Below are positions 1 through 64,000 of a stretch of 64,000 nucleotides of DNA, one piece after another (the first letter of the stretch is position 1; every line of letters begins with the position of its first letter). Source of the stretch: Serinicoccus hydrothermalis. Lineage in GTDB: Bacteria; Actinomycetota; Actinomycetes; Actinomycetales; Dermatophilaceae. The stretch covers positions 124,001 to 188,000 of the forward strand of contig NZ_CP014989.1 in NCBI RefSeq assembly GCF_001685415.1, in the 5' to 3' direction. The notes below the pieces were generated by a model, which saw only the letters and a list, made by a program, of their open reading frames with translations, was not told where the DNA came from and made no database searches. A program made the position numbers and the translations under genes.

Positions 1-592
1 GGTCGCCGAGGCTGCCCCAGACGGTGGGGCCGATGCCCGGCGTGTCCGAGACGCCGACCACCGCGGCTCCCGCCCCGTCGCCGAAGATGAAGGCCGACCC
101 GCGGTCGTGCTTGTCGGTGAAGTCGGAGAGCTTCTCGACGCCGACGACGAGCACGGTGTCGGCGGTGCCGGCGCGGACCATGTCGTTGGCCAGGCTGATG
201 GCGTAGCAGTAGCCGGCGCAGGCGGCGGAGAGGTCGAACGCGGCCGGGTCCTCGATGCCGAGCCGGTGCGCGAGGACCGGGGCGGCCGCCGGGGTCTGCA
301 GCGGGTGGGTCACCGTCGCCATGAGCACGGCGTCGACCTGTCCCGGCTCCAGCCCGGCGCGCTCCAGGGCCTGCCGCGAGGCGGCCTCGGCCATGTCCAC
401 GACGCTCTCGTCCTCCCGGGCGAAGCGCCGGGTGGCGATGCCGGAGCGCTGCCGGATCCACTCGTCGCTGGAGTCGATGAACTGCAGCACCTCCTCGTTG
501 GTGACGACCCGCTCGGGGCGGTAGCCGCCGAGGCCGAGGATCCGGGCGTGGCGCAGGGTGGTCGGGGCCGACAGGGTGGGGCTCGTGCTCAC
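1..592 (-). CDS. fabH: 3-oxoacyl-ACP synthase III (KAS III), C-terminus outside window
   Basis: It condenses an acyl-CoA primer with malonyl-ACP to start type II fatty-acid synthesis in the cytoplasm. About 197 residues are visible of the roughly 330 usual for the family; the rest lies left of the window. The active-site cysteine is Cys125 in a SAACAGY context, and the GDGAGA loop follows further on. The GTG start at 592 is chosen because an AGGAGG ribosome site lies about 8 bases upstream of it. It sits directly downstream of fabD on the same strand, the usual actinobacterial fabD-fabH order, so acpP and fabF are expected just beyond the edge. Confidence 0.95.
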   Translation of the reverse strand, partial: MSTSPTLSAPTTLRHARILGLGGYRPERVVTNEEVLQFIDSSDEWIRQRSGIATRRFAREDESVVDMAEAASRQALERAGLEPGQVDAVLMATVTHPLQTPAAAPVLAHRLGIEDPAAFDLSAACAGYCYAISLANDMVRAGTADTVLVVGVEKLSDFTDKHDRGSAFIFGDGAGAAVVGVSDTPGIGPTVWGSLGD

Positions 593-645
593 GGTCGGAA
601 CCTCCTGGGGGTGGACGGGGTGGTGCGAGGTCGGGGAGAGGTGGC

Positions 646-1575
646 TCAGACGGTGCCGTGCTCGCGCACCATGCGGGCGGCGGCATCGAGGTCGTCGGGG
701 GACTTCAGCGCGAGGGTCTCGACCCCGCGCATACCCCGCTTGGCCAGACCCACGAGGGTGCCCGCGGGGGGCAGCTCGATGAGGCCGGTCACGCCCATGG
801 AGACGAAGGCCTCCATGGTGAGGTCCCAGCGCACCGGCCCGGCGACCTGGGCGACGAGGCGGCGCAGCACCTCGGTGCCGTCGGCGACGACCCGCCCGTC
901 GGCGTTGGACAGCAGCGGGATGCGCGGGTCCTGGGGGCGCAACGTCTCCGCGTGCCGGGTGAGGCGGTCGGCGGCGGGCTGCATGTGGTGGGTGTGGAAG
1001 GCCCCGGCGACCGGCAGCGGGATGACCCGGGCGCGTCGGGGGGCGTCCTGCTCCAGCGCCTCGAGCTGCTCCAGGGTGCCGGCGGCGACGACCTGACCGG
1101 CGCCGTTCATGTTGGCCGGGGTGAGGCCGTGCCGCTCCAGCGCCTCGGCGACCTCCTCGGGGTCGCCGCCCACGACGGCGGCCATGCCGGTGGGGGTGAG
1201 GGCGGCCGCCTCGGCCATCCCGAGCCCGCGCTCGCGGACGAAGCCCACGGCGTCGTCGGGGGTGAGGACGCCGGCGATGGCGGTCGCGGTGATCTCCCCG
1301 ACGGAGTGCCCGGCGGTGGCCGAGACGTGCTGGGGGAGCGCCTCGCCGTCGAGGACGAGAGGGAGGGTGGCCAGGCCTGCGCTGACGATGAGCGGCTGGG
1401 CGACCGCCGTGTCCTTGATGGTGTCGGCGTCGGAGGTCGTGCCGTGCCTCACGAGGTCGAGCGAGGCCGCGGCGGCCAGCGCGTCGACACGCTCACGGAC
1501 GGAGGGCTCCTCGAGCCAGGGGGCCAGGAAACCGGGGGTCTGGGAGCCCTGACCGGGCGCGACGATGACGAGCAC
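646..1575 (-). CDS. fabD: malonyl-CoA:ACP transacylase
   Basis: It loads malonyl groups onto acyl carrier protein for fatty-acid elongation. The 309-residue length is normal. The N-terminus carries the GQGSQ signature, the nucleophile is Ser91 in GHSVGE, and His194 in GAFHTHHM fits the catalytic histidine. An open frame extends upstream, but the GTG at 1575 is the start that places the protein directly at LVIVAPGQGSQ as in relatives. It is first in a fabD-fabH unit, with a FasR-like regulator encoded immediately upstream on the same strand. Confidence 0.95.
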   Translation of the reverse strand: MLVIVAPGQGSQTPGFLAPWLEEPSVRERVDALAAAASLDLVRHGTTSDADTIKDTAVAQPLIVSAGLATLPLVLDGEALPQHVSATAGHSVGEITATAIAGVLTPDDAVGFVRERGLGMAEAAALTPTGMAAVVGGDPEEVAEALERHGLTPANMNGAGQVVAAGTLEQLEALEQDAPRRARVIPLPVAGAFHTHHMQPAADRLTRHAETLRPQDPRIPLLSNADGRVVADGTEVLRRLVAQVAGPVRWDLTMEAFVSMGVTGLIELPPAGTLVGLAKRGMRGVETLALKSPDDLDAAARMVREHGTV

Positions 1576-1682
1576 ACCCCCACTGTGCCGGTGAGACCCT
1601 CCAGCGGGCGACACCGAGACGCACGATGATCCCGGGTCATCTTTGTCGGAACCCTCCAATCAAGCCTCGGGGGAGGGGGGGG
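1576..1682 (-). promoter_or_regulatory. candidate fabD promoter/operator region
   Basis: This is the intergenic space between the FasR-like gene and fabD. Read on the minus strand it has a TTGATT element at 1663-1658 and a conserved-looking stretch TTCCGACAAAGAT just downstream. The -10 match is weak. FasR-family activators bind upstream of fabD in other actinomycetes, so this is the expected operator location; the exact site is inferred. Confidence 0.35.
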
Positions 1683-2846
1683 TCAGCGGCCGCCGCGCCA
1701 CAGGCGCGGGCCCGTGCCCATGCGGCCGAGCGCCAGGGCCACCTGCAGCACCCACGCGTCCCGCGCGGTGTGCGGGTCCAGCCCCACGACCTCGCCCACC
1801 CGGCGCAGCCGGTAGCGGACGGTGTTGGGGTGCAGGAAGAGCAGGCGGGCGGTCGCCTCCAGCACCATCCCCTGGTCGAGGTAGGCCTGCACCGTGTCCA
1901 GCAGCGCCGAGGGGTGGTCGCGCAGCGGGGCGTAGACCCGGTCCACGAGCACCCGGCGCGCCGGGCCCTCGCCGAGCAGCGCCCGCTCCGGGAGCAGCTC
2001 GTCCGCCGCCACCGGTCGGGGCGCGCCGCTCCAGGCCGGGGCCGCGTCGACCCCGGAGAGGGCGGCCCGGGCGCTTCGGCCGGCCGCGAAGAGGTGCGGC
2101 ACCCGCGGGCCCACGACGACCGGACCTTCACCGAAGGCGTCCTCGAGGCGCTGCGCGTCGGCCAGCGGGTCGTCCGTCCCGCCGAGGACGCAGACGAGGC
2201 GCCGGTCGTGGCCGGCGGCCAGGCACCGCAGCCCGAGCGCACCCGCGGCCGTCCGCAGCTCTTCCACCGCGGGCGTCGGGTCGCCCGCGGGCAGCACGCC
2301 GGCGATGACGGCCACGTCGCTCACGCCCTCCCACCCGAGCTCGGCGGCCCGGGAGGCCATCGCGTCGTTCGCCTCGCCGCGCACCACCGCGTGGACCACG
2401 AGGGTCTCCAGCCGGGGGTCCCGGCCGCCGCGGTGGTCGGCGGACCGGGCATACAGCTCGGCGGCGGCGAAGGCGATGTCGCGGGCGTAGCGCAGCACCG
2501 CCTCTCGCAGGGCCGGCGCCTCCTCGGGCTCGACGAGCTCGGGCACGGCGTCCTCCACCGTCGCGATCGCGGTGCGCGCAAGGTCCAGGGTCTGCGTCAG
2601 GGTGATAGTGCCGGCCAGGCTGGGCGGCGCGGCGGCGAACACCCGGCCGGGCGGGTCCTCCCGGGCGCCGTCGGCATACCAGTCCAGCAGCGCCGAGATC
2701 CCCGCCTGGGCGACCAGCCCCACCCAGGACCGGTCCGCGGCGCCGAGCTCGCGGAACCACTGGTGCTCGGCCTCCATGCGCCCGGTCGCCCGGGTCGCGA
2801 GCGCGCCGGCGCGGCGGGGGAGGCTCTCACGGGTGGACGGGGGCAC
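1683..2846 (-). CDS. PucR-family transcriptional regulator, FasR-like
   Basis: This 387-residue protein ends in a PucR-type helix-turn-helix, around residues 310-372. In that segment the dispersed motif runs from an LLDTVQAYLDQG helix to LHPNTVRYRLRRV and then a final helix. The N-terminal two thirds lack a known enzyme motif and fit the ligand-sensing part of this family. Its position immediately upstream of fabD-fabH matches the FasR activators of fatty-acid synthesis described in Streptomyces and mycobacteria. Function is assigned by family and synteny, not by a visible ligand site. Confidence 0.85.
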   Translation of the reverse strand: MPPSTRESLPRRAGALATRATGRMEAEHQWFRELGAADRSWVGLVAQAGISALLDWYADGAREDPPGRVFAAAPPSLAGTITLTQTLDLARTAIATVEDAVPELVEPEEAPALREAVLRYARDIAFAAAELYARSADHRGGRDPRLETLVVHAVVRGEANDAMASRAAELGWEGVSDVAVIAGVLPAGDPTPAVEELRTAAGALGLRCLAAGHDRRLVCVLGGTDDPLADAQRLEDAFGEGPVVVGPRVPHLFAAGRSARAALSGVDAAPAWSGAPRPVAADELLPERALLGEGPARRVLVDRVYAPLRDHPSALLDTVQAYLDQGMVLEATARLLFLHPNTVRYRLRRVGEVVGLDPHTARDAWVLQVALALGRMGTGPRLWRGGR

Positions 2847-2896
2847 CCGCGCGAGCCTAGCGCCGCGACGTCACCCGATGGGACAGGATCGGGGGT

Positions 2897-3946
2897 ATGC
2901 CGACCACCTCACCCCTCGTCCTCGGCCACCGCGGCGCCAGCGGCTACCTGCCCGAGCACACGCTCGCCGCCTACGAGCTCGCCGCCCGGCAGGGCGCCGA
3001 CCACCTGGAGCTGGACCTCGTGCCCACCCGCGACGGGGTGCTGGTCGCGCGGCACGAGAACAACATCTGGGGGACCACCGACGTCGCCGACCACCCGGAG
3101 CTGGCCGCGCGCCGTCGCCGGGCGGTGGTGGACGGCAAGGAGCTCGACGGCATCTTCACCGAGGACCTGACGCTCGAGGAGCTGCGCACCCTGCGCGCCC
3201 GCGAGCGGCTGCCCGGGCTGCGCAGCACCGAGCACGACGGGCAGTGGCCGGTGCCGACCTTCCCCGAGATCATCGATCTGCGGGCGCGCCTCAGCGAGGA
3301 GCTGGGGCGGACGATCGGGCTCTACGTCGAGCTCAAGCACCCCACCCACCTGGCCGCGGCCGGGCTGCCGATCGAGGAGCGCATGCTGGCCGACCTGGAC
3401 GCCGGCGGGCTGCTCTCCGAGGGCGACCGGGACGCCGTCTGGGTGCAGTGCTTCGAGCCGGGCAGCCTGCGCACGATGCGGGAGCGGCTCGGGTCGCCGC
3501 TGCGGCAGGTGCTGCTGGCGACCGCCGTCGACGACGTGCCCGCCGACCTGGTCGCGGCGGGGGAGGAGCGCACGTATGCCGAGCTGCTGTCGCCGGAGGG
3601 GCTCGCGGACCTCGACGGCGTGCTCGACGGTGTCGGCCCGAGCAAGACGATGGTGCTGCCCTGGACGGCCGACGGCGCGCTGGGGGAGCCAACCTCGCTG
3701 GTCGGGGATGCGCACGCGGCCGGGCTGGCCGTGCACGCGTGGACCTTCCGGGCGGAGAACCGCTTCCTGCCGGTCCCGCTGCGCAGCACCGGGGAGGACG
3801 GCGCCCCGGGACCGGAGGACGCCCTGGGCGACCTCGCGGGCGAGGTCCGGGCATACCTCGAGGCCGGGGTGGACGGCATCTTCACCGACCACCCCGACCT
3901 CGTGGTGCAGGCCGTACGCGACCCCGACGGGGCCGCCGGGGGCTGA
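2897..3946 (+). CDS. glpQ: glycerophosphodiester phosphodiesterase, GlpQ-type
   Basis: It hydrolyses glycerophosphodiesters to glycerol-3-phosphate and an alcohol. The 349-residue protein has the GDPD TIM-barrel signature: HRGASGYLPEHT with His11 and Arg12, the metal ligands Glu38 and Asp40 in ELD, and His53. The typical FTDHPD motif stands near the C-terminus. No signal peptide is evident, so it is probably cytoplasmic, unlike many GlpQ proteins that are exported. It converges on aceE with only about a dozen bases between the stop codons. Confidence 0.9.
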   Translation: MPTTSPLVLGHRGASGYLPEHTLAAYELAARQGADHLELDLVPTRDGVLVARHENNIWGTTDVADHPELAARRRRAVVDGKELDGIFTEDLTLEELRTLRARERLPGLRSTEHDGQWPVPTFPEIIDLRARLSEELGRTIGLYVELKHPTHLAAAGLPIEERMLADLDAGGLLSEGDRDAVWVQCFEPGSLRTMRERLGSPLRQVLLATAVDDVPADLVAAGEERTYAELLSPEGLADLDGVLDGVGPSKTMVLPWTADGALGEPTSLVGDAHAAGLAVHAWTFRAENRFLPVPLRSTGEDGAPGPEDALGDLAGEVRAYLEAGVDGIFTDHPDLVVQAVRDPDGAAGG

Positions 3947-3958
3947 GGGCGCCTCCGG

Positions 3959-6712
3959 TCAGGCGTCGCCTCCGGCGGTGCCGGAGGTCCCGGCGTTCAC
4001 GTCCATGAGGCGGTACTTGTCGGCGGCGTCCCGAGGGATCTGCGGGTCGATCTCACCGCGGTCGGCGAGCATCTGCAGCGCCTTGACCGCCATCGACGGG
4101 CCGTCGATGTGGAAGAAGCGCCGCGCCGCCGCCCGGGTGTCGGCGAAGCCGAAGCCGTCCGCGCCCAGGGAGGAGTAGTCCTCCGGCACCCACGGGGCGA
4201 TCTGGTCCTGGACCGCCCGCATGTAGTCGCTGGTGGCGATGACCGGGCCGGTGCCCTCCTCGAGGCGACGGGTCACGTAGGGGACCCGGCGCTCCTGCTC
4301 GGGGTGCAGGAAGGCGTCCTCGTCGCAGGACATGGCCTCGCGCCGCAGCTGGGACCACGACGTCACCGACCACACGTCGGAGGTCACACCCCAGTCCTCG
4401 CGGAGCAGCTCGGCTGCGTCCAGCGCCCACGGCACGCCGACACCGGAGGCGAGCAGGCGCACGTGCTTGCCCTCCTGCGGCTCGTCCGCCGCGATCCGGT
4501 GCATCCCGGCGATGATGCCGTCGACGTCGACGTCCTCCGGCTCGGCCGGCTGGCGCATCGGCTCGTTGTAGACCGTGAGGTAGTAGATGAGCGACTGCGG
4601 GTCCTCGCCGTACATCCGCTCCAGCGCGTCCGGGAGGATGTGCGCCATCTCGTAGGCGTAGGCCGGGTCGTAGGCCATGACCGCCGGGTTGGTCGAGGCC
4701 AGCAGCGGGGAGTGGCCGTCCGCATGCTGCAGCCCCTCGCCGGTGAGAGTGGTGCGACCAGCGGTCGCCCCGATCATGAAGCCCTTGGCGAGCTGGTCGG
4801 CCGCGGCCCAGATGCCGTCGCCGGTGCGCTGGAAGCCGAACATCGAGTAGAAGATGTAGAACGGCACCATCGGCAGCTGATGGGTGTCGTAGGACGTGCC
4901 CGCCGCGCTGAAGGCGGCCACCGACCCGGCCTCGTTGATCCCGACGTGCAGGATCTGGCCCTGCTCGGACTCCTTGTAGGCGAGCATGAGGTCGGCGTCG
5001 ACCGAGGTGTAGTTCTGCCCGTGGACGTTGTAGATCTTGGCCGTCGGGAAGAAGCTGTCCATCCCGAAGGTGCGGGCCTCGTCGGGGATGATCGGCACGA
5101 TGTGCTTGCCGAACTCCTTGTCGCGCATCCACTCCTTGAAGATGCGGACCAGGGCCATGGTCGTGGCGACCTCCTGCTTGCCCGACCCCTTCTTGGCCAC
5201 GTCGTAGACCTTCTCCGCCGGCAGCGGGAGCGCCGTGCGGGCGGGCTGCCGCTTGGGCAGGTAGCCGCCGAGGGCGCGGCGCCGCTCCTGGAGGTACTGG
5301 ATCGCCTCGTCGTCCTGCCCCGGGTGGTAGTAGGGCGGGGCGTAGGGGTCGGCCTCGAGCTGCTCGTCGGTGATCGGGATCTTGAGGCTGTCCCGGAAGG
5401 CCTTGAGGTCGTCCAGGCTGAGCTTCTTCATCTGGTGGGTGGCGTTGCGACCGGCGAAGCGGGTGCCCAGCGAGTAGCCCTTGATGGTGTGCGCCAGGAT
5501 GACCGTCGGCTGGCCGGTGTGGTTCATCGCGGCCTGGTAGGCGGCGAAGACCTTGTGGTAGTCGTGGCCGCCGCGCTTGAGCCGCCACCAGATGTCCTCG
5601 TCGCTCCAGTCCTTGACCAGCTCCTTGGTGCGCGGGTCGCGCCCGAAGAAGTGGTCCCGGATCCAGGCGCCGTCGTTGGCGCGGAAGGTCTGGAAGTCGC
5701 CGTCCGGCGTGGTGTTCATGAGGTTGACCAGGGCACCGGAGGTGTCGTTCTCGATGAGGTCGTCCCAGCCGCGGCCCCACAGCACCTTGATGACGTTCCA
5801 CCCGGCGCCGCGGAAGAAGCTCTCCAGCTCCTGCACGATCTTGCCGTTGCCGCGGACCGGGCCGTCCAGCCGCTGCAGGTTGCAGTTGACGACGAAGGTG
5901 AGGTTGTCGAGCTCGTCGTTGGCCGCCACCTGGAGCAGGCCGCGCGACTCCGGCTCGTCCATCTCGCCGTCGCCGAGGAAGGCCCAGACGTGCTGCTGGC
6001 TGGTGTCCTTGAGGCCACGGTTGTGGAGGTACTTGTTGAAGGACGCCTGGTAGATGGCGTTCATCGGGCCGATGCCCATGGACACCGTGGGGAACTGCCA
6101 GAAGTCGGGCATCGACCGCGGGTGCGGGTAGGAGGGGATGGTGCGCACGTCGTCGCGCAGGCCCTTGCTCTTCTCCTGCCGGAAGCCGTCGAGGTCGGCC
6201 TCGGACAGCCGGCCCTCCATGAAGGCGCGCGCGTAGATGCCGGGCGAGGCGTGGCCCTGGAAGAAGACCTGGTCGCCGCCGCCCTCGTGGTCACGGCCGC
6301 GCCAGAAGTGGTTGAAGCCGACCTCGGTCAGGGTGGCCTGGGAGGCATACGTGGAGATGTGCCCGCCGACCGAGATGTCCGGGTGCTGGGCGCGGTGCAC
6401 CATGACCGCGGCGTTCCAGCGCACCCAGGCGCGGTAGCGGCGCTCCATGTCCTCGTCGCCGGGGAAGGTCGCCTCCTGCTCCGGGGTGATGGTGTTGATG
6501 TAGTCGGTCGTCACGAGGGAGGGGATGCCGACCTGGGAGTCACGCGCGCGCTCCAGCATCCTGAGCATGAGGTAACGGGCCCGCTGCCGACCGCCGGTGT
6601 CGATCGCGGCGTCCAACGAGTCCAGCCACTCCTGCGTCTCCTCGGGGTCCGAGTCCGGGACCTGGGTCGGGAGACCGTTCAGGATGGGGCCGGTGGAGCG
6701 CTCCTCGGTCAT
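3959..6712 (-). CDS. aceE: pyruvate dehydrogenase (acetyl-transferring) E1, homodimeric type
   Basis: This is the thiamine-diphosphate-dependent E1 subunit that decarboxylates pyruvate and passes the acetyl group to the E2 lipoyl domain. The 917-residue length is typical of the AceE family. The TPP/Mg motif begins at GDGE, residues 247-250, and runs into the downstream asparagine. Strong family blocks include [11 protein letters not shown] and HTIKGYSLG. In Actinobacteria the E2 and E3 genes are usually elsewhere, as here. An AGGAAGGA ribosome site precedes the ATG. Confidence 0.97.
3969..3988. terminator. possible terminator hairpin inside the aceE 3' end
   Basis: CCTCCGGC and GCCGGAGG pair around a 3-base loop. 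The hairpin lies within the last codons of aceE and just past the glpQ stop, so it could end glpQ transcription. There is no T-run. Confidence 0.35.
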
Positions 6713-6787
6713 CAGGTGTGATCCTTCCTAGGGGGTGGACCCGCTCAGTCTGTCACGCCCGGTGACGTGACGTCCGCCGCCGTCGGG

Positions 6788-6801
6788 AAAGGCTCGCCTT
6801 T
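6788..6801. promoter_or_regulatory. palindromic operator candidate upstream of DUF3052 gene
   Basis: AAAGGC and GCCTTT are separated by two bases and followed by TACCT. A second inverted pair, GTCAC and GTGAC, lies at 6752-6766 nearer aceE. Both sit in the divergent promoter region between aceE and the DUF3052 gene. The first loosely resembles DtxR/IdeR iron boxes, but the match is imperfect. Confidence 0.3.
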
Positions 6802-6822
6802 ACCTGAGCGGGAGCATCGTGC

Positions 6823-7284
6823 TTGGCTTGTCACACCATGGACGCGCAGAACAGGACGGGGAAGCAGACCGACGACGAGGACCAGGGGAGCGACCCCCTG
6901 GTGGGACTCATGCGCAAGCTGGGTCTGCGCGAGGACCAGATCGTCGTGGAGTACGGAGACGACGAGGACGTGGAGCCGGGTGTCCGCGAGGCGGCCGCCG
7001 AGGCGGTGGGCAGCCCCGTGGAGGGGGAGTCCTACGACGGCGTGGTCGACGTCGTGCTGCTGTGGTGGCGCGACGGCGAGGGCGACCTCGCCGACGAGCT
7101 CATGGACACCCTCACCACGCTCGAGGAGGGCGGGTCGATCGTGCTCCTCACCCCCGGCGCCGGTCGGGAGGACCGCGTGCCGGCCGCGGACGTGCAGGAC
7201 GCCTGCACCACCTGCTCGATGGTCGCCTCGGGCGCCGTCAACCTCGGCGGATGGATCGGACAGCGCCTGGTGGGGCGCAAGTGA
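6823..7284 (+). CDS. DUF3052 domain-containing protein
   Basis: This 153-residue acidic protein belongs to an actinobacterial family of unknown biochemical role that is typically encoded beside aceE. It has a conserved LMRKLGLREDQ segment and a central VVDVVLLWWRDGEGDL strand-rich core, but no catalytic motif I recognise. The TTG at 6823 has a GGGAG ribosome site eight bases upstream; the in-frame ATG at 6838 has none, so the TTG is preferred although shorter proteins are possible. It overlaps the next gene by four bases (GTGA), which suggests coupled translation. Confidence 0.85.
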   Translation: MACHTMDAQNRTGKQTDDEDQGSDPLVGLMRKLGLREDQIVVEYGDDEDVEPGVREAAAEAVGSPVEGESYDGVVDVVLLWWRDGEGDLADELMDTLTTLEEGGSIVLLTPGAGREDRVPAADVQDACTTCSMVASGAVNLGGWIGQRLVGRK

Positions 7285-7757
7285 GCGCGACGCTGACGGC
7301 ATACCCGCAGGTGGGGGAGCGGGCACCGGAGCTGAGCCTCGCCGACCAGGACGGTGCCACGCACACCCTGTCCGAGGCGGTGGCCGACCGGCACGCGCTG
7401 CTGGTCTTCTACCCCTTCGCCTTCTCCTCGATCTGCACCGGGGAGCTGCTCGAGATCCAGCTCAACGTCGACGAGTTCGTCAACGACCGGGTGCAGGTCT
7501 ACGGCATCTCCTGCGACCCGGTGCATGCGGTCCGGGCCTGGGCGGCGCGCGAGGGCTACCGCTTCCCGCTGCTGTCCGACTTCTGGCCGCACGGGGAGGC
7601 GGCGCGCGCCTACGGCGTCTTCGACGAGGACTCCGGTATGGCCGTGCGCGGCACCTTCCTCGTCGACCCGTCCATGACGGTGCGCTGGAACCTCGTCCAC
7701 CCGGCCGGGCAGGCGCGGGAGATCGGCGCGCTGCACCAGGCCGTCCGCGACCTGTAA
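7281..7757 (+). CDS. ahpE: peroxiredoxin, AhpE-like one-Cys type
   Basis: It reduces hydrogen peroxide and organic hydroperoxides through a peroxidatic cysteine. The 158-residue protein has the thioredoxin-fold active site FAFSSICTGEL, and the later block FPLLSDFWPHG closely matches mycobacterial AhpE. A second cysteine appears in YGISCDP and might act as resolving residue, which classical AhpE lacks. The GTG start overlaps the stop of the DUF3052 gene. The broken tRNA and integrated element begin 26 bases after its stop codon. Confidence 0.9.
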   Translation: MSATLTAYPQVGERAPELSLADQDGATHTLSEAVADRHALLVFYPFAFSSICTGELLEIQLNVDEFVNDRVQVYGISCDPVHAVRAWAAREGYRFPLLSDFWPHGEAARAYGVFDEDSGMAVRGTFLVDPSMTVRWNLVHPAGQAREIGALHQAVRDL

Positions 7758-7782
7758 CAATGGCGCACACTCCGCTCAGCGG

Positions 7783-7832
7783 GGGCCTGTAGCTCAGTTG
7801 GTAGAGCGCCGCGTTTGCACCGCGTAGGTCGT
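7783..7832 (+). pseudogene. 5' fragment of host tRNA-Val(TAC), split by integration
   Basis: The acceptor 5' strand GGGCCTG (7783-7789), T8-A9, a D-arm with GCTC/GAGC pairing and an anticodon arm CCGCG-loop-CGCG can be laid out. After position 7832 there is no T-arm and no 3' acceptor strand. The 3' half that fits it, including CGGGCCC, lies at 14976-14997 across the element. The anticodon loop here reads TTTGCAC, which would be alanine. The intact copy reads TTTACAC, so the G is probably from the element side of the crossover. Confidence 0.85.
7810..7832 (+). other. attL core
   Basis: The repeat reads CGCGTTT, then G, then CACCGCGTAGGTCGT. It covers the 3' side of the tRNA anticodon stem-loop and the variable loop. 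Beyond it the sequence departs completely from the tRNA T-arm. Confidence 0.85.
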
Positions 7833-7848
7833 GCTTGGCAGGGGGGCC

Positions 7849-7930
7849 TGACCAGCACCGGAGGATCCATAAAAATGCAGGTCAAACGCCATATCTGGCT
7901 ATATAAAATCTAGGCAATACTCTGACCTGC
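7849..7930. promoter_or_regulatory. left-end regulatory or excision sites
   Basis: TGACCAGC (7849-7856), GCAGGTCA (7877-7884) and TGACCTGC (7923-7930) form direct and inverted copies of one 8-mer. They flank an AT-rich TATAAAAT at 7902-7909. This could be the int promoter with its operators, or accessory sites for excision. Confidence 0.35.
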
Positions 7931-7949
7931 GGCGACGTCCTGCGGGTTT

Positions 7950-7970
7950 GGTGTTCGCATGTTGTTCGCA
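7950..7970 (+). repeat. integrase arm-type site, left copy
   Basis: A 21-bp sequence holding two GTTCGCA heptamers ten bases apart. A copy with a single mismatch stands at 14838-14858 near the other end, in the same orientation. Its position inside attL and just upstream of int fits arm-type binding sites of tyrosine integrases. Confidence 0.6.
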
Positions 7971-8019
7971 CTCGTGCCATGCTTGGGGTCCAACGACCTA
8001 CGCACAGACAGGCAGCGAC

Positions 8020-9096
8020 ATGGCATCAGTGCACCAGCGGGGCAAGGGCTGGACGGTCCGCTACCGGACGCCCATGGGAACCAACGCCCAACGGACGTTC
8101 AAGGCACATCGGGACGCCCTGGCGTTCAAGGCAGAGGTAGAGGTAGACACCGCGAGGGGCACGCTGCTTGACCCCACCAACAGACGCTTGACCTATGCCG
8201 ACTGGCACGACAACTGGATGCAGCACCGTCCCGACCTTCGGGAGTCCTCGCGCATCCGAGCACAGAGCATCGCCAGGGTTCACCTGCTGCCGACCTTCGG
8301 GCACCTGCCGGTGCAACGGATCACACAACCAGACGTGCAGACGTGGGTGACCAAGCAGACCGGCTCACCGGCCACCGTGCGACGCAACTATGGAGAGTTG
8401 AGCGCGAGCCTGGATGCTGCCGTGACTGCCGGGGTGCTGACACTGAGTCCCTGCCGAGGCATCCGACTCCCCAAGGCAGTCCGTGCAGACATGGTGATTC
8501 TCGATCATGACGAGATTGAGCACCTTGCCTCATGCATCCTGCCCCGCTACCGGGCGCTGGTCTACCTGTTGGCCTACGGGGGTCTGCGTGTGGGCGAAGC
8601 ACTGGACCTTGTGCGCTCTGACATTGATCCCATCGCGAGCACGGTCAGGGTGGACAGCACCGTCACGGTAGGTAAAGGCGGCAAGAAGGCGTCAGGACGC
8701 CCCAAGAGCGACGCAGGTATGCGGACGGTGCCGTTGCCGTCGAAGGTGACCGCCATGCTTGCTGAGCATAAGCTGCACTTCCCTGGTGACTACGTGTTCA
8801 CCGGGGGTAGGGGAGCACAGATACACGTCAGCAACTTTGGTGAGCGCACGTTCAAGAACGCCGTAGCCGTGTGGAACGAGCAGCGGGCAGAGCAAGGACT
8901 AGACGAGAAGCATCCTCGCGTTCATGACCTCCGGCACACGGCTATCACGCACTGGATCAGGCTCGGAGCAGACCTGCCACGCATCAAGACCTGGGCCGGG
9001 CACACCAACGCTGCCTTCACGCTGAACCAGTACGCCGGGTACTTCCCAAGTGATGACAGCGCCTTCATGGACGCTCTGAACCAGGGGATCGGCTAG
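8020..9096 (+). CDS. int: tyrosine-type site-specific integrase
   Basis: It catalyses integration and excision of the element at the tRNA core. The 358-residue protein starts with a short arm-binding region, then a SAM-like core-binding domain (about 57-145), then the catalytic domain. The catalytic set is complete: Arg190 in GGLRVGEAL, a lysine near 229 in the beta-hairpin, His302 and Arg305 in HDLRH, His328 in WAGH, and the nucleophile Tyr338 in NQY. The ATG at 8020 gives the usual MASVHQR-type start of actinophage integrases; the frame is open further upstream but that stretch overlaps the arm site. It points into the element. Confidence 0.95.
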   Translation: MASVHQRGKGWTVRYRTPMGTNAQRTFKAHRDALAFKAEVEVDTARGTLLDPTNRRLTYADWHDNWMQHRPDLRESSRIRAQSIARVHLLPTFGHLPVQRITQPDVQTWVTKQTGSPATVRRNYGELSASLDAAVTAGVLTLSPCRGIRLPKAVRADMVILDHDEIEHLASCILPRYRALVYLLAYGGLRVGEALDLVRSDIDPIASTVRVDSTVTVGKGGKKASGRPKSDAGMRTVPLPSKVTAMLAEHKLHFPGDYVFTGGRGAQIHVSNFGERTFKNAVAVWNEQRAEQGLDEKHPRVHDLRHTAITHWIRLGADLPRIKTWAGHTNAAFTLNQYAGYFPSDDSAFMDALNQGIG

Positions 9097-9620
9097 CGCA
9101 AACACTCCCCGCAACGGGCCTGTGTGCCGTTCTGAGACGCGTTCAAATAGCTAGGGCGGTCCTGGGCCGCTGACAATTTGTCGTCTGCGACAGAGGCGTG
9201 CAGACAGCACTGTAGGCAAGTTGCGCTACTGGCTCGGCGCGTAGGTAAAAAATCACTGTGTCGCACGTCACACCACTAATCTAGGAGTCGCACAAAACCG
9301 CAGGTCGCGAGGGGTGGGTAAAATAGGTCTGGGGCGTCATTGGGAGTAGAGTTGCAGCATCGAAGGGCAAGCCTTTCGGAAATTGACAACTTCACAGTGA
9401 CTACAGGCCTGAGGCTTCACTTGACGCTAACGTAAAGCATGTCAGTTTGTAACAAATGTGAATTTTTCGATGACATGTCCAGACCGGGCAGCGCAAATAC
9501 TTCAGGCATTACGATAGTGTGCCCATAAATTTGCAAAGCACCCCCGCCAGCACAAGTGCCAACGGGGGCGACAGCCAACATCGAATCACTTCAATTATAC
9601 CAGCAAGGCAGGAATAGACC
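9097..9620. other. non-coding AT-rich region with hairpin
   Basis: I see no convincing gene here. At 9541-9568 there is a compound hairpin: CCCCCG pairs with CGGGGG and an inner GCAC pairs with GTGC around AA. It lacks a following T-run, so it may be a replication structure, not a terminator. TTGACA- and TTGACG-like hexamers occur near 9384-9426 without good -10 partners. Confidence 0.5.
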
Positions 9621-10020
9621 TCTATCCTCACACACCGTGAAGACTTGAAGATATGAAGATAACCCCGGTCTCATGCGGATTTCCTTGAAGATAGTTTTGA
9701 GGATAGTTGAAGATAGTCGTACGCCGGGGCATAAACTTAGCAAAAAGAATCCTCAGCAAAGACGAAACGTGTGGCAAAGAGAAGGTCCGTGTATGAAGTA
9801 GTTAATAAGGGTTTTTAGATATGAATATTTATAGATACAGACAGCCTTCCCTCTTGCCGGGCACTTTCCTTTGCTACCTAAAGTCTGCCTTTGCCCCCTT
9901 AAATCAGTGCGCCGTGCCGCAACTATCCTCAACACTATCTTCACGAATATCCCAGTGTTTCCGGGCTTATCTTCTTATCTTCAAGTCCTCAACCACATGA
10001 GACGCTGAGGTTGACGATAG
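9621..10020. other. candidate replication origin with facing iteron arrays
   Basis: A repeat with consensus TTGARGATAGT occurs on the plus strand at 9645, 9654 (shortened), 9685, 9697 and 9707. It occurs in the opposite orientation at 9922-9932, 9934-9943, 9967-9974, 9975-9984 and 9986-9992, with a further inverted copy at 9621-9630 and a variant TTGACGATAG at 10011-10020. The close copies are spaced 8 to 12 bases apart. Between the two clusters lies an AT-rich stretch, richest around 9798-9840, that could unwind. The arrangement resembles iteron origins of plasmids and phage satellites, and a RepA-like ATPase is encoded just downstream. Confidence 0.65.
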
Positions 10021-10047
10021 CGATATTTCTAAGAATGTTCTCGCCAT

Positions 10048-10076
10048 TTGCAGAATGAGGGCAGTGATGGTATGAT
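10048..10076 (+). promoter_or_regulatory. promoter of the replication gene cluster
   Basis: TTGCAG at 10048-10053 and TATGAT at 10071-10076 are spaced by exactly 17 bases. The first gene starts 65 bases further down. It lies next to the repeat array, so repeat-binding proteins could control it. Confidence 0.7.
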
Positions 10077-10140
10077 GAATACATCTTCGTAGGGCCGCAG
10101 ACCTTACGGAGAAATACATTAAAGAAAGCGAGAACAAAAT

Positions 10141-10347
10141 ATGGACAAGAAGTTTAGAGATTATTACAACGGACGCCTAGCGGCACTGTTTGCTGACTCA
10201 ACGTTCGCCACCACCGCCGACCTTGCCGCAGCGCTGGACGTGACGGACGACGACAACGCAGCACGGGCCGTACGCACCATGGCGCGGGACATTGGATACC
10301 CGCTAGAGCATATGCGCCGGAACAGGTGGGTGACCGGTCAGTCATGA
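10141..10347 (+). CDS. small predicted DNA-binding protein
   Basis: A 68-residue protein with a likely winged-helix or helix-turn-helix fold: TTADLAAALDV looks like a recognition-type helix pair, followed by ARAVRTMARDIGYPLEHMRRNRWV, where a helix leads into a wing and a basic end. This could be an excisionase, an iteron-binding initiator or a regulator. It is the first gene after a good promoter, and its stop overlaps the next start (ATGA), so it is translated together with the ATPase. No named family is recognised. Confidence 0.7.
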   Translation: MDKKFRDYYNGRLAALFADSTFATTADLAAALDVTDDDNAARAVRTMARDIGYPLEHMRRNRWVTGQS

Positions 10348-11510
10348 TCGACACCAGCCGATATCGAATCACAAATATCGCAATTCCCGACCGTACGTGG
10401 ATCATCCCTGGTTTGTTAGAGCAGGGACGCTACCATTTGATCTACGGAGACAAGGGGGCAGGCAAGTCAACCTTCATTGCCGGTCACATCATCCCCGAAG
10501 CACTGTCGGGCGGCATTGAGCGGGTCGTCTTTGTCTCTCCTGGTGAAGAGACCACACATGTTGACCTTCGTCTCTACGCAGCAGCACATGGCTATGACCC
10601 AGACAAGGTGCTCTATTTTAATGCTGACCCGATGCGAGTGCCCAAGCGCACTATTGATTGGGACGAATCTGACAATCGCAAGGAGTGGGTGCTAGAAGAT
10701 GACGACCTTGCTGCTGTGATGCAGTTCTATTTCCCTTACGACGAAAGAGGGTTGTCAGAAATCATAAAGCGCGAGGGTGGGTTTGAGTTCAATGCGGGCG
10801 ACATGATCGTCAACTTTGATCTTTTGCGACTCATTGAGAGTCTGACGCAGGACAAGGTTCCGACGTTATACATTACCGAGGATATCGAAGGGTCGCTGTC
10901 TCCCGACCGCCTGAAAACCTACGGAGGAACTGACACCGTTCAGAACGCTGCGTGGAAATTGCTCATTAGCGACATTCAGCGCGCTCTAGGTCAGCGAGAC
11001 GCCTTCATCGACGTGACCCACACCAAGAAGGGTGATTCGTCCCAGATCAAGGGCAGCACGGGGCGCTTCGACCGAGCACGACATGCAATCAGGCTCAATC
11101 GCCACGACGACGGGGGTAGCCGCTACACGACCGTAGTGGGCACCGGCAACGCGTCAGGACAGGACTGGCAGCGCGAGCGCATCATCGGGGTACGTCCTGT
11201 AGATGAGGGGGACATGCTTGCCGCTTTCGGGTCAGCCACCATCAAGCATCGCGTGCCCTACGTCGTCTATGACGGCCTGGGGAACAAGTCTGACGAGCAG
11301 GTTGCCCGACTGCTGGCGCTGGACTGGTCAGAGCCGCGCACGACCGCTGAGGTTGTCGTTGCTCTGGGTCTACGTGCAGAGGACGCCAGCAACAAGAACG
11401 ACGCGCGCATGTGGGACGGGGCACGATCCGCCTTGGACAACCACACGTTCGTCAAGGAAGGTCGCGGGCGCTGGTCTTGGCCTACGGCACCGGACGGTGA
11501 ACCGTCATGA
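10344..11510 (+). CDS. RepA-like AAA/RecA-fold ATPase
   Basis: A 388-residue P-loop ATPase, probably the replication helicase or initiator of the element. Walker A is GDKGAGKST at residues 35-43, a Walker B-like strand is TLYITEDIE, and a second sensor-like strand is AFIDVTHTKK. The C-terminal 70 residues look like a winged helix (TTAEVVVALGLRAED to HTFVKEGRGRWSW). The layout agrees with RepA/AAA_25 helicases of plasmids and phage satellites. The ATG at 10344 overlaps the previous stop, and the stop overlaps the next start, so the chain is tightly coupled. An upstream in-frame GTG at 10326 is possible but less likely. Confidence 0.85.
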   Translation: MIDTSRYRITNIAIPDRTWIIPGLLEQGRYHLIYGDKGAGKSTFIAGHIIPEALSGGIERVVFVSPGEETTHVDLRLYAAAHGYDPDKVLYFNADPMRVPKRTIDWDESDNRKEWVLEDDDLAAVMQFYFPYDERGLSEIIKREGGFEFNAGDMIVNFDLLRLIESLTQDKVPTLYITEDIEGSLSPDRLKTYGGTDTVQNAAWKLLISDIQRALGQRDAFIDVTHTKKGDSSQIKGSTGRFDRARHAIRLNRHDDGGSRYTTVVGTGNASGQDWQRERIIGVRPVDEGDMLAAFGSATIKHRVPYVVYDGLGNKSDEQVARLLALDWSEPRTTAEVVVALGLRAEDASNKNDARMWDGARSALDNHTFVKEGRGRWSWPTAPDGEPS

Positions 11511-11647
11511 CTTGCCCCGCATGCATGGCAGCAAGCGAAGCCCTGACCTACAGCAAATATCCGAATGACCCTCTCTATGCCACGTTGGCACAGCAGTGGA
11601 CAGAAATTTATGAAAAATTGGCGAAAGCCGGAAAGGAAACGAAATGA
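11507..11647 (+). CDS. 46-residue protein with CxxC motif
   Basis: A very small gene kept in the coupled chain: its ATG overlaps the ATPase stop and its TGA overlaps the next ATG. The product begins MTCPACMAASEAL and ends in a charged helix. One CPAC pair could be half of a zinc knuckle completed by dimerisation or by a partner. No family is recognised. The double ATGA overlap is the main support for its reality. Confidence 0.65.
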   Translation: MTCPACMAASEALTYSKYPNDPLYATLAQQWTEIYEKLAKAGKETK

Positions 11648-11847
11648 ATCACGAAGCACTAGGAAATGAAGTAGCGGAACTTTTAGACGAGGGCGTGGAG
11701 GACTTCATGCCGACTCTATGTCAACGACACCCTGGAATCACAATGCAGGATGTCCATATTGCCTATCACGTTTACCCAATGAATCACACGTTAGATGGGG
11801 AAAATGAATGCGACGACGTGGATGCTCAATTGAGGAATCGATGGTAG
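11644..11847 (+). CDS. small acidic hypothetical protein
   Basis: A 67-residue acidic protein with two predicted helices, the first around ALGNEVAELLDEGVEDFM, and a histidine-rich middle (YHVYPMNH). It ends the replication operon; a strong terminator follows about 60 bases later. It resembles small helper proteins of actinophage early regions only in size and charge, and I do not recognise a family. Confidence 0.65.
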   Translation: MNHEALGNEVAELLDEGVEDFMPTLCQRHPGITMQDVHIAYHVYPMNHTLDGENECDDVDAQLRNRW

Positions 11848-11907
11848 AATAAAATCATCAGGTTAGACGGGCAAGAATCAATAGCCGTTTAATTCTCCTT
11901 TAGTTGG

Positions 11908-11944
11908 AAGGGGGAGGGGTTACGCGATGCCCCTCCCCCTTTCG
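11908..11944 (+). terminator. rho-independent-type terminator after the replication genes
   Basis: A 12-bp perfect stem, AAGGGGGAGGGG with CCCCTCCCCCTT, around a 10-base loop, followed by T and C bases. It separates the replication module from the capsid module, which implies that the capsid gene has its own promoter. Confidence 0.85.
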
Positions 11945-11995
11945 TAAGTCTTACTGTCGGACTCTAAACGACCGGTGTTTTACCTGTTTTCTCAA

Positions 11996-12066
11996 AACCT
12001 GGACGTCCAAGGTTGCAGACTTCGATTTCCTTAGATTAGCGAAGGTTAAGCGCAGGCATGGCCTGC
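11996..12066. promoter_or_regulatory. candidate operator/promoter region of the capsid gene
   Basis: AACCTGGACGTCCAAGGTT at 11996-12014 is a near-perfect palindrome. A TTGCAG -35-like hexamer at 12013-12018 overlaps its edge, without a clear -10. A second inverted repeat, GCAGGC and GCCTGC with a 3-base loop, is at 12052-12066. Control by a phage or element regulator is plausible. Confidence 0.4.
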
Positions 12067-12112
12067 CCGTCCATCGGGACGCTAAACCTATTCAATAATT
12101 TTAGGAGTCATT

Positions 12113-12907
12113 ATGACTGAAACAACTAACACCGCAGGCAAGGGGTGGGCACCAGACGTACAAGGATTTGTCGCTGCCGAAGTGCTACCTAACCTGCTTA
12201 TCACTGAAATCACCACTGTCGCCGGTGCAGTAGAAGGCGACGAGGTTGCACTACGCGTTCCATATGTCGGAGACGTAGCAACCGAACTCATTGCAGAAGG
12301 CGCACCGCTGACGGAGCAGGACGCAGACCTTGACGAAGTTGTCGTCAACACTCACAAAGTCGGTTCCCTGGTCGTGCTGTCCAACGAACTGGCACGCAAC
12401 TCTGCCGAGGGCATCCTTGCCGAAGGTCTGTCCCGCAACGTCATGCTCGGGGCGAACCACGCTCTGCTCAACAACGCGAGCGCACCGACCGGCATCCTCA
12501 ACGCCGCGAACATCACCGACGGGGGAGCACTCGGGGACAACCTAGATGCTGTCTCTACCGCCATGTGGGGCATCGTGGAAGCCGGAGGCACTGCCGACTA
12601 CATCCTGGCCGCACCGTCCGCCATGGGAGCGCTGAGCACCCTCAAAGCGGGCACCGGGTCCAACCAGTCCCTTGTGACTGAGCCAGTCCTGTATGGCTTG
12701 AACGTGCATGTCACCAACGCCATGCCAGCAGACACGATCCTGGTCGGTAGCCGTAGCGCCGTCGTGAGCGCCGTAGGTCCGGTACTGCTAGCCAAGAGCA
12801 GCGAGTACGCCTTCAACCGCGACGCACGCGCCGTGAGAGTTACCTTCCGATCCGGCTGGACTGTCACCAACGCTGACCGCCTGGTCAAGATCAGCACCGC
12901 AGCCTGA
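12113..12907 (+). CDS. HK97-fold phage major capsid protein
   Basis: A 264-residue capsid subunit of the HK97 gp5 family. Recognisable blocks are VGSLVVLSNELARNS, the APTGILN segment, LYGLNVHVTNAMPADTILVG in the A-domain, and the end VRVTFRSGWTVTNADRLVKI. The usual N-terminal scaffold-like delta domain (around 100 residues) is absent, and no protease or scaffold gene is nearby. A clear AGGAGT ribosome site precedes the ATG. It may co-assemble with, resize or poison capsids of a helper phage. A relic of a prophage head operon is the alternative. The reading frame is intact. Confidence 0.9.
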   Translation: MTETTNTAGKGWAPDVQGFVAAEVLPNLLITEITTVAGAVEGDEVALRVPYVGDVATELIAEGAPLTEQDADLDEVVVNTHKVGSLVVLSNELARNSAEGILAEGLSRNVMLGANHALLNNASAPTGILNAANITDGGALGDNLDAVSTAMWGIVEAGGTADYILAAPSAMGALSTLKAGTGSNQSLVTEPVLYGLNVHVTNAMPADTILVGSRSAVVSAVGPVLLAKSSEYAFNRDARAVRVTFRSGWTVTNADRLVKISTAA

Positions 12908-12935
12908 CGCCCACGAAGGAGTGGAAGAGCGGAGC

Positions 12936-12974
12936 GCGGGGAGAGGTAGGCAAATATCGCTTGCCTCTCCCCGC
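12936..12974 (+). terminator. long hairpin between capsid and HNH genes
   Basis: GCGGGGAGA pairs with TCTCCCCGC, and GGCAA with TTGCC, around a 7-base loop; GGTA bulges on the left arm. No T-run follows, so it may be a partial terminator, an RNA-stability element or a processing site. Confidence 0.5.
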
Positions 12975-13001
12975 ACCAAATACATTTAAGGAGCAAGATC
13001 A

Positions 13002-13463
13002 ATGAGCAGAGATAACAGCGCTAAATGGAAGAACTTACGTAAGGACTTCCTGAACACGCTAGAGGATGACAGGTGCGCGGGGTGCGGAGAGTATGTAGAC
13101 CTGTCGCTGTCCGGCATGCATCCCCAGGGTCCGACTGTAGACCACATCAAATCCGTAGAGTTCTTTCCCGAACTAGAGTTTGAGAAATCGAACCTGCAAC
13201 TCATGTGCAGGACGTGCAACACCAGCAAGCACGCTGGTCCCAGGTCAAGATCAAAAGCAAGCAGGAAGCAGGAGCCAATTACGCCGTTTCCTTTGCCTGA
13301 GTCGCAGGTCTTTCCGGGTCAAACGAAGCACATGCTTTACAGTCATGGTATCTACAGACTGAATGGTGGCATGCCAGGGTTCGGAACAAATTGCACTGTA
13401 ACATTTGACGATGATGGAGCCATTGTCGAAGTCATCAAGTACGAGATAGACGAGTACGTTTGA
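13002..13463 (+). CDS. HNH endonuclease
   Basis: A 153-residue HNH nuclease. Zinc ligands are Cys25 and Cys28 (CAGC) and Cys69 and Cys72 (CRTC), the catalytic pair is Asp47-His48 in TVDHIKSV, and Asn64 lies in SNLQL. The C-terminal half after residue 90 is unassigned and strand-rich. In many tailed phages an HNH gene lies beside terminase or head genes and helps packaging; here it follows the capsid gene but no terminase is present. AAGGAG at 12988-12993 supports the start. Confidence 0.9.
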   Translation: MSRDNSAKWKNLRKDFLNTLEDDRCAGCGEYVDLSLSGMHPQGPTVDHIKSVEFFPELEFEKSNLQLMCRTCNTSKHAGPRSRSKASRKQEPITPFPLPESQVFPGQTKHMLYSHGIYRLNGGMPGFGTNCTVTFDDDGAIVEVIKYEIDEYV

Positions 13464-13566
13464 CCACCCCGGTAACCCCCTTCACCCTTTCGGGCGCGCT
13501 CCTACCACGGTGAGCGGAGAAATATCTCCCCCGGGAATATATCCACAATGGGCGGCAGTCCAGACT

Positions 13567-14085
13567 CTAATCCCTATCGCGCGTCGCTCTTTCTCCGGCA
13601 GCTTGCTCGGCCGTAACATCCCTGATGCTTTTTATGAGTTGCTCGCTGTCCGGGTGTGACTTTTCTCCTTGGATGATCCACCTAGTCTGGTTGTACAAGG
13701 CGTAGGTTGCACTTTCCACGTTCTCCTTCGCGGTGCCGACCTGTTCTTTACTGGCGGTCCTGTCAGCCAAGACTTCAATCTGTTGGCGCAGATAGAACCA
13801 TGTCTCGTAAGGTTCGTCCGGACCTAACAGAATGAGTCTGGCTTCCAATGCCTGGAACGAGTGCCAGAAGTCTTGGCTCCGCATCGTGGTCCGGTTGGCA
13901 AGGAGTTCATGGGCGTCAGTGTAGGCCTTCAGACGTTGGTCTCTAAGCCAATTCTTACGTTCGCGTCGATCGGTTAACCAGGACGCGAGGAATACGGCAA
14001 CTATCGTTGCTAATGCGGTGAGAGCGTAGAAATACCACGGTAGCCCTGCAGGCGCTTGTACGATAACGGAGGGACGGCCGAACAT
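13567..14085 (-). CDS. single-pass membrane protein, cargo candidate
   Basis: A 172-residue protein with one transmembrane helix at about residues 17-37, followed by a basic stretch (DRRERKNWLRDQR) that places the long helical remainder in the cytoplasm. No enzymatic motif is seen. It is the second gene of a two-gene unit read against the rest of the element, 11 bases after the first. Opposite orientation and location next to attR are typical for lysogenic cargo such as superinfection-exclusion or anti-phage genes. This role is inferred from position only. Confidence 0.75.
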   Translation of the reverse strand: MFGRPSVIVQAPAGLPWYFYALTALATIVAVFLASWLTDRRERKNWLRDQRLKAYTDAHELLANRTTMRSQDFWHSFQALEARLILLGPDEPYETWFYLRQQIEVLADRTASKEQVGTAKENVESATYALYNQTRWIIQGEKSHPDSEQLIKSIRDVTAEQAAGERATRDRD

Positions 14086-14096
14086 TTGTCACCCCG

Positions 14097-14675
14097 CTAC
14101 GGAGCGCTGCGCTCATCTGGATTTGTTTGCGTCGATTTTGTTTGCGCTTCCTGGTTTGTGGGTGGCTTATTCATGCTATTCTCGCTCCCGGCGCTGCGTG
14201 TTGCCATGGAAGGTAAGGACCTGAGATTTCGTGCTGAGAGGGGTATGAGGTTTCGCACGCCCTTTGCTTGGCAAAGCCCGAAGAAAATACGAAAGTGCGG
14301 TAATGTGGCGGCGAAGGCGAACATGGCAGTAAATATCAAGGCAAGGCTAAGAAGTGAGTTGAACCAGTACAAGGCGTTCATCGGATCTTCTTCAGCCTGT
14401 GGTTGTGTCGAAAGGTAGAAGCCGCCCATCGCGGATAGGTTTACGATAATTAAGAGCAAAAGAAGAACTATGGAGTGGTAAATTAGAGCCGGAATGAATT
14501 TGTGCGCATCTGAAGCGATCTGTTCATAGAGCCTAAATTCTTTTTCACGAGTGGCCCGTCTCCGCGCATCTCGCTTATTTTGGCTCTTGTTGTACGCGCG
14601 AGCGAGGGGCAATGACAACAAGAACACCAAGGCCGATGCCAGCACCCCGCTAATGAAACCGTTCATGTCAGGCAT
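14097..14675 (-). CDS. multi-pass membrane protein, cargo candidate
   Basis: A 192-residue protein with three hydrophobic segments, at about residues 8-27, 65-87 and 105-125. A basic, coiled-coil-like linker (KRDARRRATREKEFRLYEQ) lies between the first two, and the polar tail is rich in Ser, Thr and Asn. It belongs to no family I recognise. It is the first gene of the minus-strand pair, and the two products may act together at the membrane. Its promoter region holds paired repeats. Confidence 0.75.
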   Translation of the reverse strand: MPDMNGFISGVLASALVFLLSLPLARAYNKSQNKRDARRRATREKEFRLYEQIASDAHKFIPALIYHSIVLLLLLIIVNLSAMGGFYLSTQPQAEEDPMNALYWFNSLLSLALIFTAMFAFAATLPHFRIFFGLCQAKGVRNLIPLSARNLRSLPSMATRSAGSENSMNKPPTNQEAQTKSTQTNPDERSAP

Positions 14676-14687
14676 GCTCTGGACGCT

Positions 14688-14743
14688 AGCCGACCCTGCG
14701 AGTGATTGGCGGTGCCCTCACGGCGTGTCTGACAGCCGACCCT
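14688..14743 (-). promoter_or_regulatory. paired direct repeat upstream of the membrane-protein pair
   Basis: AGCCGACCCT occurs at 14688-14697 and 14734-14743 in the leader of the minus-strand pair. The spacing of 46 bases suits two operator sites bound by one regulator. No clear -35/-10 pair is visible. Confidence 0.4.
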
Positions 14744-14752
14744 CTCTGACGT

Positions 14753-14858
14753 AAGTGTCATCAAGTGTCACGCTGCGAACGGGCGCGAACAGCGGGGGAG
14801 GGCACCAAATCAGGTATCGTGCGTGTCGCGGTTCGCTGGTGTTCGCATCTTGTTCGCA
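14753..14858. repeat. right-end integrase arm-type sites
   Basis: AAGTGTCA occurs twice, ten bases apart, at 14753 and 14763. Inverted GCGAAC copies follow at 14775-14780 and 14785-14790. At 14831-14858 there are three GTTCGC copies, of which 14838-14858 repeats the left arm site at 7950-7970 with one mismatch. Confidence 0.55.
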
Positions 14859-14925
14859 TCAGAGGCAGTTTCTCGATAGTTGAGAGCGCTCGACTTGGAC
14901 AACGGCGCAGGTCAGCGGCCTAGAT

Positions 14926-14998
14926 GGGCCCGTACTTCAGTTGGTAGAAGAGCGCGTTTACACCGCGTAGGTCGTCGGTTCGAGCCCGGCCGGGCCCA
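14926..14998 (+). tRNA. tRNA-Val(TAC), rebuilt with an element-derived 5' half
   Basis: The full cloverleaf folds: acceptor GGGCCCG with CGGGCCC (7 of 7 pairs), T8-A9, D-stem CTTC/GAAG, anticodon stem GCGCG/CGCGT around TTTACAC, T-stem GTCGG/CCGGC with TTCGAGC, discriminator A. CCA is not encoded in full. The core repeat 14953-14975 lies inside it, so everything left of the core came from the element. Its D-stem differs from the host fragment at 7783 in both strands together. A candidate promoter is TTGTTC at 14850-14855 with GATAGT at 14875-14880. Confidence 0.92.
14953..14975 (+). other. attR core
   Basis: CGCGTTT, then A, then CACCGCGTAGGTCGT, the second copy of the direct repeat that bounds the element. 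It spans the anticodon loop, the 3' anticodon stem and the variable loop of the tRNA. Confidence 0.85.
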
Positions 14999-14999
14999 C

Positions 15000-15893
15000 A
15001 TGAATGCCAGTGCAGCGCAGGCCGGCGTCCCCCTGGCCGACGTGGTCGCGACCCTGGAGGAGCTCTACCCGCCCGGGACCGCCCAGTCCTGGGACCGGGT
15101 GGGGCTGGTCGCCGGTGACCCGGACCAGACCGTGCGCCGGGTCCTCGTCGCCGTGGACCCCACGCTCGAGGTCGTCGCGGAGGCGGTGCGCACCGGCGCG
15201 GACCTCGTGGTCACCCACCACCCGCTGCTGCTGCGCGGGATCCACTCGGTCGCCACGACCAGCGCCAAGGGCGCCACGATCACCGAGCTCGTGGTCAACG
15301 ACGTCGCGCTCTACTGCGCCCACACCAACGCCGACGTCGCCGACCCCGGCGTGGGCCAGGCGCTCGCGGCCGCCTGCGGGCTGGCGGCGACCGAGCCGCT
15401 CACCGTCACCGAGGAGCTGGGCCGGGTCGGCGAGCTGGCCGACCCGGTCAGCCTGCGCGACTTCGCCTCACGACTGGCCGGCGCGCTCCCGGCGACCGCG
15501 GGTGGCGTGCGGGTGAGCGGCGACCCCGACGGGACGGTCCGCCGGGTGGCGGTCCTCGGAGGAGCCGGCGACGGCGAGTTCGAGGCGGTCCGGCGCGCGG
15601 GCGCCGACGTCTACGTCACCGCGGACCTGCGGCACCACCCGGCCCTGGAGGCGCGGGAGGAGGCGTATGCCGCGGCCCGCGCCGGCGGGGCGGCCCGGCC
15701 CTACCTCGTGGACGCCGGGCACTGGGCGAGCGAGTGGCTCTGGCTGCCCGGGCTGCGCGAGCTGCTGCGCAGCCGGCTGGACGTGGAGGTGGAGCTGTCC
15801 ACCGTGCGCACCGACCCGTGGGACTTCGTCGTCGGGTGCGATGATCCTCTCCCCAGACCCGACGCCCCTTCGGACCCGAGCGAGGAGCACTGA
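15000..15893 (+). CDS. Nif3-like dinuclear metal-centre protein
   Basis: A 297-residue member of the NIF3/YbgI family, hexameric proteins with two bound metal ions whose activity is unsettled (GTP cyclohydrolase type 2-like is one proposal). The metal-site motif VVTHHPLLLRG and the later block YCAHTNADVADPGVG are present. The ATG at 15000 overlaps the tRNA 3' tail, so there is no room for a ribosome site, and translation may be leaderless after tRNA processing. It begins the block Nif3, zinc ribbon, RNase H/phosphatase, an order also found in mycobacteria. Confidence 0.9.
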   Translation: MNASAAQAGVPLADVVATLEELYPPGTAQSWDRVGLVAGDPDQTVRRVLVAVDPTLEVVAEAVRTGADLVVTHHPLLLRGIHSVATTSAKGATITELVVNDVALYCAHTNADVADPGVGQALAAACGLAATEPLTVTEELGRVGELADPVSLRDFASRLAGALPATAGGVRVSGDPDGTVRRVAVLGGAGDGEFEAVRRAGADVYVTADLRHHPALEAREEAYAAARAGGAARPYLVDAGHWASEWLWLPGLRELLRSRLDVEVELSTVRTDPWDFVVGCDDPLPRPDAPSDPSEEH

Positions 15894-15894
15894 C

Positions 15895-16632
15895 GTGAAG
15901 GCCTCCCCCCAGATGCAGGCCCGCCTGCTCGAGCTGCAGCAGCTCGACACGACCCTGGCCCAGCTGGACCACCGCCTCAAGAGCCTGCCCGAGCAGGTCG
16001 ACATCACCCGGATGGAGGGCGAGCAGGGCGGGCTCGAGGCCGACGTCGTGCGGACCGGGACCGAGGTGAGCGACCTCGAGCGCGAGGTCGCCAAGGCCGA
16101 GGCCGCGGTGCAGCAGGTCCGCGACCGGGCGGCGCGGGACCGGCAGCGGCTGGAGGCCGGCACCGGCAGCGCCAAGGACCTGCAGGGGCTGCAGCACGAG
16201 CTGGAGTCGCTGGCCCGCCGCCAGGGGGTCCTCGAGGACGAGGAGCTGGAGGTCATGGAGCGGGTCGAGCAGGCCCAGGCGGCGGAGCAGGCGGCGACGA
16301 CGGCGCGGGACGAGCACGCGACCCGGCTGGGCGAGCTGCGCGAGGTCCGGGACGAGAAGTCCGCCGCGATCACCGCCGAGCGGGAGGAGGTCGCGGCCGG
16401 CCGCGAGGCGATCGTGGACGACCTGGCCGACGACCTCGTCGCGCTCTACGAACGGATGCGGGCCCAGACCGGCTCGGGCGCCGCGCCGCTGCAGCAGCGC
16501 CGGTGCGGCGGTTGCCGCCTGGAGCTCAACGCCGTCGACCTCGGCCGGATCAAGGCTGCGCCCGAGGACGAGGTGGTGCGCTGCGAGGAGTGCGGCCGCA
16601 TCCTGGTGCGGACGGCGGAGTCCGGCCTGTGA
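15895..16632 (+). CDS. coiled-coil protein with C-terminal zinc ribbon
   Basis: A 245-residue cytoplasmic protein made mainly of a long antiparallel coiled coil (about residues 10-185), ending in a four-cysteine zinc ribbon: CGGC in the penultimate segment and CEEC just before the end. It matches the mycobacterial Rv2229c group, whose function is not firmly known. A GAGGAGC ribosome site precedes the GTG start. The stop overlaps the next GTG by four bases, so it is probably co-translated with the RNase H fusion. Confidence 0.88.
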   Translation: MKASPQMQARLLELQQLDTTLAQLDHRLKSLPEQVDITRMEGEQGGLEADVVRTGTEVSDLEREVAKAEAAVQQVRDRAARDRQRLEAGTGSAKDLQGLQHELESLARRQGVLEDEELEVMERVEQAQAAEQAATTARDEHATRLGELREVRDEKSAAITAEREEVAAGREAIVDDLADDLVALYERMRAQTGSGAAPLQQRRCGGCRLELNAVDLGRIKAAPEDEVVRCEECGRILVRTAESGL

Positions 16633-17804
16633 CGGGGCGCGCCCTGGTCGTCGAGGCGGACGGCGGGTCGCGCGGGAACCCGGGGGTCGCCGGCTACGGC
16701 GCCCTGGTGCGCGACGCCGGCAGCGGGGACCTGCTGGCCGAGCGGGCCGCGCCCCTGGGGAAGCAGTCGAACAACGTCGCGGAGTACACCGGGCTCATCG
16801 AGGGGCTGCGGGCGGTGCTCGACCTCGACCTCGCCGACGACGCGCAGGTGGAGGTCCGGATGGACTCCAAGCTCGTCGTCGAGCAGATGGCCGGCCGGTG
16901 GAAGATCAAGCACGAGGACATGAAGCGGCTCGCGCTGCAGGCGCGCCGGCTCGTCGACGAGGTCCGGGCCGCGGGCGGGACGGTGGGCTTCACCTGGATC
17001 CCCCGCGGTGACAACGCGGCCGCCGACAAGCTGTCCAACGACGGGATGGACGGGCATACCGTGCGGCGGGACCACGTGGGCGGAGCCGCGGGTTCGACGC
17101 CCGAGGCGGGGGGAGCGACCGGGGAGGTCGACACCTACATCTCGGACGAGACGGTCCCGTCGCTGGACGGCCGCACCCGGCTGGTCCTCGTGCGCCACGG
17201 GGTGACCGACTTCACCGTGCAGCACCGCATGGACGGGCGTGGCGGTGCCGACCCGAGCCTCAACGCGGAGGGCCGGCGGCAGGCGCAGGCGGCCGCGGAG
17301 GGTGTCGCGGCCCTGCTCGCCCGCTCGGAGCACGGCACGCCGCGGGTCGTCACCTCCTCGCTCGCCCGCGCCCGGCAGACGGGGCAGCTGCTGGCCGGAC
17401 GGCTCGGCGTCGAGACGGAGGAGGACCGCGACTGGGACGAGCAGGGCTTCGGCGACTGGGACGGCCGCGCCATGCCGGTCCTGGCCGCGCGGGCGCCGGA
17501 GGACCTGGCGCGGCTGCGCACGGACCGCGACTTCGCCCGGCCGGGCGGGGAGTCGCGACGCCAGCTGGACCAGCGGGTCGGCGAGGCGCTCGAGCGGGCC
17601 GTCGCGGGTGGCGGCACGGTCGTCGTGGCGACGCACCGGGTGGTCATCATGTCCGTGCTCTGCCGGCTGCTCGGCGTCGACCACGAGCGTGGGTGGAGCA
17701 TCGCCACGGGTCCCGCGTCGATGACGGCGATCGAGTTCTGGCCGGACGGCGGGGTGCAGGTCGCCTTCGTCAACGACACCCAGCACCTGCACGACCTGCC
17801 CTGA
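16629..17804 (+). CDS. bifunctional RNase HI / phosphoglycerate-mutase-like acid phosphatase
   Basis: A 391-residue fusion. The N-terminal RNase H domain (about 1-135) degrades RNA in RNA:DNA hybrids and shows the acidic residues in VEADGGSRGNPG, the Glu in NNVAEYTGL, and MDSKLVVEQ. The C-terminal domain (about 180-391) is a histidine phosphatase with LVRHGVTD as the phospho-histidine motif and ATHRVVI late. It corresponds to mycobacterial Rv2228c, in which both activities were reported. The linker is rich in Gly, Ser and acidic residues. Confidence 0.93.
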   Translation: MTGRALVVEADGGSRGNPGVAGYGALVRDAGSGDLLAERAAPLGKQSNNVAEYTGLIEGLRAVLDLDLADDAQVEVRMDSKLVVEQMAGRWKIKHEDMKRLALQARRLVDEVRAAGGTVGFTWIPRGDNAAADKLSNDGMDGHTVRRDHVGGAAGSTPEAGGATGEVDTYISDETVPSLDGRTRLVLVRHGVTDFTVQHRMDGRGGADPSLNAEGRRQAQAAAEGVAALLARSEHGTPRVVTSSLARARQTGQLLAGRLGVETEEDRDWDEQGFGDWDGRAMPVLAARAPEDLARLRTDRDFARPGGESRRQLDQRVGEALERAVAGGGTVVVATHRVVIMSVLCRLLGVDHERGWSIATGPASMTAIEFWPDGGVQVAFVNDTQHLHDLP

Positions 17805-17828
17805 CGTCCACCGCTAGGCTCCGGCCCC

Positions 17829-18752
17829 GTGGAGATCTTTCCCGAGGGCCTGGAGCCGATGGAGCGGGTGCGGGCGTCGCCGCAGGAGGCGTATGCCGCC
17901 AACCGCGACAACTGGGACGGCCGGGCGCAGGTGCACGCCGCGAGCGCGGCCTACGACCTGGACGGGCTGGTCGCCGACCCGGAGCGGGTGAGCAGCGTCG
18001 TGCAGCGGGACCTGCAGATCCTCGGGCCGCACCTGCCGGACGCCGAGGACCGGCGCGGCGCCGACGGCATACCCCGGCTGGACGGGCTCGACCTGTGCCA
18101 CCTGCAGTGCCACATCGGCACCGACACCCTGGGTCTGGCGCGGCGCGGCGCGCGGTGCACCGGGGTGGACCTCTCGCCCCGCTCGCTCGCGATCGCGCGT
18201 GACCTCGCCGCCCGGGCGGGCCACGAGATCAGGTACGTCGAGGCGAACGTCCTCGCCGCCGCGGACGCGGTGGGCGAGGACTTCGACCTCGTCCACACCT
18301 CGATCGGGACGATCTGCTGGCTGCAGGACCTGGGGGAGTGGGGCCGGCAGATCGCGGCGCTGCTGCGCCCGGGCGGGACCTTCTTCTTCCGCGACAGCCA
18401 CCCGATGTCCAACGTCATGCTCGACACCGATCCCGGGGTGATGACGCCGGCCTACGGCTACTTCCCGCTCGCGGAGGGTGAGGTCTTCACCCACGCCGAC
18501 GGGGTGACCTACACCGACGGCGACACGGCGGTGATCACCCAGCCGCGCAACTACGAGTGGAGCCACTCGGTCTCCGAGATCCTCATGGCGCTCGTCGACG
18601 CGGGTCTGCAGGTCGTGGCGGTCGGTGAGCACCAGGACCTCCCCTGGCCGCAGCACCCGTCGATGACGGCCGAGGGGGAGGGATGGGTGCTGCCCGAGCC
18701 GTGGCGGAGCCAGGTGCCCGTCGCCCTCAGCGTGGTGGCCCGCAAGCCCTGA
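17829..18752 (+). CDS. class I SAM-dependent methyltransferase
   Basis: A 307-residue methyltransferase. The SAM-binding motif is atypical (LCHLQCHIGTDTLGLARRG instead of a glycine-rich DxGxGxG), as in a known actinobacterial subgroup. GVDLSPRSL provides the acidic residue for the ribose. The post-motif strand DFDLVHTSIGTICWL is clear. The substrate is unknown. The GTG at 17829 is used; a start at the Met eleven codons later is also possible. It is separated from the RNase H fusion by only 24 bases. Confidence 0.85.
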   Translation: MEIFPEGLEPMERVRASPQEAYAANRDNWDGRAQVHAASAAYDLDGLVADPERVSSVVQRDLQILGPHLPDAEDRRGADGIPRLDGLDLCHLQCHIGTDTLGLARRGARCTGVDLSPRSLAIARDLAARAGHEIRYVEANVLAAADAVGEDFDLVHTSIGTICWLQDLGEWGRQIAALLRPGGTFFFRDSHPMSNVMLDTDPGVMTPAYGYFPLAEGEVFTHADGVTYTDGDTAVITQPRNYEWSHSVSEILMALVDAGLQVVAVGEHQDLPWPQHPSMTAEGEGWVLPEPWRSQVPVALSVVARKP

Positions 18753-18758
18753 CCGTGC

Positions 18759-19505
18759 TCAGCGAGAGAGGGCGTCGAGCACCCAGGGGGCGCCGGTGCG
18801 CGACGGCTCGTGCAGCTCCACGTCGAAGCGCGGCGCGAGCAGGTCGACGAGCGCCTGCGGGCGGCGGGGGTCGGCGGCCTCCTGGCACAGCGCCCGGGCC
18901 ACGAGCCCGCGCGTGTGCTTGGCCATGTGCGTGGCCCCCGGCACCCGGACCTGGACCCAACGGCGAGCCAGGTCACCGCTGGGCGCCCAGGCCGCGGCAT
19001 ACGTGCTGGAGCGGCAGTCCACCACGAGGCCGCGCCCGGCCGCCCCGGTCAGCACCGGGTCGAGCAGCGGGCGCCAGAAGGAGACGAGCGGACCCACGCC
19101 GTCCAGGTTGACCGCCATGGACAGGCGGTAGGGCGCGAGCCGGTCGGTCGTGCGGACGACGCCGTAGAGCGCCGAGACGACGCGGAGCCGGGACGCGGCG
19201 CGACGCGAGCTGCCGGCGTCCAGCGACGGCAGGTCGAGCGCGTCGTAGAGCACGCCGGTGTAGAGGTCGCGCGCGGCCAGCGTGGGTGCCTCCGGGAGCC
19301 GGGTGTTGCGGGCGATCTCCTCGGTGAGGTTGGGGCTCACCCCGAGCCGGCCCGCCGCGTCGGCGCCGCTGCTGACCTCCTGCAGGGCCCGGGCGACCTG
19401 CTGCCTGGCGTCGGTGAGCTCCGGGGCGCTCAGGCCCTCCCAGCGCAGCGCCGCGCCGCGGGTGCGAGTCGCCTTGGTCTCGGACGGTGGGAGCAGGATC
19501 AGCAC
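18759..19505 (-). CDS. yaaA: YaaA-family peroxide stress protein
   Basis: A 248-residue protein of the YaaA/DUF328 family. In E. coli this limits intracellular iron during peroxide stress and has a DNA-binding fold. The family opening LILLPPSETKA and the block SRLRVVSALYGVVRTTDRLAPYRLSM are plain. The GTG at 19505 begins exactly at this motif. It is divergent from the RNB nuclease gene with 47 bases between starts, so the promoters overlap. Confidence 0.9.
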   Translation of the reverse strand: MLILLPPSETKATRTRGAALRWEGLSAPELTDARQQVARALQEVSSGADAAGRLGVSPNLTEEIARNTRLPEAPTLAARDLYTGVLYDALDLPSLDAGSSRRAASRLRVVSALYGVVRTTDRLAPYRLSMAVNLDGVGPLVSFWRPLLDPVLTGAAGRGLVVDCRSSTYAAAWAPSGDLARRWVQVRVPGATHMAKHTRGLVARALCQEAADPRRPQALVDLLAPRFDVELHEPSRTGAPWVLDALSR

Positions 19506-19552
19506 GGCGTCAGGGTAGGGCAGGTGTCGCAGGCGGCACGTAGGGTGGCGCC

Positions 19553-21013
19553 ATGGTCGATCGCGCAACCACCCTCGCCTGCGACCCCTCCGCGTCGGAG
19601 ACCGGGCAGCTGCTCACGCAGGCCTTCGAGCAGATCCGGACCGACCTCGAGGTGCGGCAGGCGTTCCCCGAGGCGGCGCTCGCCGAGGTGGAGCAGACGC
19701 TCGCCGACCCGGACCTGCCGGAGCGGGACGAGACCGGGGTGGAGCTCATCACCATCGACCCGCCCGGCTCGATGGACCTGGACCAGGCGATGCACCTGGA
19801 GCGCGACGGCGAGGGCTACCGCGTGCGCTACGCCATCGCCGACGTGCCCGCCTTCCTCGTCGAGGGCGGGGCCCTGGACGCCGAGACCCGGCTGCGCGGC
19901 CAGACCATCTACTGCCCGGACCTGCGCGTCCCCCTCCACCCGCCGGCGCTGAGCGAGGAGGCCGCCAGCCTGCTCCCTGACGTCGTCCGCCCCGCCTACG
20001 TGTGGGACATCCGGCTCGGCGCCCGCGGCGAGCGGGTCGGGGCCGAGCTCTACCGCGCGATGGTGCGCTCGCGGCGGCGCTACACCTACGCCGAGGTGCA
20101 GCAGCTGGTCGACGACGGGGACGCCGAGGAGACGCTGCTCCTGCTCAAGGAGGTCGGGGAGCTGCGGATCGCGCGGGAGGTCGAGCGCGGCGGCGCCAGC
20201 CTCCCGATGCCCGAGCAGGAGGTCGGGGTGGGCGAGCAGTGCGAGTATGCCCTCACCCTGCGCCCGCTGCTGCCGGCCGAGGACTGGAACGCCCAGATCT
20301 CGCTGCTCACCGGCATGGTGGCCGCGCGCATCATGCTCGACGGCGGCGTCGGCATCCTGCGCACCATGCCCGAGCCCACCGAGGGTGCGGTCGCGCGCTT
20401 CCGACGGGAGGTCGAGGCGCTCGGCGCACCCTGGCCGGAGGGTATGCCCTACGGCGAGTTCCTGCGCACGCTCGACAAGGGCGACACCCGCCACCTGGCG
20501 ATCGTCAACGCCGCGACGTTCCTCTTCCGCGGCGCCGGCTACACCGCCTTCGACGGCGACCTGCCCCCGGAGGACGAGCAGGTCCAGTCCGCGATCGCCG
20601 CGCCCTACGCCCACGTCACCGCACCCCTGCGGCGGCTGGTGGACCGCTTCGGGCTGGCCGTCTGCGAGGCGCTCAGCGCGGGTCGCGAGGTGCCGGCGTG
20701 GGCGCGCGAGGCGCTGCCCGACCTGCCGGACGTCATGGAGGAGACCGGGCGCCGGGCGAAGGCGGTGGACCGGGCCTGCGTCACCGCCGTCGAGGCGGCG
20801 GTGCTGCGCGACCGGGTCGGCGAGGACTTCGAGGCCGTGGTCGTGGACGGGGTGGACGGCGGTCGCATGGAGGTGCAGCTCGTCGACCCGCCGGTCAGCG
20901 ATGTCGCCACCGGGTCCGCGCGCCTGGGGAGCGCGGTCCGCGCGCGGGTCGAGCGGGCCGACGTGCTGGAGGGCGAGGTCGACCTGCGGATCGTGGGCCA
21001 GGACCGCGGGTGA
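19553..21013 (+). CDS. RNase II/RNB-domain exoribonuclease
   Basis: A 486-residue exonuclease that degrades single-stranded RNA from the 3' end. The RNB catalytic block is TIDPPGSMDLDQAM, with several aspartates, and a second family block is APYAHVTAPLRRLVDRF. It lacks the N-terminal cold-shock domains of E. coli RNase II, matching the shorter actinobacterial RNB proteins. It overlaps the HAD gene by four bases. Confidence 0.92.
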   Translation: MVDRATTLACDPSASETGQLLTQAFEQIRTDLEVRQAFPEAALAEVEQTLADPDLPERDETGVELITIDPPGSMDLDQAMHLERDGEGYRVRYAIADVPAFLVEGGALDAETRLRGQTIYCPDLRVPLHPPALSEEAASLLPDVVRPAYVWDIRLGARGERVGAELYRAMVRSRRRYTYAEVQQLVDDGDAEETLLLLKEVGELRIAREVERGGASLPMPEQEVGVGEQCEYALTLRPLLPAEDWNAQISLLTGMVAARIMLDGGVGILRTMPEPTEGAVARFRREVEALGAPWPEGMPYGEFLRTLDKGDTRHLAIVNAATFLFRGAGYTAFDGDLPPEDEQVQSAIAAPYAHVTAPLRRLVDRFGLAVCEALSAGREVPAWAREALPDLPDVMEETGRRAKAVDRACVTAVEAAVLRDRVGEDFEAVVVDGVDGGRMEVQLVDPPVSDVATGSARLGSAVRARVERADVLEGEVDLRIVGQDRG

Positions 21014-21834
21014 GCGACCCTGCCGCCCCCGCCGCCGTGCGCGTCGTCGCCACCGACTGCGACGGCACCCTGCTGCGCCGCGACGGGACGGTCTCGGACT
21101 ACACCCGCGACGTGCTCGACCGCTGCGCGGCCGCCGGGATCACGGTGGTCCTGGTCACCGCACGCCCACCCCGGTGGATGCACGAGCTCGGCGACCTCGG
21201 GGTGAGCGCGGTGGCGCTGTGCGGCAACGGCGCCTTCACCTACGACGTGGCGCGGCGGGAGATCGTGGGGCACCGGCTCATGCCCGCTCCGCTGGTGACC
21301 GAGCTGCTCCTCGCCCTCAAGGACGGCCTGCCCGGCGCCCACCTGGCGACCGAGTCGCTGCGCGGCTTCGCCCGGGAGCCCGGCTTCGAGCGCGCGAGCG
21401 GTCGGGAGGACGGCCAGTGGCTGGTCGGTGACCTCACCGAGATCGGGGCCGAGCCGGCCGGCAAGATCCTCGTCCGGCACCAGGACTGGCAGACCGAGCA
21501 GATCGACGCGCGGGTGGCCGCCGTGGTCGGCGACCGGGCCGAGGTGTCGCACTCCGGCGCGGTCCAGATGGCCGAGGTCACCGCTCGCGGCGTGACCAAG
21601 GCGGTGGCGCTGTCGACCTGGTGCGCCGAGCAGACCTCCCCGGTCGCCGCGCACGAGGTGTGGGCCTTCGGCGACATGCCCAACGACATACCCATGCTGG
21701 AGTGGGCCGGGAGGGCGCACGCCGTGACCAACGCGCACCCCGACGTCGTCGCGGTCGCCGACGAGGTGGTCGGGAGCAACGAGGACGACGGGGTGGCGCG
21801 GACCCTCGAGCGGCGCCTGCTCGTGGGTGGATGA
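21010..21834 (+). CDS. Cof-type HAD hydrolase
   Basis: A 274-residue haloacid-dehalogenase phosphatase with a large C2 cap. Motif I is TDCDGTLLRRDG, motif II VLVTARP, the motif III lysine probably lies in AGKILVRH or VTKAVAL, and motif IV is FGDMPNDIPML. Substrates are likely sugar phosphates or nucleotides, but specificity cannot be read from the sequence. The stop codon overlaps the 3' end of the RNase P RNA encoded on the other strand. Confidence 0.9.
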   Translation: MSDPAAPAAVRVVATDCDGTLLRRDGTVSDYTRDVLDRCAAAGITVVLVTARPPRWMHELGDLGVSAVALCGNGAFTYDVARREIVGHRLMPAPLVTELLLALKDGLPGAHLATESLRGFAREPGFERASGREDGQWLVGDLTEIGAEPAGKILVRHQDWQTEQIDARVAAVVGDRAEVSHSGAVQMAEVTARGVTKAVALSTWCAEQTSPVAAHEVWAFGDMPNDIPMLEWAGRAHAVTNAHPDVVAVADEVVGSNEDDGVARTLERRLLVGG

Positions 21835-22209
21835 GCCGGCCGGTACGCCGGGTTCTGTCCCCTCGCGCCGTCGCCGGCACTGCGAGGGTGGCGACCATCC
21901 ATCTCGGACGTGCGTCACCGCACGCCTCCAGCGGCCTACCCGTGCGCTCGGGCGGGCAGCCCTCGGACGCGCACTGTCTGGCCTTGCTCCAGGTGGGGTT
22001 TACCGAGCCACGCCAGTCACCTGGCGTGCTGGTGGTCTCTTACACCACCGTTTCACCCTGACCCGCCACGAGGGCGGGCGGTCTGCTTTCTGTGGCACTG
22101 TCCCGCGGGTCGCCCCGGGTGGCCGTTAGCCACCACCTTGCCCTGTGGAGCCCGGACGTTCCTCGACGGGTCACCACGAGGGTGCCCGCCGCGGCCGCCT
22201 GGCCGACTC
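21833..22209 (-). ncRNA. rnpB: RNase P RNA, bacterial class A
   Basis: The catalytic RNA that trims tRNA 5' leaders. On the minus strand the 5' end GAGTCGGCC pairs with the 3' end GGCCGGCTC (helix P1). Conserved core pieces are present: CGAGGAACGTCCGGGCTCC, then ACAGTGCCACAGAAA, GGGTGAAACGGTGGTGTAAGAG, and GACAGAACCCGGCGTAC near the 3' end. P1 could extend a further six pairs on both sides, so the ends are uncertain by about ten bases. Confidence 0.93.
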
Positions 22210-22222
22210 ATCCACGGCGAGG

Positions 22223-22228
22223 ATCATA
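22223..22228 (-). promoter_or_regulatory. -10 element of rnpB
   Basis: TATGAT on the minus strand lies 13 bases before the predicted 5' end of the RNase P RNA. The -35 hexamer is not well conserved. Confidence 0.5.
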
Positions 22229-22280
22229 CCGGTACCGGGAGGGCCGGACGCCCCGTCGACCAGACGTAGACTCAGTGCGC

Positions 22281-23375
22281 GTGACGACCCGCCAGCCCGC
22301 GCCCGCCGACCTACGTCGCTGGCGCCGCCACCTCGCCGACGAACGCGCCAACATCCAGGTCTTCCGCGACGTCGCCGCGCGCCGGCAGGGGGAGGAGCGC
22401 GACATCCTGCTGTCGCTCGCCCGGGCCGAGGAGCGGCACGCCGGGCACTGGATCGAGCTGCTGGGGGACCAGGCAGACCCCCCGCCTCGGGCCAACCTCA
22501 GCCACCGGGTGCAGGCCTGGCTGGCGCGACGTTTCGGCATGGTCTTCGTGCTCGCCCTGCTGCAGCGCTCGAAGTCGGACAACCAGTATGCCCAGGAGCA
22601 GGACGCGGCGACCTCGATGGCCGCGGACGAGCAGGTCCACGAGGAGGTGCTGCGCGGCCTCGCCGCCCGGGGGCGGCTGCAGCTGTCCGGCAACTTCCGT
22701 GCCGCCGTCTTCGGCGCCAACGACGGTCTGGTCTCCAACCTGGCGCTCATCATGGGCATGGCCGGCACGGGGGTGTCTGGGGCGGTCGTCCTGGCGGCCG
22801 GCATGGCCGGGCTCCTGGCCGGGGCGCTGTCGATGGGGGCGGGGGAGTACATCTCGGTCCGCTCGGCGCGGGAGCTGCTCTCCGCCTCGCAGCCCGCCAC
22901 CGGGACCCACCGGGCGCTGGGGGAGCTGGACCTGCAGACCAACGAGCTCGAGCTCGTCTACCGCGCCCGGGGCATGGACCGGGACCACGCCCGCGCCCGG
23001 GCCGCCGACGTGCTGGGGCAGGTCGCCCGGGCCGGTCACGCGCCGGAGGACGCCGTGCCGGCGGCGGCGACGGACGCCGACGACCAGGACGCCGTCCTCA
23101 ACCCGTGGGGCGCGGCGCTGGCCAGCTTCGGCTTCTTCGCCTCCGGCGCCCTGATCCCGGTGCTGCCCTACCTGCTCGGCGCGTCCGGGCTGGTCGCCGC
23201 AGGGATCGCGATGCTCCTGGTCGGGCTGGCGCTCATGGTCACCGGAGCCGTCGTCGGCGTGCTCTCGGGCGCCTCCCCGCTCGCCCGCGGCCTGCGCCAG
23301 CTGCTCATCGGCTACGGCGCCGCCATCGCGACCTATCTCCTCGGCCTGGCCTTCGGCGCAGCCGGCATCGGCTGA
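22281..23375 (+). CDS. VIT1/CCC1-family transporter with ferritin-like N-terminal domain
   Basis: A 364-residue membrane protein. The N-terminal domain (about 1-125) is rubrerythrin-like, with EERDILLSLARAEERHAGHW carrying E and H metal ligands and a second ADEQVHEEVL pair. The rest is a VIT1/CCC1 unit, with the diagnostic FGANDGLVSN and GALSMGAGEYISVRS blocks and about five membrane helices. Such fusions probably export or store iron or manganese. The GTG at 22281 is chosen; a GTG two codons earlier is equally possible. Confidence 0.9.
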   Translation: MTTRQPAPADLRRWRRHLADERANIQVFRDVAARRQGEERDILLSLARAEERHAGHWIELLGDQADPPPRANLSHRVQAWLARRFGMVFVLALLQRSKSDNQYAQEQDAATSMAADEQVHEEVLRGLAARGRLQLSGNFRAAVFGANDGLVSNLALIMGMAGTGVSGAVVLAAGMAGLLAGALSMGAGEYISVRSARELLSASQPATGTHRALGELDLQTNELELVYRARGMDRDHARARAADVLGQVARAGHAPEDAVPAAATDADDQDAVLNPWGAALASFGFFASGALIPVLPYLLGASGLVAAGIAMLLVGLALMVTGAVVGVLSGASPLARGLRQLLIGYGAAIATYLLGLAFGAAGIG

Positions 23376-23463
23376 CCCGCCGCACGGTCTGCGCCGACCG
23401 GCCGCACGCTTTGCGCTGACCGGCCGCACGGTCTGCGCCGACCGGCCGCACGGTCTGCGCCGA
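23376..23463 (+). repeat. tandem repeat, 4 x 22 bp
   Basis: Four units in direct succession begin right after the transporter stop codon. The core reads CGCACGGTCTGCGCCGA. Units three and four are identical, unit one differs at one base and unit two at three. Confidence 0.9.
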
Positions 23464-23473
23464 CCTGCCGGAA

Positions 23474-23519
23474 TTCGACTGCTCCTTTGTTCGCCATGGC
23501 GAACAAAGGAGCAGTCGAA
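23474..23519. repeat. 46-bp perfect palindrome
   Basis: The sequence runs from TTCGACTGCTCC to its exact reverse complement with no central spacer (centre CCATGG). It lies between two convergent genes and would form a 20-bp hairpin in transcripts of either strand. It could act as a bidirectional terminator. Confidence 0.9.
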
Positions 23520-23537
23520 AACGGGCAGAAGTGTTCC

Positions 23538-25699
<2,162 letters not shown>

Positions 25700-25744
25700 G
25701 CGGGCCGGACGCCTCTGCGCGCGAGTTCGTCTTCTGGGAGCCCC

Positions 25745-25793
25745 TTCGTCATCTATGAGCCCCCTCGAACAGGCTCGCGAGTGACGTCGAGGC
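25745..25793 (+). repeat. dispersed GTGACGTCGAGGC repeat, copy 1
   Basis: It contains GAGCCCCCTCGAACAGGCTC, which forms a hairpin, followed by GAGTGACGTCGAGGC. A related copy is at 26860-26916 in the same direction and another at 53740-53796 in the opposite direction. Confidence 0.75.
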
Positions 25794-25808
25794 TCGAAGA
25801 CGTCCCCG

Positions 25809-26765
25809 TCAGGCAGGCCGCCCGGTGGCGATGATCGCCGGCCGGGCCCCGCGTGCGGCCTGACGCACGATCGCGTCCACCGCACACGTGCCGTCGAGAT
25901 CCGACCAGACGACGCGACCCACGCCATATCCCAGGGAGCGGATCCGGTCCTCGCGTCCCTTCTCCGCCGCCAGCGCCGCCGCGCCCTCGTGCCCGTCGTA
26001 CTTGACCCGGCCGTCGAACTCGAGCACGACACCGAGCTGCGGCAGGTAGAAGTCGACCCGGGCGATGTCGTGCCCGTTCTCCACGATGCGGTACTGGGGG
26101 ATCGCCACGAGCCCGAGGTCGGCGAGGATCAGCCGCAGCAGCGTCTCCCCGGGTGACTCGCTGCTGGCGTCGGCGAGGCGGATCGCCGCCCGCGCGCCAC
26201 CGATCCCCGGCACGTGCGTCTGCCGCCCCAGGGCCTCGTCGAGCTCGTCGACGGTGACCAGCTGCCGGTGCAGCGCCGCGTCGGCCGCCACGACGCAGGA
26301 GCGGCGAGGGGCGACCAGGCCAACCCCCACGACAGCCGTGGCGAGGTCCACCCTCCTGGGCTCCGCGGTGGCGTCCAGGTGCTTCGCACCGGGGAAGGTG
26401 TGGACGGTATACCGCTCGTAGCGGCGGCAGTTGCCCGTCGCTGTCGCATGGCACAGGTGCACCCGCTCCAGGCCGGCGTCGAGGAGGGGCAGGTCCCACA
26501 GCAGCGCTGCGGTCGTGTGGCTCGCGGCCCATCCTTCCGGGTGCCAGCGGAGCAGGGCGCGGGCGCGCAGGACGTGCCGGTCCGTGAGGTGACGCTGCTC
26601 GAGGAGGACCGAGGTCTGGACGTACGCCCCACGCGCCACGCGGGTCAGGATCTTGCGCTGCACGAGACGCCGCAGCACCTCGCGGTTGAAGCCCAGGCCC
26701 GCCGCCTCCCGGGTGGTGACGACGTGGTAGTGCGTGGTGAGGAAGGCCTGGAGCTCGGGATGCAT
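25809..26765 (-). CDS. AbiEi-like / DUF559-type endonuclease-domain protein (A)
   Basis: A 318-residue protein of a large actinobacterial family. The N-terminal third resembles the winged-helix antitoxin domain of AbiEi (REAAGLGFNREVLRRLV to LTRVARGAYV). The C-terminus resembles Vsr/DUF559 nucleases of the PD-(D/E)XK fold: the E in SPGETLLR, ARVDFYLPQLGVVLEFDG with the D and E pair, and a final RVVWSDL strand. The cellular role is not established, and no toxin partner is adjacent. It is bracketed by copies 1 and 2 of a dispersed repeat. Confidence 0.82.
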   Translation of the reverse strand: MHPELQAFLTTHYHVVTTREAAGLGFNREVLRRLVQRKILTRVARGAYVQTSVLLEQRHLTDRHVLRARALLRWHPEGWAASHTTAALLWDLPLLDAGLERVHLCHATATGNCRRYERYTVHTFPGAKHLDATAEPRRVDLATAVVGVGLVAPRRSCVVAADAALHRQLVTVDELDEALGRQTHVPGIGGARAAIRLADASSESPGETLLRLILADLGLVAIPQYRIVENGHDIARVDFYLPQLGVVLEFDGRVKYDGHEGAAALAAEKGREDRIRSLGYGVGRVVWSDLDGTCAVDAIVRQAARGARPAIIATGRPA

Positions 26766-26859
26766 GGGTCAACGCTGGCGCATGTCGACCCCCGGTGGGG
26801 CGCCGTGCGGACATCTGTGGACAACTCCGGCCGTGTCCGGGAGCCGGTATGTCCTCTGT

Positions 26860-26916
26860 GCGCCGGTTCGTCACTCAGGATCCCTCTCGAGGGGGCTCCT
26901 GAGTGACGTCGAGGCG
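26860..26916 (+). repeat. dispersed GTGACGTCGAGGC repeat, copy 2
   Basis: It opens with GCGCCGGTTCGTCACTC, forms a hairpin with GGGGGCTCCTGAGTGA, and closes with CGTCGAGGCG. It lies upstream of the AbiEi/DUF559-like gene A and downstream of ppgK. Confidence 0.75.
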
Positions 26917-26945
26917 TCCAGTCGAGAGCGGGACCGAATCGAGCC

Positions 26946-27704
26946 TCAGCCCAGGTGCTGGGCCTGCCAGGCGGCGCCGATGATGCCGGCGTCGTTCTTG
27001 AGCTGCGCCGGGACGATCGGGGCGCGCGTGTGCAGCAGCGGGAGGTACTTGTCCGCCTTCTTCGAGACGCCGCCGCCCACGATGATGAGGTCGGGCCAGA
27101 GCAGGTCCTCGACGTGGGAGTAGTAGCGCTGGAGCCGCTCGGCCCAGTCCTCCCAGGACAGGTCCTCGTTCTCGCGCGCGGAGCTGGCCGCCCGGGTCTC
27201 CGCGTCGTAGCCGTCGAGCTCGAGGTGGCCGAGCTCGGTGTTGGGCAGCAGCTCGCCCTTCATGAACAGCGCGGTGCCGATGCCGGTGCCCAGCGTCGTC
27301 AGCAGCACGACGCCCTCGTTGCCCCGCCCCGCGCCGTAGTGCATCTCGGCCACGCCGGCGGCGTCGGCGTCGTTCATGACGAAGACCGACCGGCCCACCC
27401 GCTCGGTGAAGAGGGCGTCGGCGTCCGCACCGATCCAGGAGGGGTCGATGTTGGCCGCGGTGCGCACCGTCCCGTGGTGCACCACCGCGGGCAGCGTGAT
27501 GCCCACGGGGCTCTTGCCGCCGATGTCGTCGTCGAACTTGTCCACGATCTCGGCGACGACCTCCGCGACCGCCTCGGGCGTGGACTCCTCCGGGGTGGGG
27601 ATCCGCTTGCGGTCGGTGGCGAACTCGCCCTTCTTGAGGTCGACCGGGGCACCCTTGATGCCGCTGCCCCCGATGTCGACGCCGAGCACGTTCTTCGTGG
27701 CCAT
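26946..27704 (-). CDS. ppgK: polyphosphate glucokinase
   Basis: It phosphorylates glucose using polyphosphate (and often ATP), an actinobacterial route into glycolysis. The 252-residue ROK-type protein has the phosphate loop [15 protein letters not shown], the family mark DLKKGEF, the NDADAAG catalytic aspartate region and the [10 protein letters not shown] block. The ATG at 27704 has GAGGGAG five bases upstream; an in-frame GTG two codons earlier is less likely. Confidence 0.93.
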
Positions 27705-27774
27705 GTTCACTCCCTCGTGGTGACTGCCCCGAGAGTACGCCCTGGGCGGGGCCCGCCGCGTCAGCCCCCTGACG

Positions 27775-28635
27775 TCACGGAAGGGTGAGGATCTCCGCGC
27801 CGTCGTCGGTGATGAGCAGGGTGTGCTCGAACTGCGCCGACGGCGCCCCGTCTGCGGTGAGGATCGTCCAGCCGTCCTCCCACTCGGTCCAGTCCGGGCT
27901 CCCGAGGTTGAGCATCGGCTCGATGGTGAAGGTCATGCCCGGCTCGATGACGGTGTCGTAGTCCGGCGCCGCGTCGTAGTGCGGGATCACGAGCCCGGAG
28001 TGGAAGGCCTCACCGACACCGTGCCCGGTGTAGTCCCGGACCACGCCGTAGCCGAAGCGGTCGGCATAGCTCTCGATGACCCGCCCGATGACGTTGATCT
28101 CGCGCCCCGGGCGCGCGGCCCGGATGGCCCGGTCGAGGGCCTCGAGGGTGCGCTCGACGAGCAGCCGCGTCTCCTCGGCGACCTCGCCGACGAGGAAGGT
28201 CGCGTTGTTGTCGCCGTGGACACCGCCGAGGTATGCCGTGATGTCGATGTTGCAGATGTCGCCCTCGCGCAGCTCCCGGTCGTCCGGGATGCCGTGGCAG
28301 ATCACCTCGTTGACCGAGGTGCACAGCGACTTGGGGAAGCCGCGGTAGCCCAGGGTGGAGGGATAGGCGCCGTGGTCGAGCAGGAACTCGTGCCCGGCCC
28401 GGTCGATCTCGTCGGTGGTGACGCCCGGCCGGACCATCTCGCCGCACAGCTGCAGCGCCTGCGCCGCCAGCCGCCCGGCCACGCGCATCGCCTCGATGGT
28501 CTGCGCGTCCTTGACCTCCGACCCGCGGAACGGTGCCGGCGCGGGACGGTCGACGTACTCCGGGCGGGCGATCGAGCCCGGCACCGGGCGTCGCGGGCTG
28601 ACCTGTCCGGGAGCGATCGGGGTGAGGGTGGGCAT
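27775..28635 (-). CDS. map: methionine aminopeptidase, type I
   Basis: It removes the N-terminal methionine from new proteins with a two-metal centre. The 286-residue length includes a 45-residue proline-rich N-terminal extension usual in actinobacterial MetAPs, which may contact the ribosome. The ligands are visible: Asp in [11 protein letters not shown], Asp in VHGDNNATF, His in [11 protein letters not shown], Glu in FTIEPML and Glu in FEHTLLI. The ATG at 28635 is preferred to an upstream start because the family begins MP(T/L). Confidence 0.94.
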
Positions 28636-28703
28636 AGGGTGAAGTCTAGGTGCCGCCGACGTCCCGGCGGCACGCACGTCGGCGTCGCACGGGAGGTCAG
28701 CAG

Positions 28704-28913
28704 ATGGAGTATTGGTTCAACACGAAGTCCGGCACGGTGCAGCGGGGGGACGACCCGGAGCTCGCGCGCAGCGGCGACCTCATGGGCCCCTACGGCAGCG
28801 AGGAGGAGGCCTCGCGCGCCTACGAGATCGCGGCCGAGAAGACCGAGAAGTGGGACGACGCGGAGCGCGAGGACGACAACTGGGACAACAACCCGTTCAA
28901 CGACAAGGGGTGA
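28704..28913 (+). CDS. small conserved acidic actinobacterial protein
   Basis: A 69-residue acidic protein opening [16 protein letters not shown], followed by a [17 protein letters not shown] helix and an acidic tail with DNWDNNPF. The pattern is common in high-GC Gram-positives next to map or glnA genes, but no activity is known. GGGAGG lies about eight bases upstream of the ATG. A small CCCGTC/GACGGG hairpin with a 2-base gap follows the stop codon (28921-28934) and may be its terminator. Confidence 0.8.
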
Positions 28914-28961
28914 GACCCGCCCCGTCGTGACGGGTATGCCTCCCGCCCGTCCTCCGGACGC

Positions 28962-29963
28962 TCACCGGTGCAGCTTCGGCAGCACCTCGCGACCGAAGAC
29001 CTCCAGCCACTCGCGCTGGTTCTTCCCCACGTTGTGCAGGTAGACCCGGTCGAAGCCGAGGTCGAGCAGGTCCTGGATGTGCGCGCGGTGCTCGTCCGGG
29101 TCGCTCGAGATGACCATGCGGCCCTCGAAGTCCTCGGGCCGGACCAGCTGGGCCATGGCCGCGAAGTCGTGCGGCGACCGGATGTCCGCCTTGCCGAACT
29201 TCATCCCGCCGTTGGGCCACTCGGTCATGGCGTTCTCCAGCGCCTGCTCGTCCGTCTCGGCCCAGGACAGGTGCAGCTGGAGCACCTTGGGCATCGTGTC
29301 CGGGTCCTTGCCGGCCTCCCGCGCCCCGTCGGCGAAGCGCCCCAGCAGCATCTCGATCTTGTCCCGCGGCGCCCCGACGGTGATGATGCCGTCGGCGTGC
29401 CGCCCGGTCTTCTTCGCGTTGACCGGGCCGGCGGTCGCGACGAGCACGGGCGGCGCGGCCTCCGGCATCGTCCAGAGCCGGGTGGTCTCCATCTTGAAGA
29501 ACTCGCCGGCGAACTTGGTGTCCTTGCCCTCCAGCGAGGCGTCGAAGAGCTGCCGGATGAGGTCGACCGCCTCGAACATCCGGCGCGAGCGCTCACCGGC
29601 CTCGGGCCAGTAGCCGGCCAGGACGTGCTCGTTGAGCGCCTCCCCGGCGCCGACCCCGAGCCAGCTGCGGCCCGGGTACATCGCCTCCAGGGTCGCGGCC
29701 GCCTGCGCGACCACCGCCGGGTGCCAGCGGAAGCTCGGGCAGACCACGCCGGGCCCCAGGTCACCGGTCGTGCGTTCGCCCACGGCGGTGAGGACGTTCC
29801 ACACGAAGGCCGACTGTCCCTGGTGCGGCACCCACGGGGCGAAGTGGTCGGCGGCCATGCACCCGGAGAAGCCGTGCTCCTCGGCGGCGGCCGTGAGGGC
29901 CACCGCCTCGGAGGGGTGGAACTGCTCCAGCATGGCGGCATACCCGACGGTGAGATCGCTCAT
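28962..29963 (-). CDS. F420-dependent LLM-class oxidoreductase
   Basis: A 333-residue TIM-barrel flavin/F420 enzyme. Blocks shared with F420-dependent glucose-6-phosphate dehydrogenase are ADHFAPW, VWNVLTAVGERT, WLGVGAGEALNEH and ISSDPDEH. Whether it uses glucose-6-phosphate is uncertain; it may belong to the sister family annotated only as F420-dependent LLM oxidoreductase. The ATG at 29963 gives the conserved start. It is divergent from the alkyltransferase-like gene. Confidence 0.85.
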   Translation of the reverse strand: MSDLTVGYAAMLEQFHPSEAVALTAAAEEHGFSGCMAADHFAPWVPHQGQSAFVWNVLTAVGERTTGDLGPGVVCPSFRWHPAVVAQAAATLEAMYPGRSWLGVGAGEALNEHVLAGYWPEAGERSRRMFEAVDLIRQLFDASLEGKDTKFAGEFFKMETTRLWTMPEAAPPVLVATAGPVNAKKTGRHADGIITVGAPRDKIEMLLGRFADGAREAGKDPDTMPKVLQLHLSWAETDEQALENAMTEWPNGGMKFGKADIRSPHDFAAMAQLVRPEDFEGRMVISSDPDEHRAHIQDLLDLGFDRVYLHNVGKNQREWLEVFGREVLPKLHR

Positions 29964-30027
29964 GCCGACCAGCGTAGGCGCAGCCACCGACGCCGCGACG
30001 GCCCGAGCGACGGGTAGCGTGCGCGGG

Positions 30028-30375
30028 ATGGACGAGGTGCACGTCGAGCGGGTGCTGCGGGCGGTGGAGCAGGTGCCGCCGGGCCGCGTCGTCTCCTACG
30101 GCGACCTCGGCGACCTCGTCGGCCTCCGGCCGCGGCACGTCGGGTCGATCATGAGCCACTGGGGCATCAACGTCACGTGGTGGCGGGTGACCAACCGGGT
30201 CGGCGACCTCCCGGAGGCGCTGCTGGCCCGCGCCCGACCGCACTGGGAGCAGGAGGGCATCGCTCTCAAGGACTCCGGATCCGGCTGCCGCTTCGCGGAC
30301 CACCACGCCGACCTCGACCGGCTGGGAGAGGACTACGCCCGCGCGGCGGCCGACCTGGACGATGCGGCAGGATGA
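30028..30375 (+). CDS. alkyltransferase-like (MGMT-family) protein
   Basis: A 115-residue protein with the DNA-binding fold of O6-alkylguanine transferases: VLRAVEQVPPGRVVSYGDLGDLVG, then the RPRHVGSIMSHW helix. The reactive PCHR cysteine is replaced by WWRV, so it cannot accept alkyl groups. Proteins of this ATL type bind alkylated bases and recruit nucleotide-excision repair. The reading frame ends four bases before glnA2, so the two are likely co-transcribed. Confidence 0.88.
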   Translation: MDEVHVERVLRAVEQVPPGRVVSYGDLGDLVGLRPRHVGSIMSHWGINVTWWRVTNRVGDLPEALLARARPHWEQEGIALKDSGSGCRFADHHADLDRLGEDYARAAADLDDAAG

Positions 30376-30379
30376 GGCC

Positions 30380-31708
30380 ATGAACCGCCAGCAGGAGTAT
30401 GTCCTCCGCACCATCGAGGAGAGGGACATCCGGTTCGTCCGGCTCTGGTTCACCGACCTCATGGGCACGTTGAAGTCGGTCGCCGTGGCGCCGGCGGAGC
30501 TGGAGCAGGCGTTCGCCGAGGGGATCGGCATCGACGGCAGCGTCATCGAGGGCTTCACCCGGGTCTACGAGGCGGACATGATCGTCCAGCCGGACGCCGA
30601 CACCTTCCAGGTGCTCCCGTGGCGCGACCGCACCGCCCGGATGTTCTGCGACATCAACATGCCCGACGGCACACCGGCGTCCACCGACTCGCGCAACATC
30701 CTGCGCCGCGCCCTCGACCGCGCGGGCCAGGAGGGCTTCACCTTCTACACCCACCCCGAGATCGAGTTCTACCTCTTCCGCGAGCCCTACGAGTCGGCCC
30801 GCGGACCGGTGCCCGTGGACCAGGCCGGCTACTTCGACCACGTCGCCCGCGGCGACGGCCACGACTTCCGCCGTGCGGCCATCGAGATGCTGGAGCAGAT
30901 GGGCATCTCGGTGGAGTTCAGCCACCACGAGGGCGGCCCCGGGCAGCAGGAGATCGACCTGCGCTACGCCGACGCCCTGTCGATGGCGGACAACATCATG
31001 ACCTTCCGCACCGTGGTCCGGGAGGTCGCGCTGCACGAGAAGGCCTTCGCCTCCTTCATGCCCAAGCCGCTCGCGCAGCAGCCGGGCTCGGGCATGCATA
31101 CCCACGTCTCGCTCTTCGAGGGCGACAGCAACGCCTTCTACGAGCCGGGCGCGAGCTACGAGCTGTCCCAGACCGGCCGCCGGTTCATGGCGGGCGTGCT
31201 CGCGCACAGCCGGGAGATCTGCGCCGTCACCAACCAGTGGGTCAACTCCTACAAGCGGCTCTGGGGCGGCGGCGAGGCGCCGGCGCACGTGTGCTGGGGC
31301 CACAACAACCGCTCCGCGCTGGCCCGCGTCCCGATGTACTCCATGGGCAAGGGCCACTCGCGCCGGATCGAGGTCCGCTCGATCGACTCGGCCTGCAACC
31401 CCTACCTCACCTACGCCCTCGTCCTGGCCTCCGGCCTGCGTGGGATCAAGGAGGCCTACGACCTGCCGCCCGAGGCCGAGGACGACGTCTGGGCGCTCAC
31501 CGACGCCGAGCGCCGCGCCATGGGCATCGACCCCCTGCCCCAGAGCCTCGGCGAGGCCGTGGCGGTGATGGAGGAGTCCGAGCTGGTGGCCGACGTCCTC
31601 GGCGAGCAGGTCTTCGACTTCTACCTGCGCAACAAGTGGCAGGAGTGGGGCGACTACCGGTCCCAGGTGACGCAGTTCGAGCTGGACCGCTACCTGCTCC
31701 ACCTGTGA
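30380..31708 (+). CDS. glnA2: glutamine synthetase, GlnA2 type
   Basis: A 442-residue type I glutamine synthetase that makes glutamine from glutamate, ammonia and ATP. The beta-grasp opening DIRFVRLWFTDLMGTLKSVAV, the catalytic HPEIEFYLF and GSGMHTHVSLF blocks and the C-terminal LRNKWQEWGDYRSQVTQFEL are plain. The tail resembles mycobacterial GlnA2. It keeps a tyrosine in AYDLPPE at the place of the adenylylation site of GlnA1. It lies just upstream of glnE, whose product modifies glutamine synthetase. Confidence 0.93.
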   Translation: MNRQQEYVLRTIEERDIRFVRLWFTDLMGTLKSVAVAPAELEQAFAEGIGIDGSVIEGFTRVYEADMIVQPDADTFQVLPWRDRTARMFCDINMPDGTPASTDSRNILRRALDRAGQEGFTFYTHPEIEFYLFREPYESARGPVPVDQAGYFDHVARGDGHDFRRAAIEMLEQMGISVEFSHHEGGPGQQEIDLRYADALSMADNIMTFRTVVREVALHEKAFASFMPKPLAQQPGSGMHTHVSLFEGDSNAFYEPGASYELSQTGRRFMAGVLAHSREICAVTNQWVNSYKRLWGGGEAPAHVCWGHNNRSALARVPMYSMGKGHSRRIEVRSIDSACNPYLTYALVLASGLRGIKEAYDLPPEAEDDVWALTDAERRAMGIDPLPQSLGEAVAVMEESELVADVLGEQVFDFYLRNKWQEWGDYRSQVTQFELDRYLLHL

Positions 31709-31722
31709 CCAGGGGGTATGCC

Positions 31723-34700
31723 GTGTACTCCGCAGAGCGCGACCCTCGCCCGACCGCCGGACGTCGCGCGTCCGCGGAGCCCGGTCGGGTCGGCGCCACC
31801 GAGCTCGCGCGCGGCGGCTTCCAGGACGGGGAGCGGGCGGGGAGGCTGCTCGAGGAGGTGCTCGACCGGTTGCGGGAGGGCGCCGACACCGGTGACGGGG
31901 ACGTCGACGTGGCCTCCCTGGTCTCCGACCTGGGCGCCACGGGGGACCCGGACGCGGCACTGCTGCTGCTCGTCCGGCTGCTGGACCCGCGCTCGACCGG
32001 CGCCGACGGCACCCGCACCGACGAGGCGACCCGGCCCGTCGTCCTCGGGGGCGGCGAGCCACGGCGGCGCCTCCTGGCGCTGCTCGGGGGCACCCAGGCC
32101 CTCGGCGAGTCGCTGCTGCGGCATCCCGAGCACGTGCGCGACGTGGCCGAGGGGGAGCTGCCCGAGGCCTGGTCCATCGTCGAGGCGGTCCGCGGGCTGC
32201 AGGGGCGGGAGGGCGCCGACGCGCTGCGCGTCGCCTACCGGCGCCAGCTGCTCCGGCTCGCGACCGCCGACCTCGTCTCCACGGACCCGGTGTCGCTGCT
32301 GCCCGCGGTCGGCGGCGCGCTCGCCGACCTGGCCTCGGCCGCGCTGGAGGCGGCGCTGCTGCTCGCTCGGGCGGAGGTGGACGGCGAGGAGACCTGCGAC
32401 CTCTGCATCGTCGGCATGGGCAAGACGGGCGGCCGGGAGCTCAACTACCTCTCCGACGTCGACGTCATCTTCCTCGCCGGACCGCGGGGCGAGGCCCCCG
32501 AGCAGGACGCCCTGGAGGTCGGTGGAAAGCTGGCGAGCGCGGTGATGCGGATCTGCGGTGAGTCCACCGCCGAGGGCACGCTGTGGCAGGTGGACGCGGC
32601 GCTGCGGCCGGAGGGCAAGCACGGTCCGCTGGTGCGCTCGCTGGGCTCGCACCGGGAGTACTACCAGCGCTGGGCCAAGACGTGGGAGTTCCAGGCGCTG
32701 CTCAAGGCCCGGGTGGTCGCCGGGGACGGCGATCTCGGCCGCCGGTGGCTGGAGATCGTGGAGCCGATGGTCTGGGAGGCCGCCGGCCGCGAGAACTTCG
32801 TCGACGAGGTGCAGTCGATGCGTCGCCGGGTGGAGGAGCATGTCCGACGGGACGAGGTGGACCGGCAGATCAAGCTGGGCCCGGGGGGTCTGCGGGACAT
32901 CGAGTTCAGCGTCCAGCTGCTCCAGCTGGTGCACGGCCGGTCCGACACCAGCCTGCGCTCGCGCACGACGCTGGAGGCGCTGGCCGCGCTGCGCGACGGC
33001 GGCTACGTCGGGCGCCCGGACGCGCGCAGCCTCGACGACGCCTACCGGCTGCTGCGCTGTCTGGAGCACCGGGTGCAGCTGCACCGCATGAAGCGCACCC
33101 ACCTCATGCCGACGAGCGAGGCCGACCTGCGCCGTCTCGGGCGGCTCCTGGGGGAGCGGGGCGAGGCGGACCGGGCGGTCACGCAGCGGTGGAAGGCGGT
33201 GCGCCGGGAGGTTCGTCGCCTGCACGAGCGGCTGTTCTACCGTCCGCTGCTCTCGGCCGTCGCCCGGCTGTCCAGCGACGAGGCACGTCTCTCGCCCGAG
33301 GCCGCCCGCGAGCGCCTGGCCGCGCTCGGCTTCCGGGACCCGGCCGGCGCCATGCGGCACCTGGAGGCGCTCACCGAGGGGTTGAGCCGCCGGGCGACCA
33401 TCCAGCGGCACCTGCTGCCGGTCATGCTCTCCTGGTTCGCCGACGGCGCCGACCCCGACTCCGGCCTGCTCGCCTTCCGCCGGATCAGCGACGCGCTGGG
33501 CACGACGCACTGGTACCTCGGGATGCTGCGCGACGAGGGCAGCGCCGCCCAGCGCCTCGCGCGGGTCCTGTCCTCCAGCCGGTATGCCGTCGACCTGCTC
33601 ATCCGCAGCCCCGAGACCGTCTCGCTGCTCGGTGACGAGAACGAGCTGGTGGCGCCCCCGGACAAGGAGGCGCTCGTCGCCCGGATGAGTGCTGCCGCCC
33701 AGCGGCAGCCCAGCGCCGAGGAGGCCTTCGCCTCGGTCCGGAAGGTGCGTGCCCGGGAGCTGGTCCGGATCGTGCTCGGCGACCTGGCGGCGGGGTGGGA
33801 CGGGCCGCACGTCCGTCAGGCGCTGAGCGACCTCACCGACGCCTACCTCGAGGGGGCGCTGGGGGTCGCGACACGCCGGGTCCTGGCCCGGCGCGAGGAG
33901 GAGCCCGCCATGGCCCTCGTGCTCATCGGCATGGGCCGGCTCGGGGGCCGTGAGGTGGGGTATGCCAGTGACGCGGACGTCATGTTCGTCTACGACGTCG
34001 TCGGCGACGACCCCGACCTGGCGGCCGAGCAGGCCGGCGACGTCGTCGCCGAGCTGCGCCGCGGGCTGTCCGGCCCGGGACCGGACCCGGTGCTCGAGCT
34101 CGACGCGGCCCTGCGCCCCGAGGGCAAGGGCGGGCCCCTGGTCCGCAGCCTCGCGGGCTACCGCACCTACTACGAGCGCTGGTCGGCCGGCTGGGAGTCG
34201 CAGGCACTGCTGCGGGCGCGGCCGGTGGCCGGCGATCCCGGGCTGGGGAAGGCCTTCACCGAGATGATCGAGCCGCTGCGCTGGCCCGAGGGTGGCATCG
34301 AGGAGGCCGCCGTGCGCGAGATCCGCAAGCTCAAGGCCCGGATGGAGGCCGAGCGGCTGCCCCGCGGCGCCGACCCGCGCACCCACCTCAAGCTGGGGCT
34401 GGGCGGCCTGTCCGACGTCGAGTGGGTCGTGCAGCTGCTGCAGCTGCAGCACGCGTACGAGCACCCCGGGCTGCGCACCACCAGCACGATCGACGCGTTG
34501 CGTGCGGCGGGCGGCGCCGGGCTGCTCACCGAGCGGGACCTGCACCCGCTGCTGCACGCCTGGACCACGGCCTCGCAGCTGCGCGACGCGGGCATCGTCT
34601 GGCGGGGTCGGGCCGTCGACAGCGTGCCCAGCGACCTGCGGGACGCCGAGGGGATGTCGCGCGTCATGCGCCGGCCCGCCGGCAGCGGGGCCTCCCTCGC

Positions 34701-35001
34701 CCAGGACTGGCGGCGGATAGCCCGGCACTCGCGCGAGGTGGTGGAGCGGCTGCTCTACGGCAACAAGCCGCCCCGGCACGCCCAGGAGGGGCGCGCGACC
34801 GACTCCGCGGCCGGCCGCTTCGGCGGTGGGTCGACCCGCCGCGGCGCGGCGCGGGACCGCCGCACGGACGGTTTCGGGCGTCCCCGGGTGTCCTCGCCGC
34901 CGCGCTCGGCGGGACACTTCCCGACGCCGCGCCAGGATCCCTTCGGCCGGTCCCGTCGCCCCCGCCGTGGCGAGGACGAGGGCGGGCCCACCGATCCGTA
35001 G
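31723..35001 (+). CDS. glnE: glutamine synthetase adenylyltransferase/adenylyl-removing enzyme
   Basis: A 1092-residue two-headed nucleotidyltransferase that adenylylates and deadenylylates glutamine synthetase in response to nitrogen status. The two catalytic heads carry GMGKTGGRELNYLSDVD near residue 230 and GMGRLGGREVGYASDAD near 736. The GTG at 31723 is preferred because AGGGGG stands six bases upstream; the GTG at 31705 overlaps the glnA2 stop but has no ribosome site. The C-terminal 80 residues are basic, Arg- and Gly-rich, and probably disordered. Confidence 0.95.
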   Translation: MYSAERDPRPTAGRRASAEPGRVGATELARGGFQDGERAGRLLEEVLDRLREGADTGDGDVDVASLVSDLGATGDPDAALLLLVRLLDPRSTGADGTRTDEATRPVVLGGGEPRRRLLALLGGTQALGESLLRHPEHVRDVAEGELPEAWSIVEAVRGLQGREGADALRVAYRRQLLRLATADLVSTDPVSLLPAVGGALADLASAALEAALLLARAEVDGEETCDLCIVGMGKTGGRELNYLSDVDVIFLAGPRGEAPEQDALEVGGKLASAVMRICGESTAEGTLWQVDAALRPEGKHGPLVRSLGSHREYYQRWAKTWEFQALLKARVVAGDGDLGRRWLEIVEPMVWEAAGRENFVDEVQSMRRRVEEHVRRDEVDRQIKLGPGGLRDIEFSVQLLQLVHGRSDTSLRSRTTLEALAALRDGGYVGRPDARSLDDAYRLLRCLEHRVQLHRMKRTHLMPTSEADLRRLGRLLGERGEADRAVTQRWKAVRREVRRLHERLFYRPLLSAVARLSSDEARLSPEAARERLAALGFRDPAGAMRHLEALTEGLSRRATIQRHLLPVMLSWFADGADPDSGLLAFRRISDALGTTHWYLGMLRDEGSAAQRLARVLSSSRYAVDLLIRSPETVSLLGDENELVAPPDKEALVARMSAAAQRQPSAEEAFASVRKVRARELVRIVLGDLAAGWDGPHVRQALSDLTDAYLEGALGVATRRVLARREEEPAMALVLIGMGRLGGREVGYASDADVMFVYDVVGDDPDLAAEQAGDVVAELRRGLSGPGPDPVLELDAALRPEGKGGPLVRSLAGYRTYYERWSAGWESQALLRARPVAGDPGLGKAFTEMIEPLRWPEGGIEEAAVREIRKLKARMEAERLPRGADPRTHLKLGLGGLSDVEWVVQLLQLQHAYEHPGLRTTSTIDALRAAGGAGLLTERDLHPLLHAWTTASQLRDAGIVWRGRAVDSVPSDLRDAEGMSRVMRRPAGSGASLAQDWRRIARHSREVVERLLYGNKPPRHAQEGRATDSAAGRFGGGSTRRGAARDRRTDGFGRPRVSSPPRSAGHFPTPRQDPFGRSRRPRRGEDEGGPTDP

Positions 35002-35010
35002 GATGGGTGC

Positions 35011-35652
35011 GTGACCCCCGAGCCCCCCACCGACCCGGCGCGATCGGGTGGGCTGCTGCTGTCGGCGGGGCCCCGGGCCGAGGTCGACGCCTGGGTCGGG
35101 GCGAGCGTCGTGCCCGTGACGGTGGTGCCGCTGGAGGGATGGACCGCGGTGGTCACCCGAGGCGGTTCGCAGGCGGGTCCGCCCTACGAGGACGGCGGTC
35201 TGGTCAGCGCCTGCCGGGTGCTGTCCGCCAAGGCAGGGCCCGGCCTGGGCTTCTACGAGGTCGACGGGCGCGCCCTCGTCACCGCGCACCCCGCAGGACG
35301 CCGCCGGCGGGTCCGCTGGGTGGTGTGGGAGCCCGAGCAGGGCCTGCTGCGCCCCCCGGGCCTCGACCTGGCCGGACCGGCCGAGCTGGTGCGGCTCGCG
35401 GGCGCGGACCCCGGCACGCGGGACGAGCTCGTGGAGCTGCTGCACGAGACCGGGGTACGGCCGGCCCGCATGCTGCAGGCGGTCATGGCGACCCTCGGCC
35501 TGCCGGGGACCCGGCTCGTCGAGGAGCCCGCCCGCGCCGACGACCTGCCCGGTGCGGTGCGGGTCGTGCCCGACCGCCGCCAGGTCGGGTGGTTCGAGGA
35601 CGCCGTGCGCGACTCGGTCCGGCTGCGGCAGGAGCTGGGCGTCCTGTCGTGA
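35011..35652 (+). CDS. hypothetical actinobacterial protein
   Basis: A 213-residue protein without a recognised domain. It contains an alternating strand region (VTVVPLEGWTAVVTRGG; RVRWVVWEPEQGLLRPPGL) and a helical C-terminus with LVELLHETGVRPARMLQAVM. No membrane segment or signal peptide is seen. It overlaps the HisA/PriA-like gene by four bases and follows glnE closely, which suggests a shared transcript with hisA and sseB. Confidence 0.7.
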   Translation: MTPEPPTDPARSGGLLLSAGPRAEVDAWVGASVVPVTVVPLEGWTAVVTRGGSQAGPPYEDGGLVSACRVLSAKAGPGLGFYEVDGRALVTAHPAGRRRRVRWVVWEPEQGLLRPPGLDLAGPAELVRLAGADPGTRDELVELLHETGVRPARMLQAVMATLGLPGTRLVEEPARADDLPGAVRVVPDRRQVGWFEDAVRDSVRLRQELGVLS

Positions 35653-36356
35653 CCGGCACCCTGACCCTGCTGCCCGCCGTGGACGTCGCCGGGGGCCGCG
35701 CGGCCCAGGCGCGTGACGGCGCGCCGGACGATCCCCTGCGCATCGCCACCGACCTCGTCGACCAGGGCGCCGCGATGCTGCACCTCGTCGACCTGGACCG
35801 GGCGTTCGGGCGCGGGGGAGACCCCGACCTCATGACCGAGCTGCTCGGGCGCATACCCGTGCCGGTGCAGCTGTCCGGGGGCATCGCCACCACCGCGGAC
35901 GTCGCGTGGGCGGCGGGCACGGGCGCCAGCCGGGTCGTCCTCGCGAGCTCGGCCCTGTCCGAACCCGCCCTGGTCGAGGCTGCCGCCGCCACCCTGGGGG
36001 AGCGGCTGGTCGTCGCCGTCGACGTCCGGGAGGGCCAGGTCGTCGCCCGCGGCACCCCGCTGGTCCTCGGCCCGACCGCGGAAGTGCTGGCCGGTCACCC
36101 GGCGCTGCGGGACGGGCGGATCCGGGTGCTGGTGGCCGACGCTTCCCGGGACGGCCGTCGCAGCGGCGCCGACCTGGACCTGTTCGCCTCGGTGGCCGAG
36201 CTCGTCGGCTCCCCGGTCACGGCGTCCGGGGGCGTGGCCGACCTCGCCGACCTGACCCGGCTGCGCGCCAGCGAGGCCGTCGACGAGCTGGTGCTCGGGG
36301 CCGCCCTGCACGAGGGTGCCTTCACCCTGCGCGACGCCCTGGAGGTCTGCGCGTGA
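35649..36356 (+). CDS. hisA: HisA/PriA-like TIM-barrel protein, divergent
   Basis: A 235-residue barrel of the HisA family (phosphoribosyl isomerase, or PriA with an added TrpF role). The catalytic aspartates are present in LLPAVDVAGG and VADASRDG, and the phosphate loop SGGI is kept. However, several residues that bind substrate in PriA are changed: RAVRL becomes RAAQA, the arginine after SGGI is missing, and the RGW segment reads RGT. It is followed by sseB as in relatives. It may be a weak or altered isomerase. Confidence 0.8.
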   Translation: MTGTLTLLPAVDVAGGRAAQARDGAPDDPLRIATDLVDQGAAMLHLVDLDRAFGRGGDPDLMTELLGRIPVPVQLSGGIATTADVAWAAGTGASRVVLASSALSEPALVEAAAATLGERLVVAVDVREGQVVARGTPLVLGPTAEVLAGHPALRDGRIRVLVADASRDGRRSGADLDLFASVAELVGSPVTASGGVADLADLTRLRASEAVDELVLGAALHEGAFTLRDALEVCA

Positions 36357-37111
36357 GCGACCGTTTCTCCGGCCACCGTCCGCAGGACGGCGCCGACACC
36401 GCCGGGACCCCCTGGGCCGGGCGCACCCTCACCGGCACCGGTTTCGACGGCGACACCGGGGAGGCGGACGGGCGACTGGCCCGGCTGCTCGACGGCGACG
36501 ACCCGGCGCCCGGCGAGGTGGTGGCCGCCCTCTCCGAGGCACGGCTCATCGTGCCCGTCGTGGCGGTGCCGGGGGAGGTCGACACCTCCTCGGGCATCCC
36601 GGCGGACGCGAGCAGCGACATGGCCGCGGTGACGCTCGTCGCGCCCGACGGCCAGCGGGCGCTGCCCGCCTTCACCAGCACCACCGCCCTGACGGCCTGG
36701 GACCCGCAGGCGCGGCCGGTGCCAGTGACCGCGCAGCGCGCGGCGCTGGCCGCCGTGCAGGAGGGGTGTACCGTCATCCCGCTGGACCTTCCGCCGGCGC
36801 CGGGCGCGGCGGCATACACCCTGAGCGGCTCGATGGTCTGGGCCCTCGCCATGGCCCGGGAGTGGGTGCCGGCGCACCGGGACGACCAGGTGCTGCGGGC
36901 CGTCGCGGCGACCGTGGCGCCCGAGGACGACGTGCTGGCGCACCGGCTGTCGGGGACCGCCGGGGAGCTCGTCGTCGAGCTCGGCCTGCGCCCGGGCCTC
37001 ACCGGTCCGCAGGTCCAGGCGCTGGTGACCCGGGTGGGCGAGGGGCTGGCGGTGGACGCGGAGACCCGCGCCCGGATCGACGCCGTGACCTTCCGGCTCC
37101 TCACCGCCTGA
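36353..37111 (+). CDS. SseB-family protein
   Basis: A 252-residue protein with the SseB N-terminal domain (about 55-160: LIVPVVAVPGEVD, ALPAFTSTTALTAWDPQARPVPV). The second half is a helical SseB C-terminal-like region with VAPEDDVLAHRL and GPQVQALVTRVGEGL. The role in Actinobacteria is not known. The GTG start overlaps the hisA stop (GTGA), and a strong bidirectional terminator follows the gene. Confidence 0.85.
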   Translation: MSDRFSGHRPQDGADTAGTPWAGRTLTGTGFDGDTGEADGRLARLLDGDDPAPGEVVAALSEARLIVPVVAVPGEVDTSSGIPADASSDMAAVTLVAPDGQRALPAFTSTTALTAWDPQARPVPVTAQRAALAAVQEGCTVIPLDLPPAPGAAAYTLSGSMVWALAMAREWVPAHRDDQVLRAVAATVAPEDDVLAHRLSGTAGELVVELGLRPGLTGPQVQALVTRVGEGLAVDAETRARIDAVTFRLLTA

Positions 37112-37142
37112 GCGGCGGCATACCCCACCCGGACGCACGAAC

Positions 37143-37181
37143 GGTGTGCCACCTCCGTCGGGCCGACGGAGGTGGCACACC
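37143..37181. terminator. bidirectional terminator between sseB and katA
   Basis: A 17-bp perfect stem, GGTGTGCCACCTCCGTC with its complement, around GGGCC. It stands between convergent genes. Confidence 0.85.
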
Positions 37182-37198
37182 GATGACAGGGGGTCAGG

Positions 37199-38758
37199 TC
37201 AGCGACGACCGCCGATGAGGTCGCCCTCCTCCTCGCGCAGGAGCTCGCGCTCCGCGGCGTCGGGACCGTCCTGCGCCTCGAGCGCGATCTGCTCGATGCG
37301 CTCGCCCACGGCCTGGTCGATGTTGCGCCAGTACTCGTAGACCCGCTCGCGCACCTGCGGGTCGCAGACGCCCATCATGCCGCCGACCGTCTGGGCCAGC
37401 CGCTCGCGCTGGGCGTCGTCGTAGACCTCGCGGACCAGCATCCCGGGCTGGACGAAGTCGCCGTCGTCCTCGCGCAGGTCGTAGGCCTGGCGCACCAGCT
37501 CGCCGTCGGCCTCCCAGCCGTTCTCGACCGGGCCGGTCTCGTCCGACCACGGACGCCCGTAGGCGTTGCCGACATAGGTCGGCTGGCTGCCGGAGTGGAG
37601 GTAGGCCATGGGGCCGTCGAACTGGTAGGCGTTGACCTGCACCTTGGGCTGGTTGACCGGCAGGTGGGTGAAGTTGGCGCCGATCCGGTGCCGCTGGGCG
37701 TCCGGGTAGGAGAAGACGCGCGCCAGCAGCATCTTGTCCGGGGAGACGCCGGTGCCCGGCACCTGGTTGGACGGGCTGAAGGCCACCTGCTCGATCTGGG
37801 CGAACCAGTTCTCCGGGTTGCGGTTCAGCGTCATCCGGCCCACCTTGATGAGCGGGTAGTCCGAGTGCGGCCACACCTTGGTGAGGTCGAACGGGTTGTA
37901 GCGGTAGGTCTTGGCGTCCTCGTAGGGCATGACCTGCACGGACAGCGTCCAGCTCGGGTGGTCCCCGCGCTCGATCGCGTCGAAGAGGTCGCGCCGGTGG
38001 TAGTCGGCGTCGGCGCCGGCGAGCTGCTCGGCCTCCTCGTTGCTGAGGTTCTCGACACCCTGGTCGCTGTGCCAGTGGTACTTCACCCAGAAGCGCTCAC
38101 CGGACCCGTTGACCCACATGTAGGTGTGCGAGGAGTAGCCGTTCATCTGCCGCCACGTCTTCGGCAGACCGCGGTCACCCATGAGGTAGCTCACCTGGTG
38201 CGCCGACTCGGGGTGGGCGGTCCAGAAGTCCCACTGCATGTTGGGGTCGCGCAGCCCGCTGTCCGGGGTGCGGCGCTGGGACCGGATGAAGTTGGGGAAC
38301 TTCATGGGGTCGCGGACGAAGAAGATCGGCGTGTTGTTGCCGACCAGGTCGAGGTTGCCCTCGTCGGTGTAGAACCGCACCGAGAATCCGCGGACGTCGC
38401 GCCAGGTGTCGGGGGAGCCCTGCTCGCCGGCCACGGTGGAGAAGCGGGTGATGACCTCGCTGCTCGCGCCGGGCTGGAAGATGCCGGCCTTGGTGTAGGC
38501 GGTGACGTCCTCGGTGGTCTCGAAAGTGCCGAAGGCGCCCGAGCCCTTGGCGTGCGGCAGCCGCTCCGGCACCTTCTCGCGGTCGAAGGAGGCCAGCGCC
38601 TCGATGAGGCTCACGTCGTGCAGCAGCAGCGGGCCGTTGGGTCCCACCGAGAGGCTGTTGCGGTCCGAGGGGTTGGCGGCACCGTTGCTCGTCGTGGAGC
38701 CGGTGGGCTGGGGGCCCTCGCCGGAGTGCTCGGCGTTGATGTATCCGGGGTAGGTCAT
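37199..38758 (-). CDS. katA: monofunctional haem catalase
   Basis: It dismutates hydrogen peroxide. The 519-residue protein is a small-subunit-type catalase with the distal histidine block [13 protein letters not shown], the NADPH/haem segments [26 protein letters not shown] and [11 protein letters not shown], and the proximal tyrosine in [23 protein letters not shown] lies five bases upstream of the ATG. The start overlaps the stop of the Fur-family gene (ATGA), so the two form a furA-katA operon. Confidence 0.96.
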
Positions 38759-39222
38759 ACCTTCTCCTTGGTGGTGGTGGACATGCGGGCAGCTGAGGGG
38801 TCGGGTCGGCAGTCCGGGCACAGGCCCCAGTAGATGACCTCGGCCTCGTCGACGTCGAAGCCGACCGAGAGCGCGGGGGCGGGGTCGAGGCAGGGGGCCG
38901 AGCCGACGGCGCAGGGGACGTCGACGAGGACGTCGCAGGAGCGGCAGACGACGTGGTGGTGGTTGTCCCCGAGGTCGAGCTCGTAGCGGGCGACGGCGTG
39001 GGCCGGCTGGATGCGCCGCACCAGGCCTGCTCCGCACAGGACGGACAGCACGTCGTAGACCCCCTGGACGGAGATCCCGTCGGCGCGCCGGCGCGCGAGC
39101 GCGACCACCTGGGCGGCGTCCGCGTGCGGGTTCTCCTGCAGCAGGCCGAGGACCGCCAGCCGAGGGCGGGTCACCCGCAGCCCGGCACCACGCAGGGCCG
39201 GGGCGAGGTCGGTCGTGCTCAT
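38755..39222 (-). CDS. furA: Fur-family peroxide regulator (FurA/CatR-like)
   Basis: A 155-residue metalloregulator with the winged-helix [26 protein letters not shown], the regulatory histidines in [12 protein letters not shown], a first CxxC (CRSC) and a late CPDC for structural zinc. Coupling to a catalase gene is typical of FurA and CatR repressors that release DNA on oxidation. The ATG at 39222 lies about 20 bases from a palindromic operator at 39242-39260, so transcription is probably autoregulated. Confidence 0.92.
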
Positions 39223-39241
39223 GCCCCGATCCGACCACCGC

Positions 39242-39260
39242 AACTTGAACCACTCAAGTT
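39242..39260. promoter_or_regulatory. Fur-type operator of furA-katA
   Basis: AACTTGA and TCAAGTT are separated by five bases, a perfect 7-bp-arm palindrome upstream of the furA start. Its position and AT-rich character match FurA/CatR boxes. Confidence 0.8.
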
Positions 39261-39350
39261 AGGGCAGGCTGAGTGCGCCCGCCCGCCGGTGGCCGGCGAC
39301 GGCAAACGCAAAGGCTGGGCAAAACCTGGGTATGGAGTTGGTCAAGGACC

Positions 39351-39379
39351 TTGTGATGCACCTCACCCCCTCCTAGCGT
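39351..39379 (+). promoter_or_regulatory. promoter of the winged-helix regulator gene
   Basis: TTGTGA (39351-39356) and TAGCGT (39374-39379) with a 17-base spacer, about 50 bases before the GTG start. Confidence 0.5.
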
Positions 39380-39431
39380 GAACCGCACGAGTGGCGCCGG
39401 GGGAGGCGCACAGAGGGCAGAGAGGTGACGG

Positions 39432-39974
39432 GTGACGGCGACGGACGGCATACCTTCCCGGGTGCCCGCTGCGCCGGTGTCCGAGGGGAGCACCGAGACC
39501 GAACCTGCGATGGTGGTCGTGCTCTCCGAGGCGACCGCCGGTCACCTCGCCAGCCTGGCCGGGGCCGGCTGGCCCGGCACCGTCCTCGTCGTGGGCTCGG
39601 TGGCCGAGGCCCGCGAGGCGCTCGCCGGCGACGTGCCGGAACGGCTCCCGCAACCGGGCGGCCTGCGGCTGGACGCCGACAGCCGCAGCGTGGTGCACGC
39701 CCCGGAGAGCGAGCAGCTCACCCCCCTGGAGTACGGCCTGCTCGAGGCCCTGCTGGCCGACCCGGGCCGCGTGCTCAGCTTCGCCGACCTGACCAGCACG
39801 GTGTGGGGGACGACGTACACCGGTGACTGCTCCCACCTCCACGCCGTCGTGCGGCGGCTGCGGGTCAAGCTCGAGGCCATCTCCGCCCCGGTCCACCTCG
39901 CCGCCGTGCGCGGCGTCGGCTTCCGGCTCGCGCCCCTGGCGCCGCTGCGCGGAGGTGCCCTCAGGAGCCTGTGA
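39432..39974 (+). CDS. winged-helix (OmpR/PhoB-type) transcriptional regulator
   Basis: A 180-residue protein whose C-terminal half is an OmpR/PhoB DNA-binding domain: LTPLEYGLLEALLADPGRVLSF, then DLTSTVWG, then HAVVRRLRVKLE and VRGVGFRL. The N-terminal half resembles a degenerate receiver (VVVLSEATAGHLASL) without the phospho-acceptor aspartate triad, so it probably works without a partner kinase. It may control the secreted subtilase gene that follows. GAGAGG precedes the GTG start. Confidence 0.85.
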   Translation: MTATDGIPSRVPAAPVSEGSTETEPAMVVVLSEATAGHLASLAGAGWPGTVLVVGSVAEAREALAGDVPERLPQPGGLRLDADSRSVVHAPESEQLTPLEYGLLEALLADPGRVLSFADLTSTVWGTTYTGDCSHLHAVVRRLRVKLEAISAPVHLAAVRGVGFRLAPLAPLRGGALRSL

Positions 39975-40122
39975 CGGGGAGCGGGATCGGCGTCCGGCAG
40001 GGGCGTCGATCCAGTGCTGTCCGGCCGGATCCGGGGTTCCGCCAACTACCCACTTTGTGCACGTGTTGCCCACGTCCTGTCGTTGTTCTGCGCACGCCCG
40101 CCTCCCTAGGTTCGACGGGTCG

Positions 40123-40140
40123 GGGTGACGTATGTCACCC
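40123..40140. promoter_or_regulatory. palindrome upstream of the subtilase gene
   Basis: GGGTGAC and GTCACCC around GTAT, 30 bases before the ATG. It could be an operator or an RNA hairpin in the leader. Confidence 0.45.
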
Positions 40141-40169
40141 GACATCACCCTCAACCGAGAGGACAGTTC

Positions 40170-43100
40170 ATGCATTCGAATCCGCGACGACGCTGGTGTG
40201 CAGGTCTTGCCGCCGGCGCCCTCGTTGCCTCAGGGCTGGCGGCCACGGTGCCGGCCGTGGCGGCACCCGGGGGGCTCGAGCCGAGTCTGGACGACAAGAT
40301 CGACGCCCAGGTCGACGAGCAGGTGGCGAGCGGGGGGCGGGCCGATGTCTGGGTGCGCTTCGCCGACCGTCCCGACCTGAGTCAGTTCTCCACGATCCAG
40401 GACTGGGACAAGCGCGGTCAGGCCGTCGTCGATGCTCTGCAGGCATCGGCCGACGCCAGCCAGGCCGACCTCAAGGAACAGCTGGACACGCAGGACGTCG
40501 ACTACCAGGCGTTCTGGGCCACCAACTCGATCCGGGTCGGCGGCGCGGACCTGGACCTCGTGACCTCGATGGCCTCGGCCGGCGGGGTGGAGGGGATCTA
40601 CCCGACCCTGACGATCGAGGTGCCGGACCTCAAGGAGGAGGACCAGCAGATGGCCCCGGCGGCCGTCGAGTGGGGGGTCGACGACATCAACGCCCCGGCG
40701 GTGTGGGAGGACCTCGGCATCCGGGGCGAGGGGGTCGTCGTCGCCTCGATCGACACCGGCGCCCAGTTCGACCACCCCGCCCTGGTCAACGCCTACCGCG
40801 GCAACAACGGGGACGGCACCTTCGACCACAACTACAACTGGTTCGACGCCGCGGGCACCTCGCCCGACGCGCCTGCCGACAACGACGGGCACGGCACGCA
40901 CGTGACCGGGACGATGGTCGGCGACGACGGCGGGGACAACCAGGTGGGGGTGGCGCCGGGCGCGAAGTGGATCGCGGCCAACGGCTGCTGCCCCACCGAC
41001 GCCGCGCTCATCGCCTCGGGCCAGTGGATGCTCGAGCCGCGGGACCTCGAGGGTGAGAACCCGGACGTCTCCAAGCGCCCCCACGTCATCAACAACAGCT
41101 GGGGCACCCAGGGCCCCTCGACGGCCCCCTTCATGGAGGACGTCATCGAGGCCTGGGCGGCGAGCGGCCAGTTCGGCGTCTTCGCCAACGGCAACAGCGG
41201 CCCGGCCTGCGAGAGCGCCGGGTCGCCCGGCAGCCGCATCGTCGCCTACTCCGTGGGCAACTACAACAGCGGTCACACCATCTCCGGGACCTCCGGACGC
41301 GGCGCGGGTCAGGACGGCGAGATCAAGCCCAACATCTCCGCACCCGGCAGCGCGGTCCGGTCCTCGGTCCCCGGCAACGGGTATGCCGTCTACTCGGGCA
41401 CCTCGATGGCCTCGCCGCACGTGGCGGGCGCGGTGGCGCTCGCCTGGTCCGGCGCGCCCGCCCTGGTGGGCGACGTGGACGGCACGCGAGGGCTGCTCGA
41501 CGGCTCGGCCGTCAACACCGAGGACCTGCAGTGCGGTGGCACGGCCGAGGACAACAACGTCTTCGGCGAGGGCCGGCTGGACGCCCTCGAGCTGGTGAAC
41601 TCGGCGCCGATCGGCGACGCGGGCACCCTGGAGGGCACCGTCACCGACGCCTCCAGCGGCGACCCGCTGCCGGACACCTCGGTCGAGGTCGTCGGCCCGA
41701 TCGAGCGCAGCCTGCTCACCGACGAGGAGGGCACCTACGAGGCTCAGCTCTCGGCGGGTGACTACGACCTCACGATGAGCAAGTTCGGCTACGCCACCGC
41801 CACGGCGAGCGCCACGGTCACGGCGGGTGAGACCACCACGGTGGACGCCGCGCTGGACCCGGTCGCGAGCGGTGCGGTCACCGGCACGGTCACGGACGGC
41901 TCGGGATACGGCTTCCCCCTGTATGCCCGCGTCAGCGCCGAGGGCACGCCGGCGGCGACCTTCACCGACCCGGAGACGGGTGAGTTCTCGCTGGACCTTC
42001 CCGAGGGGGAGACCTTCGACCTCACGGTGCAGGTGCAGTACCCCGGTTACACGGCGCCGACCGTCGAGGCCACCTCCGGTGACTCCCTCGACGTCTCGGT
42101 CCCGGTCGACTCGGCCACCTGCATCGCGCCGGGGTACGAGTACGTCGTCGACGGTGTCACCGAGAGCTTCGACGACACCACCGCGCCCGAGGGCTGGGAG
42201 GTCGTCGACAACGCCGGCACCGGCGAGGTCTGGGCCTTCGACAACCCGGGCGGTCGGGACAACCTCACCGGCGGCGAGGGCAACTTCGCCGTCCTGGACT
42301 CCGACTTCTACGGCTCGGGCGGATCGCAGGACAGCCTGCTGATCAGCCCCAGCGCCGACATGTCGGACCTGTCCGAGCCGGTGGTCGGCTTCCGCCAGGA
42401 CTGGTATGCCCTCGGTGACGACCTCGCCGACGTCGAGGTCAGCCTCGACGGTGGCGAGACGTGGACCACGGTGCTGTCCCAGGACGCCTCGGTGCGTGGG
42501 CCGGACGAGCAGGTCATCCCGCTGCCCGACGCGGCCGGCGAGAGCGACGTCCGGGTCGCCTTCCACATGTACCAGGCGGAGTACGACTGGTGGTGGGAGG
42601 TGGACGACGTCTTCCTCGGCAACCGCGTGTGCTCGCCCACGGGCGAGGGCGGCTACGTGGTCGGCAACGTCTACGCCGAGGAGGACGGCACCGGCGTCGT
42701 GGGCGCCACGGTGACCAACCTCGACGTGCCGGAGGAGACCGCGCTCACCACGGCGACGCCGGCGGACGAGAACCTCGACGACGGCTTCTACTGGTTGTTC
42801 TCGGGCACCCCGGGGACCCACCCGTTCGAGGCCAGCGCCCGCGGCTACTCCTCGGTCACGCAGGACGTCACGGTGGAGGACTCCGCCGCCGTCCGGGCCG
42901 ACTTCAGCCTCGGGTCCGGCTTCATCGAGGTGGACACCGACGAGATCGAGGTCTACCAGCCGCTGGGCTCGGAGCGCCGCCACCGGGTGACGTTCACCAA
43001 CACCGGGTCCGGCTCGGCCGAGGTCACGCTGACCGAGCAGGCCGGCGAGGTGGAGATCCTCCGCGTCGACGGCAGCCGGGACACGATGGGTGCCGCCGCC

Positions 43101-44546
43101 GAGGGCGAGGGTGGTGAGGTGGTCTCGCTGGACGTGGAGACCTCGCTCGGCGCCGCAGCCTCCGGCATGGGCAAGGCCGGTGCGGCCGACCCACTGCGGG
43201 TCGCCGCCGATCCCTGGACGCCGCTGGGCAACTACCCGCGCGTGGCCATGGACAACCGCGTCGTCAACCTCGACGGCACCTGGTACACCCTCGGCGGGAC
43301 GACCGGCACGGCCGCCTTCGCGGACGTGAACCGGTACGACGCCGAGGGAATGGCCTGGACCGCGGTCGCGCCTCTGCCCGAGGCCGCCTCGGCGGTCACG
43401 GCAGGATCCGTCAACGGGCAGATCGTGTCCAGCGGTGGCTGGGTCGACGGTGGCGTGTCCACCGCCACCCACGTTTACGACGCGGGCGCGGACGCCTGGA
43501 CCGGCGGGGCCGACGCCCCGGTCGCGGTCTCGGCTGCCGGGACCGCCGTGGTGGACGGGCTGCTGTACTCCGTCGGTGGGTGCACCACCGCGGACTGCCT
43601 GCCGACCACCGACGCGGTGATGGCCTACGACGCGGGAGCGGACAGCTGGACCCAGCTGGCCGACTACCCCGTGGCGGTCGCCTTCGCCTCGTGCGGTGGC
43701 GTCGACGGCCAGGTGATCTGCGCCGGAGGCAACGACGGAGCCGGCGGCATCGCCGACAGCTACGCCTACGACCCGGGTGACGACTCCTGGACCGCGCTGC
43801 CGGACGCCCCGGTGGACGTGTGGGCCGGGCAGTCGGCCGGCGCCAACGGTCAGATGATCGTCAACGGCGGTGTCCAGGGCGGCGCGGTCACGAACGCGAG
43901 CTTCGCGTTCGACGGTGCCAGCGGCGACTGGGTCGAGATGCCGGCCAGCAGTGCGGCCGTCTACCGCGGAGGTGCCGCCTGCGGCATCGCCAAGGTCGGC
44001 GGGTCCACCGGTGGCTTCACCCCGATCGACGTGGCCGAGCAGCTGCCCGGCTACGACGACTGCGGCGCCACCGGCGCCGACGTCGACTGGCTGACGGTGG
44101 ACCCGATGGAGTTCACCATCGAGCCGGGCGACCGGGTGCGGGTGCGGGTGACCACGGACGCCAACGTGGCGCAGCCGGGTGACTACACCGCCGGCATCGG
44201 CATCCGGACCAGCACCCCGCAGGACCTGGACCCGATCGACGTGACGATGCATGTCAATCCGCCGCGCAACTGGGGCAAGCTCCAGGGCAGCGTGGAGGGT
44301 GTCGAGTGCGACTCCTCACGGGTCGGGCTGGGCGGTGCCGTCGTGGACCTCACGCCGCGACGGGGCGACCACGCCGGCTACAGCCTCATCACCGAGGAGG
44401 ACGGTTCGTACGCCTACTGGGTGCTCACCGACAGGTACCAGGCGATCGTCGCCAAGGACGGCTACCGACCGACCGTGGACGAGATCCGCGTGCCCCGCGG
44501 GCGGATCGTGACGGAGGACTACGCCCTCCGCAAGATCGGCTGCTGA
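40170..44546 (+). CDS. secreted S8-family serine peptidase, multidomain
   Basis: A 1458-residue exported subtilisin-like protease. A Sec signal peptide ends near residue 32 (VPAVAA). An inhibitor-I9-like propeptide follows, then the catalytic domain with Asp195 (DTGAQFDHP), His241 (NDGHGTHVTGT) and Ser412 (SGTSMASPHVAG). After residue 490 come two carboxypeptidase-regulatory-like repeats, a jelly-roll-like segment (620-820), another such repeat, a Kelch-type beta-propeller (1010-1290: WYTLGGTTGTAAF, LLYSVGGCTTAD, VICAGGNDGAGG) and a last regulatory-like domain. No cell-wall sorting signal is seen, so it is probably released. Confidence 0.93.
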   Translation: MHSNPRRRWCAGLAAGALVASGLAATVPAVAAPGGLEPSLDDKIDAQVDEQVASGGRADVWVRFADRPDLSQFSTIQDWDKRGQAVVDALQASADASQADLKEQLDTQDVDYQAFWATNSIRVGGADLDLVTSMASAGGVEGIYPTLTIEVPDLKEEDQQMAPAAVEWGVDDINAPAVWEDLGIRGEGVVVASIDTGAQFDHPALVNAYRGNNGDGTFDHNYNWFDAAGTSPDAPADNDGHGTHVTGTMVGDDGGDNQVGVAPGAKWIAANGCCPTDAALIASGQWMLEPRDLEGENPDVSKRPHVINNSWGTQGPSTAPFMEDVIEAWAASGQFGVFANGNSGPACESAGSPGSRIVAYSVGNYNSGHTISGTSGRGAGQDGEIKPNISAPGSAVRSSVPGNGYAVYSGTSMASPHVAGAVALAWSGAPALVGDVDGTRGLLDGSAVNTEDLQCGGTAEDNNVFGEGRLDALELVNSAPIGDAGTLEGTVTDASSGDPLPDTSVEVVGPIERSLLTDEEGTYEAQLSAGDYDLTMSKFGYATATASATVTAGETTTVDAALDPVASGAVTGTVTDGSGYGFPLYARVSAEGTPAATFTDPETGEFSLDLPEGETFDLTVQVQYPGYTAPTVEATSGDSLDVSVPVDSATCIAPGYEYVVDGVTESFDDTTAPEGWEVVDNAGTGEVWAFDNPGGRDNLTGGEGNFAVLDSDFYGSGGSQDSLLISPSADMSDLSEPVVGFRQDWYALGDDLADVEVSLDGGETWTTVLSQDASVRGPDEQVIPLPDAAGESDVRVAFHMYQAEYDWWWEVDDVFLGNRVCSPTGEGGYVVGNVYAEEDGTGVVGATVTNLDVPEETALTTATPADENLDDGFYWLFSGTPGTHPFEASARGYSSVTQDVTVEDSAAVRADFSLGSGFIEVDTDEIEVYQPLGSERRHRVTFTNTGSGSAEVTLTEQAGEVEILRVDGSRDTMGAAAEGEGGEVVSLDVETSLGAAASGMGKAGAADPLRVAADPWTPLGNYPRVAMDNRVVNLDGTWYTLGGTTGTAAFADVNRYDAEGMAWTAVAPLPEAASAVTAGSVNGQIVSSGGWVDGGVSTATHVYDAGADAWTGGADAPVAVSAAGTAVVDGLLYSVGGCTTADCLPTTDAVMAYDAGADSWTQLADYPVAVAFASCGGVDGQVICAGGNDGAGGIADSYAYDPGDDSWTALPDAPVDVWAGQSAGANGQMIVNGGVQGGAVTNASFAFDGASGDWVEMPASSAAVYRGGAACGIAKVGGSTGGFTPIDVAEQLPGYDDCGATGADVDWLTVDPMEFTIEPGDRVRVRVTTDANVAQPGDYTAGIGIRTSTPQDLDPIDVTMHVNPPRNWGKLQGSVEGVECDSSRVGLGGAVVDLTPRRGDHAGYSLITEEDGSYAYWVLTDRYQAIVAKDGYRPTVDEIRVPRGRIVTEDYALRKIGC

Positions 44547-44577
44547 GCAGGCGCTGACACCGGCGTATGCCGGTGGT

Positions 44578-44610
44578 GGGCCCGCCTCGACCACGGTCGG
44601 GGCGGGCCTG
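44578..44610 (+). terminator. terminator after the subtilase gene
   Basis: GGCCCGCC pairs with GGCGGGCC, with a further CGAC/GTCG inner stem. A smaller hairpin CACCGGC-GTAT-GCCGGTG precedes it at 44555-44572. There is no long T-run. Confidence 0.6.
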
Positions 44611-44869
44611 CCGTCTGCTAGACTGATGAATCGACCAGTCGGGCGCCACGGCGTCCGACGTGCAAGAGGGGCCCCGCCCCCACCCGCGCCGACCTCCGGG
44701 TCGCCGGGTCCGACACGGTCCGCCACCGCCTCCGGGCGGCGGCTGCGGCGCATACCTGAGGGTGTGCGTGCTGCGCCGGACCGTGGGGGACAGGCCTCTT
44801 GCGCACCAGGTGCCAGGAGGCCTTTCTGGTGCCCGGGGTCGTCAGACACGACGACGAAGGAGCAGGCAC
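44611..44869 (+). promoter_or_regulatory. infC leader with -10 element and attenuator-like hairpin
   Basis: TAGACT at 44619-44624 is a likely -10. The leader is about 240 bases long. Near its end AGGCCTC (44792-44798) pairs with GAGGCCT (44817-44823), followed by TTCT, a terminator-like structure. Ribosomal protein L20 operons in other bacteria are autoregulated through such leaders, so attenuation is plausible here. Confidence 0.5.
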
Positions 44870-45466
44870 ATCAGCGAGCCTCGCATCAACGACCGCATCC
44901 GGGTCCCGGAAGTGCGGTTGGTGGGTCCCAACGGGGAACAGGTCGGCATCGTGCGCGTCGAGGACGCGCTGCGGCTGGCGGCCGAGGCCGACCTCGACCT
45001 GGTCGAGGTCGCCCCGATGGCGCGCCCCCCGGTCGCCAAGCTCATGGACTACGGCAAGTACAAGTACGAAGCCGCCATGAAGGCCCGGGAAGCCCGCAAG
45101 AACCAGGTCAACACGGTCATCAAGGAGATCAAGCTCCGACCGAAGATCGACGACCACGACTACGGCACCAAGAAGGGCCACGTCGTGCGCTTCCTCAAGG
45201 CCGGCGACAAGGTCAAGGTCACCATCATGTTCCGTGGCCGCGAGCAGTCCCGGCCCGAGCTCGGCTTCCGGCTGCTGCAGCGCCTCGCCGAGGACGTGGC
45301 CGAGCTCGGCCACGTGGAGAGCGCCCCGAAGCAGGACGGCCGCAACATGGTGATGGTGCTCGGCCCCACCGCCAAGAAGGCCCAGGTCCGTCAGGCCAAG
45401 CGGCGGGACGCCGAGCGCGCCCAGACCGCCACCGACGAGGCCACCCTCGCCACCGACCCGCAGTGA
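44870..45466 (+). CDS. infC: translation initiation factor IF-3, AUC start
   Basis: IF-3 keeps ribosomal subunits apart and checks start-codon pairing. The 198-residue protein starts [19 protein letters not shown], where relatives begin with methionine. The codon is ATC at 44870, preceded by AAGGAG and a 7-base spacer; no ATG, GTG or TTG fits. IF-3 rejects non-standard starts, so an AUC start gives the same self-limiting control known for AUU in E. coli infC. The C-terminal domain includes [20 protein letters not shown]. Confidence 0.93.
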
Positions 45467-45552
45467 GGTGCGGGGCCCCGTGCCCCGGACCCACGGCATA
45501 CCCGAAGGACCACGCCCGACCACGGGCGGAGACGACGAAGGAGATCGGCCCC

Positions 45553-45747
45553 ATGCCGAAGATGAAGACCCACAGCGGTGCCAAGAAGCGCTTCCGTGTC
45601 ACGGGATCCGGCAAGATCATGCACCAGCGCGCGCGCCACGTGCACAAGTTCCAGGAGCGCACCAGCCAGGCCGCGCGCCGGCTCGTGAACGACAAGGAGG
45701 TCGCGCCCAGCGACGTCCGCAAGGTCAAGAAGATGCTCGGTCTCTGA
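45553..45747 (+). CDS. rpmI: 50S ribosomal protein L35
   Basis: A 64-residue basic protein with the L35 signature MPKMKTHSGAKKRFRVTGSGK and the end VRKVKKMLGL. It sits between infC and rplT in the standard order. GAAGGAG lies about ten bases before the ATG. Confidence 0.97.
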   Translation: MPKMKTHSGAKKRFRVTGSGKIMHQRARHVHKFQERTSQAARRLVNDKEVAPSDVRKVKKMLGL

Positions 45748-45796
45748 CCTGAGCCCCGAACTTTCTCACCCCAGCAACTAGTCAAGGAGTACTCAC

Positions 45797-46183
45797 GTGG
45801 CACGCGTGAAGCGGGCGGTCAACGCCCACAAGAAGCGTCGGGTCGTCCTGGAGCGCGCCAGCGGTTACCGCGGGCAGCGCAGCCGGCTCTACCGCAAGGC
45901 CAAGGAGCAGGTCACCCACAGCCTGGTCTACAGCTACAACGACCGCCGGAACAAGAAGGGCGACTTCCGTCGCCTGTGGATCCAGCGGATCAACGCCGGC
46001 GCGCGCGCCAACGGCATGACCTACAACCGGTTCATCCAGGGCCTCAAGGCCGCCGGCGTCGAGGTCGACCGCCGCATGCTGGCCGAGCTGGCGGTGCACG
46101 ACGAGGCCGCCTTCACCGCTCTGGTCGAGCTCTCCCGCGCCAACGTGCCGGCCGAGGGCAGCAAGGCCGAGTCCGCCGCCTGA
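45797..46183 (+). CDS. rplT: 50S ribosomal protein L20
   Basis: A 128-residue rRNA-binding protein that is needed early in large-subunit assembly. The family motif [14 protein letters not shown] opens the protein, and [20 protein letters not shown] follows. AAGGAG precedes the GTG start. In other bacteria L20 represses its own operon; here the leader upstream of infC is the likely target. Confidence 0.97.
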
Positions 46184-46224
46184 GCCGCGGCGCTTCGCAC
46201 CCGGCACCACCGACGCCCCGGCGC

Positions 46225-47040
46225 ATGAGCGATCCCGACCTCCCGCTGCTGAGCAACCCTCGCAGCGAGCGGGTCCGGCAGGTCGCCGCGCTGGGGCGTC
46301 GTGCTGCCCGGCAGCGATCCGGGACCTTCCTCGTGGAGGGACCCCAGGCGGTGCGTGAGCTGCTGGGGTATGCCGCCGGCTCGGCCCGCGGGCTCTACCT
46401 CACCGCGGAGGCGGGGGAGCGGCACCGCGAGCTGGTCGACGCCGCCGTGGCCGCCGGGCGGCCGGTCCACCGCTGCACCGAGCCGGTGCTGGCGGCGATG
46501 GCCGACACCGGCTCGCCCCAGGGTGTCCTGGCGGTCGCCGAGCGGGTCGACGTCCCCCTGGCGCGGGCGCTGGACGCGGTGGGGGAGGACGGGTTCGCGG
46601 TGGTGCTGACCCACGTGCGCGACCCCGGCAACGCGGGCACCGTGCTGCGTGGGGCCAGTGCCTTCGGGGCCGACGCGGTGCTGGTCAGCGACGCCTCGGT
46701 CGACGTCCACAACCCCAAGGTCGTGCGCTCCACGGTCGGCGCCCTCTTCCACCTGCCGGTGAGCGTGGGCACGCCCGTCGGGGAGCTGCTCGCGGCCTGC
46801 CGGGAGCGGGGCATCCGGCTGCTCGCCGCGGACGGCTCCGGCGAGACCGTGCTGCCGGATGCCGGGCTCACCGGCCGGCACGCGTGGGTCATGGGCAACG
46901 AGGCCTGGGGGCTGCCGCCGGAGGTGAGCTCCGGCTGCGACGCGCGGGTGCGCATACCCATCACCCGCGCCGAGTCGCTCAACCTGGCCATGGCCGCCAC
47001 CGTCTGCCTGCACGCCTCCGCCGCCGCCCGCTCCTCCTGA
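46225..47040 (+). CDS. SpoU/TrmH-family RNA 2'-O-methyltransferase
   Basis: A 271-residue SPOUT methyltransferase. The N-terminal substrate-binding domain includes RSGTFLVEGPQAVRELL. The knotted domain shows motif 1 VRDPGNAGTVLRGASAFGAD, motif 2 WVMGNEAWGL and motif 3 IPITRAESLNLAMAATVCL. The likely target is 23S rRNA, as for the gene commonly found after rplT in Actinobacteria, but the nucleotide is not known. Confidence 0.92.
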   Translation: MSDPDLPLLSNPRSERVRQVAALGRRAARQRSGTFLVEGPQAVRELLGYAAGSARGLYLTAEAGERHRELVDAAVAAGRPVHRCTEPVLAAMADTGSPQGVLAVAERVDVPLARALDAVGEDGFAVVLTHVRDPGNAGTVLRGASAFGADAVLVSDASVDVHNPKVVRSTVGALFHLPVSVGTPVGELLAACRERGIRLLAADGSGETVLPDAGLTGRHAWVMGNEAWGLPPEVSSGCDARVRIPITRAESLNLAMAATVCLHASAAARSS

Positions 47041-47052
47041 GCACCCCACCCG

Positions 47053-47084
47053 GGGAGGATCGGTCCAGCCGCACCGATCCTCCC
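47053..47084. terminator. terminator after the rRNA methyltransferase gene
   Basis: GGGAGGATCGGT pairs with ACCGATCCTCCC around an 8-base loop, followed by TT. The gene on the other side converges, so it may serve both. Confidence 0.8.
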
Positions 47085-47096
47085 TTGGGTGGGGCC

Positions 47097-47200
47097 GGGT
47101 ATGCGGTGAGGATGGGGGCGGGTGCCCGGATCCTCGCCTGGGTGGGGCCGGGTATGCCGTGAGCATGGGGGCAGGTGCCCGGATCCTCCCCGGGTGGGTC
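47097..47200 (+). repeat. 53-bp intergenic repeat, two tandem copies
   Basis: Two units start at 47097 and 47150. The shared core is GGTGCCCGGATCCTC, with GGGTATGC at the unit start. They lie immediately 3' of the DUF559-like gene B. Two further copies lie on its other side at 48188-48282. Confidence 0.85.
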
Positions 47201-48113
47201 AGGCCCTGTCCTGGCCCGGGAAGTACCGGCGCCACTCGTCGGACAGGGCACCAAACGCCATACCTCGATCCTGGAAGATGCGGGCCAGTCGGTTCACCGT
47301 GTGACCGGGGTGCTGGAAGATGTCCGGGGAGATGAGGGTGACGATGCGCCAACCGTCGTCCTCGAAGCCCTCCCGGCGCTGCAGGTCCCCCTCCCACTGG
47401 CCTTCCCGTTGTATGTGGTGGCGCCCGTCGTACTCCACTGCGGTCCTGGTGGCGCGGTCTCCGGCATCGAGGCGCCGCATGAGCTCGCCGTGCTGGTCGT
47501 AGAACCGGAGGTCAGTCTCGAGCTCGGGCAGACCAGCGAGCACCCGCAAGAGCCGAGCCCGGGTCTCCATCGGGGAGTCGACGCCCGACCGGGCCAGGGA
47601 CGCCGCTCGGCGCGCGAGTCGGGGAGCGGCGGACAGCGAGCTCTGTGCAGCCTCGACCAGGGCGTCGGGGGTGGTGCGCTGCCGACGGATCAGGGAGTCC
47701 GCCAGGACGACGAGGTCCACCAGGCCGAGTCGATCCGCAAGGTCGAGGAAGGTGTCCTCCGGTGTGGTGACCGACAGCCCCCGGAACCGGCGTGGCGCTC
47801 GTTGCGAGGCGTGGGCTCGCGCATCGCGCCGTTCGGTCCGGGACGACCTTCCCGGAACGCTGGAGTGGAGCAGGTCGGACTGGGGGACGACGCCTCCCCA
47901 CAGCTTGGCGGCCTGGTGGTGGGAGGCGAAGGAGTGTGGACCGCCGACCAGCACCGCGGCCTTGGCCTCGATCAGCGCATCCACCGTGACGTCCGCGCTC
48001 AGGTAGACCCCGTAGCCCAGTCGGACGAACTCCCCGGAACGCAGGCGGCGGTCGGAGAGGCCGTGCTGTCTTCCGGTATGCCACAGGAAGGGCTCTCGCG
48101 GGTCGAAGGTCAT
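47199..48113 (-). CDS. AbiEi-like / DUF559-type endonuclease-domain protein (B)
   Basis: A 304-residue protein of the same family type as the gene at 25809. A short N-terminal AbiEi-like winged helix (LSDRRLRSGEFVRLGYGVYLS) precedes a middle helical domain. The C-terminal nuclease-like part shows the E in SPMETRARLLR, TAVEYDGRHHIQREGQWEGD and a final VTLISPDIF strand. The expected D/E-x-K pattern is imperfect, so catalysis is unproven. The stop overlaps a 53-bp repeat, and further copies lie upstream. Confidence 0.8.
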   Translation of the reverse strand: MTFDPREPFLWHTGRQHGLSDRRLRSGEFVRLGYGVYLSADVTVDALIEAKAAVLVGGPHSFASHHQAAKLWGGVVPQSDLLHSSVPGRSSRTERRDARAHASQRAPRRFRGLSVTTPEDTFLDLADRLGLVDLVVLADSLIRRQRTTPDALVEAAQSSLSAAPRLARRAASLARSGVDSPMETRARLLRVLAGLPELETDLRFYDQHGELMRRLDAGDRATRTAVEYDGRHHIQREGQWEGDLQRREGFEDDGWRIVTLISPDIFQHPGHTVNRLARIFQDRGMAFGALSDEWRRYFPGQDRA

Positions 48114-48187
48114 GCTCTGCACCTTGCCAGTGCTGGGAGGTTGGCCTTCACCGTCATCCACAGGGCCGCCGTCCCGGCCCCGCCCGC

Positions 48188-48282
48188 TGGTGAGGATGGA
48201 GGCAGGTGCCCGGATCCTCCCCCGGGTGGGCCGGGTATGTGGTGAGGATGGGGGCAGGTGCCCGGATCCTCCCCCGCGAGGG
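48188..48282 (+). repeat. 53-bp intergenic repeat, two copies on the other side of gene B
   Basis: A first copy at 48188-48232 lacks the unit start; a second begins GGGTATGT at 48233. Both hold GGTGCCCGGATCCTCCCCC. Orientation is the same as that of the copies at 47097-47200. Confidence 0.85.
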
Positions 48283-48348
48283 GGCGGCCGCCCGGCGGGC
48301 AGACAACCCGGTCGAGGGCAGCCCGGGAGCGCACCTAGACTGGCCGCC

Positions 48349-49509
48349 GTGTCTGCGCCCGATGCTCCCGACCCCGCGTCCGACCCTGCCGACCCCGCCG
48401 ACGGTATGCCCCCGGCCGGTTCTCCCGGAGGCGCCGGCGACGCGGACCCGGCGGCCGAGCTGAGCCAGGAGTCGGTGGACCAGCACGTGGCCGCCGCGCT
48501 GGGCGCGATCGAGCAGGCCACGGACCTCGACCAGCTCAAGGAGACACGGCTCGCGCACGCGGGCGACCGGTCCCCGCTGGCCCTCGCGAACCGCGCCATC
48601 GGCTCGCTCCCCGGCCCGGACAAGGCCGCGGCGGGCAAGCTCGTCGGCCAGGCCAGGGGCAGGGTCAACAAGGCCCTCGCCGCCCGCCAGGTCGAGCTCG
48701 AGGCGGAGCGCGACGAGCGCATCCTCACCGAGGAGGCGATGGACCTCACGGTCGCACCGGGCCGTCGCCCGCTCGGCCGCCGGCACGTCCTCACGGTGAC
48801 CGCCGAGCGGATGGCCGACGCGATGGTCGGCATGGGCTGGGAGATCGCCGAGGGCCCGCAGGTCGAGGCGGAGTGGTTCAACTTCGACGCCCTCAACTTC
48901 GACAAGGACCACCCGGCCCGGCAGATGCAGGACACCTTCTTCGTCGACCCGGCGAAGGCCGGCCTCGTGCTGCGGACCCACACCTCCCCGGTGCAGGCCC
49001 GCTCGCTCATCGAGCGCGGCGTGCCGCTCTACGTCGCCGTCCCCGGCAAGACGTTCCGCACCGACGAGCTGGACGCCACGCATACCCCCGTCTTCCACCA
49101 GCTCGAGGGGATCGCCATCGACGAGGGCCTGACGATGGCCCACCTCAAGGGGACCCTGGACCGGCTCGCCGAGGCGATGTTCGGCCCGGGCATCGTCAGC
49201 CGGCTTCGCCCCGCCTTCTTCCCCTTCACCGAGCCGAGCGCGGAGATGGACTTCCGCTGCTTCGTCTGCCGCGGCGAGGACCCGTCCTGCCGGACCTGCG
49301 GCGGCACCGGCTGGATCGAGTGGGGCGGCTGCGGCATGGTCAACCACAACGTGCTGCGCGCCGCCGGGGTGGACCCGGAGCGCTACCAGGGCTTCGCCTT
49401 CGGTATGGGCGTGGAGCGGACCGCGATGTTCCGCCACGGCATCGCCGACATGCGGGAGCTGATCGAGGGAGACGTGCGCTTCAACGCGCAGTTCGGGATG
49501 GAGATCTGA
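48349..49509 (+). CDS. pheS: phenylalanyl-tRNA synthetase alpha subunit
   Basis: The catalytic subunit charges tRNA-Phe. The 386 residues include an N-terminal coiled-coil arm (about 40-125), a class II core with THTSPVQARSL (motif 2 region), and FAFGMGVERTAMFRHGI (motif 3). A four-cysteine insertion, CFVCRGEDPSCRTCGGTGW, probably binds zinc. The first 35 residues are Asp-, Pro- and Ala-rich and may be disordered; the GTG at 48349 fits this usual extension. The stop overlaps pheT by one base. Confidence 0.96.
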   Translation: MSAPDAPDPASDPADPADGMPPAGSPGGAGDADPAAELSQESVDQHVAAALGAIEQATDLDQLKETRLAHAGDRSPLALANRAIGSLPGPDKAAAGKLVGQARGRVNKALAARQVELEAERDERILTEEAMDLTVAPGRRPLGRRHVLTVTAERMADAMVGMGWEIAEGPQVEAEWFNFDALNFDKDHPARQMQDTFFVDPAKAGLVLRTHTSPVQARSLIERGVPLYVAVPGKTFRTDELDATHTPVFHQLEGIAIDEGLTMAHLKGTLDRLAEAMFGPGIVSRLRPAFFPFTEPSAEMDFRCFVCRGEDPSCRTCGGTGWIEWGGCGMVNHNVLRAAGVDPERYQGFAFGMGVERTAMFRHGIADMRELIEGDVRFNAQFGMEI

Positions 49510-52046
49510 TGCGGGTTCCGGTCGACTGGCTCGGCGACTACGTCGCGCTGCCCGAGGGCGTCACCGGCGAGCAGATCGCCGCGGACCTCGTGGCGGTCGG
49601 GCTCGAGGAGGAGGGTCTGCACACCAGCGGGGTGGGCGGACCGCTCGTCGTCGGGCGGGTGCTGGAGATGAGCCCCGAGCCGCAGAAGAACGGCAAGACG
49701 ATCAACTGGTGCCAGGTCGACGTCGGTGACGCCAATGGCACCGGCGAGCCGCAGGGCATCGTCTGCGGCGCCCACAACTTCGCGGCCGACGACCTCGTCG
49801 CCGTCATCCTGCCCGGGGGCACGCTGCCGACGCCGCAGGGACCGCTGACGATCAGCGCGCGCAAGACCTACGGGCACGTCTCGGCCGGCATGATCTGCTC
49901 GGTCCGCGAGCTCGGGATCGGGGAGGACCACGACGGCATCCTCGTCCTGCCGCGCCTGCTGCCGGCCGAGGCGGTCGCCCGCCTCTCGCCCGGTGACGAC
50001 CTCATCGGTGTCCTCGGCCTGGACCGGGAGACCGTCGAGGTCAACGTCACCCCGGACCGCGGCTACTGCTTCTCGATCCGCGGCATCGCCCGCGAGTACT
50101 CCCACTCCACCGGTGCGACCTTCACCGACCCCGCGTCGCTGCCGCTCGACGCAGGACAGGGCGAGGGGTATGCCGTCCGCCTCGCCGACGAGGCGCCGCT
50201 GGAGGGCGTGCCCGGGTGCGACCGCTACCTGGCACGGGTGGTGCGGGGCATCGACCTGACCCGCACCACGCCGGAGTGGATGGCGCGCCGGCTCACCGAG
50301 GCCGGCATGCGGCCCATCGGCCTCGCCGTGGACGTCACCAACTACGTCATGCTCGCCCTCGGCCAGCCCCTCCACGCCTTCGACCTGGCGACGCTGGGGG
50401 GACCCGTCGTCGTCCGTCGGGCCCGCCCCGGCGAGCGGCTCACGACGCTGGACGACGTGGACCGCTCGCTCGATCCCGAGGACCTGCTCATCACCGACGG
50501 CGGCGAGCGCGTGCTCGCCCTCGCCGGGGTCATGGGTGGCGAGGACGGCGAGGTCACGCCGGGCGTCACCACCGACGTGCTCATCGAGTCCGCCCACTTC
50601 GACGCGCGGACCGTCGGGCGGACCTCGCGGCGGCACAAGCTGTCCAGCGAGGCCGCGAAGCGGTTCGAGCGAGGCGTGGACCCGGACGTCACCGCGGCCG
50701 CCGCCCAGCTCGCGGTGGACCTGCTCGTCGAGCACGGCGGCGGCACCGCCGACCCCGCGATCACCGACGTGGACCAGCGGCCGGGACGCGACCCGATCGA
50801 GCTCGACCTGACGCTGGCCACCCGCTACGTCGGCGTCAACTACTCCCTCGACCGGGTCCGCGAGGTGCTGCGCATGATCGGCTGCGAGGTGTCGGAGACG
50901 GGCGACGAGCGCCGGGTCTCGGTGCTGCCGCCCACCTGGCGGCCCGACCTCACCGACGCCCCGACCCTGGTGGAGGAGGTCGCCCGGGTCGACGGCTACG
51001 ACAAGATCCCCTCGGTCGTGCCGCGCGCCGTGGGAGGCCGTGGCCTCACGCACGGCCAGCGTGCCCGGCGGGCCGTCGCCACGGCCCTGGCCGGGCAGGG
51101 CCTGCAGGAGGTCCTCACCTACCCCTTCGTCGGCGCCGGACGCTTCGACGAGCTGGGTCTGCCCGAGGACGACCCGCACCGCCAGGCCGTCCGCCTGGCC
51201 AACCCGCTCTCCGACGAGGCCCCCCTCATGCGGACGGCGCTGCTGCAGACGCTGCCGGAGGCGCTGCTGCGCAACGTCTCCCGCGGCAACCGCGACGTCG
51301 CGCTCTTCGAGATCGACACGGTCACGCAGCCCGAGCCGGACGCCATGGCCCCGGTCCCGGGGGTGGGCGAGCTGCCCGCCGAGGACGTCCTGGCCCAGAT
51401 CTGCGGCGCGGTGCCGGCCCAGCCCTGGCACGTGGCCGTCATGGCCGCCGGGCAGGCCGACCGCGCCGGATGGTGGGGCCGGGGCCGCCCGGTGGATGTC
51501 GTCGACGTGGTCGGCTGGGCCCATGCCGTGGCGGACGCCCTCGGCGTCGAGGTCCGGCGCGAGCAGAGCGCCCGCGCCCCCTTCCACCCGGGGCGCTGCG
51601 TCGACCTCACGCTCGCCGACGGCACCCGGGTCGGCTGGGCCGGGGAGCTGCACCCCAAGGTCGTGCAGCGGCTCGGCCTGCCCCCGCGGACCAGCGCCGC
51701 CGAGCTCGACCTCGACGTCCTCGTCCGGGCCAGCGACCACCGCACCCAGGTCGACCGGCTCTCCACCCACCCCGTGGCGACCTCGGACGTCGCGCTGGAG
51801 GTGCCCCGCGGGGTCCGCTTCAGCGAGGTGGAGTCCTCGCTGCGCGGCGGCGCCGGTGACCTGCTCGAGAGCCTGGAGCTCTTCGACGTCTACGCCGGGG
51901 ACCAGGTGGCGCAGGACAAGCACTCGCTGGCCTGGCGGATGCACTTCCGGGCGCCGGACCGGACCCTGACGACCCAGGAGGTCAACGCCGCGCGCGACGC
52001 GGCGGTGGCCCGGGTGGTCGCCGAGCGCGGGGCGGTGCAGCGATGA
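49509..52046 (+). CDS. pheT: phenylalanyl-tRNA synthetase beta subunit
   Basis: The 845-residue beta subunit forms the heterotetramer with PheS and edits Tyr-tRNA-Phe. It starts MRVPVDWLGDYVALPEG and has a tRNA-binding EMAP-like domain at about 45-155, the B3/B4 editing region (about 210-400), B5, a pseudo-catalytic core and a C-terminal anticodon-binding fold (FSEVESSLRGGAG to VNAARDAAVARV). It overlaps the SDR gene by four bases. Confidence 0.96.
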   Translation: MRVPVDWLGDYVALPEGVTGEQIAADLVAVGLEEEGLHTSGVGGPLVVGRVLEMSPEPQKNGKTINWCQVDVGDANGTGEPQGIVCGAHNFAADDLVAVILPGGTLPTPQGPLTISARKTYGHVSAGMICSVRELGIGEDHDGILVLPRLLPAEAVARLSPGDDLIGVLGLDRETVEVNVTPDRGYCFSIRGIAREYSHSTGATFTDPASLPLDAGQGEGYAVRLADEAPLEGVPGCDRYLARVVRGIDLTRTTPEWMARRLTEAGMRPIGLAVDVTNYVMLALGQPLHAFDLATLGGPVVVRRARPGERLTTLDDVDRSLDPEDLLITDGGERVLALAGVMGGEDGEVTPGVTTDVLIESAHFDARTVGRTSRRHKLSSEAAKRFERGVDPDVTAAAAQLAVDLLVEHGGGTADPAITDVDQRPGRDPIELDLTLATRYVGVNYSLDRVREVLRMIGCEVSETGDERRVSVLPPTWRPDLTDAPTLVEEVARVDGYDKIPSVVPRAVGGRGLTHGQRARRAVATALAGQGLQEVLTYPFVGAGRFDELGLPEDDPHRQAVRLANPLSDEAPLMRTALLQTLPEALLRNVSRGNRDVALFEIDTVTQPEPDAMAPVPGVGELPAEDVLAQICGAVPAQPWHVAVMAAGQADRAGWWGRGRPVDVVDVVGWAHAVADALGVEVRREQSARAPFHPGRCVDLTLADGTRVGWAGELHPKVVQRLGLPPRTSAAELDLDVLVRASDHRTQVDRLSTHPVATSDVALEVPRGVRFSEVESSLRGGAGDLLESLELFDVYAGDQVAQDKHSLAWRMHFRAPDRTLTTQEVNAARDAAVARVVAERGAVQR

Positions 52047-52807
52047 GCGTGGCGCTGGTCACCGGGGCCTCCCGGGGCATCGGGGACGTGCTGGTCCGGG
52101 CGCTGCTCGAGGACGGCTGGTCGGTCGTCGGGCTCTCCCGCTCGGGGCACGTCGCCGACGGCGCGGAGGGTATGCCGTGCGACGTCACCGACGCCGGCGA
52201 GGTCGACGCGGCCGTCGCCGAGGTGGTGTCCCGGCACGGCCGGATCGACCTGCTCGTCAACAACGCCGGTCTCATCGAGACCGAGCAGCCCCTGTGGGAG
52301 TCCGACGTCGACGAGTGGTGGCAGGTCATGGTCACCAACGTGCGCGGTCCGTTCCTGCTGACCCGGGCGGTCGTCCCGCACATGATCGCCGGCGGCGGGG
52401 GACGCGTGGTCAACCTCAACTCCGGCTCGGGCACGCGGGAGAGCCCGGTGCTCACGGCATACCACGCGTCGAAGTCCGCCCTCGCCCGGCTGACGGGCGG
52501 CACCGCGGTCGCCGGGGAGGAGCACGGCGTGCACGCCTTCGACCTGGCGCCCGGCGTCGTGCGCACGGACATGACCCGGTCCATGAAGATGCACGCGGAC
52601 CGCACCGAGTGGACCGCGCCCGAGGAGGTCGTCGAGCTCTTCCTCGCCCTGGCCCACGGCGAGCTGGACGCCTTCTCCGGCCGGATGGTGCGCGCGGGCG
52701 CGGACGACCTGGAGGCCCTGCGCCGCCACGCCCGCGAGGGTCTGCCCGACGGTGCCCGGATGCTGCGGCTGCGGCCCTGGGGACCGGACGACCCCGTCGC
52801 CGGCTGA
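52043..52807 (+). CDS. short-chain dehydrogenase/reductase
   Basis: A 254-residue NAD(P)-dependent oxidoreductase of the classical SDR type. The cofactor motif is VTGASRGIG, followed by LVNNAGL, the catalytic serine in LNSGSG and Tyr139/Lys143 in YHASK. The absence of an acidic residue after the second strand (GLSRSG) suggests NADP. The substrate is unknown. It is translationally coupled to pheT but is functionally unrelated to it as far as can be seen. Confidence 0.88.
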   Translation: MSVALVTGASRGIGDVLVRALLEDGWSVVGLSRSGHVADGAEGMPCDVTDAGEVDAAVAEVVSRHGRIDLLVNNAGLIETEQPLWESDVDEWWQVMVTNVRGPFLLTRAVVPHMIAGGGGRVVNLNSGSGTRESPVLTAYHASKSALARLTGGTAVAGEEHGVHAFDLAPGVVRTDMTRSMKMHADRTEWTAPEEVVELFLALAHGELDAFSGRMVRAGADDLEALRRHAREGLPDGARMLRLRPWGPDDPVAG

Positions 52808-52808
52808 G

Positions 52809-53738
52809 ATGGCCGACTTCGGCAGCCGGCTGACCTGGGCCGACCTGCCGCCGCACGTGCACTCCTGGGCCGCGGAGGCGCTCGGGTCGCCGGTCGTGAG
52901 CGCGCGCTCGCAACCGGCCGGATTCTCGCCCGGCTCCGCCGATCGCATCAGCACCGCTGCCGGTGACCGGGCCTTCGTCAAGGCCGTCAGCACCGCGCAG
53001 AACCCGGACACCCCCGGTCTGCACCGCCGCGAGATCGAGGTCCTGCGCAGCCTCGCCCGGGAGGGGGTGACGGTCGCGCCGGCGCTGCTGGCCGATCTCG
53101 ACGACGGCACCTGGGTCGCGCTCCTGACCGAGGACGTCGACGGGCGTCACCCGCACGCCCCGTGGACCGACCCCGAGCTCGACGCGACGCTGGAGGCCCT
53201 CACGCAGATCGCGACGCGCCGGGCGCCGGCCTCGTGGCCGGACCTCTCCGCGGAGCTGCAGGCGGAGTTCGGCCTGTGGGCCCGGCTGCGCGACGAGCCG
53301 CCCGCCGAGCTGGACCCGTGGGTCGCCGACCGGCTGGACGACCTGCACGAGGCCTCGCAGCGCACCCTGGCCCGGCTGTCCGGTGACGCCATCGCCCACA
53401 CCGACGTCCGCGCCGACAACCTGCTCGTCCAGGGCGACGGGAGCGTCCGGGTCGTGGACTGGCCCTGGGCCAGCCGCGGTGCGCCGTGGTTCGACGCCGC
53501 GAGCCTGCTCCTCGACGTGGGCGCGGTCGGCGAGGTGCACCTGGAGGTGGCCCTGCCGCGTCTGCACGCGCTCGGCGCCACCACCGACGACGTCGTGGGC
53601 GTGGTGGCCGGCGTGGCGGGCTTCCTGCTTCACCAGTCCCGCAGGCCCGCACCGCCGGGGCTGCCGACGCTGCGCGCCTTCCAGCGCTCCCGCGGCGAGG
53701 CCGCGGTCGGGCTCCTGCGCGACCTCTGGACGGACTGA
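52809..53738 (+). CDS. APH-family phosphotransferase
   Basis: A 309-residue kinase-like protein of the aminoglycoside-phosphotransferase superfamily. The Brenner motif is HTDVRADNLLV and the DFG-equivalent is VVDWPWA, both intact, so ATP use is likely. The lysine is in RAFVKAVS. Such proteins act on small molecules, and antibiotic resistance need not be implied. The start is one base after the SDR stop codon, and a dispersed repeat follows the gene. Confidence 0.85.
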   Translation: MADFGSRLTWADLPPHVHSWAAEALGSPVVSARSQPAGFSPGSADRISTAAGDRAFVKAVSTAQNPDTPGLHRREIEVLRSLAREGVTVAPALLADLDDGTWVALLTEDVDGRHPHAPWTDPELDATLEALTQIATRRAPASWPDLSAELQAEFGLWARLRDEPPAELDPWVADRLDDLHEASQRTLARLSGDAIAHTDVRADNLLVQGDGSVRVVDWPWASRGAPWFDAASLLLDVGAVGEVHLEVALPRLHALGATTDDVVGVVAGVAGFLLHQSRRPAPPGLPTLRAFQRSRGEAAVGLLRDLWTD

Positions 53739-53739
53739 A

Positions 53740-53796
53740 CGCCTCGATGTCACTCGGGAGCCTGTTCAAGGGGGCTCGGGAGTGACGAACCGGCGC
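53740..53796 (-). repeat. dispersed GTGACGTCGAGGC repeat, copy 3 (solo)
   Basis: Read on the minus strand it matches copies 1 and 2: GCGCCGGTTCGTCACTC, then a hairpin, then GAGTGACATCGAGGCG. It is not paired with a nearby second copy, although the end TGACGAACCGGCGC recurs once more at 53802-53815. Confidence 0.75.
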
Positions 53797-53863
53797 AAGC
53801 ATGACGAACCGGCGCCCAGATGCTGCGGGACGAGGACCACGGCCGCTCCGGGACGCGGACCGC

Positions 53864-53894
53864 ATACTCATGCAGGACTCGGTATACTCCTGCA
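53864..53894. promoter_or_regulatory. ARG boxes and -10 of argR
   Basis: ATACTCATGCA at 53864-53874 and ATACTCCTGCA at 53884-53894 form two ARG-box halves 20 bases apart. TATACT at 53883-53888 overlaps the second and fits a -10 element. ArgR bound here would block its own promoter. Confidence 0.7.
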
Positions 53895-53896
53895 CC

Positions 53897-55856
<1,960 letters not shown>

Positions 55857-55860
55857 CCCG

Positions 55861-56490
55861 GTGCCCGGTGCGTGCCCCTGGTCCCGGGAGGAGCTCGCGG
55901 GTCCGGTCCTGGAGGTGGCGCCGGCGCTGCTGGGCACGCTGGTGGTCCACGGGCCGGTCGTCGTGCGGCTGACCGAGGTCGAGGCGTATGCCGGGAGCGA
56001 CGACCCCGGCTCGCACGCCTACCGCGGACCCACCCGGCGCACCGCGGTGATGTTCGGGCCGGCCGGACACCTCTACTGCTACTTCAGCTACGGGATGCAC
56101 TGGGCCGCCAACGTGGTCACCGGCACGGACGGCACCGCCTCGGCGGTCCTGCTCCGGGCCGGCGAGGTGGTGGCGGGTGCCGGGACCGCGCGCGAGCGGC
56201 GGGAGCGGGGGCGCCGGACCCCGGTGCCGGACCGCGATCTGGCGCGGGGACCGGGCAACCTGGGACGGGCGCTGGCGCTGGGCCGTGACCAGGACGGCCT
56301 GGACCTGTGCGCCCCGGCGGCTCAGGTCTCGCTGCACCACCCCGACCCCGGGCACCCCCGAGGGACCGTGCGCACGGGGCCGCGCGTGGGGGTCAGCGGC
56401 GACGGTGGATCCGGTGACCGGTTCCCCTGGCGGTTCTGGCTGGACGATGAGCCGACGGTCTCGGCATACCGTGCCGGGAGCCGCCGCTAG
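55861..56490 (+). CDS. mpg: DNA-3-methyladenine glycosylase (AAG/MPG family)
   Basis: A 209-residue base-excision enzyme that removes alkylated purines. The family blocks are EVEAYAGSDDPGSHAYRGPTRR, which holds the catalytic Glu, then MFGPAGHLYCYFSYGMHWAANVV, and ARGPGNLGRALAL. The GTG at 55861 starts five bases after argH, so it probably shares the transcript. The neighbouring alkylation-repair theme is unrelated to the ATL gene far upstream. Confidence 0.93.
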   Translation: MPGACPWSREELAGPVLEVAPALLGTLVVHGPVVVRLTEVEAYAGSDDPGSHAYRGPTRRTAVMFGPAGHLYCYFSYGMHWAANVVTGTDGTASAVLLRAGEVVAGAGTARERRERGRRTPVPDRDLARGPGNLGRALALGRDQDGLDLCAPAAQVSLHHPDPGHPRGTVRTGPRVGVSGDGGSGDRFPWRFWLDDEPTVSAYRAGSRR

Positions 56491-56549
56491 GCTGGGCGCG
56501 CGGCGTGGCCGGACGGCGACGCGCAGGGACGACGGAAGGACCGGGAACG

Positions 56550-57812
56550 GTGACCAACATCCTCGACGAGCTGCAGTGGCGGGGCCTGGTGGCGCAGACC
56601 ACCGACGAGGCCGCGCTGCGCCAGGCACTCGACGACGGGCCGGTCACGGTCTACTGCGGCTTCGACCCCACGGCGCCCTCGCTCCACTTCGGCAACCTCG
56701 TGCAGCTCGTCGTCCTGCGCCACCTGCAGCGGGCCGGGCACCGGGTCATCTGCCTGGTGGGTGGGTCGACCGGCCTCATCGGCGACCCCAGGCCGACGTC
56801 GGAACGGGTGCTCAAGACCAAGGACGAGGCGGCGGCCAACGTCGCCCGGATCCAGCAGCTGGTCGGGCCGTTCCTGGAGTTCTCCGGGGACAACCCGGCG
56901 CTCCTGGTCAACAACCTGGACTGGACCGCCCCCCTGAGCGCGCTGGACTTCCTGCGCGACGTGGGTCAGCACTTCCGGGTCAACCAGATGATCCGCAAGG
57001 ACGCGATCGCCGCCCGGCTGGAGAGCCAGGAGGGCATCTCCTACACCGAGTTCAGCTACCAGCTGCTCCAGGGCCTGGACTACCTGCACCTGTACCGGGA
57101 GTACGGCTGCACGCTGCAGACCGGTGGCCAGGACCAGTGGGGCAACCTCACGGCGGGCGTGGACCTCATCCACCGGGTCGAGGGTGCCTCGGTGCAGGTG
57201 ATGACCACACCCCTGCTCACCGACGAGAGCGGCAACAAGTACGGCAAGTCCGAGGGCAACGCCGTCTGGCTGTCGGCCGACATGACCTCGCCGTACGCCT
57301 TCTACCAGTACTGGATCAACGTGGCCGACGGGGAGACCGGCAAGCTGCTCCGGGTCTTCACCGACCGGACCCCGGAGGAGATCGCCGCCCTGGAGACCTC
57401 GGCCCGTGAGCAGCCGCACCTGCGCGAGGCGCAGCGGGCGCTGGCCGGCGATGTCACCACCCTCGTCCACGGGGCGACGGCGACCGAGCAGGTCGAGGCG
57501 GCCAGCCAGGTGCTCTTCGGGCGGGGGGACCCGCACGCCCTCGACGCGCAGACGCTGCGCGACGCGACCGCCGAGCTCCCGGGGGCGGAGGCGGCGTCCG
57601 GCACCGCCGTGGTCGACGCCCTCGTGGCGACCGGTCTGGCTGCGAGCCGGGGAGCGGCGCGCCGGCTCCTCGCGGACGGGGGAGTGAGCGTCAACAACGC
57701 GAAGGTCGCGGACCCGGACGCGGTGCTCGCCGACGCGGACTTCCTCCGCGACGAGGTGGCGCTCCTGCGACGTGGCCGCAAGAGCCTCGCCGCACTGCGA
57801 AAGACGTCCTGA
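56550..57812 (+). CDS. tyrS: tyrosyl-tRNA synthetase
   Basis: It charges tRNA-Tyr. The 420-residue class I enzyme has YCGFDPTAPSLHFGN with the HIGH-like HFGN, the tyrosine-binding block YTEFSYQLLQGLDY, the QTGGQDQWGN motif and KYGKS in place of KMSKS. An S4 RNA-binding domain ends the protein (ASRGAARRLLADGGVSVNN). GGAAGGA lies upstream of the GTG at 56550. The rRNA promoter region begins about ten bases after the stop. Confidence 0.96.
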   Translation: MTNILDELQWRGLVAQTTDEAALRQALDDGPVTVYCGFDPTAPSLHFGNLVQLVVLRHLQRAGHRVICLVGGSTGLIGDPRPTSERVLKTKDEAAANVARIQQLVGPFLEFSGDNPALLVNNLDWTAPLSALDFLRDVGQHFRVNQMIRKDAIAARLESQEGISYTEFSYQLLQGLDYLHLYREYGCTLQTGGQDQWGNLTAGVDLIHRVEGASVQVMTTPLLTDESGNKYGKSEGNAVWLSADMTSPYAFYQYWINVADGETGKLLRVFTDRTPEEIAALETSAREQPHLREAQRALAGDVTTLVHGATATEQVEAASQVLFGRGDPHALDAQTLRDATAELPGAEAASGTAVVDALVATGLAASRGAARRLLADGGVSVNNAKVADPDAVLADADFLRDEVALLRRGRKSLAALRKTS

Positions 57813-57821
57813 CCAGCGGAT

Positions 57822-57851
57822 TTGTCCCCTGCGCAGGACGTGTCCTAGAGT
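57822..57851 (+). promoter_or_regulatory. rRNA operon promoter P1
   Basis: TTGTCC (57822-57827) and TAGAGT (57846-57851), spacer 18. The spacer contains the palindrome CCTGCGCAGG. Confidence 0.65.
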
Positions 57852-57955
57852 TGATCCTCGCCGCACCGACAGGGAGGCACGGACACCGACTCAGGTGGCC
57901 GGTCCCGGGTCCGGCAGCACGCCTCTCGGCACCAGGTTTCGGCCTGGACGCGGAT

Positions 57956-57985
57956 TTGACTCGCAGAAGTCGGGATGCGTAACCT
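57956..57985 (+). promoter_or_regulatory. rRNA operon promoter P2
   Basis: TTGACT (57956-57961) and TAACCT (57980-57985), spacer 18. A strong -35 match close to the 16S gene, as in other actinobacterial rrn operons. Confidence 0.75.
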
Positions 57986-58183
57986 TGAAGAAAGCCCCGG
58001 ACATCACGGTGCCACAAGCGCCTGGTTATGGTGTGTGTCCGATTCTTGAGAACTCAACAGCGTGTTTGTTTTTTGATGCCATGTTTTGTTTTGCCATGGC
58101 CTGCCCCACCCCCGTGGGGTGTGGTTGTGGTTTTTGCCGGGTTTGTCTGGCTTTCCGAGGCTCATGTTTATGGGTTTTTGGTT
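57986..58183 (+). promoter_or_regulatory. 16S leader with antitermination box
   Basis: TTGAG-AA-CTCAA at 58046-58057 is a small hairpin followed by CAGCGTGTTTGT, the conserved boxB/boxA-type leader of actinobacterial rRNA operons. The rest is a T- and G-rich leader with a likely RNase III stem. No gene is seen. Confidence 0.65.
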
Positions 58184-63340
<5,157 letters not shown>

Positions 63341-63469
63341 AAAACACACCCACAGGGGGCTTCGCCCCCCGTGAACCCCCGAAGACACACAGACTGCTCG
63401 CGTCCACTGCACGGTTCCCGACCCACAAACACACCCCCACCACGCGTGTGTGAACATGGTCGATATTGT

Positions 63470-63586
63470 TACGGCGGTCATAGCGTCAGGGAAACGCCCG
63501 GTCACATTCCGAACCCGGAAGCTAAGCCTGACAGCGCCGATGGTACTGCACCGGAAACAGTGTGGGAGAGTAGGACACCGCCGGAC
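63470..63586 (+). rRNA. rrf: 5S ribosomal RNA
   Basis: About 117 bases with the 5S core CCGAACCCGGAAGCTAAG, and the ends TACGGCGGTC and CACCGCCGGA pairing as helix I. It lies about 130 bases after the 23S gene. Confidence 0.95.
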
Positions 63587-63597
63587 CACTATTCACC

Positions 63598-63629
63598 GAA
63601 AGGGCCCACCCACCAGGGTGGGCCCTTTC
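63598..63629 (+). terminator. rRNA operon terminator
   Basis: A 13-bp perfect stem, GAAAGGGCCCACC with GGTGGGCCCTTTC, around a 6-base loop, just after the 5S gene. Confidence 0.9.
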
Positions 63630-63703
63630 GCATGTCCGGGGCCGGCACCCTCGCCCGTCCTGAGAGGATGGGACCCGACAGCAGCTTGAGGAGAGGAACG
63701 CAC

Positions 63704-64000
63704 GTGGACGAGCGTCGTCAGACCGGTCGCCGTGGCCCCGAGCGCGGCGAGCGCCGTGGAGCAGGGCGTGGTGCCCCCGAGCGGGGGCGTGAGGATCGGG
63801 GTCGTGGGGGCCCGGCCTCACCGGAGCGGCCTGCTCGGGACGACCGCGACATCCGGCGCCCGCCACGGGTCCCAGAGCCGCCGCTGCCCGAGGATGCGGA
63901 CGCAGGCGGCCTGGACCGCTCGCTCCGCTCGGAGCTGCGGACGCTGAGCAAGGAGAACGCGGAGGGTGTGGGCGGTCACCTCGTCATGGTCGGCCGGGCG
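63704..64000 (+). CDS. conserved actinobacterial TPR-like protein, N-terminal part
   Basis: The first 99 codons of a gene that runs out of the window. The initial 60 residues are Arg- and Gly-rich and probably disordered. They are followed by LDRSLRSELRTLSKENAEGVGGHLVMVGRA, which matches the start of a tetratricopeptide-repeat protein common near tyrS and rrn in Actinobacteria. GAGGAGAGG precedes the GTG start. The function is unknown. Confidence 0.75.
   Translation, partial: MDERRQTGRRGPERGERRGAGRGAPERGREDRGRGGPASPERPARDDRDIRRPPRVPEPPLPEDADAGGLDRSLRSELRTLSKENAEGVGGHLVMVGRA

Follow-up and report, generated by a model that had tools for sequence, protein, structure and literature searches.

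Phage satellites of known types carry no head gene, a protein that switches shell size, or a whole head operon. The element described here lies in a window of 64,000 nucleotides (the whole stretch of DNA analysed) from Serinicoccus hydrothermalis, and its close precedents are the Ccm protein of SaPIbov5 and the candidate PICIs of Mycobacterium, as presented in excerpts of the two reports (PMC8569155; PMC10654092). The former already shows that a single capsid homologue can remodel shells: the satellite-borne Ccm redirects helper shells by itself and occupies pentamers (PMC8569155, excerpt). The Mycobacterium candidates, which include phiRv1/phiRv2-like elements, have an integrase and a major capsid gene, and some add genes for a helicase, a scaffold or a terminase; the excerpted account does not demonstrate that a helper induces or packages them (PMC10654092).

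The window element resembles SaPIbov5 in having a lone capsid homologue. Ccm has 355 residues and a delta domain, whereas the window capsid has 264 residues and lacks this domain (PMC8569155, excerpt), and no homologous helper is known for the window element. With the Mycobacterium candidates it shares the integrase and major capsid gene, the integrases being tyrosine integrases at tRNA genes; compared by description only, it differs in lying outside Mycobacterium and in having no scaffold or terminase gene (PMC10654092, excerpt). Capsid-forming PICIs have their own major capsid protein and an HNH nuclease, as does the window element, but in the excerpted description they also encode a portal, a protease, connectors and the large and small terminase (PMC10690885); no such gene was recognised in the element. 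Charybdis elements were set aside as being of another kind, since the excerpt describes no recognised hallmark capsid for them (PMC12324425).

The insertion in tRNA-Val and its sister copy

The element is 7,143 bp long, is integrated in a tRNA-Val(TAC) gene and has a GC content of 55%, against 70% for the whole window. It is flanked by an imperfect direct repeat of 50 nt (84%; 7783-7832 and 14926-14975), the copies of which lie 7,143 bp apart. The left end, originally placed at 7810, was moved to the start of this repeat at 7783. At 14926-14999 lies an intact tRNA-Val(TAC), which begins with the right copy. Since the equivalent site in relatives holds a single unbroken tRNA-Val between a peroxiredoxin-like gene and nif3, the insertion is real. 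Its features are listed below; G015 denotes the genome with the sister element.

7783-7832, plus strand: attL, left over from the 5' half of the host's tRNA-Val; its anticodon reads TGC, against TAC in G015 (repeat, comparison with G015 and relatives)
8020-9096, plus strand: tyrosine integrase, 358 aa (Pfam 6.7e-18; 97% identical to the G015 integrase)
9638-9991, no strand: origin-like region with two inverted clusters of GAAGATA iterons (repeat count against shuffles, G015 comparison)
10141-10347, plus strand: 68-aa ORF (39% identity to G015 over residues 12-68)
10326-11510, plus strand: RepA-like AAA_25 ATPase (AAA_25/RepA-like match 4.7e-08)
11507-11647, plus strand: 46-aa ORF (41% identity to G015)
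11644-11847, plus strand: 67-aa ORF (41% identity to G015; not a scaffold by scaffold HMM)
11848-12112, plus strand: pre-capsid leader, 265 nt (strong predicted hairpin, then 128 nt 75% identical to G015)
12113-12907, plus strand: major capsid protein of 264 aa with HK97 fold, in mature form and lacking a delta domain (Phage_capsid 8.1e-18, TIGR01554, fold matches)
13002-13463, plus strand: HNH nuclease gene, 153 aa (HNH match 2.4e-07)
13567-14085, minus strand: 172-aa membrane-type protein (ORF; hydrophobic stretches by eye)
14097-14675, minus strand: 192-aa membrane-type protein (ORF; hydrophobic stretches by eye)
14926-14999, plus strand: attR, intact tRNA-Val(TAC), 5' part from the element and 3' part from the host (tRNA, repeat, relatives)

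A swap of tRNA identity upon integration (left TGC, Ala; right TAC, Val) was ruled out, because TAC is found both in the left remnant of G015 and at the unoccupied sites of relatives; the left remnant of the window has therefore drifted. We surveyed the site at 30 loci of the host genus, the window included. Its state was readable at 22, of which 20 were empty and two (window and G015) occupied by this type of element. The original prediction had named a full prophage at this site in close relatives as evidence against it; no fuller prophage was seen in the 22 resolved loci, and nothing points to a recent prophage remnant at the site.

The G015 element has the same gene order as that of the window, with an identity of about 59% for RepA and about 70-75% for the capsid, compared with the almost identical integrase. 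In searches across the host's taxonomic family and order, the RepA-like ATPase gave matches only in G000, the genome of the window, and G015, and the phage and plasmid collections searched gave none. In the origin-like region, GAAGATA/TATCTTC occurs at seven sites within 840 bp, while the commonest 7-mer in 200 shuffles averaged 2.9 copies and reached a maximum of six, which upholds the origin-like repeats first proposed. At the corresponding position, the G015 element carries iterons of the sequence GGTGATA. A stop inside G015 repA (one TGA, reported by the genome search) is absent from the aligned reading frame. The G015 counterpart of the 68-aa ORF is likewise open.

The G015 capsid gene is frameshifted, which may be an assembly error. 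Decay of the capsid in sister copies, raised beforehand as a possible objection, is thus apparently seen in the one sister known, but the dN/dS between the two copies (0.13 and 0.18 in the two halves of the gene) indicates purifying selection on both halves. These observations bear on whether the element is what remains of a decaying prophage or scaffold-plus-capsid satellite, its capsid heading to loss. The frameshift, the missing scaffold and the mutated left tRNA remnant would fit such decay. We nevertheless consider it unlikely, given that the window genes are open, the capsid is under selection, the compact gene order is identical in a diverged sister, the scaffold-less state is also found in a separate mycobacterial clade and the resolved loci show no fuller prophage.

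The capsid protein and the missing head genes

The capsid scored 55.4 bits against TIGR01554, for which the cut-off is 27.5. Its match spans positions 146-383 of the 385 in the model, which implies that the N-terminal third is missing. Together with the open frame, this agrees with the HK97-fold gene predicted to be intact and without its delta domain. Among the element ORFs scanned (10 Pfam, 9 PHROGs), there was no match for portal, large terminase, protease, tail or lysis, nor for connectors or small terminase, except that the HNH protein weakly matched a single small-terminase profile at domain level (phrog_4581, 4.2e-06). These profile scans confirmed the gene content on which the prediction of a satellite with one capsid gene and no packaging genes was based. 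To judge from its sequence, the element is satellite-like and integrated, brings its own replication module and has a single capsid gene, as proposed.

A hidden scaffold was rejected: in all stop-to-stop frames of at least 30 aa of the window element, the scaffold HMM with filters off gave a best match of 6.1 bits (E 0.44). A search of genomes for the scaffold family was negative for G000, G015 and G695 but gave matches in G141, G184 and G744. Phage_portal gave no match in the element's own genome, a weak negative since this tool, when run with PF05065, failed to find the capsid known to be present. Five partial matches in G000 and G015 to phrog_2, which we take to be the large terminase profile, cover 83-139 of its 807 positions (E 1.4e-5 to 2.6e-5) and lie in open frames of 327-1772 aa; we tentatively read them as other ATPases and not as a large terminase, again a weak negative.

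A Septu-type defence role for the HNH gene was set aside; PtuB matches were weak and domain-level and no PtuA partner was noticed. The two membrane genes proposed at the outset remain candidates, hydrophobic stretches being visible by eye in both minus-strand ORFs (13567-14675). Such genes beside attR may be accessory defence, and a lone capsid homologue without packaging genes could act dominantly to block helper assembly, in which case it would be retained because it benefits the host and not because it helps to transfer the element. However, defence models gave no match to either membrane-type protein, and the maintained integrase and replication module, with iterons exchanged between copies, fit mobility; we regard an anti-helper poison as quite improbable.

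Capsid relatives and the distribution of the scaffold

A new observation here is that many small elements of actinobacteria, with replication modules of various kinds, encode related capsids. The window capsid is 30-46% identical to 17 aligned relatives, G015 apart. No match to a portal or large terminase was found among 30 chosen ORFs from 20 related-capsid loci. In a tree of 49 capsid loci, a scaffold-like gene lies upstream in 41. The clearly scaffold-less loci, namely the window, G015 and three of the mycobacterial group, form two separate lineages. The window capsid falls in the same clade as scaffold-plus-capsid elements, with weakly supported exact placement and a long branch (0.82), but unlike these elements it has no scaffold gene directly upstream. 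The element had been proposed as an intermediate type, placed between satellites like P4 and those with a full set of capsid-forming genes. Because its nearest capsid relatives are mostly in small scaffold-plus-capsid elements, it is better read as a derived, scaffold-less form of these, and its relatives suggest that it belongs, in reduced form, to a group of phage parasites that is widespread.

Both the scaffold and the capsid have relatives in Mycolicibacterium records of 10.9-11.1 kb that were deposited as phages. These are the M. aichiense phages Suzzy and Alyssa1, the two compared in detail, and ten similar records. Suzzy and Alyssa1 share with the window element a small size, a related capsid, integrase and replication genes, also carry the related scaffold, and have no portal or large terminase annotated in either. 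They differ in adding a small terminase, connectors and a tape measure protein and in using a serine integrase; capsids of the set are 29-32% identical to that of the window over 43-71% of the protein.

With the scaffold missing in two lineages, the capsid alone might form a complete, small, satellite-specific shell in the manner of encapsulins, leaving only portal, terminase and tail to the helper. Encapsulins do appear among the fold matches (ranks 45-46), but the better-ranked matches are mostly phage capsids. Moreover, the capsid is far below the cut-off of the encapsulin family model NF041188 (15.1 against 180 bits) while exceeding that of the phage-capsid model, and most related loci retain a scaffold-like gene. 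We therefore doubt that it self-assembles.

A possible role in helper assembly

The reading we lean towards, with little more than even confidence, is that of a phage-satellite-like element whose capsid enters helper assembly, either by co-assembly and size switching or on the helper's scaffold. It is favoured by the clean insertion and empty sites in relatives, by the shared gene order and selected capsid in a diverged sister, by iteron sequence replaced at the same place in G015, by related capsids in many small elements whose sampled ORFs lack portal and large terminase, and by the scaffold and capsid relatives in the Mycolicibacterium records. The absence of a scaffold in two lineages, and the failure to detect one in the G000, G015 and G695 genomes, also favour it, and Ccm provides the precedent of a lone capsid homologue redirecting a helper shell (PMC8569155, excerpt). 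For the completion of its shells the element probably depends on a second virus.

When a tailed helper phage infects the cell, the element would excise and replicate itself, and its capsid protein would enter the helper's assembly pathway. Co-assembly with the helper capsid protein might then switch shell size, as SaPIbov5 Ccm does; alternatively, the capsid might build shells on the helper's scaffold. Packaging of the satellite would fall to the portal and terminase of the helper, perhaps with help from the HNH nuclease, before the helper's tails are added. The frameshifted G015 capsid, the lack of a closely related phage capsid and the lack of a delta domain, unlike Ccm, count against the phage-satellite reading. 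As the phage collection searched yielded no phage whose capsid is closely related, no helper capsid is known with which the window capsid could interact.

More tentatively, actinobacterial satellites may have dropped the scaffold more than once and supply only a mature-form capsid, possibly under leader control, to build or resize shells on a helper scaffold. To the known satellite types are added here small actinobacterial scaffold-plus-capsid elements and at least two lineages that have a capsid but lack a scaffold. Should the lone capsid work with a helper scaffold, these would offer a natural test of the co-evolution of capsid protein, scaffold and shell size, and of minimal satellite coding needs.

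No cos or pac site was identified in the element, which also counts against the satellite reading. Promoter and terminator consensus matches were no more frequent than in shuffles. A shared packaging signal in the pre-capsid leader was rejected: its conserved motif was found in none of the viral contigs searched, and neither the window leader nor the L115 leader matched the phage collection. No RNA structure common to the window and mycobacterial leaders was established, L074 and L115 folding no better than shuffles, and an Rfam scan gave two tRNA matches and one below threshold (E 0.94). The conserved 128-nt part of the window leader folds better than shuffles, and the conserved pre-capsid motif occurs once each in G000 and G015 and nowhere else in 31 genomes of the host genus.

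A lone capsid gene in an element at tRNA-Val

Within the element, Pfam recognised an integrase, a RepA-like AAA_25 ATPase, a capsid protein and an HNH protein, in agreement with the original prediction; PHROGs recognised the integrase, capsid and HNH proteins, its best match to the ATPase being a weak one (E 0.00086). The origin-like repeats that had also been predicted were counted as seven GAAGATA-type iterons in two inverted clusters. GC content is 55%, compared with 70% for the window. The lone capsid passed the HK97 major-capsid model with 55.4 bits (cut-off 27.5) and, since the match begins only at model position 146, it lacks the N-terminal delta domain, as had been claimed. The encapsulin model scored it far under its own cut-off. 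Against solved capsids, an 18-sequence capsid profile matched the phage capsid 9lbm best (3.8e-11) and the HK97 gp5 entry 2fs3 at 1.7e-06. The predicted AlphaFold2 fold (mean pLDDT 81.7, pTM 0.78) most resembled, by Foldseek, the phage capsids of phiXacJX1, HK97 and D3 (TM ~0.6, rmsd 4-12 Å).

The source genome is a single contig of 3.6 Mb, in which the element is flanked by a peroxiredoxin-like gene on one side and nif3 on the other. Its ends are imperfect 50-nt repeats, spaced 7,143 bp apart:

7783-7832, left-hand end repeat
14926-14975, right-hand end repeat, part of an intact tRNA-Val(TAC)

The tRNA 5' half at attL is the chromosomal original, and a replacement 5' half is supplied by the element, so that the tRNA is restored at attR. 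The left remnant (7783-7860) still scores 32.2 bits against the Rfam tRNA gathering threshold of 29, with anticodon TGC instead of TAC, and is probably a drifting pseudo-tRNA. All 31 genomes of the genus, including the source genome, have nif3, and 30 nif3 loci entered the site survey, none from G024. Peroxiredoxin gene, unbroken same-strand tRNA-Val and nif3 adjoin in 20 of these; the site is occupied in two, the window and the sister genome G015, and the other eight have another arrangement. None of the 22 resolved loci has a fuller prophage at this site.

The sister copy and selection on the capsid gene

The closest relative of the element lies at the same tRNA in G015, the only other genome of the 31 to match the capsid. 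In a family-wide search, 12 of 186 genomes matched, including these two, the next best capsid being 45% identical. A search for the same gene order in other genomes had been suggested as a check; the order does recur in G015, with an extra Lsr2-like gene, and the capsid gene there is frameshifted near codon 104. Integrase, p68, repA, p46, p67 and HNH (p68, p46 and p67 being small ORFs) are all open. Identity between the two copies is 97% for the integrase, ~59% for RepA, ~70-75% for the capsid and 36-38% for HNH. The G015 iterons, nine copies of GGTGATA, occupy the place matching that of the window's, and together these differences look like module exchange between related replicons. GAAGATA (9638-9991) facing GGTGATA (13062-13884 in L004, the G015 locus), with RepA ~59% identical, reads as if replicon specificity had been swapped.

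The frameshift bears on whether the capsid gene is decaying in sister copies, and may be a recent mutation or else an assembly error. On both sides of it dN/dS is low (codons 1-100, 0.13; codons 118-264, 0.18; dS 1.2-1.5), indicating that the capsid was under selection for function during most of the divergence. Values for the integrase and RepA were 0.05 and ~0.14, the latter with saturated dS. The 128 nt ahead of the capsid (11985-12112; L004 11092-11222) are 75% identical (92/123 aligned bases), the figure being 43% for the stretch preceding them and ~70% for the capsid gene. In each copy their predicted folding beats that of shuffled sequences (z -2.2). Long conserved leaders also occur in scaffold-less mycobacterial elements; no structure shared by the two types was demonstrated.

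Membrane-type genes fill the slot by attR in both the window (13567-14675) and L004 (8777-9184), have little similarity, and are possible accessory or exclusion genes.

Scaffolded and scaffold-less relatives

Relatives found with the capsid profile are spread across the Actinobacteria, with at least 17 loci in genome_contigs (two apparently contigs of G141 and G043) from Mycobacterium, Flaviflexus, Knoellia, Leucobacter, Rhodococcus, Brevibacterium, Propionibacterium, Xylanimicrobium and an actinomycete MAG. At E 1e-25 the profile matched 11 of 394 sampled class genomes and 15 of 347 order genomes, the window's genome being in both. Seven loci came from viral_contigs (25-30% identity) and none from the plasmid collection. 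Tyrosine integrase and capsid together span 5.0-8.0 kb in the 20 close-clade loci with both genes recognised, a set that includes the window and G015, counts two contigs twice and leaves aside five more distant loci.

Typically the integrase gene is followed by a replication gene, small ORFs, a gene for a scaffold-like protein (about 145-200 aa), a gap of 157-179 nt (seven scaffolded loci) that opens with a strong predicted hairpin, and the capsid gene. The replication gene varies (AAA_25, D5-like, DUF3631, DUF3987 or primase-like). We name the upstream protein a scaffold on the grounds of where it lies, of a coiled-coil-like EAAKYRRxLRE sequence and of an HMM match to an annotated Mycolicibacterium phage scaffold (E 1.5e-24, small ORF set). 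PHROG matches for five such proteins were weak, one to a scaffold family (0.0017) and one to a head-protease family (0.021), the rest matching no named family. Of the ORFs in 20 related loci, 30 were selected and scanned, 10 with Pfam and 20 with PHROGs; portal and large terminase had no match among them, 12 were matchless and a single one weakly matched tape measure protein (0.00077). A head-tail adaptor gene follows the capsid in L062, L068 and L115 (L numbers denote capsid-related loci), and in L115 there is also a minor-tail-like gene, which matches small terminase more weakly. The more distant L024 and L026 adjoin further head genes (head-morphogenesis match in L026, 6e-07). L026, from G051, has two apparently identical capsid-region copies ~10 kb apart on one contig, with larger head-gene sets. 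In L088 and L120 (G668) a 111-aa N-terminal capsid fragment, a partial capsid duplication, lies between scaffold and intact capsid.

In a capsid tree of 49 loci, a scaffold was called by HMM (E below 1e-5) in 41 and in none of the other eight, L111 among them. Left out of the tree were duplicates (L085, L066, L073, L100), broken loci (L107, L094, L097), loci whose capsid E-value exceeded 1e-20 and the initial segment of the G015 capsid. Inspection by eye showed coiled-coil-like ORFs upstream in L112 (two) and in L103 (one, short), and these may be divergent scaffolds. The clear scaffold-less cases are the window and G015, which pair (100/100), and the mycobacterial L074, L089 and L096, which join (100/99) within a supported group containing the scaffolded L018 and L092 (99/95). 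The simplest reading of the tree would be two separate losses, the window/G015 pair sitting on a long branch whose exact placement is weakly supported (81/35 fork). The scaffold-family profile had no match in the window's genome, G015 or G695, so any scaffold used there is external or of another family; the same search found matches in G141, G184 and G744. G744, of the mycobacterial group, carries one scaffold-less and one scaffolded element (L116, L117) and a further scaffold match elsewhere.

Relation to known satellites

We conclude that the element is real and satellite-like, as originally proposed, that its capsid gene is maintained, and that within a broader actinobacterial group it represents a form lacking a scaffold. 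The accessible text of PMC10654092 describes candidate Mycobacterium PICIs as regions that combine an integrase with a major capsid gene and, in some cases, a scaffold or terminase, and presents their induction as undemonstrated; our elements match this description and widen it to other actinobacteria. Titles and abstract openings, with subscription papers mostly outside scope, yielded nothing on lone-capsid actinobacterial elements beyond the papers cited.

In the phage collection the window capsid had only 12 matches, all Mycolicibacterium aichiense records of 10.9-11.1 kb; a search of titles found no paper on them. Two (L027, OR387120.1; L028, OR387110.1) encode a terminase (small subunit by PHROGs in L027), a capsid, connectors and a tape measure protein. 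The scaffold HMM matches both, and one has its scaffold annotated. They are about 11 kb long and deposited as complete phages; with no portal or large terminase in their annotations, they look like satellites. If the M. aichiense records are satellites recovered as particles, as we infer, packaging does occur within the broad group.

Size switches listed in the available part of PMC12409344 are Sid, CpmAB, Ccm, TcaP, Rcm, and PICMIs are described as using helper shells unmodified (PMC10803314, in part). In SaPIbov5, according to the accessible text of PMC8569155, the capsid homologue Ccm suffices to redirect phi12 shells and by itself forms no capsids; by analogy, the element may act in a similar way. 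Capsid-forming PICIs carry an HNH nuclease in the portion of PMC10690885 available, which suggests a putative packaging role for HNH here. The capsid gene has an HNH gene on its downstream side in the window, in G015, in L018 and, by a weak match, in L074; HNH matches also lie downstream in L113 and L114, and L062 has one upstream of the scaffold.
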